In this document: positions 1-64,000 of the stretch, one piece after another | Layout: each line of letters starts with the position of its first letter | Numbering within the stretch: the stretch's first letter is position 1 | The notes under the pieces: generated by a model | The model's input: only the letters and a program-made list of their open reading frames with translations | The model's database searches: none | What the model was told of the DNA's origin: nothing | Made by a program: the position numbers and the translations under genes | Assembly (NCBI RefSeq): GCF_000016905.1 | Contig: NC_009616.1 | Location: 1,178,001 to 1,242,000, forward strand | Source of the DNA: Thermosipho melanesiensis BI429 | GTDB lineage: Bacteria > Thermotogota > Thermotogae > Thermotogales > Fervidobacteriaceae | Direction of reading: 5' to 3' | DNA length: 64,000 nucleotides

Positions 1-1
1 T

Positions 2-133
2 TTAATGTATATAAATGGTTGTTGGAAAGATTATGATTTTACTTATCCAAACTACAAGGAAGAGGAATATAAAAGAGAATTGGAAAGAATAAGGTTGATG
101 TATTTAGAAAAGCGAAAAAAGTTTTTGAGGTGA
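2..133 (+). CDS. C-terminal end of an unrecognised protein (partial)
   Basis: An open frame enters from the left edge and ends at TGA 131-133, giving about 43 residues rich in Lys, Glu and Arg with a likely helical tail (EEEYKRELERIRLMYLEKRKKF). Its stop lies 4 bases before the rimO GTG, so it is probably the upstream gene of the same operon. No domain can be assigned from this fragment. Confidence 0.6.
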   Translation, partial: LMYINGCWKDYDFTYPNYKEEEYKRELERIRLMYLEKRKKFLR

Positions 134-137
134 GAAA

Positions 138-1421
138 GTGAATTTTTATGTAGAAGTGCTTGGATGCCCAAAGAATGAAGCCGATTGTGCATTGTTAAAA
201 TCACATTTAAGGAAAATGGGAAATAACATAGTTGACAATTTAAGTGATGCAGATGCTGTAATTATAGATACATGTGGTTTTATCCTTGATGCAAAAAAGG
301 AATCCATAGAAGAAATTTTATCTTATGTGGAGTATAAAAAAGGGAAAAATTTAAAGGTTTTTGTAACTGGATGTTTGGTTCAAAGATTTGGAAAAGAACT
401 AAAAAAAGAAATACCAGAAGTTGATGGATGGTTTGGGGTTTTACCACCTAAAGAGATAGCAACACATATTGGAAAAAGAAATGTTATACCAGAAGTTCCA
501 GAACCGGTATACAATTTTGAAGGTAGAGTAGATAATGGGCAATATGCATATGTGAAAATTTCAGATGGTTGTGATAGAGCATGTAGTTTTTGTACAATCC
601 CTTTGTTTAAAGGGAGCTTTAAAAGTAGAAAAATTGATGATATATTGAAAGAAATAGAATTTTTGATTGAAAGGAAAATAAAAGAAATAATATTGGTTGC
701 TCAAGATACAACGGGATATGGAATTGATATTTATAGGAAACAAATGTTACCTGAACTTTTAAAGAGGATAAACGATCTTTCTGGAGATTTTTGGGTGAGA
801 GTTATGTATATGCATCCTGATCACATAACTGACGATATAATAGAGGCATTTTCGTACGATAAGGTTTTAAAGTATTTTGATATTCCTGTACAAAATGGAA
901 GTGACAAGATACTAAAATTGATGAATAGGTCACGGAAAACTAGACAACTTTATTCTTTATTTGAAAAGATTAGAAATTTTTACTCTGATGCAATTTTGAG
1001 AACAAGTATAATAGTTGGGTTTCCAGGTGAAACAAGGAAAGATTTTGACGAAACTCTTAAATTTATCAAGGAAGTAAAGTTTGATAGGTTGGGTGCTTTT
1101 ATTTATTCAGATGAAGAGGAAGCTTCATCTTTTAGTCTTAGTGGAAAAGTTCCAAGAGAAATTGCCGAAGAAAGGTTGGAGGAATTAATGGATATACAAT
1201 CTCAGATATCTTTTGAAAAAAACGAAAAACTTGTTGGGAAAAAGTTAAAGGTATTGTTTGACGAAGAAGAAGACGGGGTTTTAATAGGCAGAAGTTATAT
1301 GGATGCCCCAGAGATTGATGCGAATGTATTTGTTAGAGGAGAGTTTAAAAAGGGATTTTTTGATGTAAAGATAACTTCTGCGGATATTTATGACTTAGAA
1401 GGAGAAATTGTTGAGGAGTGA
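138..1421 (+). CDS. rimO: Ribosomal protein uS12 methylthiotransferase RimO
   Basis: A 427-residue methylthiotransferase (MiaB/RimO family) that adds a methylthio group to an aspartate of ribosomal protein S12, using two 4Fe-4S clusters and SAM. The N-terminal UPF0004 domain has the cluster cysteines C10 (LGCPKNEAD), C46 (DTCGF) and C79 (VTGC). The radical SAM motif CxxxCxxC is C145, C149 and C152, and a TRAM-like C-terminus follows. The GCPKN signature favours RimO over MiaB. It starts at GTG 138 behind GAGGTGAGAAA. It heads the compact run with pgsA, thpR, recA, recX and rny. The paralogue assignment rests on motif and length only. Confidence 0.9.
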   Translation: MNFYVEVLGCPKNEADCALLKSHLRKMGNNIVDNLSDADAVIIDTCGFILDAKKESIEEILSYVEYKKGKNLKVFVTGCLVQRFGKELKKEIPEVDGWFGVLPPKEIATHIGKRNVIPEVPEPVYNFEGRVDNGQYAYVKISDGCDRACSFCTIPLFKGSFKSRKIDDILKEIEFLIERKIKEIILVAQDTTGYGIDIYRKQMLPELLKRINDLSGDFWVRVMYMHPDHITDDIIEAFSYDKVLKYFDIPVQNGSDKILKLMNRSRKTRQLYSLFEKIRNFYSDAILRTSIIVGFPGETRKDFDETLKFIKEVKFDRLGAFIYSDEEEASSFSLSGKVPREIAEERLEELMDIQSQISFEKNEKLVGKKLKVLFDEEEDGVLIGRSYMDAPEIDANVFVRGEFKKGFFDVKITSADIYDLEGEIVEE

Positions 1422-1427
1422 TATTCT

Positions 1428-1949
1428 TTGAATATACCGAACACCATTACGTGGACTAGAGTATTTTTGGCTATTATTATAGTGTTTTTACTTTTAAATG
1501 GTTTTAATTTACTTGCTTTTGTATTGTTTATTGTTTCAGCAATAAGTGATTATTTTGATGGGTACTTTGCACGAAAATTAAATCAGATAACAAATTTTGG
1601 AAAGATATTTGATCAAATGAGTGATAAGATTCTTATCACAAGTGTGTTAATAGTATTTGTTGAATTGGGTTTTGTTCCAAGTTGGATGGTAGTTATAATT
1701 TTTTTCAGAGATGCTTTAGTTACAACAATAAGGATGGTAGCACTTGTTTCAAATGAGGTAATAGCTGCAAACTATTTTGGGAAATTAAAGACAGTCACTC
1801 AGATGTTCTGGGTAGTTTTTCTTTTTATGGAAACGTTAGGGTTTAAAGTTTATATGATAAATTTATTGCTTTCTTACGTTGTAATTACAGTGACTGTATT
1901 TTCAGGAGTTATTTATCTTGTTCAAAATAAAAGGGTTTTAAAGGGGTGA
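1428..1949 (+). CDS. pgsA: CDP-diacylglycerol--glycerol-3-phosphate 3-phosphatidyltransferase
   Basis: A 173-residue integral membrane CDP-alcohol phosphatidyltransferase that makes phosphatidylglycerol phosphate, the first step towards anionic phospholipids. The family motif is complete near residues 40-70: SDYFDGYFAR, then FGKIFDQMSDK, giving the DG..AR...G...D...D pattern. Several hydrophobic segments surround it. TTG 1428 is the start, 7 bases after the rimO stop, with GAGGAGTGA as the ribosome site. The length fits PgsA. Another CDP-alcohol transferase such as a cardiolipin synthase cannot be fully excluded by motif alone. Confidence 0.88.
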   Translation: MNIPNTITWTRVFLAIIIVFLLLNGFNLLAFVLFIVSAISDYFDGYFARKLNQITNFGKIFDQMSDKILITSVLIVFVELGFVPSWMVVIIFFRDALVTTIRMVALVSNEVIAANYFGKLKTVTQMFWVVFLFMETLGFKVYMINLLLSYVVITVTVFSGVIYLVQNKRVLKG

Positions 1950-1955
1950 TTTTAA

Positions 1956-2525
1956 TTGCGATCATTTATTGCTATTGATATAACTAGTGAAGTTAGGAGC
2001 GTTGCTGAAGATGTTATATCAAAGCTAAAAAAGATGGGTTTTAAGGCGTCTTGGGTTTCACCTGAGAATTTGCACCTTACATTGTTTTTTTTAGGGGAGA
2101 TTGACAAAGAAAAGGTGGAGCTATTAGCCGAGAAATTTCATAGGAGATTAATAGGTTTCCCAAGTTTTTCATTTAACGTTAATGAGTTTGGTTTTTTTAG
2201 GTTTAAGCATTTACCAAGGGTGTTCTTTTTGAAAGTAGAACAAAGTAAGATATTACAAACACTTTATCTTGAAATGCGTTCTGAAATGAAAAAATTACGT
2301 ATATCCTTTGATGATAAAGGAAATTTTGTTCCGCATATTACTTTAGGACGCCTTAAGTATAGTCCAGAGAATTGGGAGGAGTTGGTAAAAGATATTGATG
2401 TTCCCAAAATGGTAGTTCCTGTTGATAAAGTAATTATTTATTCATCTACTTTAACACCTAGTGGTCCTATTTACAAATGGATGTATAGGGTAAAATTTGA
2501 AGGAGGGTTAGACAAAAATGAGTGA
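1956..2525 (+). CDS. thpR: RNA 2',3'-cyclic 3'-phosphodiesterase (2H family)
   Basis: A 189-residue member of the 2H phosphoesterase (LigT) family. Both catalytic HxTx motifs are present: HLTL near residue 42 in [11 protein letters not shown] and HITL near residue 126 in VPHITLGR. Family members open 2',3'-cyclic phosphates at RNA ends; the cellular substrate is unknown. It starts at TTG 1956, 6 bases after pgsA, with AGGGGTGAT upstream. Its end overlaps recA by 8 bases, so the two are translated together. Confidence 0.88.
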
Positions 2526-3567
2526 TAATAAACAAAAAAAGGAAGTTTTGAAAAAAGCTATTGGAAAGATTGAAAAAACGTTTGGAAAAGGCTCTATAAT
2601 GTTCTTAGGGGAAGAAAATGCTGTGCAAAATATTGAAACAATATCCAGTGGTTCTGTTGCGATTGATATAGCTTCTGGTGTTGGTGGTTATCCAAGAGGG
2701 AGGATTGTGGAGATTTACGGTCCAGAATCTAGTGGAAAAACAACAATTGCATTGCATGCGATAGCTTCTGCTCAAAAAAATGGTGGTATTGCTGCATTTG
2801 TAGATGCAGAACATGCTCTTGATCCAGTATATGCAAAGAATTTAGGTGTAGATGTTGAAAATTTACTTATTGCACAGCCGGATTACGGAGAACAAGCACT
2901 TGAAATAGTGGATGAGCTTGTAAGGAGCAATGCCGTAGACCTTGTAGTTATAGATTCTGTAGCAGCGTTGGTCCCAAGAGCCGAAATTGAAGGTTCTATG
3001 GGGGATGTTCAAGTAGGGCTTCAGGCAAGATTAATGTCCCAAGCGTTGAGAAAATTAGCTGGAAATATTAACAAATCAAAAGCAGTTGTTATATTTATTA
3101 ACCAAACGCGTATGAAAATAGGAGTTATGTATGGAAATCCAGAAACTACTACAGGTGGAGTAGCTTTGAAATTTTATTCTACAATGAGGTTAGAAGTAAG
3201 AAGTATTGGAAAAATAACGGAAGGGAAAGAAAGTATAGGAAATCAAGTTAGGATTAAATTTGTAAAGAATAAAGTTGCACCTCCTTTCAAAGAGGCAATT
3301 GTTGATGTGATATACGGAAAGGGAATTGTAAGGGAAAATGAGTTGTTTAATCTTGCTGTTGATGAGGGACTTATTTCTAGGCGCGGGAGTTGGTTTTCAT
3401 ATGTTGATTCAACAGGGACAGAACATTCATTGGGACAAGGGAAGAATAATTCATTGGATTATCTTTTGAATCATCCAGAGTTACTTGATGAAATAGAAGA
3501 AAAGATAAGAGAAAAACATGGACTTTTAAAGAAAGGTGAAAAAAGTGAAGAGGAATCCCTTGAATGA
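2518..3567 (+). CDS. recA: Recombinase RecA
   Basis: A 349-residue RecA, the ATP-dependent strand-exchange protein that also triggers LexA self-cleavage. The Walker A motif GPESSGKT is at residues 68-75, a Walker B-like strand ([10 protein letters not shown]) follows near 145, and the L2-region sequence [10 protein letters not shown] is typical. The C-terminus is acidic (KSEEESLE), as in other RecAs. ATG 2518 overlaps the end of thpR and recX starts inside its 3' end. LexA is encoded elsewhere in the window (23960-24559). Length and motifs are normal. Confidence 0.98.
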
Positions 3568-3934
3568 TGCTTTACGGCTTTTAAAGTATAGAGTTCGTTC
3601 GGAAAAAGAGATAAGAGTTAGGTTAAAATCCAAAGGATATTCAGACGAGGAAGTAGAAAAGACGGTTTTAAAATTAAAAGAAAAAGGATTTTTGGATGAT
3701 GAGAAGTTTGCTTATTTATACACCTATGATTCTTTGACGCTGAAAAAGAAGGGCCCTTTTTTAATACGTATGGAGTTAAAAAATTTAGGTGTGGATGAAT
3801 TTATTATTGAAGATGCTTTAAAGAAGGTGCTTGAAGAGGTAAATGTTGAAGAAATAAAAGAAGAAATCACGAAGGGTCTAGATGAAAAAAAGGCAAAAGA
3901 ATATCTATACAGAAGAGGATTTGGAGGTGAATAA
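3545..3934 (+). CDS. recX: Regulatory protein RecX
   Basis: RecX modulates RecA filaments, and its position overlapping recA and before rny supports the name. The protein is short (about 129 residues) but carries the helical RecX pattern: [33 protein letters not shown], then [17 protein letters not shown], then [20 protein letters not shown] 3545 is chosen because AGGTG (3534-3538) stands at a good distance; GTG 3536 is also in frame. The third helical repeat looks truncated compared with longer RecX proteins, ending in [14 protein letters not shown]. Confidence 0.87.
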
Positions 3935-3935
3935 T

Positions 3936-5468
3936 ATGTTGATATATATACTTTCTGGGTTAGGTGTTCTTGTTGGTGCATTACTGGGATATGTTGTGGC
4001 AAAAAGAAATATTGAAAAACAATTGTTGTTAGCGAAAAAAGATGCAGAACATATAATAAAAGATGCGGAAAAAGAGGCAAGTGAAATAAAGAAAAAGGCA
4101 GTAATTGAATCAAGAGAAGAGTTACATAAATTAAGGGAAGAATGGGAAAAAGAGAGAAAAGAAAGAGAAGAGGAAATAAGATACCTTGAAGAAAGATTAA
4201 TAAAGCGAGAAGAAATGGTTTCTAAAAGAGAAGAACTATTGGATAAAAAAGAAAATTATGTTGAAGAATTAAGAAAAGAATTAGATCAAAGGCAAAGAGA
4301 CTTGGAAGCAAAAGAAAAGGAACTAACGGAAAGGTTTGAAAAATTAGCGGGAATAACACCGGCGCAGGCAAAAGAAATGGTTCTTGAAGAAGCAAGGGAG
4401 AAATATGAATATGAAATTGCAAAGGTTTATTCTCAGATAAAAGCAAGATATGAAGAAGACTCGGAAAAGTATGCAAAAAAGGTTATAGCCGATGCAATAC
4501 AAAGATATGCACCAGAGTATTCGGGAGAGGTTACTGTGAGCACAATTATGTTACCAAATGATGATATGAAGGGAAGACTGATTGGAAGAGAAGGTAGGAA
4601 TATAAGGGCATTTGAAAAAGTAACGGGTGTAGACCTTATAATTGATGACACACCAGAAATGGTTACGGTAAGCTGTTTTAACCCCTTAAGAAGAGAAATA
4701 GCAAAAAGAACAATAGAAAAATTAGTTGCGGATGGAAGAATTCATCCTACAAGGATAGAAGAGATGTATGAAAAGGCAAAAGCTGAAGTTGAAAAGATTA
4801 TTAGAGAAGCTGGACAAGAAGCCACTTTTGTGACAGGTGTAGGAGGACTTCATCCAGAAATAATTAAACTTCTTGGTAGGTTAAAGTTTAGAACAAGCTA
4901 TGGACAGAATGTTCTAAATCATTCAATAGAAGTGGCACTTATTGCTGGATTAATTGCATCGGAACTTGGGGTAAACGTCGAGAAAGCAAAACGTGGAGGA
5001 TTATTACACGATATTGGAAAGGCACTTGATCACGAGGTTGAAGGTTCTCATACAGTTATAGGCGCGGAGATTTTGAGGAGGTATGGGGAAAGTAGGGAAA
5101 TAATTAATATGGTAATGGCACATCACGGGGAAGAAGAACCAGTGACTCCTGAAGCGGTAATAGTAGCCGCTGCCGATGCATTGTCTGCAGCACGACCTGG
5201 AGCAAGAAGGGAGGATGTGGAAAATTACATCAAAAGGCTTATTAAACTTGAAGAGATTGCAAAGAGTTTTAAATATGTGGAAAATGCTTATGCTATACAG
5301 GCTGGAAGAGAAGTAAGGGTGATAGTACAACCAGATAAAATTGATGATGTGCTTGCGGATAAATTGTCACATGATATAGCGATAAAAATAGAAGAAGAGT
5401 TACAATACCCCGGTGTGCTTAAAGTAGTGGTTATTAGGGAAAAAAGAAGTGTGGCTTATGCAAAATAA
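3936..5468 (+). CDS. rny: Ribonuclease Y
   Basis: A 510-residue membrane-anchored endoribonuclease that starts mRNA decay. Domains in order: one N-terminal membrane helix (YILSGLGVLVGALLGYVVA), a long Lys/Glu-rich coiled coil to about residue 160, a KH RNA-binding domain with the loop IGREGRNIR near 210, and an HD phosphohydrolase domain with H358-D359 in LLHDIGK. ATG 3936 is chosen because GGAGGTG lies 7 bases upstream and the membrane helix begins at once; the open frame extends 18 codons further upstream but lacks a site there. It ends the operon at a strong hairpin. Confidence 0.96.
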   Translation: MLIYILSGLGVLVGALLGYVVAKRNIEKQLLLAKKDAEHIIKDAEKEASEIKKKAVIESREELHKLREEWEKERKEREEEIRYLEERLIKREEMVSKREELLDKKENYVEELRKELDQRQRDLEAKEKELTERFEKLAGITPAQAKEMVLEEAREKYEYEIAKVYSQIKARYEEDSEKYAKKVIADAIQRYAPEYSGEVTVSTIMLPNDDMKGRLIGREGRNIRAFEKVTGVDLIIDDTPEMVTVSCFNPLRREIAKRTIEKLVADGRIHPTRIEEMYEKAKAEVEKIIREAGQEATFVTGVGGLHPEIIKLLGRLKFRTSYGQNVLNHSIEVALIAGLIASELGVNVEKAKRGGLLHDIGKALDHEVEGSHTVIGAEILRRYGESREIINMVMAHHGEEEPVTPEAVIVAAADALSAARPGARREDVENYIKRLIKLEEIAKSFKYVENAYAIQAGREVRVIVQPDKIDDVLADKLSHDIAIKIEEELQYPGVLKVVVIREKRSVAYAK

Positions 5469-5498
5469 AAAACCTGACCGTGAAGGTCAGGTTTTTTG
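5467..5498. terminator. Bidirectional intrinsic terminator between rny and the ABC ATPase gene
   Basis: An 11-bp inverted repeat, AAAACCTGACC / GGTCAGGTTTT, with loop GTGAA has a T run on the right and an A run on the left. It can therefore stop transcripts from both convergent genes. It directly abuts the stop codons on both sides. Confidence 0.9.
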
Positions 5499-6602
5499 TT
5501 AAATAATTGCTTCTCCAGTTTTTTTATCAAATATGTGCATAGTATTCATATCAAATACTATGTCAATTTCCTGTTCTTCTTTTGCTTCTGTTTTTGGATC
5601 TACGACGGCTACAAATTTATCTTCTCCTGCAACTAAGTGTAGAATGGTTTCGCTTCCCAGTGGTTCCACAACGTCTACCTTTGCTCTTCCTGTATTTTCC
5701 CCTTCTTTTGGTAACATAGCGAACATTTTGTCGTAAATATTTTCAGGTCTTATTCCAAAAATGACGTCTTTGTCGATGTATTTTTCCAAAATGTCTGTAA
5801 ATTGTTTTGGAATTTTGAGATTGAATCCACTTGATCTTATCCAAAGACCATTTTCCCTTATTATCTTTGCATCGATAAAGTTCATTGCTGGGCTTCCTAT
5901 AAATCCTGCTACAAATGTATTTGCAGGTTTATTGTAAATTTCATGTGGAGAACCTATTTGTTGAATTACTCCATCTTTCATTACTATTATTTTGTTTGCC
6001 ATTGTCATAGCTTCAATTTGATCGTGTGTAACGTAGACAATTGTTGCTTCTAGTCTGTGATGCAATTTTTTCAATTCAGATCTCATCTGGACCCTCAATT
6101 TTGCGTCTAAGTTTGATAATGGTTCGTCAAAAAGGAAGACTTTTGGATTTCTAACTATTGCTCTACCAACTGCTACTCTTTGTCTTTGTCCACCGGAAAG
6201 TTGTCTTGGTTTTCTATCGAGATATTCTTCAATACTTAAAATTCTTGCTGCTTCCCTTACTCTTCTTTCTATTTCATCTTTTGGGACTTTTCTAAGTTTA
6301 AGACCAAACGCCATGTTATCGTAAACGGTCATGTGCGGATACAATGCATAGTTTTGGAAGACCATTGCAATATCTCTGTCTTTTGGTTCTACATCGTTCA
6401 TTACTTTTCCATCGATTTTTAATGTACCTTTAGTTATTTCCTCAAGCCCTGCTATCATTCTAAGAGTAGTGGTTTTTCCACATCCTGATGGTCCAAGCAG
6501 CACTACAAATTCCTTGTCTTCAATAGTGAAAGTAGCATCTTTTACTGCTTCAACTTTACCGTCATAAATTTTCCATACGTGTTCTAATTCAACTTTTGCC
6601 AT
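5499..6602 (-). CDS. ABC transporter ATP-binding protein, MalK/MsmX/UgpC type
   Basis: A 367-residue ATPase of the carbohydrate (CUT1) importer class. It has Walker A GPSGCGKT at 37-44, Q-loop [10 protein letters not shown], signature LSGGQ at 135-139, Walker B VFLFDEP at 155-161, the H-loop VTHDQ, and a C-terminal OB/TOBE domain with GIRPENIYD. No permease or binding protein is next to it. It may be a shared, multitask ATPase of the MsmX kind that energises several sugar importers coded elsewhere; that is inference. ATG 6602 follows AGGAGGTG. It lies 11 bases downstream of the antitoxin-like gene and may share its promoter. Confidence 0.93.
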
Positions 6603-6613
6603 ACAAGCACCTC

Positions 6614-6868
6614 CTATTTATCTTCAAAAAAATCTTCTAGTTTTAATTTATTGAATTGTGAAGGATCACCGACTTCTAGTAGATAAAGTTCCCAAACATT
6701 TTCTAAAAAATTTAGTACTTTTTCAAATTTTTCATAGCTTATTATCACAGAAACAGGTTTGCCATTTTTCGTAATTATAATATTTTTCTTACCTGATTCT
6801 TCAATTACCTTTGAGAATTTTGCTTTTGCTTCTGCAATACTGTAATATCTACTTTTTTCCTTGAACAA
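6614..6868 (-). CDS. Phd/YefM-family antitoxin-like protein (no toxin seen)
   Basis: An 84-residue protein with the Phd/YefM fold pattern: [16 protein letters not shown], then [24 protein letters not shown] near residues 10-52. This half normally binds operator DNA, and the C-terminal tail binds a RelE/Doc toxin. No RelE-, Doc- or PIN-like ORF lies on either side; the next gene downstream is the ABC ATPase. The start is TTG 6868 behind AGGGGTG. A perfect 18-bp palindrome sits 12 bases upstream of the start and is the likely autoregulatory operator. It could be an orphan regulator of the ATPase gene rather than part of a toxin pair. Confidence 0.8.
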
Positions 6869-6880
6869 ATTAACACCCCT

Positions 6881-6898
6881 TGACTATAATTATAGTCA
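6881..6898. promoter_or_regulatory. Perfect 18-bp palindrome, likely antitoxin operator
   Basis: TGACTATAATTATAGTCA reads the same on both strands and embeds a TATAAT in each direction. It stands 12 bases upstream of the Phd-like start, where autorepressing antitoxins bind, within the divergent region shared with the radical SAM gene. Confidence 0.65.
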
Positions 6899-6975
6899 TT
6901 TTTGTTTTGGTTTTGTTTTCTTGAACCAAAGTGTAACAAATTAGAAACCAAAAAGAAACATTATAGAGGTAAAAT

Positions 6976-6991
6976 TTGACTGAATGGTCAA
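6976..6991. promoter_or_regulatory. TetR-type operator candidate upstream of the radical SAM gene
   Basis: TTGACTGAATGGTCAA has arms TTGAC/GTCAA around a 6-bp centre, a shape common for TetR-family operators. It lies 21 bases before the radical SAM start, and a TetR gene directly follows that gene. Binding by that TetR is inferred from arrangement only. Confidence 0.5.
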
Positions 6992-7012
6992 TAAAAAATG
7001 GAGGTGTTTGGT

Positions 7013-8461
7013 ATGGCTGTAGGTGGAATAAAAGGTATGATTTATAGGCAAGCGGGGAAGATGGTTAATTCATTTGTAAGAAAAGCAGATGTTAAAAGCT
7101 TTTCAAAACTTCTTTTTACAGTTGGAGCCTTAAGTAAGGAACCTGCAAAAAGTGGTTTGAAGAAATTGGGTTTAATGGCACAGGAAGAACATCCCATGAT
7201 AAAAAAATGGATTGAGATATTCCAAGAATCAAGTCCAAAGTGTACAGAAAAGATTATTAACAACCTAATAATCAATGAATTTGCAATAGGAGAACCATTA
7301 AGACAAAAGATTATGGAAAAGGAAAAAGTGGTTTTGCCAAAACTTGGAGTAATTAGTCCAACGTATGCGTGTAATCTTCAATGTATAGGATGTTATGCAG
7401 GGTTATATGGTAGAAAATACGAACTTTCAAAAGAAGAGGTAAGAAGTATATTAAAGCAAGGAGAAGAATTGGGAATTTTCTTCTGGATTATCACAGGTGG
7501 TGAGCCTTTCTATTGGCCTCATTTATTTGAAATTTTAGAAGAATTCGATCAACATTATTTCATGATATATTCAAATGGTATATTAATAAATGATGAAAAG
7601 GCAAAGAGGTTGTCAGAGCTTGGTAACGCAACTATTGCTATTTCTGTAGAAGGTTTTGAAGAGGAAACAGATTGGAGAAGGGGTAAAGGAGTATTCAAGG
7701 CAATATTAAATACTTGGGAAAGATTGAGAAAATATGGAGTTCCATTTGGAGCAAGTGTTACCGCAACAAAAGTTAACCACGATGTTATTATGAAAGATGA
7801 ATTTTGGAACTTTTTAGAGGAAAACGGAGTAAAATATGTTTGGGTTTTTCAGTTTATGCCAGTTGGAATGAATCCTACGATGGATCTTGTTCCAACACCA
7901 AAACAAAGATATGAAAGATTTTTCAAAACAGATGAAATGAGACTTAGTGGTAAATTTGCATTTGTAGCTGATTTTTGGAACCATGGTTTCTTAACTCATG
8001 GTTGTTTATCATCTGGAGCAAAATATTTCCATGTGAATGCAAAAGGTTACGTTGAACCATGTGTTTTCCAACAATTTGCAAAAGATAGCATTAGGGAAAA
8101 ATCATTGCTTGAAATTTTCAAATCTCCATTCTTTGAGGCATACAAGAGGATGATTCCATTTTCAAACAACCTGTTTAGACCATGCCCAATTATAGATAAT
8201 CCGAAGGTATTTAGAGCTATGGTAAAACATTTCGATGCAATTCCACAACATGAAGGTTCAGAAAAGGTTGTTACAGAACTTGCACCAGAAATTGATAAAC
8301 TAGCAGAAGAGTGGAAAACATATGCGGATAAACTTTGGTATGAACATGGATATGTGGAAAGATATCCGGTTAATAGAGGTATATATGATTACGAGACAAG
8401 AATGAAAAGGTATGCAAATAGAGAAGAAGCTTTGAAAGTAGATAAAAAATTAGAAATTTAA
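7013..8461 (+). CDS. Radical SAM protein with SPASM-like C-terminal cysteines
   Basis: A 482-residue radical SAM enzyme. About 110 residues precede the core. The cluster motif CxxxCxxC is C120, C124 and C127 (YACNLQCIGCYAG), and TGGEP follows as the SAM-binding strand. Further cysteines at about C331 (HGCLSS), C350 (VEPCVF) and C391 (RPCPI) suggest an auxiliary cluster in a SPASM-like region. The last 90 residues are charged. Substrate unknown. ATG 7013 is chosen because GGAGGTG (7000-7006) lies 6 bases upstream; an in-frame ATG at 6998 overlaps that site. The TetR gene follows, which suggests control by a small molecule or lipid. A lipid-modifying role is possible but unproven. Confidence 0.85.
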   Translation: MAVGGIKGMIYRQAGKMVNSFVRKADVKSFSKLLFTVGALSKEPAKSGLKKLGLMAQEEHPMIKKWIEIFQESSPKCTEKIINNLIINEFAIGEPLRQKIMEKEKVVLPKLGVISPTYACNLQCIGCYAGLYGRKYELSKEEVRSILKQGEELGIFFWIITGGEPFYWPHLFEILEEFDQHYFMIYSNGILINDEKAKRLSELGNATIAISVEGFEEETDWRRGKGVFKAILNTWERLRKYGVPFGASVTATKVNHDVIMKDEFWNFLEENGVKYVWVFQFMPVGMNPTMDLVPTPKQRYERFFKTDEMRLSGKFAFVADFWNHGFLTHGCLSSGAKYFHVNAKGYVEPCVFQQFAKDSIREKSLLEIFKSPFFEAYKRMIPFSNNLFRPCPIIDNPKVFRAMVKHFDAIPQHEGSEKVVTELAPEIDKLAEEWKTYADKLWYEHGYVERYPVNRGIYDYETRMKRYANREEALKVDKKLEI

Positions 8462-8465
8462 AATT

Positions 8466-8490
8466 GTAGGGGAATTTTCCCCTACCTTTT
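8466..8490 (+). terminator. Hairpin between the radical SAM and TetR genes
   Basis: The inverted repeat GTAGGGGAA / TTCCCCTAC with a 2-base loop is followed only by CTTTT, then immediately by the TetR ribosome site. It is probably a weak or partial terminator that lowers TetR expression relative to the upstream gene. Confidence 0.6.
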
Positions 8491-8501
8491 GAGGTGGCTT
8501 A

Positions 8502-9056
8502 ATGACAAGAAGAAATACAAGGGAGATAATATTAAAAGCTGCAAAAGAAGCGTTTTCCAAAAAAGGATATGATGCGGTTAGTATAGATGAGATTGCACAA
8601 ATTGCAGGTGTGCGAAAATCTTTGATTTATTATTATTTCCCTAGTAAAGAGGCGCTTTTTGAAGAAGTGTGGATTAATTCTATTGAAGAATTGGAAAATG
8701 AGTTGTTTAACAGTGAAAAAGATGAACCTACGTATATTACAAAAATAAAGAGTTTTTTGAGAAAGTATATAGATTTTTTAACTAGTAAAAAAGAAATAGC
8801 GGATTTATTGAGAAAAGAAAAAGCAAAAGTTCTTGACAAAAAAGATTGGGAAAATGCAAAGAGTAAGTATGAAAACTTTTTGCAAAGAGTGGAAGAATTA
8901 ATAATTGAAGGAAAAAACAAGAAGGTTATTAAAGAAGAAGTAGATCCAAAAGCAGTAACTGAGATGATAGCTAGTGTTGATTCTGTGCCGAGAAAGACAT
9001 TACTAAAATCTGTTGAGGAAATGTTAATAAAAATTTTACTTAAAGATAATACGTAG
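8502..9056 (+). CDS. TetR/AcrR-family transcriptional regulator
   Basis: A 184-residue regulator. The N-terminal helix-turn-helix is clear: [20 protein letters not shown], then [30 protein letters not shown] at residues 6-55. The helical C-terminal part would bind the ligand; it is Lys/Glu-rich and has no recognisable specificity. ATG 8502 follows GAGGTGG. It is likely co-transcribed with the radical SAM gene and probably represses it through the palindrome at 6976-6991. The ligand is unknown. Confidence 0.92.
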
Positions 9057-9058
9057 AC

Positions 9059-9086
9059 TTTACTTTAAACATTTATATGGTATAAT
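9059..9086 (+). promoter_or_regulatory. Promoter of rpmE
   Basis: TTTACT (9059-9064) and TATAAT (9081-9086) are separated by 16 bases, upstream of the rpmE ribosome site at about 9113-9126. Confidence 0.6.
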
Positions 9087-9129
9087 ATTTACGATAATAA
9101 AATTGAAGAAACTAGGAGAGGTGAGGAAA

Positions 9130-9339
9130 TTGAAAAAGGGAATTCACCCAGAGATGAAATTAGTAACGGTAAAATGTGCGTGTGGAGCCGAACACAAATT
9201 TTATACGGTAAAAGAAAATGTTAGAATTGACGTATGTTCGAGCTGTCACCCATTCTACAAAGGAGCAGGTGCTGCTGGTATGATCGTTGACACGGAAGGA
9301 AGAATTGAGAAATTTAAGAAAAAATATAACTTAGAATGA
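9130..9339 (+). CDS. rpmE: 50S ribosomal protein L31
   Basis: A 69-residue L31 of the zinc-binding type, with the pair CAC near residue 16 and CSSC near residue 37 as metal ligands, and the family signature GIHPEMK near the N-terminus. TTG 9130 is chosen because AGGAGAGGTGAGG lies just upstream and the protein then begins MKKGIHPE as in homologues; an upstream TTG at 9103 would add nine residues. The unit has its own promoter and a terminator after it, so it is expressed alone or with leakage into the S1 gene. Confidence 0.96.
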
Positions 9340-9349
9340 TAGCAATTGC

Positions 9350-9378
9350 TGGGAGCATTTGCTCCCAAATTATTTTTT
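9350..9378 (+). terminator. Intrinsic terminator after rpmE
   Basis: TGGGAGC / GCTCCCA with loop ATTT is followed by AATTATTTTTT. It lies just upstream of the S1-domain gene, which begins at 9403. Confidence 0.8.
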
Positions 9379-9402
9379 AAAACCATAGGGAGGTTTTGTT
9401 GT

Positions 9403-9774
9403 ATGGAAGTCGGGCAAGTAGTAAAAGGTAAAGTAGTGGAAATACTAAAATTTGGAGCAAATGTGGAACTAGAAGATGGTGAAAAAGCATTTGTACATAT
9501 TTCAAAAATTGCGTCAACATATGTTAAATCAGTAGATGATTATTTAAAGATAGGTCAGGAAGTTGAGGGTAAGGTGTTAGGAAAGACTAGAGATGGAAAA
9601 TGGGAATTGACTTTGAAAGAGACATCTACGAAGGAAAATTCAGACGAAAAAGAGAAAAAGACAAATAGTGATTTTGAAAGAAAACTTGCAAAGTTTATGA
9701 AAGACAGTGATAGAAAGCATTCAGAATACAGAAAAAGATTAGACAAAAAGAGAGGTAAGAAAAATAGAAGATAA
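9403..9774 (+). CDS. S1 RNA-binding domain protein (YabR/GSP13-like)
   Basis: A 123-residue protein with one N-terminal S1 domain (residues 1-72: GQVVKGKVVEILKFGANVEL, then AFVHISKIAS, then VKGKVLGK-like turns) and a basic, low-complexity Lys/Arg/Ser tail. Small S1 proteins of this kind associate with ribosomes or RNA. ATG 9403 follows GGGAGG at 9388-9393; an in-frame TTG at 9346 lies in the rpmE terminator and is unlikely. A hairpin follows the stop. Confidence 0.85.
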   Translation: MEVGQVVKGKVVEILKFGANVELEDGEKAFVHISKIASTYVKSVDDYLKIGQEVEGKVLGKTRDGKWELTLKETSTKENSDEKEKKTNSDFERKLAKFMKDSDRKHSEYRKRLDKKRGKKNRR

Positions 9775-9801
9775 GGGCGAAATTATTCGCCCTTTATTTT
9801 T
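9773..9801 (+). terminator. Intrinsic terminator after the S1-domain gene
   Basis: AAGGGCGAA / TTCGCCCTT with a short AT loop is followed by TATTTTTA. It overlaps the stop codon of the S1 gene. Confidence 0.8.
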
Positions 9802-9852
9802 ACATGTTTAAAGGTGGAAAGTTTGAATTATATATAGAAGTGAAATTTTAAA

Positions 9853-10050
9853 TTGGATTTGGCACGTGAAGATGTAAGGCTAGTATGCAATTTGTGTTCG
9901 ATATTGTATCAAATTACGGAAGAGGAAAAAAGTTTATTTGGCAACGCATTAAGTATTTATCCGAGTGATTATAAGATAAGTTCAGAAAAAGTAAAGTTAT
10001 ATGAAAAATTGTGCAAGCAAGAAATAGCTGATAAACCTTTACCTTGGTAG
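9853..10050 (+). CDS. Unrecognised 65-residue protein
   Basis: A small ORF starting at TTG 9853 and encoding a charged protein with two cysteines close together (VCNLCSILYQ) and a helical second half (SSEKVKLYEKLCKQEIADKPLPW). No strong ribosome site is visible; GAAGTGAAA upstream is poor, and frames further upstream hit stops. It is bracketed by two terminators, which supports a real gene. The central pattern LSIYPSDYKISSEKV faintly resembles the C-terminal half of FlgM-type anti-sigma factors, but this is too weak to name it. Confidence 0.5.
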   Translation: MDLAREDVRLVCNLCSILYQITEEEKSLFGNALSIYPSDYKISSEKVKLYEKLCKQEIADKPLPW

Positions 10051-10054
10051 TTTA

Positions 10055-10080
10055 AAAAGGAGCGGTTTTCCGCCCCTTTG
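10055..10080. terminator. Shared terminator between convergent genes
   Basis: AAAGGAGCGG / CCGCCCCTTT with a TTTT loop has one mismatch in the stem and a T run on each side of the duplex. It lies between the small ORF and the nuoF-like gene end. Confidence 0.7.
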
Positions 10081-11697
10081 TTATTTTGTTACTTTTGACT
10101 TTTTCTTTTTTCGTTCTACTTTTTTACATAGATTTGCTATACAATTTTTGTTTTCAATATGGTCTAAAAATTCTTCTTTAAAATTATTAATTAGTGATAA
10201 TAAAGGCACGGGAAAACTTTGGCCGAGCCCGCATAACGCCGTTTCTTTAGCTGTGTTTGCAATCTCAACAAGCCTTTCTAAGTCTTCTTTATTTGCTTCA
10301 AGCTTACTCATTTTATCTAGTATTTTTACTACCATTTTTGTTCCTTCTCTACATGGGGTACATTTTCCACACGATTCATGTCTGAAAAATTCCATTACAT
10401 TCTTTGCGATATCTACTACACAATGGTTGTTATTTACACCGAGGATTACGCCAGAACCTAAGCTTACACTATACTTTGCAAATGAATCATAATCCAATGG
10501 TATGTCAAATTTACTTTCGTCTATAAATGTACCAGCTATTCCACCAGTTTGTACCATTTTGAGTTTATCTCCCGATACTCCACCTGCATGTACTAGCAGT
10601 TCTCTTACAGTTACTCCCATAGGTAGTTCTACAATACCTCTGTTATTTAAATTGCCTGTGAAACAGAATACTTTAGTGCCTGGAGAATTTTCCGTGCCAA
10701 ATTGTTTAAACCATTTTGCGCCGTTAAGTATTATTTGTGGAACGTTTGCAAGGGTTTCTACGTTGTTAATTACAGTCGGTTTTCCAAATAGACCACTTTG
10801 TGGTGGATAGGGTGGTTTTAATCTAGGTCTTCCCGCATTCCCTTCAATGGATTCAAGTAAAGCAGTTTCTTCACCACAGATATATGCTCCTGCACCTAGT
10901 CTTACAGATAAATCAAAGTTGAAGTTGCTATTTAGAATATTTTCACCTAAAAATCCGTATTCATATGCATCTTTTATGGCTTTTTTAATATTTTCAACAG
11001 AACCGTAGTATTCACCTCTAATGTATATATATCCCTTTGTTGCTCCCACTGCGTATCCTGCTATTATCATTGCTTCAATTACACTATGAGGATCTCCTTC
11101 CATAATTAACCTATCTTTGTATGTTCCTGGTTCTCCTTCATCGGCATTACATACTATGTATTTTTGATCAGATTGTGTTTTAAATGCAAATTCCCATTTC
11201 AAGCCCGTTGGGAAGCCTGCGCCACCTCTACCGCGAAGTCCACTTTCTTTTATTTCTTCAATTATTTCATGTGGTTTCATTTTAAATGCTTTTGCCAATG
11301 CAAAATATCCATCATTTGCAATGTATTCTTCTATATTTTTTGGGTCAATTTTTCCAATATTTCTTGTTACAATTTTTACTTCCTTTGTTAGTTTTTCCAC
11401 TGTTTGTTGCAACTCTTTTGGATTAATTTCAAGGTCAAGAACTTTTCTTCCTTTTAAAATATGTTCTTCGAATATTTTTTTAACATCGTCTTTTGTTTTT
11501 GCAGAATAAAAGACGTTATCGGGCATTATAGCAATGGTTACACCCTTATAGTTACCTATTGTACCTGTTTCTAGTATATCTACTATTTTATCGAGGTTGT
11601 ATTCATTTGTTAGTTCTTTTAGGTATTTTAAAAATTCCTTTGCGCCTAATAATACGCTGTTACTGTCTATTGAAACTAAAATTGTAATTGGTTTCAT
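10081..11697 (-). CDS. NuoF-like flavoprotein, degenerate in accessory Fe-S domains
   Basis: A 538-residue homologue of NuoF/HydB, the NADH- and FMN-binding subunit. The core is intact: GLRGRGGAGFPTGLKWEF and CNADEGEPGTYKDR for FMN/NADH, and ESCGKCTPCREG with ALCGLGQ for the 4Fe-4S cluster. The N-terminal thioredoxin-like domain has lost all four cysteines (compare ICAGGAC and ETGCMGAC in the 602-residue paralogue with ILVSIDS and ETGTIGN here). The C-terminal two-cluster ferredoxin domain is absent, leaving a basic tail. It should accept electrons through one Fe-S centre only. It overlaps the upstream NuoE-like gene by 4 bases, which argues for a working NuoEF pair. Confidence 0.9.
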   Translation of the reverse strand: MKPITILVSIDSNSVLLGAKEFLKYLKELTNEYNLDKIVDILETGTIGNYKGVTIAIMPDNVFYSAKTKDDVKKIFEEHILKGRKVLDLEINPKELQQTVEKLTKEVKIVTRNIGKIDPKNIEEYIANDGYFALAKAFKMKPHEIIEEIKESGLRGRGGAGFPTGLKWEFAFKTQSDQKYIVCNADEGEPGTYKDRLIMEGDPHSVIEAMIIAGYAVGATKGYIYIRGEYYGSVENIKKAIKDAYEYGFLGENILNSNFNFDLSVRLGAGAYICGEETALLESIEGNAGRPRLKPPYPPQSGLFGKPTVINNVETLANVPQIILNGAKWFKQFGTENSPGTKVFCFTGNLNNRGIVELPMGVTVRELLVHAGGVSGDKLKMVQTGGIAGTFIDESKFDIPLDYDSFAKYSVSLGSGVILGVNNNHCVVDIAKNVMEFFRHESCGKCTPCREGTKMVVKILDKMSKLEANKEDLERLVEIANTAKETALCGLGQSFPVPLLSLINNFKEEFLDHIENKNCIANLCKKVERKKKKSKVTK

Positions 11698-12176
11698 ATC
11701 TCCTCACCCCTTTTTATTTTGTTTATTAATTCTTTTACTTTTTCTGGGGTGAGATCACCGTAATATTTGTTGTTAATCATAATAACCGGAGAAACTCCAC
11801 ATAAACCTAAACATCCCGTTTCTTCAAGTGTAAACATTCCATCTGCTGTGGTTTGGTTAAAATCTATTTTCAGTTCTTCTTTTAATATTTTTATTATTTC
11901 CCTTCCATTTGCCACATGACATGGAAGGCTTGAGCATACTCTAATTAAGTATTTTCCCCTTTTTTTGGTAGAGAACATACTGTAGAAAGTTAGAACTTCG
12001 TATACTTTGGATAACGGTATATTTAGTTCTTCACTAACAATCTTTGCAGCTTCCTCAGATATAAAGTTATTTTCACTAATGTCCTGTATTTTATGAAGCG
12101 TATAGATTAAAATATCTTTTTCTTCTAACCTTTCATTTTTTGCTTCTGAAATAATATCTTTAATTTTGGAAAGCAT
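11694..12176 (-). CDS. NuoE-like 2Fe-2S subunit (second copy)
   Basis: A 160-residue NuoE/HydC-type protein: a helical N-terminus, then a thioredoxin-like fold with the four 2Fe-2S cysteines as CSSLPC near residue 80 and GCLGLC near 118. It pairs with NuoF-like proteins to pass electrons between NADH and ferredoxin or hydrogenase. The ATG at 12176 follows AAAGGGGGT. It lies 22 bases after the 602-residue nuoF and overlaps the degenerate nuoF by 4 bases, so it probably partners the latter. Confidence 0.92.
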   Translation of the reverse strand: MLSKIKDIISEAKNERLEEKDILIYTLHKIQDISENNFISEEAAKIVSEELNIPLSKVYEVLTFYSMFSTKKRGKYLIRVCSSLPCHVANGREIIKILKEELKIDFNQTTADGMFTLEETGCLGLCGVSPVIMINNKYYGDLTPEKVKELINKIKRGEEI

Positions 12177-12198
12177 AAGTGCGACCCCCTTTGCGTGA

Positions 12199-14007
12199 TT
12201 ATTCTATTGCAGGTGTTACTTTGCTAATTGCACCAAATCTACAGACTTCTATACAACTTCCACATTTTACACAAGCTGATTGATCGATTTCGTGTACCTT
12301 TCTAACTTCTCCAGATATACAACTTGCCGGACATACCCTTGCACATGCAGTACAACCAACACATTTTTCTGGATCGATTACATAGCTTATTAAGTCTTTA
12401 CACTTCTTCGCTGGACATTTTCCTTCTTTTACATGTGCAATATATTCGTCTTTGTAGTACCTTAAGGTAGAAAGTACGGGATTTGGTGCTGTTTGTCCAA
12501 GACCGCATAGGGATGAATCTTTAATTACATTTCCAAGGTTTTCCAATATTTCTATATCTTCTTCTGTCCCTTCCCCTTTTGTTATTTTATCTAAAATTTC
12601 GTACATTTTCTTTGTCCCTTCTCTACATGGTGTACATTTACCACATGATTCATCAACGGTAAACTCTAAGAAGAATTTGGCAACGTCTACCATACAATCA
12701 TCTTCATCTAAAACAATTAAACCTCCAGAACCGACTATTGCTCCCAATTTCTGAAGTGATTCATAGTCAACAGGTGTATCGAAATATTCTTCTGGGATAA
12801 CTCCACCACTTGGGCCACCTGTTTGAACAGCTTTTATCTTTTTACCAGTTGGTGAACCACCACCGATTTCGTATATAAGCTCCCTTAAGGTAATTCCCAT
12901 AGGAACTTCAACTAGTCCAGTGTTTTTAACTTTACCTGCCAATGCGAAAACCTTTGTGCCTGGAGATTTTTCTGTTCCCCATTGTCTAAACCAGCTAGCA
13001 CCGTTGTAAATTATTGGTGGAACACATGCAAGTGTTTCCACGTTGTTTATGTTACTTGGTTTTCCCCAAAGCCCTTTTTGAGCGGGGAATGGAGGTTTAA
13101 CCCTTGGTTGTCCTCTTTTGCCTTCGATTGAATGCATTAATGCCGTTTCTTCACCACAAACAAATGCACCTGCGCCAATTCTTATTTCAATATCAAATGA
13201 AAAATCAGTTCCAAGTATGTTTTCACCTAAAAATCCATATTCTCTTGCTTGATTTAAAGCAACAGTAAGTCTTTCAATTGCTATTGGATATTCTGCTCTT
13301 ACATATACAAAACCTTTTGTTGCACCAATTGCATAACCTGCAATGGTCATTGCCTCTATAATTGTATGTGGATCACCTTCTAATATAGACCTATCCATAA
13401 ATGCACCTGGGTCACCTTCGTCAGCATTACATATCATGTATTTTTCATCTCCAGGTGACTTTCTTGCAAATTCCCATTTTAAACCAGTTGGGAATCCTGC
13501 ACCACCTCTACCACGAAGTCCACTATCTTTTACTACTTGAATTACTTCTTCAGGTGTCATTTCCTTTAAAGCTTTGTGTAAGGCAAAGTACCCATCCCGT
13601 GCAATGTATTCATCTATATTTTTTGGGTCAATTATACCAACGTTTCTTGTTGCTATTTTTACCTGTCTAGAAAAGAATGGAATTTCTTTTTGAGGTTGTG
13701 GAACTATTTTCCCTTTATCTCCTTGATAAAGGTATTCTTCTACAACTCTTCCCTTTAAAAGGTGTTCTTCTACAATTTTTTCAGCTGCTTCAGGTGTTAA
13801 TTTTTGGTAATATACACCTTCGGGATGGATTACCATAATAGGTCCTAAACTACAAGCACCCATACATCCGGTTTCAACTATATTTACGGTTTCTTGTAGA
13901 TTGTATTCTTTTATTTTTCTTTCCAAAACGTCTTTTACGCTTTCTTCACCAGCTGATATACATGCACCACCAGCACAGATAAGAATTGTATTTGTTGCCA
14001 AAGGCAT
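12199..14007 (-). CDS. NuoF-like NAD(P)H/ferredoxin oxidoreductase subunit with C-terminal ferredoxin
   Basis: A 602-residue protein in the HydB/NuoF family of bifurcating hydrogenases and formate dehydrogenases. Domains in order: thioredoxin-like 2Fe-2S domain (ICAGGAC, ETGCMGAC; residues 1-90), FMN/NADH core (GLRGRGGAGFPTG, CNADEGDPGAFMDR), the N3-type 4Fe-4S site ESCGKCTPCREG with SLCGLGQ, and a C-terminal ferredoxin with CVGCTACARVCP and CVKCGSCIEVC. All expected cluster ligands are present. It sits between two NuoE-like genes but no HydA-like catalytic gene is present here, so its final acceptor must be encoded elsewhere or be ferredoxin itself. Confidence 0.93.
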   Translation of the reverse strand: MPLATNTILICAGGACISAGEESVKDVLERKIKEYNLQETVNIVETGCMGACSLGPIMVIHPEGVYYQKLTPEAAEKIVEEHLLKGRVVEEYLYQGDKGKIVPQPQKEIPFFSRQVKIATRNVGIIDPKNIDEYIARDGYFALHKALKEMTPEEVIQVVKDSGLRGRGGAGFPTGLKWEFARKSPGDEKYMICNADEGDPGAFMDRSILEGDPHTIIEAMTIAGYAIGATKGFVYVRAEYPIAIERLTVALNQAREYGFLGENILGTDFSFDIEIRIGAGAFVCGEETALMHSIEGKRGQPRVKPPFPAQKGLWGKPSNINNVETLACVPPIIYNGASWFRQWGTEKSPGTKVFALAGKVKNTGLVEVPMGITLRELIYEIGGGSPTGKKIKAVQTGGPSGGVIPEEYFDTPVDYESLQKLGAIVGSGGLIVLDEDDCMVDVAKFFLEFTVDESCGKCTPCREGTKKMYEILDKITKGEGTEEDIEILENLGNVIKDSSLCGLGQTAPNPVLSTLRYYKDEYIAHVKEGKCPAKKCKDLISYVIDPEKCVGCTACARVCPASCISGEVRKVHEIDQSACVKCGSCIEVCRFGAISKVTPAIE

Positions 14008-14022
14008 TATTTTTCTACCTCC

Positions 14023-14400
14023 TTATTCTTCACCTTTTTTTACAATTAAGTCTCCAACGAGTTCTCCTGCAACAACATGTGATTTAATAATTCTTTTTGC
14101 ATTTTCTGGAGTTACATGACCGTAAATTACAGGTACATCATCATCTAATTCTACTTTTATCGTGGGTTCAACTTCACACAATCCCATACATCCGGATTGT
14201 ACAACAGAGATATCATCTATATTTAATTCATTTAGTGTTTCAACTATTGCATTTAAAGTATCTTTTGCACCAGCAGCGATTCCACAGGTTCCCATAGCAA
14301 CTGTAATTTTTCCTCTTTTCCCCTCTTCTCTCATTTTCACCTTTTTTAGTGTATCTTCTTTTATTTTCATGAGTTCTTCAATACTTTTTATTTTTCCCAT
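14023..14400 (-). CDS. Thioredoxin-like [2Fe-2S] ferredoxin
   Basis: A 125-residue protein with a helical lead and a thioredoxin-like ferredoxin domain: VAMGTCGIAAGAKDTL near residue 33 and VQSGCMGLCEVEP near 72. Only three cysteines of the usual four are obvious (TCG and GCMGLC), so the first half of the cluster site is unusual. Its ATG overlaps the preceding NuoE stop by one base and nuoF follows 15 bases later. The order NuoE, this protein, NuoF is typical of Thermotogae NADH-dependent modules. Confidence 0.85.
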   Translation of the reverse strand: MGKIKSIEELMKIKEDTLKKVKMREEGKRGKITVAMGTCGIAAGAKDTLNAIVETLNELNIDDISVVQSGCMGLCEVEPTIKVELDDDVPVIYGHVTPENAKRIIKSHVVAGELVGDLIVKKGEE

Positions 14401-14894
14401 TATTTCCCCTCCCCTTGGAATTTTTTAATTATCCCTGGAACCATATCAGGTGTTACTTTACCAAAGAATTCCTTTTCACCGACAAGTACAACAGGTGCCA
14501 TACTACATGCACCTAAACATCTTACTCCGTGGACAGAGAAATTTCCATCTTTTGTTACTTCACCTTCTTTTACATTGAGTTCGTTTAAAAATCTTTCCAT
14601 AACTCTGTCTGCGCCCTTTACATAACAGGCTGTTCCAAGACATATTTTGATTTGGTGTTTTCCTTTTGGTTTCGTGGAAAAGAAGTTATAGAATGTTATA
14701 ACACCATAAACCACTGATGGAGGGATCTTTAGCTTTTCAGCAACGTGAGTTTGAACCTCTTTGGGGAGCCATCCAAATAATTCTTGTGCTTTGTGAAGTA
14801 CGTTGATTAAAATACCCTTTTTTCCTTTTAGTGATTCAATATACGCATCGAGCTCTTTATAAAGCTCGACATGTTTTTCACAAACTGCCAACAT
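14400..14894 (-). CDS. NuoE-like 2Fe-2S subunit (first copy)
   Basis: A 164-residue NuoE/HydC homologue. After a helical N-terminal domain (LINVLHKAQELFGWLP) comes the thioredoxin-like domain with CLGTAC near residue 86 and RCLGACSMAP near 126, the four 2Fe-2S ligands. ATG 14894 is chosen because AGGAGGTGG is directly upstream; a GTG at 14900 lies inside that site. It is the first gene of the five-gene operon running to 10081. A -10 like TATAAT lies at 14930-14935. Confidence 0.93.
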   Translation of the reverse strand: MLAVCEKHVELYKELDAYIESLKGKKGILINVLHKAQELFGWLPKEVQTHVAEKLKIPPSVVYGVITFYNFFSTKPKGKHQIKICLGTACYVKGADRVMERFLNELNVKEGEVTKDGNFSVHGVRCLGACSMAPVVLVGEKEFFGKVTPDMVPGIIKKFQGEGK

Positions 14895-14929
14895 GGCCAC
14901 CTCCTATTCAATATTACCATCCCGATAAT

Positions 14930-14935
14930 ATTATA
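14930..14935 (-). promoter_or_regulatory. -10 element for the nuoE/nuoF-like operon
   Basis: On the minus strand TATAAT stands about 35 bases before the nuoE start. The matching -35 (near 14953) is poor, which is compatible with an activator. An inverted repeat lies further upstream at 14964-14988. Confidence 0.4.
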
Positions 14936-14963
14936 ACACTAAAAGTAAAAAAATTCACTTATT

Positions 14964-14988
14964 AAATGTTATTTTTTAGATAACATTT
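14964..14988. repeat. Inverted repeat upstream of the nuo-like operon
   Basis: AAATGTTAT and ATAACATTT, 9-bp perfect arms separated by 7 bases, lie between the divergent-facing nuo promoter and the ftcD terminator. It may be a regulator site. The TGTTA...TAACA arms resemble Rex or FNR/Crp sites, but the spacing differs from the Rex site at 48334. Confidence 0.5.
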
Positions 14989-15016
14989 TTTTAATTAATC
15001 CAGTTTAATTGCTTAA

Positions 15017-15046
15017 AACAAAAAATCCCCTGAGAAATCAGGGGAT
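15017..15046 (-). terminator. Intrinsic terminator of the metG-ftcD operon
   Basis: On the minus strand AATCCCCTGA / TCAGGGGATT with a 4-base loop is followed by TTTTTTGTTTT. It begins at the ftcD stop codon and closes the 14-kb unit. Confidence 0.9.
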
Positions 15047-15951
15047 TACTCAAAAAATGTATTTAAAATTTTATTTTCTATTACCCTACTTTCATCAAAA
15101 TCATCTAGTTGTATATACCACTTCATTGCTTCAATTGCAGCTTTTAAAGGTATCATTCCTATAATTTCAGAATTTATTACAGGTACACCATATCTTTGTG
15201 CTTCTCTTTTTATTGCTTCAAATACTCTAAAGATAGGTGATTTTTTGTAATTTGTTAAGTTCATGGACACTTGGACAATTCCTTTTTCTTTTAATTCTAC
15301 TCCCATTGCTTTTACATATCTAAATCCACCGCTGATATGTCTTACAGCCTTTGCAATTTTATCCGCAATTTCTATATTGTCAGTACCAAGATTTACGTTA
15401 AATGCTATGAGATATTCTCTTGCGCCTACTGCAACAACGCCTGCACTTGGGTGTACTTCAGAAGGTCCATAATCTGGTTTCCACTTTGGATCTTTTATTT
15501 TTTCAAAAAAGCCTTCAAACTCTCCTTTTCTTATTTTTGATAAATTTTCTCTTTCTGGTGATGTAGCAGATTTTTCATACAAATAAACGGGAATATTTAA
15601 CTCGTTTCCAATTCTTTCCCCCAATCTTTTGGATATTTCAATACATTCTTCCATCTTTGTATTCATCACTGGAATAAATGGTATAACATCTGTTGCTCCC
15701 ATTCTCGGATGTTCACCTTTATGCGTTCTAAGGTCAATTAATTCTGTTGCAACTTTTACCATATCAAATAGTGCGTTTTCAATTTCATTCGGTTCACCTA
15801 TTAATGTTACAACAGATCTGTTGTGATCGTGGTCCATAGACCAATCAAGAATTTTGACTTTTTCGTATTTTTGGGCTGCTTCAATTATTTTTATTACCTT
15901 TTCTTCATCTCTTCCTTCACTAAAATTTGGTACACTTTCGACTAATTTCAT
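15046..15951 (-). CDS. ftcD: Glutamate formimidoyltransferase
   Basis: A 301-residue formiminotransferase that moves a formimino group from formiminoglutamate to tetrahydrofolate in histidine breakdown. The family N-domain is clear (ESVPNFSEGRD, then DHDHNRSVVTLIGEP, then LRTHKGEHPRMGATDVIPFIPV), followed by a C-domain with HPSAGVVAVGAREYLIAFNVNL and GVELKEKGIVQVSMNLTN. The cyclodeaminase half of bifunctional FtcD is absent, as in many bacteria. No other histidine-degradation gene is near. It is the last gene of the long metG operon and overlaps suhB by 4 bases. Confidence 0.9.
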   Translation of the reverse strand: MKLVESVPNFSEGRDEEKVIKIIEAAQKYEKVKILDWSMDHDHNRSVVTLIGEPNEIENALFDMVKVATELIDLRTHKGEHPRMGATDVIPFIPVMNTKMEECIEISKRLGERIGNELNIPVYLYEKSATSPERENLSKIRKGEFEGFFEKIKDPKWKPDYGPSEVHPSAGVVAVGAREYLIAFNVNLGTDNIEIADKIAKAVRHISGGFRYVKAMGVELKEKGIVQVSMNLTNYKKSPIFRVFEAIKREAQRYGVPVINSEIIGMIPLKAAIEAMKWYIQLDDFDESRVIENKILNTFFE

Positions 15952-16704
15952 ATTCCCCCTCCTATTTCAGATATAATGTTTTGTAGAGTTTCAAGTATTG
16001 AAGGTTTTGAGAATATGTAACTGTCCTTTTCAAAAATTTTTGGATTGTTTCCTGTGAAATTTCTAACACAACCTCCTGCCTCGGTTACAATTATATATGC
16101 TGCTGCAATATCCCAGGGATTAGCCTTTGTTGTTATGAAAAAGTCAAATTTGTTTGCTGCAACATAACATGCAGATATTGCGGCACTCCCTATAATCCTT
16201 ATTCTTTGCACATTATTTTCCACTTTTTCTATAAATTTTCCCGTAAAATTTTTTGTAAAGCCTAAGCTTCCAACAGCAAAATTAAGATTATTTATATCAT
16301 TTACCTTTAACCTCGAGTGGTTTAAATAAGCACCTTCGTCTTTAATGCCAACAAATAGCTCTTCTGTGAATGGATTATACACAGTTCCGAAGACGGGTTT
16401 TTTGTCTTCGTAATATGCAATTGATATACAAAAACTTGGGAGGCCGTGTATATAGTTAATTGTTCCATCGATAGGGTCTATAATCCAAAGATTTTTGGAA
16501 TTTTTTTCCATATCTTCTTCAGCCAAAAAACCGTCATTTGGAAAGTGACTTTGAATTTTATTTATTATTAACTCTTGAGAATTTTTATCTTGGGCAGTAA
16601 CAAGATCTTGAAAATTTTCTTTTTTTTCTATGTTAGAAGCTCTTCCCCAAAATTGCATAAGATAAAAACCTACGTGTTTTGATATCTCAATAGCAACATC
16701 TAAT

Positions 16705-16712
<8 letters not shown>
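15948..16712 (-). CDS. suhB: Inositol-1-monophosphatase family protein
   Basis: A 254-residue magnesium-dependent phosphatase of the IMPase/FBPase-like superfamily. Metal and catalytic motifs are present: FLAEED near residue 60, WIIDPIDGTINYIHG near 75, and NPWDIAAAYIIVTEAGG near 205. Thermotoga relatives use inositol phosphate and fructose 1,6-bisphosphate, so dual use is possible. ATG 16712 is chosen with AGGAGA 9 bases upstream; an ATG at 16721 overlaps that site. It overlaps the upstream penicillin-binding protein gene by 8 bases. Confidence 0.9.
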
Positions 16713-20189
<3,477 letters not shown>

Positions 20190-20193
<4 letters not shown>

Positions 20194-20840
20194 AACTCAC
20201 CACTAATTATTGCTGTAATCAATTCAAAAGGCACCAATTCAAAGATATCGCTCTTTATTTCAGAGTCTATAAATTTCGTCTTATCGGCTATTACAAAAAA
20301 AGGCTTTTTGTGATATTTCGCTAAAATTGCTAGAGTTTTTGTACCAACTTTATTTATTACACCTATTTCGGAAACAGCATCAGCCCCGGTTATTACGTAA
20401 TCACATTCCCTGATGTGTTTTTCTATTTTAAAGTCGTCTACTAATGTAACCGTGTGTTTGGAGGTTTTTAGATTATTATAAAGTAATTTTCCTTCACCAC
20501 CAGGGTTTGAGATGGGGATTATTATTTCCAAATTTTTTTGATGTGTTTTAAAGAAAATTTCTAAAGTTTTACTGTTGCTTATAGTTACAACCTTTGCGTC
20601 AAAGTTTAAAAATTTTCGAGCGTATTTTATAGTGTTTTCAAAAGATGTTCTCAAAATTCTTCTTATATTTTTAGCACCATATCCTTCATCAATCATGTGT
20701 TTTATCCATTTTAGAATGCTCATTTCTTGTTTTTGCTGTAGTAATTTTTCTAAGATTTTAATATTTTTACTTTTTTCAATTTCATCTAGTAGCCAGAAAC
20801 CAATTTCAACAGAACCGCTGTGTTTTAATATATCATCCAT
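20190..20840 (-). CDS. eIF-2B/MtnA-superfamily protein (short form)
   Basis: A 216-residue member of the eIF-2B alpha / ribose-1,5-bisphosphate isomerase / methylthioribose-phosphate isomerase superfamily. Diagnostic C-terminal sequence is present: VITGADAVSEIGVINKVGTKTLAILAKYHKKPFFVIADKTKF. Full isomerases are usually near 300 residues or more; here the N-terminal helical part is reduced. The function cannot be fixed: a sugar-phosphate isomerase or a regulatory role are both possible. It overlaps the Elp3-like gene by 8 bases and the 167-residue gene by 4. Confidence 0.75.
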
Positions 20841-21777
20841 TTAAAAACTCCTTTCTTAGAGCCATTCTTGAAGCACTAGAAAGGTCAAAGTTATCAAACA
20901 AAAACTTATCGGATATTATTTTTTCAATGTTTAATTTGTTATTACCATACGCGTAAAACCAGCTCTCATATTTTTTTGGATAATAAACCTTTTTAATATT
21001 TAATCTTGTAATTATTTTTTTGGCGACATTTGTCTTTACCATATCTCCAAATGATGGGTGATGGGGACCTGCTACTATATTTTTTAACGATTGTTTAGGA
21101 ACAAAATATCCTAACCTAATTGCTTTTGCATTATTAGCGTATATCAAAAGTAACATTTCTGATGTTATATCTACCGCTTCTTCTAAAGTAAGTGGTTTAT
21201 ATTGATTATTTAAGTAAAGTTTTTCAAGTTTGGTATTTTTAAAAACCAAAGTAGGGTGAATTCTAAAGATGTTTACATTTAAATTTATCAATTCATTTAG
21301 CGTTTTTAGAGATTTTTCTTTTGTATCTTTTGGAAGTCCAACCATTAAATGTGCAGATATTTCAAAGTTGAACTTTTGTAAAAGTAATATAGCATTTATG
21401 TTGTCTTTTTTGGTGTGTCCTCTATTCGAAGCACTTAGAATATCGTCAAACATACTTTGTATCCCTATTTCAATTGTTTTAACGTTGTATTTTTTTAAAA
21501 TGTGCAAGTTTTCTTCCGTTATTTCATCAGGTCTTGTGGAAATTCTAATTGGTAGATTTAAAAATTTCACACTTTCCAAAATTTCTATTTGTTTTTTTAT
21601 TGAAAGTCCGGTAAATGTTCCACCGTAGAATGCTATTTCATTTTTAATTGGATATTTATCAATAATTTTTAATATATCTGATTTTGTTGGCATTTTTTCA
21701 CCAGTCATAGAGTATTGGTTGCAAAAAATACATCGATTTTTGCAACCAGCATTGGGTAAAAAGATTGGTATTATCAT
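20833..21777 (-). CDS. Radical SAM protein of the Elp3-like group, without an acetyltransferase domain
   Basis: A 314-residue radical SAM protein with CxxxCxxC at C12, C16 and C19 (NAGCKNRCIFCNQ), the SAM strand AFYGGTFTGL, and the substrate-region sequence RISTRPDEITEE followed by TIEIGIQSMFDDIL. This pattern matches the Elp3/COG1243 group, which acts in tRNA wobble-uridine modification when fused to a GNAT domain. No GNAT domain follows here, so the reaction may differ. It overlaps yqeY by 4 bases and the eIF-2B-like gene by 8. Confidence 0.82.
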   Translation of the reverse strand: MIIPIFLPNAGCKNRCIFCNQYSMTGEKMPTKSDILKIIDKYPIKNEIAFYGGTFTGLSIKKQIEILESVKFLNLPIRISTRPDEITEENLHILKKYNVKTIEIGIQSMFDDILSASNRGHTKKDNINAILLLQKFNFEISAHLMVGLPKDTKEKSLKTLNELINLNVNIFRIHPTLVFKNTKLEKLYLNNQYKPLTLEEAVDITSEMLLLIYANNAKAIRLGYFVPKQSLKNIVAGPHHPSFGDMVKTNVAKKIITRLNIKKVYYPKKYESWFYAYGNNKLNIEKIISDKFLFDNFDLSSASRMALRKEFLNG

Positions 21778-22205
21778 TTTAGTAGATTTTTTACCACCTT
21801 ACTAACAAGGGCTCCATCTGCTTTTCCCTTTAATTTTGCCATAGCTTCTTTCATGATTTTTCCAAAATTTTTTTCTTGTAAGTTATTTATTATTTCTTCA
21901 ACTATAACTTTTATTTCATCTTCACTGAGCATTTTTGGAGCATACTCTTTAAGGATGTTAAGTTCAAGTTCTTCTTCCTTTGCAAGTTCTTCTCTTCCTG
22001 CATGTCTGTATGCATCTATTGATTCTTGCCTTTTTTTAATTTCCTTTAGAATAATTTTTCCTATTTCTTCATCTGTAGCTTCTCCTTTTTTCTCAACTTC
22101 AAAGTTTTTTATTGCGGAGTTTAAAAGTCTGATAACTCTTAATTTTATTTGGTTTTTTTCTTTCATTGCAATTTTTAAATCATTTAATAGTTTTTCTTTT
22201 AGCAT
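21774..22205 (-). CDS. yqeY: GatB/YqeY domain protein
   Basis: A 143-residue YqeY-type protein: LKEKLLNDLKIAMKEKNQIKLRVIRLLNSAIKNFEVEK at the N-terminus and a C-terminal helical domain ending KLKGKADGALVSKVVKNLL. The domain is shared with the tRNA-binding tail of GatB, but stand-alone members have no settled function. ATG 22205 is chosen because GGAAAGGAGTG lies 6-10 bases upstream; the frame stays open about 34 codons upstream without a better site. It lies 4 bases after the deacetylase-like gene. Confidence 0.9.
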   Translation of the reverse strand: MLKEKLLNDLKIAMKEKNQIKLRVIRLLNSAIKNFEVEKKGEATDEEIGKIILKEIKKRQESIDAYRHAGREELAKEEELELNILKEYAPKMLSEDEIKVIVEEIINNLQEKNFGKIMKEAMAKLKGKADGALVSKVVKNLLK

Positions 22206-22209
22206 TTTT

Positions 22210-23157
22210 TCACTCCTTTCCGAATGTGAAAAATAAATTTTTTGCTGCTTCTTTATTTGATTCTTTATTATATCCTCCTTCTTGTACAAATATAATTGGA
22301 ATATCAAGTTTTTTTAACATTACTCCAATATGTTTGTAGTCTTCATCTTGCAGATTAAAATGTCCCATGGGATCATTTATATGGGTATCAAATCCCAGTG
22401 ATACAATAAGTTTATATGGTGAAACTTTTTCAATTATTTCAAGTGCCATTTCAAAAACAACTTTGTATTCCCGCCAATTTGTTCCACCATCTAATGGAAA
22501 GTTAAAATTTGTTCCTTTACCATCTCCACTACCAGTTTCTTCTCTAAAACCGGAAATCCACGGGAAGAACTTTTCTGGAGTCCCATGGATTGAAATATAT
22601 ACTATGTTTGGATCATAATAAAAAATTTCTTGAGTACCATTTCCGTGGTGAAAATCAATGTCAAGTATACAAATCCTTTTTTGATAAATACTCTGGAGAT
22701 ATTTTGCAATTATCGCTGCGTTGTTAAAAAAACAATATCCACCTGCAAAATCTTTAGATGCATGGTGCCCAGGTGGTCTTGTTAAAATATAAACGTATTT
22801 TTCATCTAAGTTTGCGCCAGTGATGGATGCATAATATGCATTTAATGCAGCTTTATATGTAACTGGTGTAACAGGAGTTCCAGAATCTAAAATTCTATCC
22901 TTTAGAAAAACTTCTGGTAGATATTCGTTATTTGTAGAGCTTGATATTTTTTTAACGTGTTCAACGTACCATTTGGGATGAATGTTGTGTATATAATTTA
23001 TAGGATATTCTTTAGCTGGTATTGTCTCAAATGTTTTCGATACAAAGTTCTTTATACTTTCTAATCTTGATGGTATTTCTGGATTTTTAACAATTTTCCC
23101 ATTGTCAATTTCAAGTGTTGGGATGTAAAAATCGTTAAGTTGTAAGACAACTTTCAT
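22210..23157 (-). CDS. Histone deacetylase superfamily protein (AcuC/HDAC-like)
   Basis: A 315-residue zinc amidohydrolase of the arginase-deacetylase fold. The core motifs are intact: RPPGHHASKDFAGGYCFFNNAAI around residues 125-148, zinc ligands in LDIDFHHGNGTQEIFY near 170, and SLGFDTHINDPMG near 255. Bacterial members remove acetyl groups from lysines of metabolic enzymes or from polyamines; the substrate here is unknown. Its start lies 1 base after the rpiB stop. Confidence 0.9.
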   Translation of the reverse strand: MKVVLQLNDFYIPTLEIDNGKIVKNPEIPSRLESIKNFVSKTFETIPAKEYPINYIHNIHPKWYVEHVKKISSSTNNEYLPEVFLKDRILDSGTPVTPVTYKAALNAYYASITGANLDEKYVYILTRPPGHHASKDFAGGYCFFNNAAIIAKYLQSIYQKRICILDIDFHHGNGTQEIFYYDPNIVYISIHGTPEKFFPWISGFREETGSGDGKGTNFNFPLDGGTNWREYKVVFEMALEIIEKVSPYKLIVSLGFDTHINDPMGHFNLQDEDYKHIGVMLKKLDIPIIFVQEGGYNKESNKEAAKNLFFTFGKE

Positions 23158-23158
23158 C

Positions 23159-23596
23159 TTATTCCTCCAAACGAGAAATTTTGCTTATTCTTCTTTCATG
23201 CCTTCCTCCTTCGAATGTGGCATTTAAAAATGCGTCTAATATCCAAGTAGCAAGTTCAAAACCAATAAGTCTGCCGGGTAACACCAAAATATTTGCATTA
23301 TTGTGTTTTCTTGCAAGGCTTGCCATTTCTGGTATTGTACAAAGTGCAGCTCTTATACCCTTAATCTTATTTGCTGCTATGGACATACCTATACCTGTTC
23401 CGCAGATTAATATACCAAATTCTACTTCTTTGTTTTTAACAGATGTTCCAACCTTTTCCGCAAAATCAGGATAATCCACACTTTCCTTATTATCTGTACC
23501 AAAATCCAATACATCTATATCTTTATCCATGAGGTATTTTTTTATTTTTTCCTTCAATTCAAATCCTGCATGATCACTTCCAATTGCTATTTTCAA
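23159..23596 (-). CDS. rpiB: Ribose-5-phosphate isomerase B
   Basis: A 145-residue RpiB/LacAB-family isomerase interconverting ribose 5-phosphate and ribulose 5-phosphate. The N-terminal signature IAIGSDHAGFELKEKI, the substrate loop GILICGTGIGMSIAANK with the active-site Cys, and ARKHNNANILVLPGR are all present. Its length is normal. ATG follows AGGAGG-like sequence, 13 bases after the STAS gene. Confidence 0.95.
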   Translation of the reverse strand: MKIAIGSDHAGFELKEKIKKYLMDKDIDVLDFGTDNKESVDYPDFAEKVGTSVKNKEVEFGILICGTGIGMSIAANKIKGIRAALCTIPEMASLARKHNNANILVLPGRLIGFELATWILDAFLNATFEGGRHERRISKISRLEE

Positions 23597-23609
23597 TGTA
23601 ATCCCTCCT

Positions 23610-23948
23610 TTAGTGTTTTAAAAACTTTATTGCTTCATCTATGGAGCCTTTAAGATTTAAAGCTTTGTCGAGACTGGTCATCCTAAAAAGATTTTGAACG
23701 TTGTTATTTAAATTTACAAGAACTATTTCTCCACCATTTATCTTAAAACTTTTATGGAGACTTACCAATATGCCAAGTCCCGAGCTGTCTATATAACTCA
23801 TATTTGAAAAGTCTAAGATACAATTTTTTTCTCCTTTGTTTAAAATATTATCAAGTACAAATTTTTTAAAGTTCTGAGCATTTGATATATCAATTTCCCC
23901 TGTTATTTGAACTATTGGGATGCCATCTTTTCTTTCGATGTTAAACAT
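23610..23948 (-). CDS. STAS-domain anti-sigma factor antagonist
   Basis: A 112-residue single STAS domain like SpoIIAA/RsbV. The phosphorylatable serine lies in MSYIDSSGLGILVSLHKS near residue 56, after the strand ENCILDFSN. Such proteins control an anti-sigma kinase, but no kinase or alternative sigma gene is nearby. The domain is close in length to the minimal family. Confidence 0.88.
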   Translation of the reverse strand: MFNIERKDGIPIVQITGEIDISNAQNFKKFVLDNILNKGEKNCILDFSNMSYIDSSGLGILVSLHKSFKINGGEIVLVNLNNNVQNLFRMTSLDKALNLKGSIDEAIKFLKH

Positions 23949-23959
23949 AATTTCACCCC

Positions 23960-24559
23960 CTATTCATAAAATCGTATTATTCCCACTAATTTACCAATAA
24001 CCTTTATATCTTTTGCATCACAAACTATCGGGTTCATGTCTTTGTTTTCTGGTACAAGTTCTACTTTATCTTTTTTGTGATAAAATCTCTTAAGTGTTAC
24101 TTTATTGTCAAATACAACAGCTGCTATCTGACCATTTGGAATTCTGTATTGTTTTTTTAATATTACATAATCTCCATTGATAATATGCGCATCAATCATA
24201 CTATTTCCCTCAACCTTTAGTGCAAAGTAATTTCCAAAGCCCGATATCATTCTTACGGGAATTTCTATTTCTTCGTCAACTATTTCGAACATTTCAATTC
24301 CCATACCTGCGGAAATTTTCCCTTTTACAGGAATTAATATACTTTCTTGTCTTTTGACAAGTGAGATTGATCTGGAGTTTTTAGGATTTCTTGTAATGTA
24401 TCCTTTTTTCTCTAATGCAATTACGTGTATATGAGCACCTCTAGGTGTAAGTTTGAAATGCTTTGCAATATCTCTAATAGAGGGTGAATATCCGTTTTGT
24501 TGTATGTAGTTTTTAATGAAGTCCAATACCTTTTGTTGCTTTTCAGTAAGTTTTTTCAT
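23960..24559 (-). CDS. lexA: LexA repressor
   Basis: A 199-residue SOS repressor. The N-terminal winged helix-turn-helix (SPSIRDIAKHFKLTPRGAHIHVIALEKKGYI) is followed by the self-cleavage site A84-G85, and the peptidase domain has catalytic S120 (EGNSMIDAH) and K157 (VTLKRF). RecA (2518-3567) would trigger cleavage. It overlaps the archease gene by 4 bases. No obvious LexA promoter box is immediately upstream because the gene is embedded in the metG operon. Confidence 0.95.
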   Translation of the reverse strand: MKKLTEKQQKVLDFIKNYIQQNGYSPSIRDIAKHFKLTPRGAHIHVIALEKKGYITRNPKNSRSISLVKRQESILIPVKGKISAGMGIEMFEIVDEEIEIPVRMISGFGNYFALKVEGNSMIDAHIINGDYVILKKQYRIPNGQIAAVVFDNKVTLKRFYHKKDKVELVPENKDMNPIVCDAKDIKVIGKLVGIIRFYE

Positions 24560-24924
24560 ATATCAAACACCACCTTTAATTTTAGCTTATTTTTATCTCT
24601 TTCAAGTTTTAGATTGTGATACGTTAAAGCCTTAAAACCTGTGCCATCCAAATGTTCAAAAGAGCAGAATTTTACAACGTAATCTTTGTCTAGTTCCACG
24701 GGGAAGTACCCAAGCTCAATTGATGCTATCCAATCGTTAACCGTATCAAAAATGGCATCTTCATTTTCTCTAATCTTGTATTTATGAAACTTAGGATTTT
24801 TGCAATTAATGCTTGGTAAATAATTTTCTTTTAATATGTTTAAGATATCGTTTAAAATTTCTAAAAAAGAATTGGCTTCGATTTCATATGCCACATCAGC
24901 GGTATGGTTTATTTCTCTATACAT
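24556..24924 (-). CDS. Archease-family protein
   Basis: A 122-residue archease: the N-terminal [19 protein letters not shown], the middle [18 protein letters not shown], and the C-terminal [21 protein letters not shown] match the family layout. Archease activates the RNA ligase RtcB by aiding GMP transfer. No rtcB is in this window. ATG 24924 is chosen with GGAG 6 bases upstream; an upstream GTG at 24936 overlaps that site. It overlaps gyrA by 8 bases and lexA by 4. Confidence 0.85.
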
Positions 24925-27337
24925 CTTCTTCTCCACTAATTATGGCAATATCAGCTATTTTATCACCTTCAGACAGGTTCAATAATTTGACACCTTTTGT
25001 TACTCTTCCCAATGCTCTTAAGCCACTTATATTTATCTTAATTGACATGCCGTGTTTTGTGAATATCATTATATCTTCATTACCAAGAACGTAACTAACG
25101 CTTACTACATAACCAGTTTTTGATACATCAGATATATTTTTTATTCCAAGACCTGCTCTTTTTTGTATTCTATATTGCGAAGTTTCTGTTAGTTTTCCAT
25201 ATCCCAGACTTGTAACGGTTAAAATGTAATTTTCATCATTTGAAAGTAGTGCTGAACTTACAACTTTGTCATCTTTTGAAAGTTTTATGCCAGTGACTCC
25301 CATTGCAGAGCGCCCCATTGTTCTAACCTCAGAGATGGGGAATCTTATACTCATTCCATTTTTGGTTGCTATTAATATAGTCTGTTTTTCATTTTCTATT
25401 TTTTGAACGGAAACTAAACTATCATTTCCATCAAAATTTATCGCACGAAGCCCGCGTGCATTAATATTTTCAAAGTCTTTGAGAGAAGTTCTTTTTACTT
25501 TTCCAAATTTTGTCACAAAGAATAATTCTCCAACAAAATTGTCCACAGATAGCATTGTTAGTATTTTTTCATCTTTATCTATATTTATATATTTTGATAT
25601 GTGTTTCCCTTTACTAGTTCTTGAATTTTCTTCTATTTGATAATTGTTTAGTAAATATACCTTCCCTTTTGATGTAAAGAATAAGGTTTTTCCATGGAGA
25701 TGAGTATATATTATCTCCATAATTGCATCGTCGTTCATCAACGAAGAACCTGTTACCCCTTTTCCACCTCTTTTTTGCGTCCTAAAGGTTGATAAACTCA
25801 TCATTTTTAAATAACCTTTCTTCGTTAATGATATAACCACTTCTTTATCGGGAATTAATTCTAATTCATTGAATTTTATTTCTCTTTCTTCGTGGTCGAG
25901 TATTTCACTTTTTCTACTGTCTCCGTATTGTGCTTTAATGTACGTTAATTCTTCTATTATTTTTTCGTATACTTTTTCATCTTTTCCTATGAGTTCTTTT
26001 TCTATTTTCATCTTTTTAACTAGTTCGTTGTAGTCTTCAATTAGTTTTGAAATTTCAAGCTTTGTTAATCTTCCCAATCGCAAATCCACAATGGCTTTTG
26101 CTTGTGTTTCGGTAAAATCAAACATTTCCATAAGTTCTTTTATAGCGCTGTTTTGATCTTCGCTATTTCTAATAACGGATATTATTGTATCAATGGATCT
26201 GGAAGCTTTGATTAATCCCTCTAAGATGTGGGCTTTCTTTGAATATTGTTTGTAGAAGAATTGTGCTCTTTTTCTTACTACTTCAAAACGATGTTCAACA
26301 AAAGCCCACATCAATTCTTTTAAATTCATTAGTACAGGTCTTTTATCTTTGTCAATTACCAAAAGTTGCGCATGGAAAGAGCTTTGTAATTGGGTGTGTT
26401 TATATAAATTATTTATAATGATATCTTCATTTACGTTATTTGGTATTTCAATTACTATTCTTAATCCTTCTTTATCTGATTCATCTCTAATATCCTTTAT
26501 TTGTAATGAGGAATTTTCCGCATATTCAACTATTTTTTTAATTAAATCTGCCTTACTAACGTTGTAAGGAATCTCCGTAATGACAATTTTTTTCTTTTTT
26601 TTGTCTTCTTCAACGTGTAATTTTCCCCTTATTGTGAAGCTGCCTTTTCCCGTGGTATACATTTCACGGATCCCGGCTCTTCCAATTATTTCTCCGCCCG
26701 TTGGAAAGTCAGGTCCTGGGATAAATTCAATAAGTTCTTCTATTGAAATTTGTGGGTTTTTAATAAGTGCTAAAAATCCATCGACTAACTCCGAAATGTT
26801 GTGAGGAGGAATATTAGTTGTCATACCTACTGCTATTCCTGTTGAGCCATTTGCAAGTAAATTTGGAAATTTTGATGGAAGTACAATGGGTTCTTTGAGG
26901 CTTCCATCAAAATTGTCCATCATATTAATCGTTTCTTTGTCTATATCTTCTAATAATTCTTCGGAAATTTTTGAAAGTCGCGCTTCTGTGTACCTCATTG
27001 CAGCTGGTGGATCTTTATCAACTGATCCAAAGTTACCTTGCCCTTCTACCAGTGTATATCTAATAGACCAATCTTGTGCAAGTCTTACAAGCGTATCGTA
27101 GATTGCTGCATCACCATGTGGGTGATATTTACCCATTACTTCACCGACAATACGTGCTGACTTTTTGAAAGGTTTGTTATGGGTTACTCCAAGTTCGTAC
27201 ATACTGTACAATATTCTTCTTTGTACAGGTTTTAGACCATCTCTAACATCAGGTATGGCCCTTCCAATGATAACGCTCATGGAGTAACTTAGATATGATT
27301 GTTTTAATTCTTCTTCAATAGGCCTATTTATTTCCAT
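24917..27337 (-). CDS. gyrA: DNA gyrase subunit A
   Basis: An 806-residue type II topoisomerase A subunit. The breakage-reunion domain has catalytic Y116 in [10 protein letters not shown] and the N-terminal [14 protein letters not shown]. The C-terminal beta-pinwheel begins with a GyrA-box-like QKRGGKG near residue 520, which argues for gyrase (negative supercoiling) rather than topo IV. It lies 14 bases downstream of metG. gyrB is not in this window. Confidence 0.95.
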
Positions 27338-27351
27338 TAAATTCCCTCCAG

Positions 27352-29256
27352 TTATGAAATTTTAGCGCCTGGTTCTATATCTTTATCTACTGTTAATATC
27401 GAAAGTTTGTCGTTAATTTTCGCGGCAAGTAACATTCCTTGCGATTCTATTCCCATTAATTTTGCGGGTTTTAGATTGTATACAACTACAATTTTTTTGC
27501 CTATGAGTTCTTCTGGTGAATAAAATTTTGCAATTCCAGCAACTATTTGGCGTTTGCCAAGTTTGCCTAAATCGACTATTAATTTCAAAAGTTTTTCAGA
27601 TTTTTCAATTTTTTGTGCTTCTATTATTTTAGCTGTTCTAAGGTCAAGTTTTTTAAAGTCGTCTATTGAAATAAGTACACCATGTTCTTCTTTTTTTTCT
27701 TCCTTTTTTACAGCTATCTTTTCAAACTTTTTTAAATCTATTTTGTTAAACAAAGGTTTTCCGTGAACAGCTTTAGTAGTTGGTTTTATTGTATTCCATT
27801 CGTTTAGTATTTTTTGGAAATTTCTTTCTTGACCAAGTCTGTTGAATACCTCTTCAGAAGAGTACGGCATAAATGGTATTAATAAAGTTGCAACCTTTAA
27901 GAAAGCTTCAAGGGTATTGTATAAAACTGTTGATAGTCTTCCTTTGTTACCTTCTTTTGCTAATACCCATGGTTTGTTTTCATCAAAGTACTTGTTAATA
28001 TACCTTATATATTCCCAAATGGTTTCGAGTGCATTTGTTAGTTTATAACTTTCCATGTATTCTAGGTATTTTTCTTTTACTTCAAAATACTCTTTGATTA
28101 ACTTTTCGTCAATTTCCTGAATGTTATTTGGTTCTGGAATTATCGAATCAAAGTTTTTTACAACCATAGCTATGGTTCTATGTAGTAAATTACCATAATC
28201 GTTTGCAAGATCCGAATTTAACCTATGGACTAGGTTTTCTTCGGAGAAATCTCCATCTTTTCCAAAAACTATGTCTCTTGCAAGATAATATCTTACTACA
28301 TCATTGCCATACTTTTTAACAAATTCTCTAGGATCAATGGCGTTACCTAAGGATTTACTTATCTTTTGTCCATTGACGGTAAGCCATCCATGAGCAAATA
28401 TTTTTTTAGGTAAAGGTAACCCCACGGACATTAACATAGCAGGCCAGATAAGACTGTGAAATCTATTTATTTCTTTTCCAATTAAATGTAAATCAGCAGG
28501 CCACCACTTTTCGAATTTTTCTTGGTCAGAGCCATAACCAATCGCCGATATGTAGTTTATTAATGCATCAACCCATACATATATGACGTGATTGGGATCG
28601 TTTGGCATTGGAATTCCCCAGTCAAATGTTGTTCTGGTGATTGAAAGATCTTTTAAACCACTTTCGAGTATTTTCAACATTTCATTTCTTCTAAAATCTG
28701 GTTCCACAAAATCGGGATTTTCTTTAAAATGTTTTAATAATGGTTCTGTGTATTTTGAAAGTCTAAAAAAATAATTTTCCTCTTCAACAAAATTTAGTTC
28801 CCTTCCACAAGTGGGACAGATATGTTTTCCTTCTATTTGTTCTGTTTCATCTTCATTCCAATATGTTTCACAAGGAATACAATACCATCCTTTGTATATT
28901 CCTTTGTAAATATCTCCGTTTTCAAGCATCTTTGAGACAAAAAGTTGAACGGTTTTCATATGCTTAGGATCTGTTGTTCTTATAAAATAATCGTTTGTTA
29001 TTTTGAGATCCTTCCAAAGTTGTGAGAATTTTTCTGAAAGTTCATCACAGAGCTGTTTTGGCTCAATTTCCCTTTTTTTGGCAGCTTGCATTATTTTTTG
29101 ACCATGTTCATCAGTACCTGTTAAATAAAAGACGTCATATCCTATGAGCCTTTTGTATCTTGCTATTATATCCCCAATAATAGTTGTGTATGCGCTTCCA
29201 ATGTGAGGTTCCGAATTAACATAGTATATAGGGGTTGTCAAATAAAATTTTTTCAC
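27352..29256 (-). CDS. metG: Methionyl-tRNA synthetase
   Basis: A 634-residue class I synthetase. The HIGH motif appears as HIGS in [18 protein letters not shown], the zinc knuckle as CIPCETYW...CPTCGREL near residues 125-150, and the KMSKS equivalent as KISKS in [17 protein letters not shown]-terminal tRNA-binding OB domain ([19 protein letters not shown]) follows, as in the dimeric bacterial enzyme. It is the first gene of the 15-gene unit reaching ftcD. ATG 29256 follows GGAGGTG. Confidence 0.96.
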
Positions 29257-29293
29257 TATTACACCTCCGGAAATGTTTTTATTCCTTTTTAAA

Positions 29294-29323
29294 ATTATAC
29301 CATATAAATAAAAATTATGTCTT
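29294..29323 (-). promoter_or_regulatory. Promoter of the metG-ftcD operon
   Basis: On the minus strand AAGACA is followed after 18 bases by TATAAT (29294-29299) with an extended -10 TGG. It is the only good candidate in the 219-bp gap before metG, so it may drive the whole 14-kb unit. Confidence 0.45.
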
Positions 29324-29413
29324 TGTAGAACAAATGTATAGTATTAATTTTCGGTTAAAATCTCTTCCGGATAATGTTAATTATCGATTACAAAAAAAGT
29401 GTTTTGTTAATAT

Positions 29414-29443
29414 TTGATTTTTAAGATTAAAATATGATAAAAT
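29414..29443 (+). promoter_or_regulatory. Promoter of the peptide/oligosaccharide transporter operon
   Basis: TTGATT (29414-29419) is followed after 16 bases by GATAAA with an upstream TG, giving a TATGATAAAAT extended -10. The start codon of the binding protein is 33 bases downstream. Confidence 0.45.
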
Positions 29444-29475
29444 TATGTTACCATATTCCAAGGGGAGGGGTTATT

Positions 29476-30975
29476 ATGAAGAAATTTCTGATTATTTTTG
29501 TTTTGATGCTTGTTGCTCTTTCTTTTGCAAGTAGTGTTATTGTTGTTGGAACTACCGATAAGATAAGGACACTTGACCCGGCAAATTGTTATGATTATTT
29601 TTCCAGTAATATTTTGCAAAATGTGTTAGCCGGACCTGTGGATTACGAAATTGGAACTGCTAATATAAAACCATGGTTGTTTGAAAAGTGGGAAGTATCA
29701 AGTGATGGATTAGTTTACACTTTTCACATAAGAAAAAATGCGTTTTTTGAAGATGGAACGCAGATTGATGCCAATGTTTTTAAATTTTCATTTGATCGTG
29801 TTATGAGGTTAAACGGGGATCCAGCGTTTTTATTGTCGGATGTGGTAGAAAAAACGGAAGTAGTTGATAAGTTCACATTTAGGGTGTATTTAAAAAACAA
29901 ATTTTCCGCGTTTGTATCCGTTTTAGGGTATACAGTGGCATTTCCTGTAAATCCAAAAGTTGCGCCTAAAGATAGATTCTTAGATTCAGCACCTTCTGCG
30001 TCTGGACCGTATAGAATTAGTGAATGGATTAGGGACGTAAGGATTGTTTTGGAAGAAAATCCAAAGTATTTTGGTCCAAAGCCAAAGACAAAAAAGATAA
30101 TCATTCAATTTTACGAAAATTCCCAACAGTTGAGACTTGCGTTGGAAACAGGAGAGGTAGATATAGCATACAGGCATCTTGATCCAAGAGACATATTGGA
30201 TTTACAAAATGTTCCAGGTATAAAGGTTTATTTAGGTGCAAGTCCGCAAATAAGATATCTTGTTTTGAATGTAAAGCAAAAACCGTTTGATAATCCATTG
30301 GTTAGACAAGCAATTGCACTTGCTGTAGATAGAAATGCAATTGTGAAGGATATTTTTGTAGATCTTGCAAAACCGTTATACTCAATGATACCAGCAGGAA
30401 TGTGGAGCCATGAAGATGTATTTCCAATGAGGGATTTACAAGCTGCTAAAAAAATTTTAAAGGTTGCAGGTTATAATGAAGATAATCCTTTAATAATAGA
30501 TTTGTGGTATACTCCTTCGCATTACGGTACAACTGAAGCTGATGTGGCACAAGTTTTGAAGAGCTCCCTTGAAGAAACTGGAATAATAAAGGTGAATATA
30601 AAATATGCGGAGTGGTCAACGTATGTTGAATATTTTTTGAACGGTACTATGGGATTATTCCTGCTAGGATGGTATCCAGATTATCTTGATCCGGATGATT
30701 ATTTGTGGCCATTCTTGAGTATAAGTGGTGCAAAATCACTTGGAAGTTTTTATGAAAACAAAATAGTTGAAGACCTTATGATTGCAGGTAGAGCGGCAAC
30801 TAACCAAAAAGCCCGTGAGGAAATTTATAAACTAGTTCAAAATTATCATGCAGCTGATATGCCTTATATTCCTCTTTGGCAAGGGTCTGCCGATTGTGAA
30901 ACCCACGATTACATCAAAGGTATAGTATTAGAGCCTACTCAAATATTTAGATATTACTTGTTAGAGAGAAAGTAA
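29476..30975 (+). CDS. ABC transporter substrate-binding protein, family 5 (DppA/OppA-like)
   Basis: A 499-residue secreted binding protein. The N-terminal signal peptide is MKKFLIIFVLMLVALSFASS, with no lipobox cysteine, so it is not a typical lipoprotein. The family-5 pattern is clear: TTDKIRTLDPANCYDYFSSNI, WKEKWEVSSDGLVYTFHIRKN-type sequence, and DNPLVRQAIALAVDRNAI. In Thermotogae such proteins bind oligosaccharides as often as peptides, so the ligand is open. ATG 29476 follows GGGGAGGGG. A hairpin separates it from its permease genes, probably to give excess binding protein. Confidence 0.92.
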   Translation: MKKFLIIFVLMLVALSFASSVIVVGTTDKIRTLDPANCYDYFSSNILQNVLAGPVDYEIGTANIKPWLFEKWEVSSDGLVYTFHIRKNAFFEDGTQIDANVFKFSFDRVMRLNGDPAFLLSDVVEKTEVVDKFTFRVYLKNKFSAFVSVLGYTVAFPVNPKVAPKDRFLDSAPSASGPYRISEWIRDVRIVLEENPKYFGPKPKTKKIIIQFYENSQQLRLALETGEVDIAYRHLDPRDILDLQNVPGIKVYLGASPQIRYLVLNVKQKPFDNPLVRQAIALAVDRNAIVKDIFVDLAKPLYSMIPAGMWSHEDVFPMRDLQAAKKILKVAGYNEDNPLIIDLWYTPSHYGTTEADVAQVLKSSLEETGIIKVNIKYAEWSTYVEYFLNGTMGLFLLGWYPDYLDPDDYLWPFLSISGAKSLGSFYENKIVEDLMIAGRAATNQKAREEIYKLVQNYHAADMPYIPLWQGSADCETHDYIKGIVLEPTQIFRYYLLERK

Positions 30976-30981
30976 ATATTA

Positions 30982-31004
30982 CCGCCCATCTTGGGCGGTT
31001 TTTT
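30982..31004 (+). terminator. Partial terminator between binding protein and permease genes
   Basis: CCGCCCA / TGGGCGG with a TCT loop is followed by TTTTTT. Since the permease and ATPase genes follow in the same direction, it probably allows some read-through. Confidence 0.8.
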
Positions 31005-31021
31005 AAAAGGGGGTAAAAAAG

Positions 31022-32029
31022 GTGTCGTTAAAAAGTTATATAATCACACGAGTTATCCTTGCTGTACCTATGATTTTTATACTGTTAGTTATGATCTTTT
31101 TTATTTTACGAATAATCCCAGGCGATCCAGTTTTAGCAATATTAGGTGGAAAAGCCCCATTAGAAGTGATTGAAGCAAAGAGGCATGAACTTGGGTTGGA
31201 TAAACCTGTTATTGTTCAGTTTTTTGATTATATAGGAGCTGTTTTTAAAGGGGATTTAGGTGTTTCAACATTAACCAATAGACCAGTGTGGAATGAAATA
31301 AAGGATAGGTTTCCAGCAACATTGGAATTAACAATATTTTCCTTTTTAATTGCTTTAATTATAGGTGTTTTTTACGGAGCAGAAGCTGCTTGGAGAAAAG
31401 ACAAAGCGTTGGATATTTCGGCAAGAGTTTATTCCATTTTACTTTATGCTATACCTGTTTTTTGGCTTGGGTTGATGTTTCAGCTTTTATTTGGTGTTTA
31501 TTTAAGGTGGTTTCCAGTAGGTGGAAGGCTTTCTCCAAGGGTATCTTTGGATATTAAAACAGGACTTTTGTTATTGGATAGTATTATAACTTGGAATTGG
31601 GAAGCGTTTTTAGATGTGCTTGAGCATTTATTTTTACCTGGTTTAACTTTAGGGCTTGTGATTTCAAGTATATTTTTGCGTATGGTAAGAAACAATACGG
31701 TATTAATGTTGTCTAAAGATTTTGTAAAAGCTGCTAAAGCAAGAGGATTAAAACCCAAAGTTGTGTTGTATGGGCATGCAGTGAAGAATGCGTTTGTTCC
31801 CATTTTTACAATAATGGGAATGCAATTTGCTCTTCTTTTAGCTGGAGCGGTATTGACTGAAACAACGTTTTCCTGGCCTGGTATAGGAAGTTATTTAGTA
31901 TTGAAGATAAAGTATAGAGATTTTCCTGCTATACAGGGAACTATTGTGTTTTTTGCAATGTTTGTTGTAATAATAAGTATTTTAATAGATATAGTAAACG
32001 CACTTGTTGATCCAAGAGTTAGATATTGA
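31022..32029 (+). CDS. ABC transporter permease (DppB/OppB-like)
   Basis: A 335-residue membrane protein with six predicted helices. The N-terminal RVILAVPMIFILLVMIFFILR and the DppB signature GDPVLAILGG are typical. The EAA loop near residue 245 reads AAKARGLKPKVVLYGHAVKNA. GTG 31022 follows GGGGGTAAAAAAG. It forms the translocation pore with the next gene and overlaps it slightly in open frame. Confidence 0.93.
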   Translation: MSLKSYIITRVILAVPMIFILLVMIFFILRIIPGDPVLAILGGKAPLEVIEAKRHELGLDKPVIVQFFDYIGAVFKGDLGVSTLTNRPVWNEIKDRFPATLELTIFSFLIALIIGVFYGAEAAWRKDKALDISARVYSILLYAIPVFWLGLMFQLLFGVYLRWFPVGGRLSPRVSLDIKTGLLLLDSIITWNWEAFLDVLEHLFLPGLTLGLVISSIFLRMVRNNTVLMLSKDFVKAAKARGLKPKVVLYGHAVKNAFVPIFTIMGMQFALLLAGAVLTETTFSWPGIGSYLVLKIKYRDFPAIQGTIVFFAMFVVIISILIDIVNALVDPRVRY

Positions 32030-32040
32030 GGGGTGGTATT

Positions 32041-32913
32041 GTGAGGAAAAAATTTTTAAGTGAACGATTAGGTGAAATAATAAGTGATTTATTTAAAACG
32101 GGAACGGGGTTATTAACATTTATCGGCGCGATAATATTAATTTTTTACGTTATTTTAGCGGTTTTTGCCCCACAAATAGCATCACATAACCCTATAGAGA
32201 GAGTGGGAAGAACATTAACTCCTCCAAATGAACAATTTATCTTTGGTACAGATAATTTAGGAAGGGATATTTTTAGTAGAGTAATTTATGGTGCAAGAAT
32301 AGCGTTAACCATTGCATTTATTGCTGTTTTAATCGCGGCAGGTGTGGGAATTCCTCTGGGGTTAATATCTGGATATGTGGGTGGAGCATTTGACAGGGTT
32401 GTAACTTTAATTATGGATGCAATATATTCTTTTCCAGGATTGATTCTTGCAATTGCAATTGCAGCAGTTTTGGGACCTGGGGTTATTAATATTTCCGTTT
32501 CAATTGCCGTAGTATATACACCAACATATTTTAGGGTTATTAGAAACCAAGTAAGTTCCATAAAAAGTGAGCTTTACGTTGAGGCAGCAAGGGCACTGGG
32601 AGCAAAAAATTATGAGATTCTTTTAAAATATATTTTTCCTAATGTGTTACCTTCTATTGTGGTAGTGCTTTCAATGAATCTTGCTGATGCCATTATGACA
32701 GAAGCTGGATTGTCGTTTTTAGGTTTGGGTATTGCCCCTCCAACACCAGATTGGGGATTTGATTTGAGTAATGGTCAAAGATTTGTTTTAAGTAGAGCTT
32801 GGTGGGGATTACTTTATCCAGGGCTTGCAATTGTAACAGTTGTTTTGGGTTTTTCAATGTTTAGTGAAGGATTAAACGAGTTATTAAATCCTACAATTCG
32901 TGAAAGAAGGTGA
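32041..32913 (+). CDS. ABC transporter permease (DppC/OppC-like)
   Basis: A 290-residue second permease. It has an N-terminal cytoplasmic stretch and helix, the OppC-type segment FIFGTDNLGRDIFSRVIYGAR, and the EAA loop VEAARALGAKNYEILLKYIFPNVLP. GTG 32041 is chosen behind GAGGGGTGG; a TTG at 32026 overlaps the dppB-like stop. It pairs with the preceding permease. Confidence 0.93.
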   Translation: MRKKFLSERLGEIISDLFKTGTGLLTFIGAIILIFYVILAVFAPQIASHNPIERVGRTLTPPNEQFIFGTDNLGRDIFSRVIYGARIALTIAFIAVLIAAGVGIPLGLISGYVGGAFDRVVTLIMDAIYSFPGLILAIAIAAVLGPGVINISVSIAVVYTPTYFRVIRNQVSSIKSELYVEAARALGAKNYEILLKYIFPNVLPSIVVVLSMNLADAIMTEAGLSFLGLGIAPPTPDWGFDLSNGQRFVLSRAWWGLLYPGLAIVTVVLGFSMFSEGLNELLNPTIRERR

Positions 32914-32917
32914 TTAC

Positions 32918-33880
32918 ATGACAATCTTTGAAGCAAAAAATTTGAAGGTTTACTATAAAACCAAAAGAGGGTATGTAAAAGCTGTGGATAATATAAATTT
33001 TTCAATAGAAAAGGGTCAGGTAGTTGGACTTGTTGGTGAATCTGGTTGTGGAAAATCTACTTTTGGTCAAGGGATTTTAAAGATATTACCGCCTTCTACG
33101 TTTTATGATGGTTATATGAGTATTGAAGGGAAAAATTTAGTAAAAATGAGTGAAAAAGAAATAAGGGTAATAAGAGGTAAGAAGATAGGGATGATATTTC
33201 AAGATCCAATGACCTCATTAAATCCTATTATGAAAATTGAAAAAATATTTTACGAAGCACTAAAAACACATGAACCAGAAATAACGTTGGATGAGGCAAG
33301 GGAGAGAACGGCAAAAGTCTTGGAAAAAGTAGGGATTGAACCTGAACGAATGAAAGAATATTCATTTCAGTTTAGTGGTGGAATGAGGCAGAGGGCGATG
33401 ATTGCGCTTTCGTTAGTTTTAAATCCGACATTGGTGATTGCTGATGAACCTACTACCTCATTAGATGTAATCGTTCAAGCTCAAATTATGGAATTACTAG
33501 GTGAATTAAGAAAAGAATATGATATGTCAATGATTTTGATTACACATGATTTGGGAGTTGTTGCAGAAACAGCAGATAAGATTTGTGTTATGTATGCTGG
33601 GCATATTGTTGAGGAAGCCAAAAGTGAAGATTTGTATTATTCACCAAAACATCCATATACGAAACTTTTATTAAAAAGCATTCCTAATACGAATATTGAT
33701 GATTTAAGTTTAAAATATATTCCCGGCTCACCGCCTGATTTATTAAATCCACCAAAAGGTTGTAGATTTGCCGAAAGGTGCCCATTTAAAAAAAGAATTT
33801 GTGAGTTAAAGGAACCTGAGGTAGTGGAAGTTAATGAAACAAAGGTAAAGTGTTGGTTGTACAGTGAGGTGAAAGTATGA
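32918..33880 (+). CDS. ABC transporter ATPase (DppD/OppD-like)
   Basis: A 320-residue ATPase with Walker A GESGCGKST, Q-loop IFQDPMTSLNP, signature FSGGMRQR, Walker B LVIADEPTTSLDV and H-loop THDLG. The C-terminal Opp/Dpp domain has the cysteine set CRFAERCPFKKRIC and a later KCWL; in a related DppD these residues hold a 4Fe-4S cluster. ATG 32918 follows GAAGGTG. It overlaps the next ATPase gene by 4 bases. Confidence 0.94.
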   Translation: MTIFEAKNLKVYYKTKRGYVKAVDNINFSIEKGQVVGLVGESGCGKSTFGQGILKILPPSTFYDGYMSIEGKNLVKMSEKEIRVIRGKKIGMIFQDPMTSLNPIMKIEKIFYEALKTHEPEITLDEARERTAKVLEKVGIEPERMKEYSFQFSGGMRQRAMIALSLVLNPTLVIADEPTTSLDVIVQAQIMELLGELRKEYDMSMILITHDLGVVAETADKICVMYAGHIVEEAKSEDLYYSPKHPYTKLLLKSIPNTNIDDLSLKYIPGSPPDLLNPPKGCRFAERCPFKKRICELKEPEVVEVNETKVKCWLYSEVKV

Positions 33881-34851
33881 TTGTTGTGAAAGATTTAGTC
33901 AAGCATTTCCCTATAAAGAGGACAATAGGAGAAATATTAACTAGAGTTCCACAGCGTTTTGTAAAAGCTGTTGATGGTGTAAGTTTTGAGATAAAAAAAG
34001 GAGAAACTTTTGGACTTGTTGGTGAATCTGGGAGTGGGAAAACAACTACAGGTAGATTGCTTTTAAGGCTTATTGAACCAACTTCTGGTGAAATTATTTT
34101 TGAAAATGTAGATATTACTAAGTTGAAAAAAGAGGAACTTAGAAAATTTCGAAAAAACTTTCAGATAATTTTTCAAGATCCAATGGCTGCTTTGAATCCG
34201 TATATGAAAATAGGAGAGGCTATAAAACATGGTCTTGAAATACACAATATAGGTAGTGGAAGACAAGAAAGAAAAAAACTTGTTATGCAGATGCTTGAAA
34301 GGGTAAATCTTTCACCTCCTGAAGAATTTTATTATAGGTATCCTCATGAGCTTTCAGGAGGTCAAAGGCAAAGAATAGTTATTGCAAGAGCCTTGGTTTT
34401 GAGACCAAAATTTGTAGTAGCAGATGAGGCTATTGCAATGTTGGATGTATCTGTAAGATCGCAGTTATTGCAACTATTAATTGAATTAAAACGGGATTTT
34501 GATTTAACCTTTTTGTTTATTACCCATGATCTTGCAACTACAAAATACATATGTAATAAAATTGGTGTTATGTATTTAGGAAAACTTGTTGAAATTGGAG
34601 GATTTAAAGATATTTATCTTGAACCTTTACATCCGTACACAAAGGCCTTGATTTCTGCTGTTCCTGAACCTGATCCCAAAAAAAAGAAGAAAAAGATAAT
34701 TCCAAAAGGTGAGGTGCCAAACCCCATAAATCCGCCGAGTGGTTGTAGATTCCATCCAAGATGTCCATTTGCTAAAGATATTTGTAAAGTGGAAGAACCA
34801 AAGTTGATTGACTATAATGGAAGAAAGGTTGCATGCCATCTATATAAATAA
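33877..34851 (+). CDS. ABC transporter ATPase (DppF/OppF-like)
   Basis: A 324-residue ATPase, partner of the preceding one. It has Walker A GESGSGKTT, IFQDPMAALNPYM, signature LSGGQRQR and Walker B FVVADEAIAMLDV; the glutamate after Walker B is kept but the usual P is A. The C-terminal cysteine block is CRFHPRCPFAKDIC with ACHLY. The ATGA overlap with the DppD-like gene implies coupled translation. It ends at a terminator shared with pyrBI. Confidence 0.93.
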   Translation: MIVVKDLVKHFPIKRTIGEILTRVPQRFVKAVDGVSFEIKKGETFGLVGESGSGKTTTGRLLLRLIEPTSGEIIFENVDITKLKKEELRKFRKNFQIIFQDPMAALNPYMKIGEAIKHGLEIHNIGSGRQERKKLVMQMLERVNLSPPEEFYYRYPHELSGGQRQRIVIARALVLRPKFVVADEAIAMLDVSVRSQLLQLLIELKRDFDLTFLFITHDLATTKYICNKIGVMYLGKLVEIGGFKDIYLEPLHPYTKALISAVPEPDPKKKKKKIIPKGEVPNPINPPSGCRFHPRCPFAKDICKVEEPKLIDYNGRKVACHLYK

Positions 34852-34869
34852 CCCCCAAAGTTGGGGGTT
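34850..34869. terminator. Shared terminator between the transporter operon and pyrBI
   Basis: AACCCCCAA / TTGGGGGTT with a 2-base loop joins the two convergent stop codons. T runs are short on both sides. Confidence 0.75.
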
Positions 34870-36436
34870 ATATATTCCAAATTTCTTCAAATGTATGAGG
34901 AGTTTCACAGTATTTACAGACCAGTTCTCCGTTTTCGTTTTTTACAAAGAATGCTTCTGCATTTTCTCTGTGTTTTGGATTGGTTATACAGTTTTCATTT
35001 TTACATTTTAATTCGGCGAACCCGTATATATATGGCGGTAATGATATCCTATATTTTTCAACTACTCTGGAATTTTTGATAATATTTACCGTTGTATTTG
35101 GGGATATAGCAGAGAGTTTTTTAATTTCTTTTTTTGATAAATATCTATCAGGTAAACTTATGTATCCTTTGAAGTTTCCGTCATTCGATTTAAAAATTCC
35201 ATCAGCACTATCCAAGTCATACAATTTCAGAATTTTTCTTATCTTTACTATTGTTTCAAATATTTGTTCTTTGGTTTTTCCTTTTGCTATGTGATCAATA
35301 ACTGTACCAGATTCAATGGGTTTGATACCTCTTTTTCCTTCCTTTAGTATTCCCTTTGTTCCATCAACAATAGGAGCAGGAGTTATAAATTCTTCATCTG
35401 GGATTTCAGGTTGTGTCCGTGTGTCAAATTCTGCCTCTAATGCACCACCTAACATAGATAGTAACACGGTTCTAGTCCAATAACCATTAATGGCTTGGGT
35501 TTCCCAACCGTTTAGAGGAAGGTTATCTAAAAATGTTGGAATTGTCGGATATATTTTGTGTCTTGGTAATGGATGATAAAATTTGACATTTTCAGGAAGT
35601 TTTTCTAAAAAATCTTTTCTAAAAGTAACACTTTTTCTCAGTAGATGTTCTTTTTCTAATATGTCTTCTCCCATTCTTTCTAGTTGGAGTCTTGTAAAGT
35701 ACCAAATTGGTGCTATGTTTTTTTCTTTAAGATAGTTTTCAATAGAATCGAATATCCTAACTTCATACCCATTCTTTTTCATCTTTTCTACATAATGCTT
35801 TGGCATTGCAAGCTCTTCTGGAGCAATTAAATCTACTAAAACGTTTTTAAAGATTTTTAAACCGTTAACTTTTGAATGTACAGTTCTTCCATGAAGAAGG
35901 TCACCAACTAAAGCTATGTGGATATATGAATTATCAAAGTTCATTTGTTCTAAAAATGTAAATTCATCGAGAAGTTCTTGGGTTGGATGCTCATGTTTAC
36001 CATCACCTGCGTTTATAAATGCGGGTTTTTCAATACCGTGTCTTTTTGCAAAATCTGAAACCTTTTCGTCTAAATATTTACAAGTACCTTCTAATCTAGT
36101 TCTAACAATAAATATGGAGTAGTCATTGTATCCCGTCAACATATTGAATGTATCCACATAACTTTCTTTTTTGTTGAAAGAAGAGTGTTCGGAATCAAAT
36201 ATGTTTACTTTTGCGTTTTTATGGAATTTTGCGGCGTTGATAAAAGACTCTTTTGTCCTTGTGCTAGGTTCTACAAAAATAATGTAAATTCCAACGTCTT
36301 TTTTGATTTGAAACATACTGTAGTCTTTTTTTTCTTTCCATAAGGATTTTAAAATTTTTGTTTTTTCGTACAAAAAAAGCTGTTCTTCTACTGAAAAATC
36401 GTTAATAACTGTAAGACTCCTACCTAAAAAATTCAT
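34868..36436 (-). CDS. pyrB: Aspartate carbamoyltransferase, fused catalytic and regulatory chains
   Basis: A 522-residue natural fusion of PyrB and PyrI, the first committed step of pyrimidine synthesis. The PyrB part (about 1-340) has the carbamoyl phosphate site EPSTRTKESF, HPTQELLDEF and the substrate loop HPLPRHKIYPTIP. The PyrI part (from about 375) has GTVIDHIAKGK for nucleotide binding and a zinc domain LKCKNENCITNP...LVCKYCE. The same fusion is known from Thermotoga maritima, which supports the lineage. The start ATG follows AGGAGGTGGGGGG. It stands alone without other pyr genes nearby. Confidence 0.95.
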   Translation of the reverse strand: MNFLGRSLTVINDFSVEEQLFLYEKTKILKSLWKEKKDYSMFQIKKDVGIYIIFVEPSTRTKESFINAAKFHKNAKVNIFDSEHSSFNKKESYVDTFNMLTGYNDYSIFIVRTRLEGTCKYLDEKVSDFAKRHGIEKPAFINAGDGKHEHPTQELLDEFTFLEQMNFDNSYIHIALVGDLLHGRTVHSKVNGLKIFKNVLVDLIAPEELAMPKHYVEKMKKNGYEVRIFDSIENYLKEKNIAPIWYFTRLQLERMGEDILEKEHLLRKSVTFRKDFLEKLPENVKFYHPLPRHKIYPTIPTFLDNLPLNGWETQAINGYWTRTVLLSMLGGALEAEFDTRTQPEIPDEEFITPAPIVDGTKGILKEGKRGIKPIESGTVIDHIAKGKTKEQIFETIVKIRKILKLYDLDSADGIFKSNDGNFKGYISLPDRYLSKKEIKKLSAISPNTTVNIIKNSRVVEKYRISLPPYIYGFAELKCKNENCITNPKHRENAEAFFVKNENGELVCKYCETPHTFEEIWNI

Positions 36437-36460
36437 TTCCCCCCACCTCCTGATAATTAT

Positions 36461-36488
36461 TTAAAAAAAAGAGCCCAAATGGGCTCTT
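36461..36488 (-). terminator. Terminator after the HD-GYP-like gene
   Basis: On the minus strand AAGAGCCC / GGGCTCTT with a 4-base loop is followed by eight T. It overlaps the stop of the 339-residue gene and lies upstream of pyrBI. Confidence 0.85.
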
Positions 36489-37506
36489 AAGCAATATTTT
36501 CCTCTTCTTCCAAAACGGAAATAAAAGCTTTAACAACTTTTGGATCGAATTGCTTTCCGGAGTTATTAATAATCTCCTGTAGGGAAGATTCATAAGTTAA
36601 TGCATCTCTATATGCCCTTTTACTTGTCATTGCATCCCAACTATCTGCAACACTTATTATTCTTGAAATCATTGGTATCATTTCTCCTTTTAACCCCCCA
36701 GGATAGCCAGAACCATTCCATTTTTCGTGGTGGTGATAAACATATGTTGCAATGTTTTTAAGTGTTTCTGATGTAGATAAAAATTCAAAACCATATATTG
36801 GATGTTTTTTAATGATTTCGTATTCTTCGCTTGTTAATTTTCCTTCCTTGTTTAATATGTTTGTGGGAACTGCTATCTTTCCAATATCGTGTACTAATCC
36901 TGTCCAGTATGCATCGGAAACTTCTTGAGGTGAAAGCCTTAATTTTTTTGCAATTTTTTGTGAAAGCTCAGCTACACGTAAAGAGTGTCCCTTTGTGTAT
37001 CTATCATAATATTCTAGTATCTTTATCATGGATAACATAAGGTCAATTTGGAACTTTCCATGTTTTTTGATCAAATTTTTGATTAATTCGGAAGAAGAAA
37101 TTAATGTTGATATTATTTCTATTTTTTCTTCTTTTGCTTTTGAAAGCTTGGTTTTTGAATGTAATATTAATCTAACGCCAAAGCTTTCATCTATTGTAAA
37201 ATCCTTTATAAGATAGTCTTTATAAAAAAATATTTTATCACTTATTTCTATTTTTTTTCCAAAGGAAGAAATTTCATGATATTCACGCCCTCTTTTTATT
37301 AAAAAAGCTCCCGAATCTATTTCTGAAAATTCCTTTGAAATATACGATAAGGCCCTAACTGAAAAATCATTGTTTTCGTTAGTAAGCTGGCTTGTAAAAT
37401 CATATACTATGTCTTTTAAATTTACCTTTTTGTATTTCTTGGAATTTAAAAATAGTATTGTGATTATTATTGAGTATATTGATAAAAAAAATACTAAAAC
37501 TCCCAA
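36487..37506 (-). CDS. Membrane-anchored HD-GYP-type phosphohydrolase
   Basis: A 339-residue protein: one N-terminal membrane helix (VLVFFLSIYSIIITILFL), a non-conserved central region, and a C-terminal HD-GYP domain from about residue 165. Motifs include HSLRVAELSQKI, LVHDIGKIAVP, KKHPIYG and HHEKWNGSGYPGGLKG. The usual HHExxDGxGYP is HHEKWNGSGYP, with N in place of D. HD-GYP domains hydrolyse cyclic-di-GMP or related nucleotides. A second, longer relative lies at 42038-43699. Confidence 0.9.
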   Translation of the reverse strand: MGVLVFFLSIYSIIITILFLNSKKYKKVNLKDIVYDFTSQLTNENNDFSVRALSYISKEFSEIDSGAFLIKRGREYHEISSFGKKIEISDKIFFYKDYLIKDFTIDESFGVRLILHSKTKLSKAKEEKIEIISTLISSSELIKNLIKKHGKFQIDLMLSMIKILEYYDRYTKGHSLRVAELSQKIAKKLRLSPQEVSDAYWTGLVHDIGKIAVPTNILNKEGKLTSEEYEIIKKHPIYGFEFLSTSETLKNIATYVYHHHEKWNGSGYPGGLKGEMIPMISRIISVADSWDAMTSKRAYRDALTYESSLQEIINNSGKQFDPKVVKAFISVLEEEENIA

Positions 37507-37701
37507 GATTTCTCCCCCTTACTACTAAAATTGTACTTTTAAAAAAATATTTTACAATGCAAACAAATAAAACATTTGGGAACAAATTAATCAAAGTTTT
37601 ATTACAAAATAATTAAGATAATTGTTTCAACTTCGAATAATTTGAAATAAAAATGTTTTTTTGCTAATTCAATCAAAAAAACAATAAAAAATATAAAAAA
37701 T

Positions 37702-37730
37702 TTGATAAAGTCTAAAATTAGATATATAAT
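37702..37730 (+). promoter_or_regulatory. Promoter of the oxygen-defence operon
   Basis: TTGATA (37702-37707) and TATAAT (37725-37730) are separated by 17 bases, 29 bases before the perR start. The -10 region is part of an AT-rich stretch (TTAGATATATAATAATATT) that could hold a Fur/PerR-type site, but I see no clean palindrome. Confidence 0.7.
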
Positions 37731-37758
37731 AATATTGGACGTGATAAGGAGGAATGGT

Positions 37759-38169
37759 ATGGAAAATTATGCAAAAATTTTAAAAACTCATGGAATTAGA
37801 CCTACTATACATAGAGTTCAAATTTTGAAGTTTATTGTTGAGAGTAAATCTCATCCATCGGCAGATGAGATTTATGAAAAGCTAAAGGATAAGATACACG
37901 CTATTTCAAGATCTACTGTATATAACACAGTTAGTTTGTTGAAAGAAAAAGGAGTTATAGAGGAAGTTGTAACCCCTTCTTCGATAAGGTATGATTACAG
38001 TCTAGTGCCTCATAACCATTTTTATTGTATTAAATGCAAAAAGGTTTATGATATATACGGGGCACTTGGTGCGTTGCCGAAAATAACCGAAGTAGATGGA
38101 CATTTAGTAAAAAATATTCAATATTGTTTGTACGGAATTTGTAAAAATTGTTTAAATGGAGGTGAGTAG
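37759..38169 (+). CDS. perR: Fur/PerR-family metalloregulator
   Basis: A 136-residue Fur-family repressor. The winged helix ([11 protein letters not shown]...[19 protein letters not shown]) occupies residues 30-75, and the dimerisation half has two zinc CxxC pairs (CIKCKK and CKNC) and a metal-site [12 protein letters not shown]. Position at the head of an oxidative-stress operon argues for PerR rather than Fur. ATG 37759 is chosen behind AAGGAGG; the open frame continues 19 codons upstream over the promoter. It overlaps the following open frame but its stop lies just before the peroxiredoxin ATG. Confidence 0.88.
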
Positions 38170-38170
38170 C

Positions 38171-38809
38171 ATGGGTTTACCACTTATTGGTGAGAAGGTT
38201 CCAGAATTTGAGGCAGTTACAACGAAAGGAGTAATTAAATTTCCAGATGATTTTAAAGGAAAATGGGTAGTGTTGTTTAGTCATCCTGCAGATTTTACTC
38301 CCGTTTGTACAACTGAGTTTTATGCATTTCAAAAAAGGTATGATGAATTTCAAGAGTTGAACACAGAGCTTGTAGGGTTAAGTATTGATCAGGTTTTTTC
38401 ACATATTAAATGGGTTGAATGGATTAAAGAGAAACTTGGATTAGAGATAAAATTTCCGGTTATTGCAGATGATAGGGGAAAGATAGCAGAAATGTTGGGA
38501 ATGATTCATCCTGCAAAGGGAACAAATACTGTAAGAGCAGTGTTTATAATTGATCCTAAAGGAATTTTAAGAGCGATATTGTATTATCCTCAAGAACTTG
38601 GAAGAAATATGGATGAGATTTTGAGAATGGTTAGAGGACTTCAAACAGTAGATGAAAATGGAGTAGCTTTACCTGCAAATTGGCCAAATAATGAGTTGGT
38701 TAAAGATGAGGCGATTGTTCCACCTGCAAATAATGTTAAAGATGCAGAAAAGAGACTAAAAGAATACGAATGTTATGATTGGTGGTTCTGTCATAAAAAA
38801 TTAAAATGA
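38171..38809 (+). CDS. Peroxiredoxin (Prx6/AhpC-TSA type)
   Basis: A 212-residue thiol peroxidase of the Prx6-like group that reduces peroxides to water or alcohols. The peroxidatic cysteine lies in [13 protein letters not shown] near residue 45. The long C-terminus ends with cysteines in [12 protein letters not shown], likely resolving residues. It has no AhpF reductase neighbour; rubredoxin encoded next may supply electrons. ATG 38171 follows GGAGGTG at 38159-38165. Confidence 0.94.
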
Positions 38810-38842
38810 TTTGTGATAAGGTAAATTGTGGAGGTGATTGAT

Positions 38843-39001
38843 ATGAAAAGATATGTATGTACGGTATGTGGATATATATACGATCCAGAAGTTGGAGATC
38901 CTGATAATGGTATAGAACCAGGGACGCCGTTTGAAAAATTACCTGAGGATTGGGTATGTCCAGTTTGTGGAGTAGGAAAAGATCAATTTGAGGAGGAGTA
39001 A
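38843..39001 (+). CDS. Rubredoxin
   Basis: A 52-residue rubredoxin with the two iron-binding pairs CTVCG near residue 6 and CPVCG near residue 39, and the typical [22 protein letters not shown] 38843 follows GGAGGTG. It carries single electrons, here probably to the flavodiiron protein, superoxide reductase or peroxiredoxin encoded in the same operon. Its stop lies 1 base before the flavodiiron start. Confidence 0.97.
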
Positions 39002-39002
39002 A

Positions 39003-40157
39003 ATGGTACGTAAAATAAGTGAAGGTGTATATTTTGTGGGAGTAATAGATTGGGATAGGGAGTTATTTGATGAGTTGATTCCTCTTCCAAATGGTACGAC
39101 GTATAACGCATATATAATAAAAGGAGAAAAAGTGGCATTAATCGATACTGTAGATCCGGATAAAGAAGAAGAATTTTACAGAAATCTAAAAAAGTTAAAT
39201 ATTGAAAAAATCGATTATGTTATATCCAACCATGCTGAGCAAGATCATTCTGGATTAATAAAGGAAGTAGTGGAGAAATTTGGTGCAAAAGTTGTTACAA
39301 ATAGAAAATGTGCAGAACTATTAAAGGATCATTTGCATATAGAAGAAAATGATGTGATAGAAATCTCAGAAGGTGACGAATTGGATTTAGGCGGGAAAAC
39401 GTTAAAGTTTTACATGGCACCTTGGGTACATTGGCCAGAGACAATGGTTACCTACTTGAAAGAGGATAAAATACTTTTTAGTTGTGATTTTTTTGGGTCA
39501 CATTATGCAACAAGTGAGATAGTAAAAGAGGTAAAAGACGTATTAAATGAAGCAAAAAGATATTATGCTGAAATAATGATGCCTTTTAGAAAACAGGTTA
39601 TGAAAAATATAGAAAAAGTAGAAACCTTGGAAATAGAAAAAATAGCACCAAGTCATGGTCCTATATACAAAGATCCCGAAAATATAATAAGAGCATATAA
39701 AAAATGGGCGGGAGATGAAGTAGAAAAAGAAGTTGTAGTTTTGTATGTATCGATGCATGGAAGTGTGAAAAAGATGATAGAATATGTTGTAGATGGATTA
39801 ATGAATAAAGGTATAAAGGTAAAATTGCATAATGTTACAAAAAGTGATATAGGTCAGATAGCAATAGATTTGGTTGAAGCTTCAACGGTGGTGGTGGGTG
39901 TACCAATGGTTTTGGCAGGCCTACATCCAAAAATAGCCGAAGTTGTTTATTTGATGAACGCACTTAGGCCAAAGACAAAGTATATAGGTATTGTAGGTTC
40001 ATACGGTTGGGGTGGAAGATTTATAGAGGAATTAAAAGGAATGTTAAAAAACGTAAAAGCCGATATACTTGGAGAAGTTGTAGTAAAAGGTCTTATTAAA
40101 GAAAAAGAGTATGTAAAGTTAGATGAACTTATAGAAAATATATCTAAAGTTAATTAA
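39003..40157 (+). CDS. Flavodiiron protein (rubredoxin:oxygen oxidoreductase)
   Basis: A 384-residue A-type flavoprotein that reduces O2 to water, or NO to N2O. The N-terminal metallo-beta-lactamase domain holds the diiron ligands HAEQDH at 77-82, with further ligands in APWVHWPETM and FSCDFFGSH. The C-terminal flavodoxin domain binds FMN (VVLYVSMHGSVKKMIEYV, then VVGVPMVLAGLHP and GIVGSYGWGG). The flavodoxin P-loop reads SMHGS where SxxGxT is usual. ATG 39003 lies directly after GAGGAGGAG in the rubredoxin end, which links the redox partners. Confidence 0.95.
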   Translation: MVRKISEGVYFVGVIDWDRELFDELIPLPNGTTYNAYIIKGEKVALIDTVDPDKEEEFYRNLKKLNIEKIDYVISNHAEQDHSGLIKEVVEKFGAKVVTNRKCAELLKDHLHIEENDVIEISEGDELDLGGKTLKFYMAPWVHWPETMVTYLKEDKILFSCDFFGSHYATSEIVKEVKDVLNEAKRYYAEIMMPFRKQVMKNIEKVETLEIEKIAPSHGPIYKDPENIIRAYKKWAGDEVEKEVVVLYVSMHGSVKKMIEYVVDGLMNKGIKVKLHNVTKSDIGQIAIDLVEASTVVVGVPMVLAGLHPKIAEVVYLMNALRPKTKYIGIVGSYGWGGRFIEELKGMLKNVKADILGEVVVKGLIKEKEYVKLDELIENISKVN

Positions 40158-40172
40158 AAGGGGGAAGGTAAA

Positions 40173-40682
40173 ATGTTAAATGAGAAAATGATAGAGGCTT
40201 TAAATAATCAAGTAAATGAAGAATTTTATTCGGCATATTTGTACCTTTCAATGGCAGCACATTTTGAGAATATCGGATTAAAAGGGTTTGCAAACTGGAT
40301 GAGGATTCAGGCGATGGAAGAAAAAGATCATGCAATGAAAATCTTTGATTATCTTGCAAGGCAAGGTGCGAAAATAAAGTTGTTTGGAATTAAGGAACCT
40401 CCATCTGAGTTTGGAAGTATAAAGGAGATTTTTGAGGAAGTTTTAAAACATGAACAATATATTACATCAAAAATAAATGAATTAGTTGATTTGGCAGAAT
40501 CTTTAAAAGATAGACCCACGTTTAATTTCTTACAATGGTATGTTGACGAACAAGTGGAAGAAGAAGAAAATGCAAATGATATATTAAGCCAATTAAAGTT
40601 GATAGGAGATAATAAAAATGCTCTATTTATGCTTGATAAAGAACTATCGCAAAGAACATATGCACCTTTAAGTGGAGAGTGA
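40173..40682 (+). CDS. Ferritin
   Basis: A 169-residue non-haem ferritin. Ferroxidase ligands are visible in EEFYSAYLYLSMAAHFEN and in the helix IQAMEEKDHAMKIFDYL; further Glu residues lie in DEQVEEEENANDI. It stores iron safely, limiting Fenton chemistry, which fits its place between the flavodiiron protein and superoxide reductase. ATG 40173 follows GGGGGAAGG. Confidence 0.95.
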   Translation: MLNEKMIEALNNQVNEEFYSAYLYLSMAAHFENIGLKGFANWMRIQAMEEKDHAMKIFDYLARQGAKIKLFGIKEPPSEFGSIKEIFEEVLKHEQYITSKINELVDLAESLKDRPTFNFLQWYVDEQVEEEENANDILSQLKLIGDNKNALFMLDKELSQRTYAPLSGE

Positions 40683-40867
40683 TGGGTGTGAAAAAAGAGA
40701 AGGTTCTTGAGGTTTTGAAGAGCGAAGGAAAACCAATGAGAACGAGTGATATTGCAAAAAAATTGGGAGTTGATACTAAAGTTGTTAGTAAGCTTATTAG
40801 TGAGTTAAAAAAGGAAGGAAAAGTTGAAAGTCCAAAAAGGTGTTATTATGCGCCAAAGGGGGAATAA
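40682..40867 (+). CDS. Small winged-helix DNA-binding protein
   Basis: A 61-residue protein that is almost only a winged helix: [53 protein letters not shown]. The start chosen is ATG 40682, overlapping the ferritin TGA; GTG 40679 and GTG 40688 are also in frame. A single cysteine (RCYY) sits in the wing. It could be a second regulator within the operon or a nucleic acid adaptor. Specific function unknown. Confidence 0.8.
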
Positions 40868-40869
40868 AT

Positions 40870-41250
40870 ATGACAAGAAGAGGGCAAGTATATAAGTGTG
40901 AAAAATGTGGAAATATTGTTGAAGTGTTGCATGAAGGACCTGGAACATTAGTATGTTGTGGAGAGCCTATGAAATTATTAGAAGAAAAGACAGCAGATTC
41001 ATCTCAAGAAAAACATGTTCCATTTATTGAAGAAATAGAGAATGGTTATAGAATAAGAGTAGGAGCAAATGCAATGCATCCAATGGAAGAAAAGCATTAC
41101 ATTGAATGGATAGAGTTGACAGTAGACGGAGCGGTGTACAAAAAGTTTTTAAACCCAGGGGAAAAACCTGAAGCTGTTTTTGAAGTAAAGAAAGGAACTA
41201 AAGTTTCGGCAAGGGAATATTGTAATATACATGGACTTTGGAAAAAATAG
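40870..41250 (+). CDS. Desulfoferrodoxin / superoxide reductase (2Fe type)
   Basis: A 126-residue two-iron superoxide reductase. Centre I, the rubredoxin-like site, is CEKCG with VCCGEP. Centre II ligands are present: [22 protein letters not shown] and [11 protein letters not shown] (His4-Cys iron). It reduces superoxide to peroxide without releasing O2, and the peroxide goes to the peroxiredoxin or rubredoxin chain of the same operon. ATG 40870 follows AAGGGGGAAT. Confidence 0.96.
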
Positions 41251-41267
41251 AATAAGGTAATTTTTGA

Positions 41268-41300
41268 GAATCCCCTACCAATTGGTAGGGGATTCGTTTT
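41268..41300 (+). terminator. Terminator of the oxygen-defence operon
   Basis: A 12-bp perfect stem, GAATCCCCTACC / GGTAGGGGATTC, with loop AATT is followed by GTTTT. It lies 17 bases after the superoxide reductase stop. Confidence 0.85.
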
Positions 41301-41448
41301 ATATAGTAATCAAGCACTGTGTATCTTAGTTAATTTATGGCTTTGAATAATAATTTTTTACGACACATTTTTTTAATGGAATAATATTGAATATAAATTA
41401 TGGAAAATTGCTAGTTTATTAAGATAGAAAGATTTGTAAAATAATAGT

Positions 41449-41465
41449 ATTGACAAATTATCAAT
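41449..41465. promoter_or_regulatory. Operator-like palindrome over the -35 element
   Basis: ATTGACAAATTATCAAT is a 17-bp inverted repeat with one mismatched pair, covering the -35 hexamer of the following promoter. The shape is like MarR/PadR-type operators. Which regulator binds is unknown; a PadR gene lies at 43809. Confidence 0.55.
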
Positions 41466-41478
41466 ATTAATATATAAT
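41450..41478 (+). promoter_or_regulatory. Perfect consensus promoter of the RGYG-protein operon
   Basis: TTGACA (41450-41455), 17 bases, TATAAT (41473-41478): an exact match to the consensus for the main sigma factor, 26 bases before the first start codon. Confidence 0.9.
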
Positions 41479-41503
41479 CTATTACAGAAATGGAGGTGGT
41501 AAA

Positions 41504-41749
41504 ATGCCATTCGGTAGAGGTTTTTTTGGAAGAGGATATGGTTATGGCAGAGGATATGGATATGGTAGAGGTTTTGGTTATGGTAGAGGGTTTGGAAGAG
41601 GATATGGTTTTGAACAATATGATGAGAGGTTTCTTCTTGAAGAGGAAAGAGATATGCTTTTAGAATATGTAGATTATTTGAAGAGTGAGATTTCGTACGC
41701 TGAAAGAAGATTAAAAGAACTTGATAAAATGCTTCAAGGAGGTGAATGA
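41504..41749 (+). CDS. Gly/Arg/Tyr/Phe-rich small protein with C-terminal coiled coil
   Basis: An 81-residue protein in two parts. Residues 1-36 are built from the repeat GRGYGYGRGFGYGRGF, with no hydrophobic core. Residues 37-81 are a charged helix (ERFLLEEERDMLLEYVDYLKSEISYAERRLKELDKML). It belongs with the small MPF-/MPGF-starting glycine-rich proteins of anaerobes, such as DUF5320, which have no known function. ATG 41504 follows GGAGGTGG. It lies 1 base before its partner gene. Low-complexity Arg/Gly/Tyr tracts are typical of nucleic acid binding or phase separation; that is inference. Confidence 0.85.
   Translation: MPFGRGFFGRGYGYGRGYGYGRGFGYGRGFGRGYGFEQYDERFLLEEERDMLLEYVDYLKSEISYAERRLKELDKMLQGGE
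41513..41611 (+). repeat. Coding repeat array, first RGYG tract
   Basis: Degenerate 12-18 bp units around GGTAGAGGTTTTGG and GGAAGAGGATATGG encode the RGYG/RGFG repeat. GC content is well above the surroundings. Confidence 0.8.
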
Positions 41750-41750
41750 T

Positions 41751-42020
41751 ATGCCAGGTTTTGATGGAACAGGACCATTGGGTACAGGACCTATAGGATA
41801 TAGAAGAGGATATTGCAGGTTTGGAAGAGGAGATTATGGGTGGTTTGATCCTTATTTACCGGATTATGGTAGAAGAGCTTTTGGATTGTTCAGAGGATAT
41901 GGAAGAGGCTTTGGCAGAGGCTTCGGCAGAGGACATGGCAGAGGTTTTGGTAGAGGCGGATATGGCAGAGGTTTCGGTGGAGGATATGGAAGAGGCTTTG
42001 GCAGAAGATACAATTGGTAA
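41751..42020 (+). CDS. DUF5320-like Gly/Arg-rich small protein
   Basis: An 89-residue protein. It opens with MPGFDGTGPLGTGPIG, the DUF5320-type signature, then GYCRFGRG with one cysteine, and a C-terminal half of RGYGRGFGRGFGRGHGRGF repeats. Similar proteins in anaerobes lie near NifX/Mrp-type iron-molybdenum cluster genes, but none are here. ATG 41751 follows AAGGAGGTG. It is co-transcribed with the 81-residue relative and ends in a hairpin. Function unknown. Confidence 0.85.
   Translation: MPGFDGTGPLGTGPIGYRRGYCRFGRGDYGWFDPYLPDYGRRAFGLFRGYGRGFGRGFGRGHGRGFGRGGYGRGFGGGYGRGFGRRYNW
41895..42012 (+). repeat. Coding repeat array, second RGFG tract
   Basis: Seven to eight near-repeats of GGCAGAGGCTTTGG/GGAAGAGGATATGG encode RGFG/RGYG units. 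The DNA units match those at 41513-41611, which suggests duplication or gene conversion. Confidence 0.8.
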
Positions 42021-42039
42021 CCCCCAGTTTCTGGGGGTT
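42019..42039. terminator. Shared terminator between the RGYG operon and the Cache-HD-GYP gene
   Basis: AACCCCCAG / CTGGGGGTT with a TTT loop overlaps both convergent stop codons. The T run on the plus side is ATTTGTT. Confidence 0.75.
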
Positions 42040-43699
42040 ATTTGTTATCATTTAAATTATCCCACAAAATTTTTATTTCTTCTTCATATTTTTTAAAGAT
42101 TTCTAGTATTTTTGGATTGAAATCATTTGGAGACGTTCTATTATCGCCTTTTAATATGATCTCCATTGCTTTTTCGTGAGATAATGCTTTTTTGTAAGGT
42201 CTTTTTGAGCGTAATGCGTCATATACATCCACTATATTAACTATTTGTGCTTCTATTGGTATAAGTTCACCTTTTAGACCAAAGGGATAACCTTTACCGT
42301 TATATTTTTCATGATGATACAAGGCAATTTTTTTTGCAATTTCCAATCTTGGATCACCATCCAAAATTTCTGCTCCCCAAATTGTATGATTTTTCATGAT
42401 TTTCCATTCTTTTTCTGAAAGTGGTCCAGGTTTTGTTAGTATTTCAGGTGGAACCTTTATTTTTCCAATATCATGCAATGGAGAATAAAGATATATTTGA
42501 CGTACAAGTGTTTTTGGTAGCCCTAATTTTTTTGCTAAAAATTCAGAGAGAATTTGGACCCTTTTAATATGATTTCCCGTATTCTCATCAAAGCCTTCTA
42601 CTATATTTGACATTTTTTCTATAAATAGTTCATATGTGGATTCAAGTTCGCCAGAGTATTTTTCAATTTCATTGTATGCGTCAAGCAATTCTTCGTTTGT
42701 AGCTTTAAGCTCTTGAAAGTTTGCTTCTATTATTGATATCATATCAGCTATTTCATTTATTAGGACTTCGATTTCTTTTATATTAGATGTAATTTTTGAA
42801 GAATCAAAGGTTTGGTTGTTAAGATAATTTTTTGCTTCATTTACAAGTGTTTCAAGTGGCATGGCAATGGAGTTTTTTAGTTCAGTGTTTATATTTTTAT
42901 TTACTATTTTTCCAAGAAAGAGAATAAGAAAGATGCTTACTAGTGATATGAAATAATATGGTAAAAGTTCTAGGAATAAATTTTTGTAAGTAACAATATA
43001 AACGTTTCCTTTTGCTTCTTTAGTAATTAAAAGGATATTTTTGGAAATGAATCTTTCGCTTTTTGTTGGAATGTTGAATGTTTTCCCGATTTTATTTTTA
43101 TTTTCTGAAAATAAGATGATGTTATTTTTAGAGATTAATAGTAAGTCCTTGTTTGATAAAATATCATTCAAGAAAGATGGATTTATATCAATTCCAATTA
43201 CTCCTGAAATGTTCATTCCATTTACATATTTTGATATTGTGATTATAATATCTTTTGTAATGTGGTCCACATATGGTTCTGTTATTTGTGTTTTCTCTTT
43301 GTTTTTTGAAGCATTTATAAACCAAGGTCTGGTATTTGGGTTAATTCCATTTATCATGTCTGTTTCTGGATAAATTAAAATATTTTTACTTGATGTTGAA
43401 AAATAAATATATGATATTTTGTTTTGGAATTTGTTATAAAAGTTCTTTAAAATTTCTCCTAATTTTTCTGTATTATCAATTAAATTGTTGTCATAACTTA
43501 AAAATTCGAGAAAATTTTCCATATTTGTAAAGGTATTATTCCATTTTTCCACTGCTTTTTCTAGCTCAATTTTTGATGTGGTAATTGTTGTACGAAAGCC
43601 TATTGACATGAAAAATATACCGGATACTATTGCTAAAATAATAAACGGAAATATTAATTGTTTGTTTATCTTTTTTTGTATAAAGGTGTTTAGATTCAA
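42038..43699 (-). CDS. Cache-domain HD-GYP signalling protein
   Basis: A 553-residue membrane sensor. It has an N-terminal helix (FPFIILAIVSGIFFMSIGF), an extracytoplasmic Cache-like domain to about residue 245 (YIYFSTSSKNILIYPETDMINGINPNTRPWF, GVIGIDINPSFL), a second helix (LLPYYFISLVSIFLILFLG), a coiled stretch and a C-terminal HD-GYP domain. The latter has SPLHDIGKIKVPPEIL, KNHTIWGAEIL, YHHEKYNGKGYPFGLKG and NIVDVYDALRSKRPYK. A ligand signal probably controls cyclic-di-GMP or other nucleotide turnover. It faces away from the PadR gene. Confidence 0.92.
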   Translation of the reverse strand: MNLNTFIQKKINKQLIFPFIILAIVSGIFFMSIGFRTTITTSKIELEKAVEKWNNTFTNMENFLEFLSYDNNLIDNTEKLGEILKNFYNKFQNKISYIYFSTSSKNILIYPETDMINGINPNTRPWFINASKNKEKTQITEPYVDHITKDIIITISKYVNGMNISGVIGIDINPSFLNDILSNKDLLLISKNNIILFSENKNKIGKTFNIPTKSERFISKNILLITKEAKGNVYIVTYKNLFLELLPYYFISLVSIFLILFLGKIVNKNINTELKNSIAMPLETLVNEAKNYLNNQTFDSSKITSNIKEIEVLINEIADMISIIEANFQELKATNEELLDAYNEIEKYSGELESTYELFIEKMSNIVEGFDENTGNHIKRVQILSEFLAKKLGLPKTLVRQIYLYSPLHDIGKIKVPPEILTKPGPLSEKEWKIMKNHTIWGAEILDGDPRLEIAKKIALYHHEKYNGKGYPFGLKGELIPIEAQIVNIVDVYDALRSKRPYKKALSHEKAMEIILKGDNRTSPNDFNPKILEIFKKYEEEIKILWDNLNDNK

Positions 43700-43781
43700 T
43701 CTCCCACCTCATTTTAATTATTTTCTTTATTATATTTTATCATGAATTTTCAAATTAATAAATGATGTAGTAGGAAATGAG

Positions 43782-43790
43782 TGGTATAAT
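43782..43790 (+). promoter_or_regulatory. Extended -10 promoter of the PadR-tdk-nucleotidase operon
   Basis: TGGTATAAT gives an extended -10. The transcript would start close to the GGAGGTG site at 43797-43803, so the leader is very short. No good -35 is visible. Confidence 0.5.
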
Positions 43791-43808
43791 ATCTTTGGAG
43801 GTGAGTTT

Positions 43809-44171
43809 GTGCCAAAAGGATTTAGAAGAAGAGGTAGAGGATTTGTAATGGGAGATTTCTTAGCAGCTTCTTTACTTTTGCTTTTAAAAGAAAAACCATC
43901 ACATGGTTATGAGTTAGTTCAGAGACTTTATGAAGCTAATTTTTACAATTTTAGGCATGATCCTGGTGTGATTTACAATATTTTAAGGCGTTTGGAAGAA
44001 GGTGGATTTATAACTTACGAAATAGAAGAAGGAGATGGTCCCTTTAGGAAGGTTTACAAAATAACAGATGAAGGAATTGATTATTTAGAATTAATTAAAG
44101 TTGAAATTAAACAACTTTATAAACAACTAGGTCTTTTTTTAAAAGAATTTGGTGATATGGGGGAGATGTAA
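43809..44171 (+). CDS. PadR-family transcriptional regulator
   Basis: A 120-residue PadR regulator. The winged helix is clear: LLLLLKEKPSHGYELVQRLYEANF, then DPGVIYNILRRLEEGGFITYEIEEGDGPFRKVYKITDEGIDYL at residues 20-85. The N-terminus MPKGFRRRGRGF is Arg/Gly-rich. GTG 43809 follows GGAGGTG. It shares one base with the tdk start. Likely targets are its own operon or the RGYG genes; both are guesses. Confidence 0.9.
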   Translation: MPKGFRRRGRGFVMGDFLAASLLLLLKEKPSHGYELVQRLYEANFYNFRHDPGVIYNILRRLEEGGFITYEIEEGDGPFRKVYKITDEGIDYLELIKVEIKQLYKQLGLFLKEFGDMGEM

Positions 44172-44734
44172 TGGTTGGGAAGATAACCGTTATTACAGGA
44201 CCCATGTATTCTGGGAAAACGACAGAACTTTTATCCTTTGTTGAAATTTATAATATAGGGAGAAAAAAGACAATTGTATTTAAACCTTCTATAGATAACA
44301 GATATGGTGAAGATATTGTATCAACTCATACTGGTTTCAAAGTTAGTGCAATTAGAATATCAAAATCAAGAGAGATATTAGATTATATTAGAGATTCTAT
44401 TGATGCTGTATTTGTAGATGAAATACAATTTTTTGATTTAGAATTGGTTGATGTTGTAAAAGAATTGGTTTTTAAAGGAATAGACGTATATTGTGCAGGA
44501 TTAGATATTTCATATCTTGAAAATCCGTTTGAAACTACTGCAAAACTTTTGGCGATGGCTGACGAGGTAATTAAAAAGAAAGCAGTTTGTGAGAAGTGCG
44601 GCGAGCATAGGGCGACTTATTCATATAAAATAATACCTAATGGTGGAGAAATTGATGTTGGGGGTAAAGAAAAATACATAGCATTATGTAGAAAGTGTTT
44701 GAGTGAAATAAAAAAACAGGAGGTGATATTGTGA
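44171..44734 (+). CDS. tdk: Thymidine kinase
   Basis: A 187-residue type II thymidine kinase of the salvage pathway. The P-loop is GPMYSGKTTELL near residue 10, the Walker B-like DAVFVDEIQFFD near 80, and a zinc-binding lid CEKCG...LCRKC closes the C-terminus. ATG 44171 overlaps the PadR stop by one base. Its GTGA end overlaps the nucleotidase start, linking salvage to nucleotide breakdown outside. Confidence 0.95.
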   Translation: MVGKITVITGPMYSGKTTELLSFVEIYNIGRKKTIVFKPSIDNRYGEDIVSTHTGFKVSAIRISKSREILDYIRDSIDAVFVDEIQFFDLELVDVVKELVFKGIDVYCAGLDISYLENPFETTAKLLAMADEVIKKKAVCEKCGEHRATYSYKIIPNGGEIDVGGKEKYIALCRKCLSEIKKQEVIL

Positions 44735-46521
44735 GGAAATTTGTTATTTTGTTCTTTTCGGTATTTGTTATTTTGGGATTTTCACTTGATCTAGTTATAT
44801 TGCATACCAGTGATTTACATGGAAATATCTTGCCAATAAATTATGCAACAAACATGCCTTCAGATGTTGGACTTGCAAAGATTGCTACTTTAGTTAAACA
44901 AATGAAAAAAATGTATAGGAATGTTATTTTGATTGATTCGGGGGATTTAATTCAAGGTACACCACTTGAATATTATCATGCAAGGATTGACAACAAACCT
45001 ATTGATCCTATGATTTTGGTGATGAACAAATTGGGGTATTCCGCTTGGACGTTAGGCAACCATGAATTTAATTATGGTTTAGATATCTTAAATAAAGCTA
45101 TATCAGAAGCACAATTTCCGGCTTTGAGTGCAAATATTTTAAATGAAAATGGGGAACCTGTATTTAAACCATATCATATAGTAAATGTGGGAGATATAAA
45201 GGTTGGAATTTTGGGATTAACCACAAAGTTTATACCAAATTGGGAAGAGCCGAAAAATATTAAAGGCTTAAAGTTTGAAGATCCAATTGCTATTGCCAAA
45301 AAATATGCGAATGAATTAAGGAATAAAGTTGACGTGCTTGTGGTAAGTTATCATGGAGGATTGGAAAGAGATCCAGAAACAGGTGAACCTACAGAAGAAT
45401 TAACTGGAGAAAATCAGGGATATCAATTACTAGAGGAAGTTGATGGTATTGATGTGTTATTGCTGGGACATCAGCATAGAACAATTGCAACCAAAATAAA
45501 TGGAGTACCTGTTTCAATGCCCTCTTATTGGGGAAAATATGTTGGAAAAGTTGTACTAAAATTGGAAAAAGTAGATGGAAAATGGAAAATAGTAGATAGT
45601 AGTGTTGAATCGGTTTCGGTAAAAGGTGTGGAACCAGATACTGAAGTAATGTCTCTTGTAAAACCTTACGAAGGGAAGGTACAAACATGGCTTGATCAAC
45701 CAGTTGGATATGCGAAGGGAGATTTTTGGATTTATGATCCATTGTTTGCAAGATTGCAAGATAATAGCTTAATAGAATTTGTAAATAAAGTGCAAATGTA
45801 TTATAGTAAGGCGAAGATCTCTTCAACTGCATTGTTTAACAATAGTATAAGAGGTTGGAAAAAAGGACCTGTTACGCTAAGAGATATAAATGCAGTATAT
45901 ATATATCCAAATACATTGAAGATTATAAAGGTAAAAGGAAAGGATATAAAAGATGCATTAGAGAAAAGTGCAGATTATTTTGTATATGATAATTACAAGG
46001 TTTCAGTTAATAAAAGTTGGGTAAAACCAAAACCAAGACATTACAATTACGATATGTGGGAAGGAATTAGTTATAAAATAGTTTTGAATAATCCATCTGG
46101 TGAAAGAATTGTTGATCTAATGTTTGAAGGGAAACCAATTGAAATGGATAAAGAGTATGAAATTGTTTTAAATAATTACAGAGCTGGTGGCGGCGGCGGT
46201 TATTTAATGTTCAAGGGAAAACCAGTTGTCAGAGAAGTAATGATGGAAGTGTCAGAATTAATGGCAGATTATATTTTAAATAATAAGGAAATTGAGGCAA
46301 CTGTAGATAATAATTGGGAAACTGTTATAAAATTTGAATATATTGTAAAACCAGGTGATAATCTTTGGAGTATTTCTAAAAGATTGGGAATTTCGATGAA
46401 TGATCTTATAAGATGGAATGGTATTAAAAATCCATCTATGCTTAAAGTTGGCCAAAAGTTAGTATATTACAAAAATTACATTGATACATTGCCACCAATA
46501 AAAGAGGTTATGGGATTTTAA
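44731..46521 (+). CDS. Secreted 5'-nucleotidase/UshA-like phosphoesterase with C-terminal LysM domain
   Basis: A 596-residue exported metallophosphoesterase. The signal peptide is MRKFVILFFSVFVILGFS. The calcineurin-like domain has HTSDLHGNI, IDSGDLIQG, LGNHEFNYG, SYHGG and LLGHQHR. A 5'-nucleotidase C-domain follows (SSTALFNNSIRGWKKGPVT, then NNYRAGGGGGYLMFKGKP). The last 48 residues form a LysM domain (YIVKPGDNLWSISKRLGISMNDLIRWNGIKNPS), a peptidoglycan-binding anchor. It probably releases nucleosides outside, which tdk in the same operon can re-phosphorylate. Confidence 0.93.
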   Translation: MRKFVILFFSVFVILGFSLDLVILHTSDLHGNILPINYATNMPSDVGLAKIATLVKQMKKMYRNVILIDSGDLIQGTPLEYYHARIDNKPIDPMILVMNKLGYSAWTLGNHEFNYGLDILNKAISEAQFPALSANILNENGEPVFKPYHIVNVGDIKVGILGLTTKFIPNWEEPKNIKGLKFEDPIAIAKKYANELRNKVDVLVVSYHGGLERDPETGEPTEELTGENQGYQLLEEVDGIDVLLLGHQHRTIATKINGVPVSMPSYWGKYVGKVVLKLEKVDGKWKIVDSSVESVSVKGVEPDTEVMSLVKPYEGKVQTWLDQPVGYAKGDFWIYDPLFARLQDNSLIEFVNKVQMYYSKAKISSTALFNNSIRGWKKGPVTLRDINAVYIYPNTLKIIKVKGKDIKDALEKSADYFVYDNYKVSVNKSWVKPKPRHYNYDMWEGISYKIVLNNPSGERIVDLMFEGKPIEMDKEYEIVLNNYRAGGGGGYLMFKGKPVVREVMMEVSELMADYILNNKEIEATVDNNWETVIKFEYIVKPGDNLWSISKRLGISMNDLIRWNGIKNPSMLKVGQKLVYYKNYIDTLPPIKEVMGF

Positions 46522-46551
46522 AAGTCCAAGGGAAGACCCTTGGACTTTTTT
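46520..46551 (+). terminator. Terminator after the nucleotidase gene
   Basis: AAGTCCAAGGG / CCCTTGGACTT with a short loop is followed by TTTTT. It overlaps the end of the gene by a base or two and closes the PadR-tdk-nucleotidase operon. Confidence 0.9.
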
Positions 46552-46628
46552 ATCACAGAACACAAGAGAAAACCTAGAATTCTATAACCACAAGAGGAAA
46601 TCATCAACGATCAGAATGAAGAGAAAAT

Positions 46629-47030
46629 ATGCTTCTAACTTACAAATTCAAAATCTATCCTAAAAAACTAAACAAGCCTACTCATTACAACAAGTGGGAT
46701 AGTGTTCTAACACATACAAAGCAAAAAGAGGAGGAATTGAATCAATAAAAATGACAGATTCATAGCATTAAGTCAAACAAGTTAGGTATGTGGATGAAAA
46801 AGTAAGAAGACTTGAACATTAAACAATGAAAAAATCCAAAATGCAGAGCAGTTTATGGTAGAGAAATTAATACAGCAAAGATGTTGCTGTGTGGAGAAAA
46901 TAGGAAAGTATGGTGAGAAGCATTTGAAGCTAGGCCTGTGGATTGTGAACTGGTGGGGATTACAAGAGTGCTACGAGCCATCGTAAAATGAAGTAGAGAG
47001 CCAAGTTTTCTAAGCATAGCGTATGATGTG
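46629..47030 (+). pseudogene. Decayed, internally deleted IS200/IS605 TnpB relic
   Basis: This fills the 513-bp gap before the LUD gene. From ATG 46629 a 39-codon frame begins MLLTYKFKIYPKK, the usual TnpB N-terminus. A middle fragment near 46773 reads YVDEKVRRLEH. From 46842 another frame reads CRAVYGREINTAKMLLCGENRKVW, then EAFEARPVDCELVGITRVL, with in-frame stops at 46914 and 46989; this resembles the TnpB C-terminus. The RuvC core is largely missing. No TnpA or clear end hairpins were found. It is a dead element, possibly keeping its 3' guide-RNA region. Confidence 0.72.
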
Positions 47031-47035
47031 TTAGT

Positions 47036-47677
47036 TTATAACCCTAATTCTTCTAAAACAAGAACTACTTTTATTCGACCTGGATGTCTAAATCCTGATT
47101 CGATGATAGTATAATAATTACAAATCCTTTGGTGGGATGCACAATCAACACAATATCCCGTTTGAACACATGGGGTGTTTAAATTTAAACGTTTGGTATT
47201 CATGGGAGAAATGTATCTAATTCTTTCTCGTGCTTGTTCTAAATCTTTAACAATCTTGTTTATGCTTGTTACTAAGATTACGTTTTTAGGCCCAAAAATT
47301 ACAGCTGCTACTCTGTTACCATTTCCATCTAAGAGTGCAATTTCTCCTTTTTCTGTTATTGCATTTGCACTGCATATGTAATAATCTGCAAAAAATGCTT
47401 TTCTTTCTAATTCGTATTTTTCTTCTGTTGATTTTGCACTATACCTGTCGTAAAAGATATAATTTCCCGTTCTTAGCTTTTCGAGCAAACCAATTTCAGT
47501 TAAGGTAAGTGAACCACCAGTAGCAACTGAGGAATTTTCCGGTATCAAACCTAAAACAATTTTTAACGCAGAATCTTTATTTCTTGCTATATATACTTCA
47601 TGTCTTTTTTTATTTAGTTCATCTGCAACTTTGTTGGCAAGTGATTCATATTTCCAAATATAAAATTCTTTTCTCAT
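47036..47677 (-). CDS. LUD-domain (LutC/YkgG-family) protein
   Basis: A 213-residue LUD-domain protein. Family features are the segment SVATGGSLTLTEIGLLEKLR near residue 55, ADYYICSANAITEKGEIALLDGNGNRVAAVIFGPKNVILV near 110, and a C-terminal cysteine set in PCVQTGYCVDCASHQRICN. LUD proteins act in lactate oxidation complexes or as stand-alone proteins of unknown role. No LutA or LutB is nearby. It lies 11 bases downstream of rex and is probably under Rex control. Confidence 0.88.
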   Translation of the reverse strand: MRKEFYIWKYESLANKVADELNKKRHEVYIARNKDSALKIVLGLIPENSSVATGGSLTLTEIGLLEKLRTGNYIFYDRYSAKSTEEKYELERKAFFADYYICSANAITEKGEIALLDGNGNRVAAVIFGPKNVILVTSINKIVKDLEQARERIRYISPMNTKRLNLNTPCVQTGYCVDCASHQRICNYYTIIESGFRHPGRIKVVLVLEELGL

Positions 47678-47688
47678 TTATTCGCCTC

Positions 47689-48318
47689 CTATTTTAATTC
47701 TCTATCTATTTTAAATGTAAGGGACTTGAAAGAAAGAGTTATATCTACATCTTCAACAGGTAATTTTGTTCTTAATTTTATTGGTGCGAAATTTATAAAT
47801 CCTTTTATACCTAAATTTTCAAGTTTTTCAACCATCATTTGTGCAGCGTTTTCAGGGACTGCTATAATAGCAATTTCCACAATGTTTTTTTTGAAGAAAT
47901 CTTCAAGTTCTGAAATATGTTTAATGGTTAATTTTCCAATTTTTTTACCAACTTTTGACCTATCTGCATCAAAGATACCAATGATACTAAACTTTTCTTT
48001 TCTTAACCCTTCGTAGTTTACAAGTGCTGTTCCTATGTTACCTGCACCAATAACTATTACATTCCAGTACTTGTTCACACCTATTATTTTTTCAAGCTTT
48101 GTCATTAGTTCATATGTATTGTAACCAACACCTCGTTTTCCAAATTCTCCAAAGTAGGAAAGATCTTTTCTTACTTGACTAGATTTTATTCCTAGTCTTT
48201 CTGCTATATCTTTTGATGCCACAAAATCAATACCTTCATCAGATAACCTATTAAGGCATCTATAGTAAAGCCCAAGCCTTTTAATAACCGGTTTTGGAAT
48301 TTTTTTCTGATTCTCCAT
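47689..48318 (-). CDS. rex: Redox-sensing transcriptional repressor Rex
   Basis: A 209-residue Rex that senses the NADH/NAD+ ratio. The N-terminal winged helix (IAERLGIKSSQVRKDLSYFGEFGKRGVGYN) is followed by a Rossmann fold with VIGAGNIGTALVNYEG near residue 92. Its start follows GGAGGGG. A Rex operator 15-33 bases upstream suggests autoregulation. Likely targets in this window include NAD-linked redox operons, though no matching site was seen at the other promoters. Confidence 0.95.
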   Translation of the reverse strand: MENQKKIPKPVIKRLGLYYRCLNRLSDEGIDFVASKDIAERLGIKSSQVRKDLSYFGEFGKRGVGYNTYELMTKLEKIIGVNKYWNVIVIGAGNIGTALVNYEGLRKEKFSIIGIFDADRSKVGKKIGKLTIKHISELEDFFKKNIVEIAIIAVPENAAQMMVEKLENLGIKGFINFAPIKLRTKLPVEDVDITLSFKSLTFKIDRELK

Positions 48319-48333
48319 ATTATCCCCTCCTAA

Positions 48334-48351
48334 ATGTGAAGTAAGTCACAA
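48334..48351. promoter_or_regulatory. Rex operator upstream of rex
   Basis: ATGTGAAGTAAGTCACAA has arms TGTGA/TCACA with a 6-bp centre, matching the Rex consensus TTGTGA-N6-TCACAA at all but one position. It lies 15 bases before the rex start. Confidence 0.85.
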
Positions 48352-48392
48352 TAAATTATACAACATTTTTCACAAACATTTCAAGAGAAAAA

Positions 48393-48440
48393 TTTGATAA
48401 TCAAACTTATAATTTTTTTATTGATTTTAGATAATCAAAG
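48393..48440. repeat. Paired AT-rich repeats in the rex/mbs divergent region
   Basis: TTTGATAATCAAA (48393-48405) is a perfect 13-bp palindrome. A second copy of GATAATCAAA(G) lies at 48430-48440, with TTGAT / ATCAA arms. The 292-bp region otherwise holds the Rex site and the mbs promoter and no gene. They may be a regulator site. Confidence 0.5.
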
Positions 48441-48502
48441 TTAAAAAAGGGAAAATAAGAAATATCTACACTTTTTTTTATGTTTGGATATTTTTTATTT
48501 AT

Positions 48503-48531
48503 TTGAATATTTGATATTTTTATGTTAAAAT
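48503..48531 (+). promoter_or_regulatory. Promoter of the Mbs-like operon
   Basis: TTGAAT (48503-48508), 17 bases, TAAAAT (48526-48531) with an upstream TG. The first start codon is 80 bases downstream, leaving a leader of about 70 bases. Confidence 0.5.
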
Positions 48532-48610
48532 ACAAGCGGAAAAACAGACAAAACAACTCAAAATTTAATAAATGGCTAAATTTTATTATACTTGCTAAGG
48601 AGGGAGTGTT

Positions 48611-49093
48611 ATGAATTTCTCAGTTTTTATTGTGACCTATTTCACATGGGTGTTGCTAACAGGTTATAACGATATTTCGGAATTGTTAGTTGGTTTTTTA
48701 GTATCACTGGTTATTTCCGTTGTATTTAAAAGGTATTATAGGATTAAGTTTGATGGTTGGTTTTTAGTGAAGATTGTAAAGTTTTTGTTAATATATCTAC
48801 CTATTTTCATTTGGGAGATGATTAAAGCAAACTTTGATGTAGCAGCACGTGTTTTAAATCCGAAACTTCCTATTAATCCAGGATTTGTAAGAGTTAAAAC
48901 GGAATTAAAAAAAGATACCTCAAGGCTTTTCTTGGCAAACTCAATTACATTAACTCCTGGAACTTTGACTTTAGATGTAGAAGAAGATACGTTGTATATT
49001 CACTGGATAGATGTAAAAGCAAAAAGTGCAGATGAAAGAAGAAGACATATTTCCGAAAAGTTTGAAAAAATTTTAAAGGGGGTATTTGAATGA
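48611..49093 (+). CDS. MrpE/MbhA-like membrane subunit
   Basis: A 160-residue subunit of the sodium/proton antiporter module, with two or three N-terminal membrane helices (FIVTYFTWVLLTGY, LLVGFLVSLVISVVF, FLLIYLPIFIWEM) and a cytoplasmic part (FLANSITLTPGTLTLDVEEDTLYIHWIDV) typical of MrpE. It is the first gene of the 14-gene operon. ATG 48611 follows AAGGAGGGAG. The next gene overlaps by 4 bases. Confidence 0.93.
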   Translation: MNFSVFIVTYFTWVLLTGYNDISELLVGFLVSLVISVVFKRYYRIKFDGWFLVKIVKFLLIYLPIFIWEMIKANFDVAARVLNPKLPINPGFVRVKTELKKDTSRLFLANSITLTPGTLTLDVEEDTLYIHWIDVKAKSADERRRHISEKFEKILKGVFE

Positions 49094-49347
49094 ATTATTT
49101 ACAATATATATATTTTACACTAGTAGGTTTAGGAGTTTTTTTATCTTTTTTGAGAATATTATTTGGACCAACAAGTGCAGATAGAGTAGCGGCTCTTGAT
49201 ACATTAAATGTTGTTCTAACTGGAACTATAGTTTTTTTGGCGCTTATATTTAAAAATGGATTATATCTTGATATTGCTTTAGTTTATGGATTACTTTCTT
49301 TTGTTGAGACGGTTGTTATTGCACGCAATTTGGAGGGGAAAAAATGA
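49090..49347 (+). CDS. MrpF/MbhB-like membrane subunit
   Basis: An 85-residue protein with three membrane helices and the MrpF pattern RILFGPTSADRVAALDTLN near residue 22, then GLYLDIALVYGLLSFVETVVIAR. It overlaps both neighbours by 4 bases (ATGA), the coupling seen through most of this operon. Confidence 0.93.
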   Translation: MNYLQYIYFTLVGLGVFLSFLRILFGPTSADRVAALDTLNVVLTGTIVFLALIFKNGLYLDIALVYGLLSFVETVVIARNLEGKK

Positions 49348-49664
49348 TGATATTAGGATACTTACTTATAGTAATAGGTGCATTTTTTTATTTTTTAGGT
49401 GGATTAGGGATTTTTAGGATGCCTGATGTGTATAACAGGCTTCAGGCAGGAACTAAAGCTACAACGTTAGGTTCCTTTTCAGTTATTTTAGGTGTTGGAC
49501 TTGTGAATTTAGAATTTTTACCAAAAGCTTTGGTTATAATTGCGTTTATTGCCTTAACTAATCCAGTTGGTAGTTCTGTTTTAGCAAGGTCTGCATATTT
49601 AAAAGGAATTAAGCCTACAGATAAAACCCAAGTTGATGAATATAAGGGTGGTGAAAAAGAATGA
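49344..49664 (+). CDS. MrpG/MbhC-like membrane subunit
   Basis: A 106-residue protein of the MrpG/PhaG family, with two or three helices and the signature GGLGIFRMPDVYNRLQAGTKATTLG near residue 22. A charged tail (KPTDKTQVDEYKGGEKE) faces the cytoplasm. ATG 49344 or 49347 are both possible starts; the first gives the 4-base overlap. Confidence 0.93.
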   Translation: MMILGYLLIVIGAFFYFLGGLGIFRMPDVYNRLQAGTKATTLGSFSVILGVGLVNLEFLPKALVIIAFIALTNPVGSSVLARSAYLKGIKPTDKTQVDEYKGGEKE

Positions 49665-49900
49665 TGTACTTAACAGTATTTGTTGGAATTTTAATGATAG
49701 TTTCTGCTATTTATGCTGTTGAAGCTAAAAAGGTGCTTGATTCATTCATTGCGTTGTCATTACTAAGCTTATTATCTGTATTTTTGTTTATTGTAATGAA
49801 AGCTCCAGATGTTGCAATTACGGAAGCTTCTGTTGGAGCCGGATTGACTACAGCTGTCTTAATACTTGCTTTGAAAAGATTGGGTGGTGATAGAGAATGA
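49661..49900 (+). CDS. MbhD-like membrane subunit (MrpA C-terminal DUF4040 part)
   Basis: A 79-residue protein with three helices: YLTVFVGILMIVSAIYAV, SFIALSLLSLLSVFLFIVM and APDVAITEASVGAGLTTAVLILAL. The APDVAITEASVG segment is typical of the MrpA C-terminal domain that Mbh/Mbx complexes carry as separate small subunits. It overlaps both neighbours by 4 bases. Confidence 0.92.
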   Translation: MMYLTVFVGILMIVSAIYAVEAKKVLDSFIALSLLSLLSVFLFIVMKAPDVAITEASVGAGLTTAVLILALKRLGGDRE

Positions 49901-50616
49901 GAAGAGTATTCTCATTGTTAATTGTTACTGGATTGTTGATATTTTTTGTTAGTTCTTTATCGGCGATACCGGAATATGGAAAGGCAAGGTTATCAAAAGT
50001 TTCTAAAGCGTATATAAATAAAAATGTGAAAGGTGAAACAGGAGAAGTTGAGTTTGAAAAATCTAAAAATTTGGAAGATGGTGCTGCAAACGTTGTAACT
50101 TCAATTGTTGTTGATTATAGATCATTTGATACCTTAGGTGAAGTTACAGTTTTATTTACATCTGCTTTAGGTGTAGGGATAATATTAAATGGAATTAAAA
50201 AGAAAACTTTTGGAAGAACACCTAACTTTATCTTAAGGATTTCCGTTGGAATTTTATTACCTTTAATCTTATTGTTTGGTGCTTACATCTTTATCCACGG
50301 TCACTTGACACCTGGAGGGGGTTTTCCGGGAGGTACTATAATTGCAGCTGGAATATTGCTCCTTTACCTTTCCAATGAAGAATTTAAACTCGGAAAAGCT
50401 TCAAAATTTGTGGAAAGTGTTGCAGGAAGTGTTTACGTAATTATTGGAATTATAGGGTTGGCAATAGGTGGATATTTCTTAATTAACTTCCTCCCGACAG
50501 GAGTTTTAGGTGCTTTATTTAGTGCGGGAATTATTCCAATTGTTTATGTGGTTATAGGATTTAAGGTTGGTGCAGAATTATCAGGTATAATTGCCGATTT
50601 ACACGGGGAGGGATAA
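49897..50616 (+). CDS. MbhE-MbhF fusion (MrpA-C terminal/MrpB-like subunit)
   Basis: A 239-residue protein that joins two subunits normally encoded separately in archaeal Mbh. Residues 1-100 resemble MbhE (VVTSIVVDYRSFDTLGEVTVLFTSALGVGIIL). Residues 105-239 resemble MbhF/MrpB (GAYIFIHGHLTPGGGFPGGTIIAAGILLLYLS). A 40-residue soluble loop (SKVSKAYINKNVKGETGEVEF) lies in the first part. No frameshift or stop marks the join, so the fusion is real as written. It shares one base with the next gene. Confidence 0.88.
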   Translation: MRRVFSLLIVTGLLIFFVSSLSAIPEYGKARLSKVSKAYINKNVKGETGEVEFEKSKNLEDGAANVVTSIVVDYRSFDTLGEVTVLFTSALGVGIILNGIKKKTFGRTPNFILRISVGILLPLILLFGAYIFIHGHLTPGGGFPGGTIIAAGILLLYLSNEEFKLGKASKFVESVAGSVYVIIGIIGLAIGGYFLINFLPTGVLGALFSAGIIPIVYVVIGFKVGAELSGIIADLHGEG

Positions 50617-50960
50617 TGATGATATACTATATTTCATTTCTTTTGATAGGTATAGGTATATACGGTCTTCTAACTCAAAAAAACCTTTTTAAATACTTGG
50701 TTTCATTGACTATTATAGATACAGCAATCAACTTGTTTATCATTTCTATTGGATACATAAATGGTAAAGATGTGCCTATCTTTTCAAAATATACAAAAAC
50801 GGCAAATTTTGTTGATCCTCTACCACAAGCTTTGGTGTTAACGGCTATTGTTATAGGTGTAGGTACATTAGCTTTAGGTACATCACTTTTAATAAGAACG
50901 TATGAGAAATATAGTACATTAGACGTTGAAGAAATCGCCCAAAAGGAGGCGGAAGAATGA
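50616..50960 (+). CDS. MrpC/MbhG-like (NuoK-type) membrane subunit
   Basis: A 114-residue NuoK/MrpC-family protein with three helices: YYISFLLIGIGIYGLL, LVSLTIIDTAINLFIISIGY and DPLPQALVLTAIVIGVGTLALGTSLLI. The PLPQALVLTAIVIG segment is diagnostic. The C-terminus is acidic. Starts ATG 50616 and 50619 are adjacent. Confidence 0.94.
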   Translation: MMIYYISFLLIGIGIYGLLTQKNLFKYLVSLTIIDTAINLFIISIGYINGKDVPIFSKYTKTANFVDPLPQALVLTAIVIGVGTLALGTSLLIRTYEKYSTLDVEEIAQKEAEE

Positions 50961-52309
50961 TAGCTCTTTTAGTTGCTATTCCATTAATCTCTGCGTTTTT
51001 ATTCGTGCCATTTAAAGATAAGTCAAAATACATATTACCATTTGTTATTTTGTTGGATTTAATAGTGTTATTTAACTTAGCTCCAGGTACAATTTCAGAA
51101 ATGGGTGGCTGGAAAGCACCTTTTGGAATAGTTTTGGTACTTGATTCTGCAAGTTTTTACACAGTACTAGTTGTAAATATTATCTTTTTATTGATTTCAT
51201 TTATGCCGCAAATCGCAGAAAGAAACTATTCAATAATTTTATTAATACTTTTAGGAGCGTTAAATGGCTTAATTCTTACAGGGGATATTTTTAATTCTTT
51301 TGTATTTTTGGAAATTACTGCAGCAGCTGGATATATAATTGCATCTACTAAGAAAAATTATTATGGAGCATTTAAATACCTAATTATTGGTGGAATTGCT
51401 GGTGGATTTTATCTTCTTGGAGCAATTTATGCATATTTAGGTACCGGCTCATTGAATTTAGCCGATATAGCGATTAATATAAATCATTCTATTATGCCAT
51501 ATGTAGCACTTTTGTTATTTGTTGGACTAGCAGTTGAGGCAAAAGTTTTGCCATTAGCAGGATGGGTTCCAAGTGTTTATGCATCAGGTTCATCTTTAAC
51601 ACCAACGGTTTTAGGTACCACTGTTACTTTTTCTGTGATTTATCTCTTGGGAAGGATTTTTATTACTGTATTTAATGGTTATTTTTTAGATGTAATTTAT
51701 GTATTTGGACTTTTAACTCTTATTCTTGCCGAAATTGCCGCATTTAGACAAGAAAAATTGTTAAAAGCTCTTGCTTTTTCTTCAATTGCACAGGCAGGTT
51801 TAGTGTTAAGTGTTATTTCTCTTAATACCTTTAGTGCGTTAAATGCAGCATATTTTCATCTCTTAAATGATGTAACCGCAAAATTAGTTTTATTTATTGT
51901 AGCTGCAAGTGTTTCTGGAAGTTTTATGAAGAATAAAACGTTAGGGATTACATTTAGTATTGCTTCCTTTTCTTTAATAGGATTCCCATTGTTTGCTGGT
52001 TTCAGGAGTAAATTGTTAATTTTAAAAAGTGCTTTTGAGAAAGGTGACTATTTATTACCTATACTTTTGTTGATAGCTACTGTGATTGAAATGGCGTATC
52101 TTCTGAAGTGGAATGTAAAATTTTGGTATAGTAATGAAGATATAAATAAGGAAATTCCATGGAATATAATGTTACTGGTGTTAATAGTTGCATTGTTTAT
52201 CATTTATATAGGAATATTCCCAGAAATATATTTAAAAATTTCCAGAAGTATAGCGGAAGGTTTGATAAATTCAGAGGCATATGTAACGACTATTCTGGGA
52301 GGGATGTAA
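50957..52309 (+). CDS. MrpD/MbhH-like antiporter subunit
   Basis: A 450-residue NuoL/M/N-type transporter with about 14 helices. The ion-channel helices include SFVFLEITAAAGYIIAST, VEAKVLPLAGWVPSVYASGSSLTPTVLG and ALAFSSIAQAGLVL; the Glu in FLEITA and Lys in EAKVLPLAGW are the usual functional charges. It is followed directly by a second, longer member (52310), a pairing seen in Mbx/Mbs complexes. ATGA overlap with MrpC. Confidence 0.94.
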   Translation: MIALLVAIPLISAFLFVPFKDKSKYILPFVILLDLIVLFNLAPGTISEMGGWKAPFGIVLVLDSASFYTVLVVNIIFLLISFMPQIAERNYSIILLILLGALNGLILTGDIFNSFVFLEITAAAGYIIASTKKNYYGAFKYLIIGGIAGGFYLLGAIYAYLGTGSLNLADIAININHSIMPYVALLLFVGLAVEAKVLPLAGWVPSVYASGSSLTPTVLGTTVTFSVIYLLGRIFITVFNGYFLDVIYVFGLLTLILAEIAAFRQEKLLKALAFSSIAQAGLVLSVISLNTFSALNAAYFHLLNDVTAKLVLFIVAASVSGSFMKNKTLGITFSIASFSLIGFPLFAGFRSKLLILKSAFEKGDYLLPILLLIATVIEMAYLLKWNVKFWYSNEDINKEIPWNIMLLVLIVALFIIYIGIFPEIYLKISRSIAEGLINSEAYVTTILGGM

Positions 52310-54154
52310 ATGATTTCTTTGGTTAATTTGATATTACTTTTTTTGTTTGGATCTTTAATTTCATATATTCTCACAAAAGTCAACAAAGTAATAGGTGCAA
52401 TTTTCAATTTTCTTTTAACAGGATATGCCCTTTTTGTTGTGTGGAATGTTGAAGTTGGTACTACTGAGAAGTTGTTTAGTATTTTTGAAGGTTTAGAAAG
52501 TGTATTGAAAGTTACCTTTTTGGGGAAATTTTTTGCTTTAATTAGTTTGATAGTTATTTCATTTGTTGCGTTTTTTGTACTTGAATGGATAAAAAAGAAA
52601 AATTTGAATGCTGCAGCTTTTAATCTTTTTTATATGTTAATGATTGCGGGAGTATTAGGTGTATTCTTTTCAAATGACTTACTTACACTTTATGTTTTTT
52701 GGGAAATTGCCGTTTTAGGTTCGTTTTTGATTGTTCCTATGGGAAAGGAAGATTCTAAAAAAGCTGCGATTATATATGTTGTTATTAGCGGAATAGGAAG
52801 TTATCTATATCTTTTTGCAACATTTTCATTATATTTTAGGTACGGAGTACTTGATTTTAAAGGAGTTTCTCAACATTTATTGAATGAGCCTTCAAATATT
52901 TATAAATGGTTTGTGGTGTTGTTTATTGCTAGTGCAGGTATTGCAAAAAGTGGTTTGTTCCCGCTTCATACATGGCTTAGGATAACACATGGAAATGCTC
53001 CTGATGCATTTAGTGCGGTACTTTCAGGTCAACTTGTAAAAATGGGTTCTTATGTTTTGGCAATTTCTCTTGCTGTGTTTCCAACAACACAGTTATTTAA
53101 TGCATTTTATATGGGAGTACCTTTGATAAATTACATTTTAATATGGCTTGGTAATATTTCAATAATTATAGGTACCTTTATGGCAATTAGACAAAATGAT
53201 ATGAAACAATTGATAGCTTTTTCTTCAATTGCAAATGGAGGTTATATACTTGTTGGTTTAGGTGTTATGAATTCTACGGGCTTTGCTGGTGGTTTATTCC
53301 ATGTATTTAATCATGCAATTGCTGCTGCTATGATATTTTTGTCTTTTGCTGCGGTTGTTTATAGGACAGGTACTACAAAAATAGATGAGATGGGTGGGTT
53401 AATTTGGAGGATGCCATGGACCTTTGTGATTTATCTTGTAGGTATAATTTCCCTCGCAGGTATTCCACCAACAAGTGGTTTTATTTCAAAATGGATGATT
53501 TTTAATGCCCTTCTTACCAAAGGTATGTTTCTAACTTTGACAATAACATTTATTGGGAGTATTGGTTCATTTTTATATGTTTTTAGACCATTGGCAGGGG
53601 TATTTTTGGGGCAGTTAAAAAAGAAACATTATGAGATTGAAGAAGTATCGATTATAATGTTGATACCAATGTTACTTTTAGTTTTTCTTACGTTGATTAT
53701 AGGAATTTATCCTAAACCATTATTAGACATGATTTCATCTGTTGAGCAAGAACTTGGAATAAAGGCCATAGAATATAGTGGAACAATTATAAAAACTAGT
53801 TTAGGGCAGTGGAATACTTTAACAGTATTTAATATGTTTGTTGTTGGTTTCATTATTGCTGTAATTCTTTATTTAATTTTCCCAAATGGAAAGAAGGTTA
53901 AATTAACAGATCAGTATACTGGAGGGGAATATTTGTATAATTACGATCTTTATCACTATGCAACGGGATTTTATAAATTTCTAGAGAGACTTTATGACAA
54001 ACATCCCTCGTTTGAAAAATTATATGAAATGTTAGCTAACTTTTTTAGAAGTATGGGTGGAATTGTTGTAAGCCTCGTATATAAACCAGGTCCAAGTGGT
54101 TATGTATTTTGGTTTTCTATTGTAATCCTCATATTATTTTGGGTGAGGTGGTAA
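52310..54154 (+). CDS. Second MrpD/NuoL-like antiporter subunit (MbxH'-like)
   Basis: A 614-residue NuoL-type protein, longer than the first. Core helices include LYVFWEIAVLGSFLIVPMG, KSGLFPLHTWLRITHGNAPDAFSAVLSGQLVKMGSY and IAFSSIANGGYILVGLG. A C-terminal extension of about 110 residues carries YTGGEYLYNYDLYHYATGFYKFLERL and ends in a last helix. Two antiporter-like subunits favour the Mbx/Mbs type over Mbh. Its ATG directly follows the previous stop. Confidence 0.94.
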   Translation: MISLVNLILLFLFGSLISYILTKVNKVIGAIFNFLLTGYALFVVWNVEVGTTEKLFSIFEGLESVLKVTFLGKFFALISLIVISFVAFFVLEWIKKKNLNAAAFNLFYMLMIAGVLGVFFSNDLLTLYVFWEIAVLGSFLIVPMGKEDSKKAAIIYVVISGIGSYLYLFATFSLYFRYGVLDFKGVSQHLLNEPSNIYKWFVVLFIASAGIAKSGLFPLHTWLRITHGNAPDAFSAVLSGQLVKMGSYVLAISLAVFPTTQLFNAFYMGVPLINYILIWLGNISIIIGTFMAIRQNDMKQLIAFSSIANGGYILVGLGVMNSTGFAGGLFHVFNHAIAAAMIFLSFAAVVYRTGTTKIDEMGGLIWRMPWTFVIYLVGIISLAGIPPTSGFISKWMIFNALLTKGMFLTLTITFIGSIGSFLYVFRPLAGVFLGQLKKKHYEIEEVSIIMLIPMLLLVFLTLIIGIYPKPLLDMISSVEQELGIKAIEYSGTIIKTSLGQWNTLTVFNMFVVGFIIAVILYLIFPNGKKVKLTDQYTGGEYLYNYDLYHYATGFYKFLERLYDKHPSFEKLYEMLANFFRSMGGIVVSLVYKPGPSGYVFWFSIVILILFWVRW

Positions 54155-55038
54155 TGATGACTGTGCTTAAAATAATAGCAGTATTAATGACAGGTTTTTT
54201 TGTTGGTCTAACTTTAGAAGGTGTTGCAAGAAAAGTGATGGCGAGAATTCAAAGAAGATATGGACCGCCTTGGTATCAAAATTTCATAGATGTGTTTAAG
54301 GTGTTATCAAAAAGGGGTATTTCTCATGGTTGGATTTTTGACTTTGGAATTTTAATGGCATTGGGGGGCGTTATTGCAACTTTATCATTTGTTCCCCTTG
54401 GGAATTTGGTGGCATTTCCTGGGTTGGATAACATATTTATTATTGTTTATTTATTTGCAGTTGGTGCACTAGGTATGGCAATGGGAATGGTAGGATCCGG
54501 AAATCCTAATGCAAGTATTGGAGTTGCAAGGGCCTTAACACAAATGTTGGGGTATGAGATACCATACATGCTTTCACTTTCTGCTGTAATGTTTTATTAC
54601 AAAACGGCCTCTGTATCGAAACTTATGATATCTCAGCAAGATACATGGACACTGGTTAAAATGCCAATAGGGGGTATAGTTGCGTTTATATCTCTATTAG
54701 GAATGTTAGGGAAAAAACCATTCGATACGCCAATTGCTCCAGCAGAGATTGCTTCTGGACCTATGGTAGAGTTATCTGCAAAATATATGGGACTTTTAAT
54801 GTTGATGCATACATTTTCAGTTTTTGTTGAAGTTAGTTTGTTCGTAGATGTTTTTTTGGGTGTAAGTAATTATTGGACGTTTTTAATAAAGTTTACAGTT
54901 GTTTGGGTGTTTGCAACTATGATTTCTTCAGTTTTGCCGCGATTTAGAATAGAACAAGTTGTCAAGTTTTACTGGAAAGTTCCATTGGGATTGGCATTTT
55001 TGCAAGTATTATTTGTACTACTTGGATGGGTATTTTAG
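54154..55038 (+). CDS. NuoH/MbhM-like membrane subunit
   Basis: A 294-residue NuoH family protein linking the peripheral and membrane arms. It has about eight helices and the conserved segments GVARKVMARIQRRYGPPWYQNFIDVFKVLSKRG, ALTQMLGYEIPYMLSLSAV and KKPFDTPIAPAEIASGPMVELSAKYMG, the quinone-entry-like loop retained as EIASGPMVE. ATG 54154 overlaps the preceding stop; ATG 54157 also fits. Confidence 0.95.
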   Translation: MMTVLKIIAVLMTGFFVGLTLEGVARKVMARIQRRYGPPWYQNFIDVFKVLSKRGISHGWIFDFGILMALGGVIATLSFVPLGNLVAFPGLDNIFIIVYLFAVGALGMAMGMVGSGNPNASIGVARALTQMLGYEIPYMLSLSAVMFYYKTASVSKLMISQQDTWTLVKMPIGGIVAFISLLGMLGKKPFDTPIAPAEIASGPMVELSAKYMGLLMLMHTFSVFVEVSLFVDVFLGVSNYWTFLIKFTVVWVFATMISSVLPRFRIEQVVKFYWKVPLGLAFLQVLFVLLGWVF

Positions 55039-55049
55039 GAGGTGGTTGT

Positions 55050-55592
55050 ATGTCAATAAACGAGAGAAATTTATGGGAAAAGATAGCAGATAAATTGAGA
55101 AGTAAGTCTCTATGGATGTTGCATTATTGTACAGGGTGTGGAGCAGTGGAATTACCACCAACAATGACATCAAGGTTTGATATGGAGCGTTTTGGAATGG
55201 GGCCTATGGCTACTCCAAGGCAAGCTGATATTTTGTTTATTACAGGTTATTTAAGTGCAAAAACTCTTAGGAGAGTTATTTATACATATGAGCAGATGGC
55301 TGAGCCAAAATATGTGATTGGTTTTGGTTCTTGTACTTTAAATGGAGGAATTTATTATGATTCTTATGCTACTATAAACAAATTAGACTATTACATTCCC
55401 GTTGATTTATACATTGCAGGTTGTATGCCAAGACCTGAGGCATTATTGGAGGCATTTAACAAATTGATGAGAATGATTAGGAGTGGAGAGGCAAATGGAT
55501 GGAAAAAATACAGAGAAAATTATGAATGGTACAAACAAAATCAAATAAGATCTCTCGGGGAGGTGTTTATCCATGACGAGTTTCATGAGTGA
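55050..55592 (+). CDS. NuoB/MbhJ-like 4Fe-4S subunit
   Basis: A 180-residue small-subunit homologue with one proximal-type 4Fe-4S cluster. Ligands are YCTGCGAVELPP (two), GSCTLNGG and AGCMPRPEALLEA. The DILFITGYLSAKTLRRVIYTYEQM helix is usual. ATG 55050 is chosen behind AGGAGGTGG; the open frame continues upstream into nuoH's stop. It should take electrons from the NuoI-like module and pass them to the NuoD-like active-site region. Confidence 0.94.
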   Translation: MSINERNLWEKIADKLRSKSLWMLHYCTGCGAVELPPTMTSRFDMERFGMGPMATPRQADILFITGYLSAKTLRRVIYTYEQMAEPKYVIGFGSCTLNGGIYYDSYATINKLDYYIPVDLYIAGCMPRPEALLEAFNKLMRMIRSGEANGWKKYRENYEWYKQNQIRSLGEVFIHDEFHE

Positions 55593-56103
55593 TGTAATAA
55601 AGAAAATAGAAAAAATTTTCAATGATATTGAGATAGTAGAAATAGATAGTAGAGAAATAAAAATAAACGTTAAACCCGAGAGTATCGTTTCAATCCTTTC
55701 TATGTTGAAAGGAGAGGGATATTCACATTTGTCGTTATTAACAGCGGTTGATTGGATTGAAGAGAATAAATTTGAATTGGTATATATTCTATTCTCTTGG
55801 AAAGATGGCAGTAAAATAATTGTTTCAACAAAAATTGAAAGGGGAAATTCTCAGTTTGTTACAGTAAAACATCTTTGGAGTATAGCTAGATATTATGAGA
55901 GAGAAATCCATGAATTTTTTGGCATAAATTTTGAAGGAAATGATGATATGAAGCCTTTGTTTCTCGAAAACTGGGATGATATACCACCTCTTAGGAAAGA
56001 TTTTGATCCAATGGAATATTCTAGGAAAAAATTTCCAGATAGGGAATATAAGAAAGATGTTATTCATGAAGCAAAAATAATAAGAGGTGATTTAAATGGG
56101 TGA
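55573..56103 (+). CDS. NuoC/MbhK-like subunit
   Basis: A 176-residue NuoC-type protein: EGYSHLSLLTAVDWIEENKFELVYILFSWKDGSKIIVSTKI, then SIARYYEREIHEFFGINFEGNDDMKPLFLENWDDIPPLRKDFDP. The HEFFGINFEGN and PPLRKDF segments define the family. ATG 55573 follows GGGGAGGTG and overlaps the nuoB end by 20 bases; ATG 55585 is a weaker alternative. It overlaps nuoD by 8 bases. Confidence 0.94.
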   Translation: MTSFMSDVIKKIEKIFNDIEIVEIDSREIKINVKPESIVSILSMLKGEGYSHLSLLTAVDWIEENKFELVYILFSWKDGSKIIVSTKIERGNSQFVTVKHLWSIARYYEREIHEFFGINFEGNDDMKPLFLENWDDIPPLRKDFDPMEYSRKKFPDREYKKDVIHEAKIIRGDLNG

Positions 56104-57199
56104 AGTAAAACTCTTTTTTGGACCTAACCATCCTGGAATGCACGGAAATTTTAGTGTCCATATGTATGTGGAAGGAGATACAGTAGTTAAAGCAAGACCT
56201 TTACCAGGCTTTCTTCATAGGGGATTTGAAAAATTAATGGAAAGAAGACTTTGGTATCAAAATTTAGCCTTAATTCCGAGAATTTGTGTTCCAGAACCTG
56301 ACATAAACGAGTTATGTTATGCACTAGCAGTAGAAAAAATTGCAAAAATAGATGTGCCAGAAAGGGCTCAATGGATTAGAATGATTGTTCTTGAGCTTGC
56401 AAGGATAGCAAATCATCTATGGAGTTTTTCAGGTATAGGTGGTCCCATAGGACTTTATACAGGTTCTTTTTGGGGAACAGCAGATAGAGATAGGATATTG
56501 GATATATTTGAAAATTTAACTGGTGCAAGAGTATACCATATGTATATAGTTCCAGGAGGAGTGAGAAAGGACTTAACACCAAAAATTGAGAAAATGATTT
56601 TAGAGACGTTAGACTACATTGAATCACGTTTGCCTGATTATGAAAAGTTAATATTAAAAAATAGGATAGTACATACAAGATTGAAAGGTATAGCAAAACT
56701 TGACAGAGAAACGGCTTTAGAAATGGGAGTGACAGGTGTCGGGTTGAGAGCCACAGGTGTTCCATATGATATTAGAAAGGTTGATCCATATTTGTTTTAT
56801 GATAAAGTCGACTTTGAAGTTCCCTTTTCAACAGATGGTGATGCGTTTGCGAGAGTGTATTTGAAATTTAGGGAAATTTTCCAAAGTATAAAGATAGTGA
56901 AACAAGCACTTGAAAAAATGCCGGTGGGTAAGGTGAATACGCCAATAAGTGAAGGTAGCGCTTTAAGATTTAGGGTACCAAAGGGTCAAGCATATGTTCA
57001 TATAGAATCTACAAGAGGGGAATACGGATATTATATGGTATCAGATGGTGGTGAAAAACCATACAGAGTAGTAGTTAGAGGTGCATCTTATCCACAAACA
57101 TTTATTGGAGTAGAAAAATATTTACCTGGTACCCGTATTGAAGATGTACCAATCTGGCTTTCCACAATGGATGTTTGTGCTCCCGAGGTAGATAGATAA
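56096..57199 (+). CDS. NuoD/NiFe-large-subunit homologue lacking half the Ni ligands (MbxL-like)
   Basis: A 367-residue homologue of NiFe hydrogenase large subunits and NuoD. Of the two CxxC motifs that bind NiFe in hydrogenases, the N-terminal one reads RICVPEPD (only the first Cys) near residue 63, and the C-terminal one reads DVCAPEVDR (one Cys) at the very end. So it cannot bind a normal NiFe centre. GIGGPIGLYTGSFWG and LRATGVPYDIRKVDPY are kept. This pattern matches the Mbx/Mbs sulfane-sulfur reductases. It overlaps nuoC by 8 bases. Confidence 0.93.
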   Translation: MGEVKLFFGPNHPGMHGNFSVHMYVEGDTVVKARPLPGFLHRGFEKLMERRLWYQNLALIPRICVPEPDINELCYALAVEKIAKIDVPERAQWIRMIVLELARIANHLWSFSGIGGPIGLYTGSFWGTADRDRILDIFENLTGARVYHMYIVPGGVRKDLTPKIEKMILETLDYIESRLPDYEKLILKNRIVHTRLKGIAKLDRETALEMGVTGVGLRATGVPYDIRKVDPYLFYDKVDFEVPFSTDGDAFARVYLKFREIFQSIKIVKQALEKMPVGKVNTPISEGSALRFRVPKGQAYVHIESTRGEYGYYMVSDGGEKPYRVVVRGASYPQTFIGVEKYLPGTRIEDVPIWLSTMDVCAPEVDR

Positions 57200-57214
57200 T
57201 GGAGGTGAATATAA

Positions 57215-59065
57215 ATGAAAAATAATACAATTTCAAAAAAGGAATTCTTTTCACCAATAAGTGCTTGGAAATTTCTCTTAAAAAAACCAGTTACTATAAA
57301 AGTTCCGTATGTGAAAAGAGAAGCTGCCGAAAGATACAGGGGCTTTCACATAAATGATTGGAATGAATGTATAGGGTGTGGAACATGTTCTAAAATTTGT
57401 CCAACTGATGCAATAAAAATGGTTGAAATTGAAGATTTGCCACAACAATATGGAGAAAAACCCCAAAGACCTGTTATTGATTATGGAAGATGCTCATTTT
57501 GTGCAATGTGTGTTGATATATGTACAACTGGTTCACTGAAAATGACTAGGGAATATGTACATATTTCGCCAAATCCAGAAGATTTTATCTTTGCCCCTAC
57601 TGAAGGGGGAATTCACGGGGTAAAAGATGTTCCAGTAGGTTGGACTAGAGATGATGATTCTGATCTTTTAGAACTAGAACGTGTTGAAATGGGAATGATA
57701 GAAGGGGAAGAAAGGTCAAAATCGTTTATAGAATATGTAAAGGGATACAGTAAAGAACAGGCAATGCACGAAGCTTCAAGATGTGTTGAGTGCGGAATAT
57801 GTACTGATAGATGTCCTCAGCATATGCAAATTCCAGAATATATAAAAGCTATTTGGAAAGATGATTTAAAAGATGCATTAAGGTGGCTTTTAAAGGGTGA
57901 TGAAAGTAATAATATGGTTGGTGCCAACCCATTTTCAGCGGTATGTGGAAGGGTTTGTACTCATAAATGTGAGGAAGCGTGTTCACTAGGAAATCGTGGA
58001 GAGGCAATAGCTATTAGATGGTTGAAAAGATATATTGTGGACAATGTACCTGATTATGAAAAAGTTCTTGAGGTAAATACTGTGAAAAAAGATAAAAAAG
58101 TTGCCATTGTTGGTTCAGGGCCTGCAGGTCTTTCTGCGGCGTACTTTTTGGCAACCCTGGGATATGAAGTTGAAGTGTTTGAGTCATTATCGAAACCCGG
58201 TGGGGTTATGAGGTATGGAATACCGTCCTATAGGTTGCCAGATGAGGCTTTAGATAAAGATATTGCATTTATTCAAGCATTAGGTGTAAAAATCCATGTA
58301 GGTGTTTCTGTGGGTAAAGATATTTCTCTTGAAAAATTGAGGGAAAAATACGATGCCGTATTTGTTTCCACAGGATTTACCCTTGGACGTTCTACAAAAG
58401 TTCCTGGAACAGAACATGAAGATGTGATTCAAGCTCTTCCACTTTTGAGAGAAATAAGAGATTATCTAAGAGGAGAAGGACCAAAGCCGAAGATACCAAG
58501 AAGTTTGGTAGTTATTGGTGGAGGTAACGTTGCAATGGATGTGGCACGTTCAATGGCAAGACTTCAAAAGATGGAATATGGCAAAGTCGATGTGAAGATA
58601 ACATCTCTTGAAAGAACATATGAAGAAATGCCAGCAGATATGGAAGAAATAGAAGAGGGGTCAGAAGAAGGAGTGGCATTTTATCCTGGATGGGGGCCGA
58701 TGAAAATAGTAATTGAAAATGATAAGGTTAAAGGTGTAGAGTTGAAGAAATGTTTGGAAGTGTTTGATGAAAATGGAAGATTTAATCCAAGGTTCGATGA
58801 AAGCAATAAAATGGTTTTAGATGCGGATATGGTAGTAGAGGCAATTGGGCAAGCCCCAGATTATGATTATTTACCTGAAGAAGTTAAATCTAAGATTGAA
58901 TTTGTAAGAGGAAGGTTGCTAACAAACGAATATAGACAAACGTCTGTTGAATGGTTATTTGCAGGTGGAGATATTGTGCATGGGCCAGATATAATTCATG
59001 CAGTAGCTGATGGATACTGGGCCGCAAGAGGTATTGATAAGTTTTTAAGTAAAGGGGGGAAATAG
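57215..59065 (+). CDS. Fusion of a two-cluster ferredoxin (NuoI/MbhN-like) with a GltD/NfnB-type flavoprotein
   Basis: A 616-residue soluble protein. Residues 45-120 hold two 4Fe-4S sites (CIGCGTCSKICP and CSFCAMCVDIC), like MbhN/NuoI. From about residue 185 a GltD/NfnB-like part begins with CVECGICTDRCP and later cysteines (CGRVCTHKCEEACSLG), then the FAD fold VAIVGSGPAGLSAAYFLATLGYEVEVFE and the NAD(P)H fold VVIGGGNVAMDVARSMARL, and ends AGGDIVHGPDIIHAVADGYWAARGID. It would let NAD(P)H or NAD(P)+ exchange electrons with the membrane complex. ATG 57215 follows GGAGGTG. Confidence 0.92.
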   Translation: MKNNTISKKEFFSPISAWKFLLKKPVTIKVPYVKREAAERYRGFHINDWNECIGCGTCSKICPTDAIKMVEIEDLPQQYGEKPQRPVIDYGRCSFCAMCVDICTTGSLKMTREYVHISPNPEDFIFAPTEGGIHGVKDVPVGWTRDDDSDLLELERVEMGMIEGEERSKSFIEYVKGYSKEQAMHEASRCVECGICTDRCPQHMQIPEYIKAIWKDDLKDALRWLLKGDESNNMVGANPFSAVCGRVCTHKCEEACSLGNRGEAIAIRWLKRYIVDNVPDYEKVLEVNTVKKDKKVAIVGSGPAGLSAAYFLATLGYEVEVFESLSKPGGVMRYGIPSYRLPDEALDKDIAFIQALGVKIHVGVSVGKDISLEKLREKYDAVFVSTGFTLGRSTKVPGTEHEDVIQALPLLREIRDYLRGEGPKPKIPRSLVVIGGGNVAMDVARSMARLQKMEYGKVDVKITSLERTYEEMPADMEEIEEGSEEGVAFYPGWGPMKIVIENDKVKGVELKKCLEVFDENGRFNPRFDESNKMVLDADMVVEAIGQAPDYDYLPEEVKSKIEFVRGRLLTNEYRQTSVEWLFAGGDIVHGPDIIHAVADGYWAARGIDKFLSKGGK

Positions 59066-59066
59066 T

Positions 59067-59570
59067 ATGTCTATAGAAGATATTTTAAAGGTTGCGGAAA
59101 ATTTTGAAATAGAGGGATTCAGATTTTATGGAGAAAAAAAAGAAGAAATAAGAAGTAAGTTGGCAAAAGAGGTGCTTGATTTTTTGCAAGAAATGGAAAA
59201 GGAGCATACAGAATATATAAGGAATTTAAGAAAGGCTATGGAGAATAATGAAAAAATACCGGTTGCAGATGTTGATAGAACAAAGAATTTTTTCGAGGAA
59301 AGATTAAAAGGCCAAGCAATTGAAGAGACACCTTCAGAAGATGATTTGAAAGATTTATCCATTTTACGAATGGCACTTTTGATTGAAAAAGATTTTGTAA
59401 ATTATTATGATAAAGCATCAAAAAAAGCAGAAGAAATAGGAAATTTAGAGTTAAAAGAAATACTTGAAAATTTAAGATCCTGGGAAGAGTCTCATGTAAA
59501 ACTTGTTGAAGAATTAATTCAAAGAATTTATGATAAAAATAGGTTAGATTTGGGATTTTATCCCTTTTAA
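59067..59570 (+). CDS. Ferritin-like/rubrerythrin-type diiron protein
   Basis: A 167-residue four-helix protein of the rubrerythrin-like ferritin group without a rubredoxin domain. Helices carry the metal pattern FEIEGFRFYG, LQEMEKEHTEYIRNL, ALLIEKDFVNYYDKA and SWEESHVKLVEELI (EExxH-type pairs). It lies 1 base after the fusion flavoprotein and ends the operon, so it may receive electrons or guard the complex against peroxide. Its role within the operon is a guess. Confidence 0.85.
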   Translation: MSIEDILKVAENFEIEGFRFYGEKKEEIRSKLAKEVLDFLQEMEKEHTEYIRNLRKAMENNEKIPVADVDRTKNFFEERLKGQAIEETPSEDDLKDLSILRMALLIEKDFVNYYDKASKKAEEIGNLELKEILENLRSWEESHVKLVEELIQRIYDKNRLDLGFYPF

Positions 59571-59596
59571 ACCTGGCTTTAAGCCAGGTTTTTTTT
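59569..59596. terminator. Shared terminator after the Mbs-like operon
   Basis: AACCTGGCT / AGCCAGGTT with a TTA loop is followed by seven T. It also overlaps the stop of the convergent MobA-like gene. Confidence 0.9.
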
Positions 59597-60184
59597 GTAA
59601 TCAATATCTTTGATAATTCTTTTAGTAGTAGATGGTATTTTTTTCAGCAGTTCAGGATGCTTTTTTATTAATTGACTGACACCTTTATCTCCATGCAATT
59701 TTAAAATTTCCTCAAATAACTCTTTGTGTATTAAAGTGGGAAATCCTTTTTTTTCAAAAAAAAATGGAGCAATTATTTTGTTTTTATTATCTGTGTATTC
59801 TAAGATTTTTAAAACGTCTTTTTTTAAAATAAAAGGCATGTCTGCAAGAAAAACTGCCACATAATCAGGAATTACATTTAAACTGAGAATATATTTTATT
59901 GCTGCTTTTAATGATGATGAAATCCCCTCTTTATAGTTTTTATTTTTGATTATTATTACATTTTCAGGTATTTTGAAGTTGTTTTTAATATTTTCCCAAT
60001 TATCATTGACTACCATTATGTTTTGTGTAAAATTTAGAGATAAAACCAGATCCAAAACTACTTGTAACATATTTTTTCCTTTTATATTATGAAGGAATTT
60101 TATGCCTTTATACCTTTTTCCTTCGCCAGCGGCCAAAATTATCGAATATATTTTTTTTCTAGTTCTAGGAGAAATTTTTTCCAT
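59579..60184 (-). CDS. MobA/MocA-like NTP transferase
   Basis: A 201-residue nucleotidyltransferase of the MobA-like group that adds GMP or CMP to molybdopterin in known relatives. The N-terminal IILAAGEGKRYKGIKFLHNIKGKNML is the NTP-binding loop, VAVFLADMPFILKKDVLK the metal-binding aspartate strand, and GDKGVSQLIKKHPELL a usual C-terminal turn. ATG 60184 follows CGGGAGGT and lies inside the end of ogt (46-base overlap). No molybdenum enzyme genes are near, so the substrate is uncertain. Confidence 0.82.
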   Translation of the reverse strand: MEKISPRTRKKIYSIILAAGEGKRYKGIKFLHNIKGKNMLQVVLDLVLSLNFTQNIMVVNDNWENIKNNFKIPENVIIIKNKNYKEGISSSLKAAIKYILSLNVIPDYVAVFLADMPFILKKDVLKILEYTDNKNKIIAPFFFEKKGFPTLIHKELFEEILKLHGDKGVSQLIKKHPELLKKIPSTTKRIIKDIDYKKNLA

Positions 60185-60576
60185 TTTATACCTCCCGAGA
60201 ATCCCCCAATATCGTTTTTTCCTACTACTCTGTGACACGGTATGTAAATTGGTAAAAGGTTTGCTTTCATTGCAAATCCAATGATTCTTGGATTTAAATT
60301 TAAGACCTTTGCAACTTCACCATAAGTCATAGTCTCCCCATATGGAATTTTTCTTACATAATTCCATATTTTTAAAAATACAGGTCCTCCTTTTAATTCA
60401 ACTTCAAAATCGAAAAATTTTCTTTTTCCCTTTAAATATTCTATAATTTGCTTTGTGAAATTGTTTTCTGTTAATTCCTCGTAGGATTTTTCATTACTAA
60501 ATGATATTTTTTTCAGTTTGTTGCTTTCAACGTTTAAAAGGATAGTACCTATGTCAACTATTATTTTGTATGTTAT
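60139..60576 (-). CDS. ogt: Methylated-DNA--protein-cysteine methyltransferase, apparent ATA start
   Basis: A DNA repair alkyltransferase of about 145 residues that takes alkyl groups from O6-alkylguanine onto its own cysteine. The active site is IPCHRVVG near residue 115, preceded by TYGEVAKVLNLNPRIIGFAMKANLL and followed by GGFSGGIKWKKFLLELE. The N-terminal half (TYKIIVDIGTILLNVESNKLKKISF, then GGPVFLKIWNYVRKIPYGET) is intact, but in this frame no ATG, GTG or TTG occurs between the upstream stop at 60631 and codon 83. ATA 60574-60576 with AAAGGGTG 8 bases before is the best start. Confidence 0.82.
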   Translation of the reverse strand: MTYKIIVDIGTILLNVESNKLKKISFSNEKSYEELTENNFTKQIIEYLKGKRKFFDFEVELKGGPVFLKIWNYVRKIPYGETMTYGEVAKVLNLNPRIIGFAMKANLLPIYIPCHRVVGKNDIGGFSGGIKWKKFLLELEKKYIR

Positions 60577-60690
60577 AGTTTCACACCCTTTCTTTTGAAG
60601 GATGAGATTAAAATTCTTGTTATTTATGAGTTATAATTATTTTGTTTTTTATAAATTATATCAAAAATTAAACCCAGAATCGTTAACTTT

Positions 60691-60718
60691 TTCAAATTTC
60701 TTTAAAATGTTATATAAT
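60691..60718 (+). promoter_or_regulatory. Promoter of the GH20 operon
   Basis: TTCAAA (60691-60696), 16 bases, TATAAT (60713-60718); the start codon follows 18 bases later with GAGGTG in between. The -35 is poor. Confidence 0.45.
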
Positions 60719-60736
60719 GAAAATGAGGTGATAGAT

Positions 60737-62551
60737 ATGATATTAATTCCTAGGCCAAAAAAGTTTGAAATAAAAGATGATGTTTTTGAATTCAAATCTG
60801 GAGAGTATATTTTTTTATCAACAAAGAACTTATTTAAAAGTGCAGAGAAGGTAAAAAGGGTGTTAAAAGATTTTGGCGTTGAACTTTTTATTTCATACTA
60901 TAAAGGAAGTAAAACTTCTATATATGTTGAGGTAGAAAGGGGAAAAATAAAGGAAAAATCAGGGTATAAATTAATAGTTTCTTCAGATGGCGTAAAGGTA
61001 TATGGTAATAATAATCTTGGAGTTCATTATGGACTTATGACTCTTGTTCAGATAATAAGGAACTATGGTAATACAATTCCTTTTATGGAAATACATGATT
61101 GGCCGGATATAGAAAATAGAGGAGTATTGATTGATATAAGCAGAGATAAGGTGCCTAAATTAGAAACATTATATTATATTGTTGATCTTTTGTCGGAATT
61201 AAAATATAATCAATTCCAGCTATATACCGAGCATACATTTGCATATCGTGAACATGAGAAAGTTTGGAGAGATTATTCACCATTTACTAGTGAAGATATT
61301 ATTAAACTTGATAAATATTGTAAGGAAAGATTCATTGAACTTGTTCCTAATCAAGCTTCATTTGGTCATATGGAAAAATGGTTAAGCCATAATGAATATA
61401 GTTATTTAGCTGAAACGTTTGAATTTAATACTTCATGTGGGGAACATTATAGTCATCCTTTTACATTGTCACCTGCCGTTAGTGATTCAATTGAGTTTTT
61501 AGATTCTTTGTATAGGGAATTACTTCCGCATTTTTCGAGTAAACATTTTAATGTGAATGCAGATGAAACGTTTGATTTATGTCAAGGTAAATCAAAACCA
61601 TTATGTGAGAAACACGGTAAAGGAAAGGTTTATCTGAGTTTTGTTTTAAAGATATATAATTTGGTAAAAAAATATGGAAAAAAAATGATGGTGTGGGCGG
61701 ATATATTAAAAAATTATCCAGAATTATTTAATGATTTACCTAAAGATGTTGTGTATTTAATTTGGGGATATGAAAAAGATCATAATTTTGATGCTGAGTG
61801 TGAGTTATTTAGAGGATTTGAATTTTATGTATGTCCAGGTACTTCGAGTTGGAATTCTTTTTTAGGAAGACTGGAAAATGCGCTTTTAAACATAAAAAAT
61901 GCAACAGAAAGTGGATTGAAATATGGTGCTAAAGGAATTTTAGTTACGGATTGGGGGGATAATGGTCATTGGCAACATTTACCTATTTCTTTTCCCGGAT
62001 TTTTTTATACTTCAGCTGTTTCATGGGGTTTTGATAAGAATCAAGATATAGATCTAAAAGAAGCTTTGTCTTTATATTTTGGAGAACAAGTTTCTGAAAT
62101 ATTATTGGAAGTTGGTAATGCTTATAAATTACTTGAGTTTGAAGTTCCAAATTCTTCTATTTTTGCATTGGTTTTCATAAAGCCTGAATTTATAAATAAA
62201 AAGTTTATTTCTAAGTTAAAGATAGAAGCTCTTGTAAAGACTAAAGATTATTTAGAAGAAAGATTATCAAAGATAAATATCTTGAATGATAATTTAATAA
62301 AATATGAATTAAAAAATGCCATTGAATTTTCTATCTTAGCAATTGAAATACTTTTATCAGCAAGAAAATCAAAATTAGATAGCTTAGAAGGTATTTCGCC
62401 GGTTGCAAGGGAAGAATTTTCAATAAGATTAGAAAAATTGATTAATGAATTTGAAAAAATTTGGCTTAAGAGAAACAAAATGGGAGGTTTAAGCTATAGC
62501 ATAGAAAAGTTAAGAAAGATCCAAAATATTTTTAAGGAGTTAAAAAAATGA
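60737..62551 (+). CDS. Glycoside hydrolase family 20 beta-N-acetylhexosaminidase
   Basis: A 604-residue GH20 enzyme. It has an N-terminal GH20b-type domain (IPRPKKFEIKDD to about 110) and a TIM barrel with WPDIENRGVLIDISRDKVPK and the catalytic D276-E277 pair in FNVNADETFDLC. No signal peptide is visible, so it probably acts inside on chito-oligomers, muropeptides or glycan fragments. ATG 60737 follows GAGGTG at 60725; the open frame runs 45 codons further upstream across the promoter. It overlaps the next gene by 4 bases. Confidence 0.9.
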   Translation: MILIPRPKKFEIKDDVFEFKSGEYIFLSTKNLFKSAEKVKRVLKDFGVELFISYYKGSKTSIYVEVERGKIKEKSGYKLIVSSDGVKVYGNNNLGVHYGLMTLVQIIRNYGNTIPFMEIHDWPDIENRGVLIDISRDKVPKLETLYYIVDLLSELKYNQFQLYTEHTFAYREHEKVWRDYSPFTSEDIIKLDKYCKERFIELVPNQASFGHMEKWLSHNEYSYLAETFEFNTSCGEHYSHPFTLSPAVSDSIEFLDSLYRELLPHFSSKHFNVNADETFDLCQGKSKPLCEKHGKGKVYLSFVLKIYNLVKKYGKKMMVWADILKNYPELFNDLPKDVVYLIWGYEKDHNFDAECELFRGFEFYVCPGTSSWNSFLGRLENALLNIKNATESGLKYGAKGILVTDWGDNGHWQHLPISFPGFFYTSAVSWGFDKNQDIDLKEALSLYFGEQVSEILLEVGNAYKLLEFEVPNSSIFALVFIKPEFINKKFISKLKIEALVKTKDYLEERLSKINILNDNLIKYELKNAIEFSILAIEILLSARKSKLDSLEGISPVAREEFSIRLEKLINEFEKIWLKRNKMGGLSYSIEKLRKIQNIFKELKK

Positions 62552-63291
62552 ATGTGAAAATTTTATGTAATGATGAGGCAAAAGATGGTTTTTACGAAGA
62601 ACATGGTTTATCAATATTGGTAAACGATGAGATACTTTTTGATACAGGTGCAAGTGATGTTTTTATAAAAAATGCAAAAAAGATGAAAGTGGATCTTAGA
62701 GGTATTAAAAAAATAGTCGTTTCCCATGGTCATTATGACCATGTAGGTGGTTTAAAGTATTTGATTGGAAAAGTTAATGCGCCAGTGTATATTCACAAAA
62801 ATGCTGTTATTCCAAAGTACAGTGGTGATCGATTTGTTGGAAGTCCTTTTGAAATAGAAAATCTTAAATTAGAAAAGAAATTTATAAAGGGAAATATAAA
62901 AATAGATAATCTTTATGTCATAAATAACGTTCCACTTGAAAAAAATACAATTGATAAAAAGTATAAAATAAATGGGGGACGTGATTTTTTTCATGATGAG
63001 ATAAATATAGTTATTGATAATATTCTTTTTACAGGGTGTGCTCATAGAGGAATTGAAAATATTTTGAAGGTCGCTTTAAAAACTCATGCTATAAAATATG
63101 TAATTGGAGGATTTCACCTTATAAATGCTTCTTTAGAGAGAATAAGAAATATTGTAGAAATTTTTGGAAAAAATAATTTGGTTGTTATTCCTTTACACTG
63201 CACAGGTGTCAAAGCAATATCCATAATGAAAAGTATCCTTAAAGAAAATTGCATAATTTTAAAGGCAGGTGATGAGTGGGATTTGTTATGA
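62548..63291 (+). CDS. MBL-fold metallohydrolase (DHPPM-synthase-like)
   Basis: A 247-residue metallo-beta-lactamase fold protein with VVSHGHYDHVGGLKYL near residue 58, TGCAHRGIENILK near 160, GFHL and a C-terminal PLHCTG. This set resembles the group annotated as 7,8-dihydropterin-6-yl-methyl ribofuranosylaminobenzene phosphate synthase-like, found in archaea and Thermotogae. The actual substrate is unknown. ATGA coupling links it to GH20 and to the PadR gene. Confidence 0.85.
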   Translation: MNVKILCNDEAKDGFYEEHGLSILVNDEILFDTGASDVFIKNAKKMKVDLRGIKKIVVSHGHYDHVGGLKYLIGKVNAPVYIHKNAVIPKYSGDRFVGSPFEIENLKLEKKFIKGNIKIDNLYVINNVPLEKNTIDKKYKINGGRDFFHDEINIVIDNILFTGCAHRGIENILKVALKTHAIKYVIGGFHLINASLERIRNIVEIFGKNNLVVIPLHCTGVKAISIMKSILKENCIILKAGDEWDLL

Positions 63292-63650
63292 GTAAGAAAG
63301 GAGCTGGAAAATATAGAAAAAAATTTATCGAACCATTTGTATTGTTAATTATAGCGGAAAATCCGATGCATGGTTATGAAATTGCCAATAAGCTCTTTGA
63401 GTATGGAATTGAACTAACTGGTCTTGGGCAAATGGGGAATATTTATAGGATTCTTTCAAAATTGGAAAGTGAAGGATTTGTAATTTCTAAATGGGATAAT
63501 TCATCTCAAGGACCATCAAAGAAAATTTATTATATAACTAAAAAAGGAATTGAACAATTGCTGGTTAGTAAAGATGAATTTATCAATATAATATCTAAAT
63601 TAGAGACTTTTATTGAAAAAGTTTCCAAGTTTACTGAAAATGTTTATTGA
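63288..63650 (+). CDS. PadR-family transcriptional regulator (second)
   Basis: A 120-residue PadR protein: LLIIAENPMHGYEIANKLFEYGI, then GNIYRILSKLESEGFVISKWDNSSQGPSKKIYYITKKGIEQL and a helical dimerisation tail. ATG 63288 overlaps the MBL stop by 4 bases. It differs clearly from the PadR at 43809. It precedes a promoter region with repeated TTACATA half-sites, so it may control the next gene or its own operon. Confidence 0.88.
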   Translation: MSKKGAGKYRKKFIEPFVLLIIAENPMHGYEIANKLFEYGIELTGLGQMGNIYRILSKLESEGFVISKWDNSSQGPSKKIYYITKKGIEQLLVSKDEFINIISKLETFIEKVSKFTENVY

Positions 63651-63674
63651 CTTTTTCACAAGCAGTTGTATAAT
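63647..63674 (+). promoter_or_regulatory. Promoter upstream of the flavin oxidoreductase gene
   Basis: TTGACT (63647-63652), 16 bases, TATAAT (63669-63674). A second TATAAT lies at 63701-63706. The start codon is 93 bases after the first -10, leaving room for a leader with repeats. Confidence 0.6.
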
Positions 63675-63678
63675 TTAA

Positions 63679-63748
63679 ATGTATATATATGTAAATTGTA
63701 TATAATATTGTGAAAAATATATCATTATGTTACATACATATTACATAC
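63679..63748. repeat. Repeated PadR-like half-sites
   Basis: ATGTATATATATGTAA (63679-63694) is followed by the tandem 11-bp repeat ATGTTACATAC / ATATTACATAC (63727-63748). TTACATA appears in both orientations. The 11-bp spacing is one DNA turn, as expected of a protein-binding array. Confidence 0.5.
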
Positions 63749-63766
63749 TATTGGGGAGGGATTTTT

Positions 63767-64000
63767 ATGAAGAAGTACGATGTAATAATAATTGGTGGAA
63801 GTGCGGCAGGGATAGTTGCTGCAACAACGGGAAAGTGTTGTTATAAAGATAAAAGTTTTTTAATGATTAGAAAAGACAGGGATGCTTTAGTTCCGTGTGG
63901 GATTCCATATGTGTTTGGAGTATTGGGAACAACTCAGAAAAACATAATTCCTCTCGAAGCAATTACAAAATCTGGAGTTGAATTTTTAAATGACGAGGTA
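63767..64000 (+). CDS. FAD/NAD(P)-dependent disulfide oxidoreductase, N-terminal part (cut by window end)
   Basis: The first 78 residues are visible: KKYDVIIIGGSAAGIVAATTGK is the FAD-binding Rossmann loop, and ALVPCGIPYVFG is like the single redox cysteine motif of CoA-disulfide reductases and NADH oxidases. The ribosome site GGGGAGGG lies 8 bases upstream. It continues past the edge, so the full type (CoA-disulfide reductase, NADH oxidase or NADH-dependent sulfur reductase) cannot be settled. Confidence 0.85.
   Translation, partial: MKKYDVIIIGGSAAGIVAATTGKCCYKDKSFLMIRKDRDALVPCGIPYVFGVLGTTQKNIIPLEAITKSGVEFLNDEV

Follow-up and report, generated by a model that had tools for sequence, protein, structure and literature searches.

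The gene at positions 57215-59065 of the window (the whole 64,000-nucleotide stretch of Thermosipho melanesiensis DNA that was analysed) raises the question of how electrons enter the membrane complex whose last subunit gene it is. In discussions of complex I, membrane-bound sulfane sulfur reductase (MBS, formerly MBX) figures as a ferredoxin-driven relative that resembles its ancestor. An earlier note on this DNA had described the archaeal N subunit of such complexes as small, and it is (MbsN, 208 aa; MbhN, 139 aa). MbsN of Pyrococcus furiosus MBS (6u8y) is a separate ferredoxin-type subunit, whereas the MbsN encoded here forms one chain with a GltD/NfnB-like flavoprotein.

The fused subunit and its operon

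The open reading frame is intact, with an ATG start and no internal stops. The parts of the gene are as follows.

57215-59065, + strand: MbsN-GltD fusion, 616 aa, proposed electron-input subunit
57242-57589, + strand: aa 10-125, ferredoxin domain of the MbsN/NuoI type with the medial and the distal [4Fe-4S] cluster (6u8y_N match)
57590-57715, + strand: aa 126-167, linker joining both halves, well ordered in the model (pLDDT 82-94)
57716-58048, + strand: aa 168-278, Fer4_20 domain, two [4Fe-4S] clusters (Pfam and alignment)
58025-58027, + strand: codon of K271, at the position of StnC K170 and the NfnB Glu
58094-59002, + strand: aa 294-596, two Rossmann folds, for FAD and for NAD(P)H (Pfam and alignment)

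The earlier note had the ferredoxin part running on into a further cysteine-rich domain, an FAD fold and an NAD(P)H fold. These details were correct, as judged by Pfam (Fer4 dicluster at aa 45-110, Fer4_20 at 168-278, Pyr_redox_2 at 294-596) and by PDB matches. In the PDB, aa 1-155 scored highest against MbsN of P. furiosus (6u8y_N, E 3.5e-32); NuoI of complex I and MbhN ranked well below it. Residues 165-613 matched NfnB/NfnL (5jca_L, E 6e-76; T. maritima NfnB 4ylf_B, 4e-74). An ordinary GltD-family N-terminal domain, the alternative that the note had raised, is excluded, since the first clusters are of the MbsN/NuoI type and the GltD part has two clusters of its own. The cluster ligands are eight invariant Cys in the ferredoxin domain (C52, C55, C58, C62, C93, C96, C99 and C103) and C190, C193, C196, C200, C244, C248, C252 and C256 in Fer4_20. 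All 16 are invariant across 100 fusions, bar single alignment gaps and one substitution; those of the ferredoxin domain depart from this by one alignment gap. Four [4Fe-4S] clusters are therefore expected between FAD and MbsJ. The N-terminal region of MbsN is a contact site with other subunits (PMC7684303), and the equivalent stretch of the fusion is conserved in the alignment.

An AlphaFold2 model built on an 82-sequence alignment gave a single confident body (pLDDT 91.3, pTM 0.86) in which only residues 1-35 were weak. Among the 50 best PDB fold matches of this model, none spanned both halves. The family PRK13984/NF010590 of NCBIfam matches residues 1-614 with 1194.7 bits, against a cut-off of 946. 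This end-to-end match to a "putative oxidoreductase" indicates that the architecture has already been catalogued, without a named function or complex. In AegA/YgfT (PRK12769, PRK12809), too, a GltD domain is preceded by ferredoxin clusters, but the fusion scores far under their cut-off (242.6 of 1003) and they are not MbsN-type. To our knowledge, AegA/YgfT are not part of an ion-pumping complex. Judged by its sequence, the gene is a real fusion of an MbsN-type electron-entry subunit with an NAD(P)H-binding flavoprotein.

Thirteen genes make up the operon (MbsA-E, G, H, H', M, J, K, L, fusion), and the fusion comes last among those for subunits. It directly follows two antiporter-like genes and the genes for NuoH-, NuoB-, NuoC- and NuoD-like subunits.

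48611-49093, + strand: MbsA (MnhE-like), by synteny and ORF
49090-49347, + strand: MbsB (MrpF-like), by synteny and ORF
49344-49664, + strand: MbsC (MrpG-like), by synteny and ORF
49661-49900, + strand: MbsD, by synteny and ORF
49897-50616, + strand: MbsE (MrpB-like), by synteny and ORF
50616-50960, + strand: MbsG (MrpC-like), by synteny and ORF
50957-52309, + strand: MbsH antiporter-like subunit (Proton_antipo_M)
52310-54154, + strand: MbsH' antiporter-like subunit (domain and family scans)
54154-55038, + strand: MbsM, NuoH-like (NADHdh, E 6e-60)
55050-55592, + strand: MbsJ, NuoB-like, with the three proximal-cluster Cys of MBS (6u8y_J, E 9e-71)
55585-56103, + strand: MbsK, NuoC-like (Complex1_30kDa, E 2e-29)
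56096-57199, + strand: MbsL, NuoD-like, NiFe ligand set incomplete (6u8y_L, E 4e-113)

P. furiosus MBS has the same 13 subunit types, and its J and L subunits are the closest by sequence. MbsJ aligned with 6u8y_J without a gap over 168 aa, whereas MBH differs in length. MbsJ shares the three-Cys proximal cluster of MBS: it carries a CTGC motif and lacks the CC-type proximal-cluster motif of complex I, and Cys 31, 96 and 126 (numbered from 55047) are kept in 82-83 of 83 sequences. C25 of P. furiosus MbsJ is a fourth, non-ligating Cys (PMC7684303), and its equivalent is Gly in 25 of the 83. MbsL scored 381 bits against 6u8y_L, 255 against Thermus complex I and 160 against MbhL. Like P. furiosus MbsL, it keeps one Cys of each NiFe pair: C64 and C361 are present and the partner of each is replaced by E/D in 92/92 sequences, none of which has either pair complete. 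The equivalent of the quinone-site Tyr87 of NuoD is Val65 in all 92. That of NuoD His38 is H16 in T. melanesiensis and was found in only 26 of the 92.

An energy-converting [NiFe] hydrogenase (MBH/Ech) is excluded, as the four-Cys NiFe ligand set is missing, and the features of MbsJ and MbsL exclude respiratory complex I. Since the ligating Cys of MbsJ are kept and the NiFe pairs are incomplete, the operon encodes, on these alignments, an MBS-type complex. Thermotogota have, as far as we know, no quinones, which also fits this assignment. The placement of the gene in an Mbs operon by the earlier note thus holds, as the 13-gene set matches Pyrococcus MBS and not MBH or complex I.

Two variants of operon layout were observed elsewhere. 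MbsH and MbsH' seem to be joined in a single ORF of about 1045 aa at L070, L074, L076, L077, L089 and 17 other loci. The order is permuted at a spirochaete locus (L051), with M-J-K-L-N ahead of the Mrp-like and H/H' genes.

Distribution of the fusion

Among the 103 genomes of Thermotogota, 70 gave an MbsL match of 376 bits or more. The MbsN part of the fusion adjoins MbsL in the same 70/70 genomes and in none of the remaining ones; all members of one family (f2) lack both. In Thermotogota, the mbs operons showed no further gene of the MbsN/NuoI-like kind. The MbsN-plus-linker part then served as the query against 84,980 prokaryotic genomes, and the 80 best loci were taken. The fusion is encoded at 79 of them, and the remaining locus is cut by a contig end. 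Because the query contained the linker and only the best 80 loci were taken, unfused bacterial MbsN could exist lower down. These loci cover about 16 bacterial phyla besides Thermotogota, nearly all within mbs operons. By record title, the phyla are Bacillota, Spirochaetota, Mycoplasmatota, Pseudomonadota, Bacteroidota, Chlorobiota, Cloacimonadota, Acidobacteriota, Aminicenantes, Fidelibacterota, Calditrichota, Caldifarciminota, Sumerlaeota, Bipolaricaulota, Fermentibacterota, Macinerneyibacteriota and Thermotogota; many records are metagenome-assembled genomes, so single assignments may be binning errors, above all one "Thermoplasmata" contig.

MbsL lies in the same locus in 72 of the 79 fusions; two loci begin at a contig end and five hold the fusion alone. 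In four of these five genomes, all of sulfur bacteria, MbsL lies elsewhere in J-K-L clusters. No other NuoI-like gene was found beside the clusters in these four genomes, some of whose contigs are short, so the distant fusion is the likely N subunit there. The fifth, Halanaerobium saccharolyticum WC1 (L050), kept the fusion and MbsL was not detected in its genome; the whole operon is present in a second strain of the species (L049).

An assembly or frame artefact or a chance fusion is excluded by the intact ORF, by the pairing with MbsL in Thermotogota and by the recurrence among the best 80 loci. Within Thermotogota, the complex with the fusion is the standard form, and many other phyla of Bacteria have the fusion too. 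The standing bacterial version with an NAD(P)H module that the earlier note had guessed at therefore exists, and is far wider than guessed. MBS, NfnB and StnC are already known. The fusion and its role as the usual input subunit of bacterial MBS are apparently new, no description of them having been found in open-licence papers; an earlier mention elsewhere is possible.

Electron donor, flavin type and nucleotide

We consider it likely that the fusion serves as the N subunit in an MBS-type complex of bacteria, one with a built-in NAD(P)H dehydrogenase module and a linear electron path to MbsJ. NAD(P)H, predicted to be NADH in T. melanesiensis, would hand a hydride to FAD, and single electrons would then pass through the two GltD-part clusters and the two MbsN-part clusters to the proximal cluster in MbsJ. 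Sulfane sulfur (polysulfide) would be reduced at MbsJ, and this redox step would be coupled to H+/Na+ transport through the antiporter-like membrane arm. The FAD would act as a plain non-bifurcating input flavin, like that of StnC of the Stn transhydrogenase. In favour of such a sulfur-reducing complex, mbxA, the first MBX gene of T. maritima, was upregulated 4.36-fold with sulfur (PMC9431562). Since the same fusion is found in Thermotogota and in many other phyla, the bacterial complex probably takes NAD(P)H as a donor besides ferredoxin, and is not fed by ferredoxin alone.

NADH (about -0.3 V) is only slightly more negative than polysulfide. NADH alone would therefore leave little energy for ion pumping, which counts against the linear NAD(P)H path; mixed input, a high NADH/NAD+ ratio and reverse use in sulfur oxidisers are all possible. 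This small driving force favours an alternative that we regard as possible, though rather unlikely, in which ferredoxin is the main donor and the GltD module is a second port exchanging electrons with NAD(P)+/NAD(P)H. The subunit would then double as a ferredoxin:NAD(P)+ oxidoreductase, with the same anatomy as in the linear NAD(P)H path and a difference in the donor that matters. The MbsN half is fully conserved, and its archaeal counterpart in MBS accepts ferredoxin electrons (PMC7684303). For MBX of T. maritima, the published model takes reduced ferredoxin to be the donor, which also counts against NAD(P)H as the main input (PMC9431562). However, an invariant fusion with all cluster ligands over about 17 phyla would be hard to explain if ferredoxin sufficed.

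The earlier note had also raised confurcation of ferredoxin and NAD(P)H. We find it improbable that the FAD bifurcates or confurcates with joint use of both, in spite of the NfnB-like fold and of R340, which is invariant in the fusions and aligns with NfnB R201, the Arg that hydrogen-bonds flavin N5. The ligand at the flavin-proximal cluster is Glu in NfnB and Lys (K170) in StnC; StnC retains the Arg equivalent to R201, and its authors concluded that its FAD is non-bifurcating (PMC10482914). The Lys equivalent to K271 was present in 99/99 fusions, as in the NfnABC-type structures 9bov and 9n5u, whereas Glu was found in the T. maritima and P. furiosus NfnB proteins and in separate NfnB genes beside some fusions. 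Moreover, an NfnA-type partner for the second branch is absent. The T. melanesiensis genome contains one NfnA-like gene adjoining NfnB, one PyrK-like gene and no others, so a search for an orphan NfnA as a hidden partner gave no unpaired gene. In Thermotogota family f5 (L035-L037), a complete nfnA-nfnB pair lies directly 3' of the fusion and has its own Glu-type NfnB. NfnA- and NfnB-like genes also adjoin the fusion at a Spirochaeta locus of the NADPH-type clade. The presence of K271 and the lack of a spare NfnA make the linear path from NAD(P)H through FAD and four [4Fe-4S] clusters to MbsJ the most likely one, and confurcation is disfavoured.

NfnB of NfnAB (T. maritima 4ylf, P. furiosus 5jca) has the fold and the flavin-near Arg in common with the fusion and is about 37% identical to it across the GltD part. 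It is, however, a bifurcating protein with a Glu ligand at its proximal cluster, and it depends on NfnA, a partner that the fusion lacks. The NADPH-input subunit StnC/NfnABC (Stn transhydrogenase, Nfn-Bfu; 8oh5, 9bov, 9n5u) has a GltD-like FAD and two-cluster input module in which Lys (LKRF/LKRY) stands at the cluster next to the flavin. StnC is linked to a NuoG/FdhF-like part and supplies a bifurcating core of the HydBC-like kind, whereas the module of the fusion would feed the MbsN domain and an ion-pumping complex and has an NAD-like motif in most members. Neither a NuoG/FdhF-like part in the fusion nor HydBC-like partner genes beside it were found by domain scan and inspection of neighbours. 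We propose that the GltD domain of the fusion may work like that of StnC, though the fusion is not a StnC.

It is very improbable that the fusion works on its own as a soluble NAD(P)H:ferredoxin-type oxidoreductase and is merely co-transcribed with the complex: GltD-plus-ferredoxin proteins such as AegA exist, and the five loci away from mbs genes, above all the WC1 genome, speak for it and, in the case of WC1, against the fusion being an N subunit, but the fusion stands in the N-subunit place in the operons seen, keeps the N-terminal subunit-contact stretch of MbsN and has no second MbsN/NuoI-like gene to replace it in Thermotogota or in the detached cases, so that without it the electron chain to MbsJ would break.

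The arginines of a YRR motif bind the 2'-phosphate of NADP in the GltD-like fold family. YRR stands at the nucleotide motif in NfnB, StnC-like NfnABC and GltD, and in 23 of 97 fusions. In the other 74, including those of T. melanesiensis and T. maritima, this site holds two uncharged residues followed by Glu (Gln in one), an NAD-type feature; in T. melanesiensis the residues are S464-L465-E466. A tree of the 97 fusions showed that the motif changes once (SH-aLRT 99) and separates two clades. One is predicted to be NADH-type, with T. melanesiensis and T. maritima, and the other NADPH-type, with family f5 of Thermotogota. The Arg (R467) that follows the Glu in the T. melanesiensis subgroup may allow a relaxed nucleotide specificity.

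Sulfur bacteria and neighbouring genes

Among the best 80 loci, the fusion was also found in Thiothrix, Beggiatoa-like cells, Thiohalocapsa, Thiodiazotropha and a tubeworm symbiont. We tentatively suggest, as a claim that may well fail, that behind the fusion stands a respiratory enzyme widespread in bacteria, an NAD(P)H:sulfane-sulfur oxidoreductase that pumps ions and comprises NADH- and NADPH-type clades, with a role in sulfur oxidisers as well. If so, sulfur-oxidising Gammaproteobacteria and animal symbionts (Thiothrix, Beggiatoa-like, Thiohalocapsa, Thiodiazotropha) could, under anoxia, use NADH to respire the sulfur that they store, or the complex could run in reverse in these Gammaproteobacteria, with the ion gradient driving NAD+ reduction with sulfide. 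In the Riftia symbiont, a putative "Mrp-Mbx" complex is reported to be co-expressed with the reductive TCA cycle (PMC11636981). This co-expression, and the occurrence in sulfur bacteria and symbionts, make the direction of the complex a question of interest. For Thermotogota, whose models assume ferredoxin, the complex would offer a candidate enzyme of energy-conserving sulfur reduction; in sulfur-storing bacteria and symbionts it would be a candidate for a part in sulfur metabolism. If bacterial MBS has its own NAD(P)H dehydrogenase, gained independently of the NuoEFG module of complex I, pyridine-nucleotide input was acquired at least twice among complex I-like machines.

The operon is flanked by the following features.

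47689-48318, - strand: rex-like gene (NADH/NAD+-sensing repressor, named by sequence), divergent from the operon
48335-48350: exact TGTGA-N6-TCACA palindrome, 5' of rex
48631-48646: exact TGTGA-N6-TCACA palindrome, at the start of mbsA
59067-59570, + strand: ferritin-like/rubrerythrin-like protein, 3' of the fusion and often its operon partner (domain scan)

The divergent arrangement of rex is conserved in relatives. The two palindromes are the only copies in the 64 kb, where 0.01 were expected. Both are conserved in relatives, the one at the start of mbsA being weak evidence since it sits in coding sequence that is itself conserved. The divergent rex and the palindromes would fit control of the operon by NADH/NAD+. 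Rex beside the operon failed as a mark of the NADH-type clade, as rex also lies upstream in the NADPH-type loci L074, L085 and L110.

A ferritin-like/rubrerythrin-like gene lies 3' of the fusion in 31 of the 75 loci with a callable downstream ORF, in several phyla, and adjoins the fusion even where the mbs genes lie elsewhere (L057, L063, L065). At L106, L111, L116 and L120, a small gene with a CBS-domain-like start was observed 3' of the fusion.

Follow-up and report, generated by a model that had tools for sequence, protein, structure and literature searches.

The ogt gene of Thermosipho melanesiensis BI429 most probably starts with a real, weak ATA codon and is functional, as judged from its sequence and from comparison with related genomes. 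It was found in a stretch of 64,000 nucleotides (contig NC_009616.1, positions 1,178,001 to 1,242,000), which is called the window here and to which all coordinates refer. The 30S subunit would be positioned by the Shine-Dalgarno (SD) motif AAAGGGTG, the initiator fMet-tRNA would be accepted on AUA with reduced efficiency, and the result would be a low, steady supply of the one-use repair protein Ogt. We infer that translation starts at ATA, that the output is low, and that the low dose is the selected benefit; a low output is assumed because near-cognate starts are weak in reporters of other bacteria (S. aureus).

The ogt frame of the window and its start region

The sequence-only reading had described the ogt frame as complete and unbroken, and this description was borne out. 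The stop-to-stop frame (60139-60630, minus strand) is open across 163 codons, and its translation matches PF01035 (E=2.1e-24, 85.6 bits vs a curated cut-off of 27) and TIGR00589 (86.8 bits vs a cut-off of 46.4). The protein contains the PCHR motif, the Cys of which we take to be the active site of Ogt, and it also matches chains of solved structures of the Ogt/AGT family. By Pfam, NCBIfam, and the structure chains it therefore belongs to the same family as known Ogt/AGT proteins; nothing unusual was seen in the protein, and the gene differs in its start codon. The whole-genome search of T. melanesiensis (G000) gave a single ogt match.

The further claim that ATA 60574-60576 is the only start-like codon equipped with an SD motif also held for the ogt start region. 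Past the upstream stop, no ATG, GTG, or TTG occurs in frame before ATG 60330; this is codon 83 from the ATA and would leave 63 residues. Neither of the two GTG triplets in GGGTGTGA is in the ogt frame, and both lead to stops. The SD motif itself is ordinary, with a duplex energy of -10.3 kcal/mol compared with a median of -11.35 for the called starts of this genome. The motif can pair with an upstream CAUCCUU (60584-60604, minus strand) in a weak hairpin. However, 59 of 200 shuffled sequences folded equally well, and an RNA structure hiding the SD was therefore rejected as evidence.

The features of the locus are compiled in Table 1. The promoter scan picked another site (60664-60636, minus strand) rather than the TATAAT, and such sites are no proof of function. 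The downstream MobA/MocA-like gene shares 46 bases (60139-60184) with the end of ogt, and GGGAGGT is located 5 bases before its ATG.

Table 1. Features at the ogt locus, with window coordinates
Feature	Position	Strand	Basis
ogt coding sequence, ATA to stop, 145 codons + stop	60139..60576	-	sequence and family matches
Putative ATA start codon, -9 from the conserved Gly (congener starts at -10)	60574..60576	-	sequence, alignment
SD motif AAAGGGTG, duplex energy -10.3 kcal/mol, 7 bases before the ATA	60584..60591	-	sequence, SD scoring
Cys codon of the PCHR motif, codon 114 from the ATA	60235..60237	-	sequence; family match
TATAAT, possible -10 box upstream of ogt	60655..60660	-	sequence only; not evidence of function
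MobA/MocA-like nucleotidyltransferase gene, overlaps the ogt 3' end, own ATG and SD	59579..60184	-	sequence, family matches

A sequencing or assembly error could mimic such a start, either with ATG as the true codon or with an indel that conceals an upstream start. One wrong base would be enough, and the window genome is represented by a single assembly. However, the genome (1,915,238 bases) is assembled into one contig and is 99.87% complete, no ATG in any frame was found within the 80 bases preceding the ATA, and ATA is also present in five other assemblies of relatives. We regard an error in the window as improbable.

Start codons and constraint of ogt in related genomes

Ogt was present in all 45 genomes of the order Thermotogales that were examined and in 100 of 103 genomes of the phylum, in 90 of the 103 above the curated cut-off. 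An alignment of 90 ogt frames, one per genome, was used with a conserved Gly as anchor for the start position; 9 loci outside the order, which stemmed from a scan of genome contigs, were left out. Start codons were called by hand: the canonical codon with the strongest SD was chosen, unless a non-canonical codon had a far stronger SD. The count covers the order only; outside it, the anchor was unsure in G057 and G045, and the frame of G095 (L097) comprises only 100 codons and lacks the N-terminal half (frameshift, error, or pseudogene).

Many ogt starts of the phylum are located -9 or -10 codons from the anchor. Other places are -13 (genus g3), -14 (g2), and -4 to -6 (g7 and g9 of family f3), and some families outside the order have starts elsewhere. 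In the order, ATG was found 27 times, GTG 7 times, TTG 4 times, ATA 6 times, and CTG once; this includes G030, in which TTG and ATG are adjacent with near-equal SDs and which was counted as ATG. In another family outside the order, ogt of G061 (L094) has a CTG at -19 after a strong SD, and its relative G062 has a TTG.

The start codons of close relatives had been proposed as a check between a rare start codon and a gene silenced by a start mutation. The three congeners have canonical starts (ATG in G001 and G002, TTG in G003), all at -10, one codon away from the ATA of the window at -9. A canonical start might thus have been lost recently in the strain or species, so that Ogt is no longer made. 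A single base change would suffice, and the end branch of the window ogt is somewhat long (0.43 vs 0.23 for G003, in an unresolved fork). One may add the idea that a change of ATG to ATA in ogt would itself be a G to A mutation of the kind that Ogt prevents. Nevertheless, such a loss appears unlikely. Apart from the long open frame and the retention of ogt throughout the order, with one copy found in this genome, the window ogt retains 25/25 columns whose conservation reaches 95% or more among the remaining 44 genomes. The substitution rate was also not clearly increased. The dN of the window ogt to five outgroups was compared with that of the three congeners: it fell within their range when measured to G012 and G014, it was the lowest to G007, and it was the highest to G006 and G010, by 0.025 and 0.001, respectively. 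Codon-position differences and relative rates gave no clear sign of relaxation. Neither relaxed constraint nor frame damage was found for this gene, but a loss that happened very recently would not be visible in such comparisons.

The preferred reading of ATA as a weak but working start is supported by a second clade. In family f3, all five genomes of the genera g12 (G039, G041, G044) and g14 (G042, G043) have an ATA at -10 of ogt, the homologous place, and G023 (g8) has a CTG at this position. The SDs before the ATAs have energies of -17.7, -14.2, -15.4, -8.3, and -8.7 kcal/mol (G039, G041, G044, G042, and G043). In G039, a stop immediately precedes the ATA and no canonical codon occurs over 22 codons, and the start zone of G041 is devoid of ATG, GTG, and TTG. 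G042, G043, and G044 have a GTG inside the SD that could be called as the start, and G042 has a further GTG, without SD, five codons after the ATA. A sequencing error in all five assemblies is very unlikely.

In the ogt tree, the five ATA genomes group with the CTG genome in a single clade (support 98/94) that does not contain the window genome. At least 2 changes between canonical and non-canonical starts are needed to explain this distribution. On this tree, non-canonical ogt starts arose at least twice, because the six genomes of g12, g14, and g8 form a clade apart from the window genome. As to whether related species keep the same near-cognate codon, the picture is mixed: it was kept in 5/5 genomes of g12 and g14, all within one clade, and 3/3 congeners in the genus of the window are canonical.

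Of the 145 codon columns, 7 show the same codon in all five ATA genes; the ATA column is one of these, whereas the codons differ in the three further columns that encode Ile throughout. Since about 56% of the Ile codons in G039 are ATA, more than any other, the identity of ATA in all five is by itself weak evidence. The pairs G042-G043 (dN/dS 0.088/1.06) and G041-G044 (0.20/1.93), all four with ATA, were informative about selection; several other pairs were saturated at synonymous sites and yielded no dS. At the level of these codon comparisons, the values indicate purifying selection on ogt in two pairs of ATA species. Of the two possibilities left by the sequence-only reading, the rare start codon is thus favored by the relatives, and the silent gene is disfavored.

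Candidate near-cognate starts of other genes

Control scans for non-canonical starts were performed with gene frames scored by coding hexamers and SD (430 frames in 460 kb of G000, 357 in G039). In both genomes, ogt ranked first for a non-canonical codon outscoring all ATG, GTG, and TTG codons in the first 60% of the frame. The huge margin in G000 is an artefact of this limit, because ATG 60330 falls just beyond it; with the limit at 90%, ogt was second of 430 with a margin of 29.6. The top frame at that limit (G000:C1:1357369-1357698) has 109 codons without any ATG, GTG, or TTG and a weaker SD (-5.2).

A refined scan made use of a trained spacing term, a margin of 8, and an SD of -8 or stronger, and ATA, ATT, ATC, and CTG were defined as near-cognate. 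Near-cognate codons made up 7 of 11 candidates in G000, compared with a codon share of 10.7% (p=3.6e-5), and 5 of 11 in G039, compared with 9.7% (p=2.4e-3); ogt was among them in both cases. These two genomes had been picked because their ogt starts with ATA, the counts are small, and frameshifts or erroneous calls probably account for some of the remaining candidates. With the same scan, no such excess was seen in G033 (2/9, p=0.23) or G072 (1/4, p=0.37). The near-cognate excess is therefore shown for two genomes only, rather than for the whole order. An earlier scan without the spacing model had given near-cognate hits at 16 of 12174 codons vs 25 of 60277 others in G039 and at 13 of 11803 vs 24 of 68896 in G000; it was dropped and replaced, because neighbors of one start were counted as separate matches. 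A 455-codon frame at G000:C1:1126047 has an SD that points to an ATG in the neighboring frame, a possible frameshift.

An altered initiator tRNA was considered as the cause. One tRNA-Met(cat) was detected in 397 kb of G039; it has a GGG/CCC anticodon stem and is presumably the initiator, and an altered initiator was rejected for this genome only. No tRNA-Met(cat) was found in 460 kb of G000.

Twelve scan candidates were translated, 9 were searched with NCBIfam, and homologs were compared in 16 genomes. The matches were infC (twice), PelF, and nusB. Scores below the NCBIfam cut-off were obtained for a PhnW-like aminotransferase, for secA (matched by an N-terminal part only), and for a 2Fe-2S subunit of the xanthine dehydrogenase type, and two of the 9 candidates had no NCBIfam match. 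In 16/16 genomes, infC has an ATC after the SD, in some cases next to an ATT or ATA, and the interval between the SD and the ATC is free of ATG, GTG, and TTG. The nusB gene has an ATA in all six genomes of g12, g14, and g8 (L174-L179) and ATG, GTG, or TTG in the other 10 genomes; at the ATA starts, a GTG within the SD and an ATG nine codons further downstream are also present. The essential gene secA has an ATA in G041 (L192) and G044 (L191) and an ATT followed by an ATA in G039 (L190), and thus all three g12 genomes are non-canonical; the other 13 genomes have ATG or GTG, with ATG in the sister genera. Judged from these sequences, secA would be the best positive control for such codons working here. 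The aminotransferase has ATT-ATT, ATT-ATA, and ATT-ATT without an ATG, GTG, or TTG at the start in G000, G001, and G002 (L257-L259); of the 11 genomes compared, only these 3 contain a close homolog. A further gene, which we take to be psuG, has an ATT in G000 and G003 (L246, L247), and the SD of G003 also contains a GTG; the other 9 of the 11 genomes have a canonical codon close to the start.

These genes also bear on the meaning of the ogt start. The AUA could be a real start without regulatory meaning, if strong SDs tolerate AUA, AUU, AUC, and CUG and ogt simply drifted there. The near-cognate starts of unrelated genes (infC, secA, nusB, and the psuG-like, aminotransferase, and PelF-like genes) speak for this, as do the strong SD energies reported in an omics study of T. 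maritima (PMC3636130). However, ATA or CTG was kept throughout the ogt clade of g8, g14, and g12, in which several pairs are saturated at synonymous sites, and near-cognate starts carry an about ten-fold cost in the reporters described in PMC13009471, so that the output should change. Drift is thus a serious possibility within the reading of ATA as a genuine start, somewhat short of an even chance.

Comparison with known near-cognate starts and implications

The infC and pcnB genes of E. coli, both with an AUU start, resemble ogt in starting with a near-cognate Ile codon, but they are different genes, and autoregulation by IF3 applies to infC and is not known for ogt. PMC1805508 gives AUU as the infC start in E. 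coli and B. subtilis, and PMC13009471 states that the infC start codon of E. coli serves autoregulation by IF3. According to the latter paper (PMC13009471), Ribo-Ret maps AUA starts for infC, ccpN, and citZ in S. aureus; in poor medium, near-cognate reporters reach about 10% of AUG, and in rich medium ccpN attains up to 30%. These AUA codons follow an SD, and that of ccpN is kept between S. aureus and B. subtilis, which is similar to ogt. However, they belong to Firmicutes genes with an extended SD, which is present in the g12 genomes but not in the window ogt; the SD of the latter is ordinary, unlike the strong SDs of G039, G041, and G044. For Listeria, PMC13068326 reports rsbW reporters in the order ATG > ATA > ATT, so that ATA lowers and does not abolish translation, and its authors put rare or flexible starts at <0.3% of core ORFs. 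The ATA and ATT of rsbW occur in selected mutants and rare strains, whereas the ATA of ogt is fixed across species. ATA and ATT as words had 0 matches in the text of the T. maritima study (PMC3636130). Among the matches listed from open-licence PubMed Central text, which does not comprise subscription journals, none dealt with AUA as the ogt start codon, and none with near-cognate initiation in Thermotogales.

Taken together, there is about an even chance that AUA, AUU, AUC, and CUG serve some Thermotogales as ordinary start codons in roughly 1 to 2% of the genes, among them secA in one genus, nusB in three, and ogt in two independent cases. Initiation would then be less tied to AUG, GUG, and UUG than annotation assumes, and a set of genes may be under the same IF3-dependent control as infC. 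Gene finders that accept only ATG, GTG, and TTG would, if AUA is the start of ogt, truncate or miss this gene here and place its start wrongly in relatives. The AUA would also be another weak start codon that evolution has retained, in a protein whose amount determines the number of repairable lesions, and would point to thermophiles with a possibly unusual frequency of near-cognate initiation.
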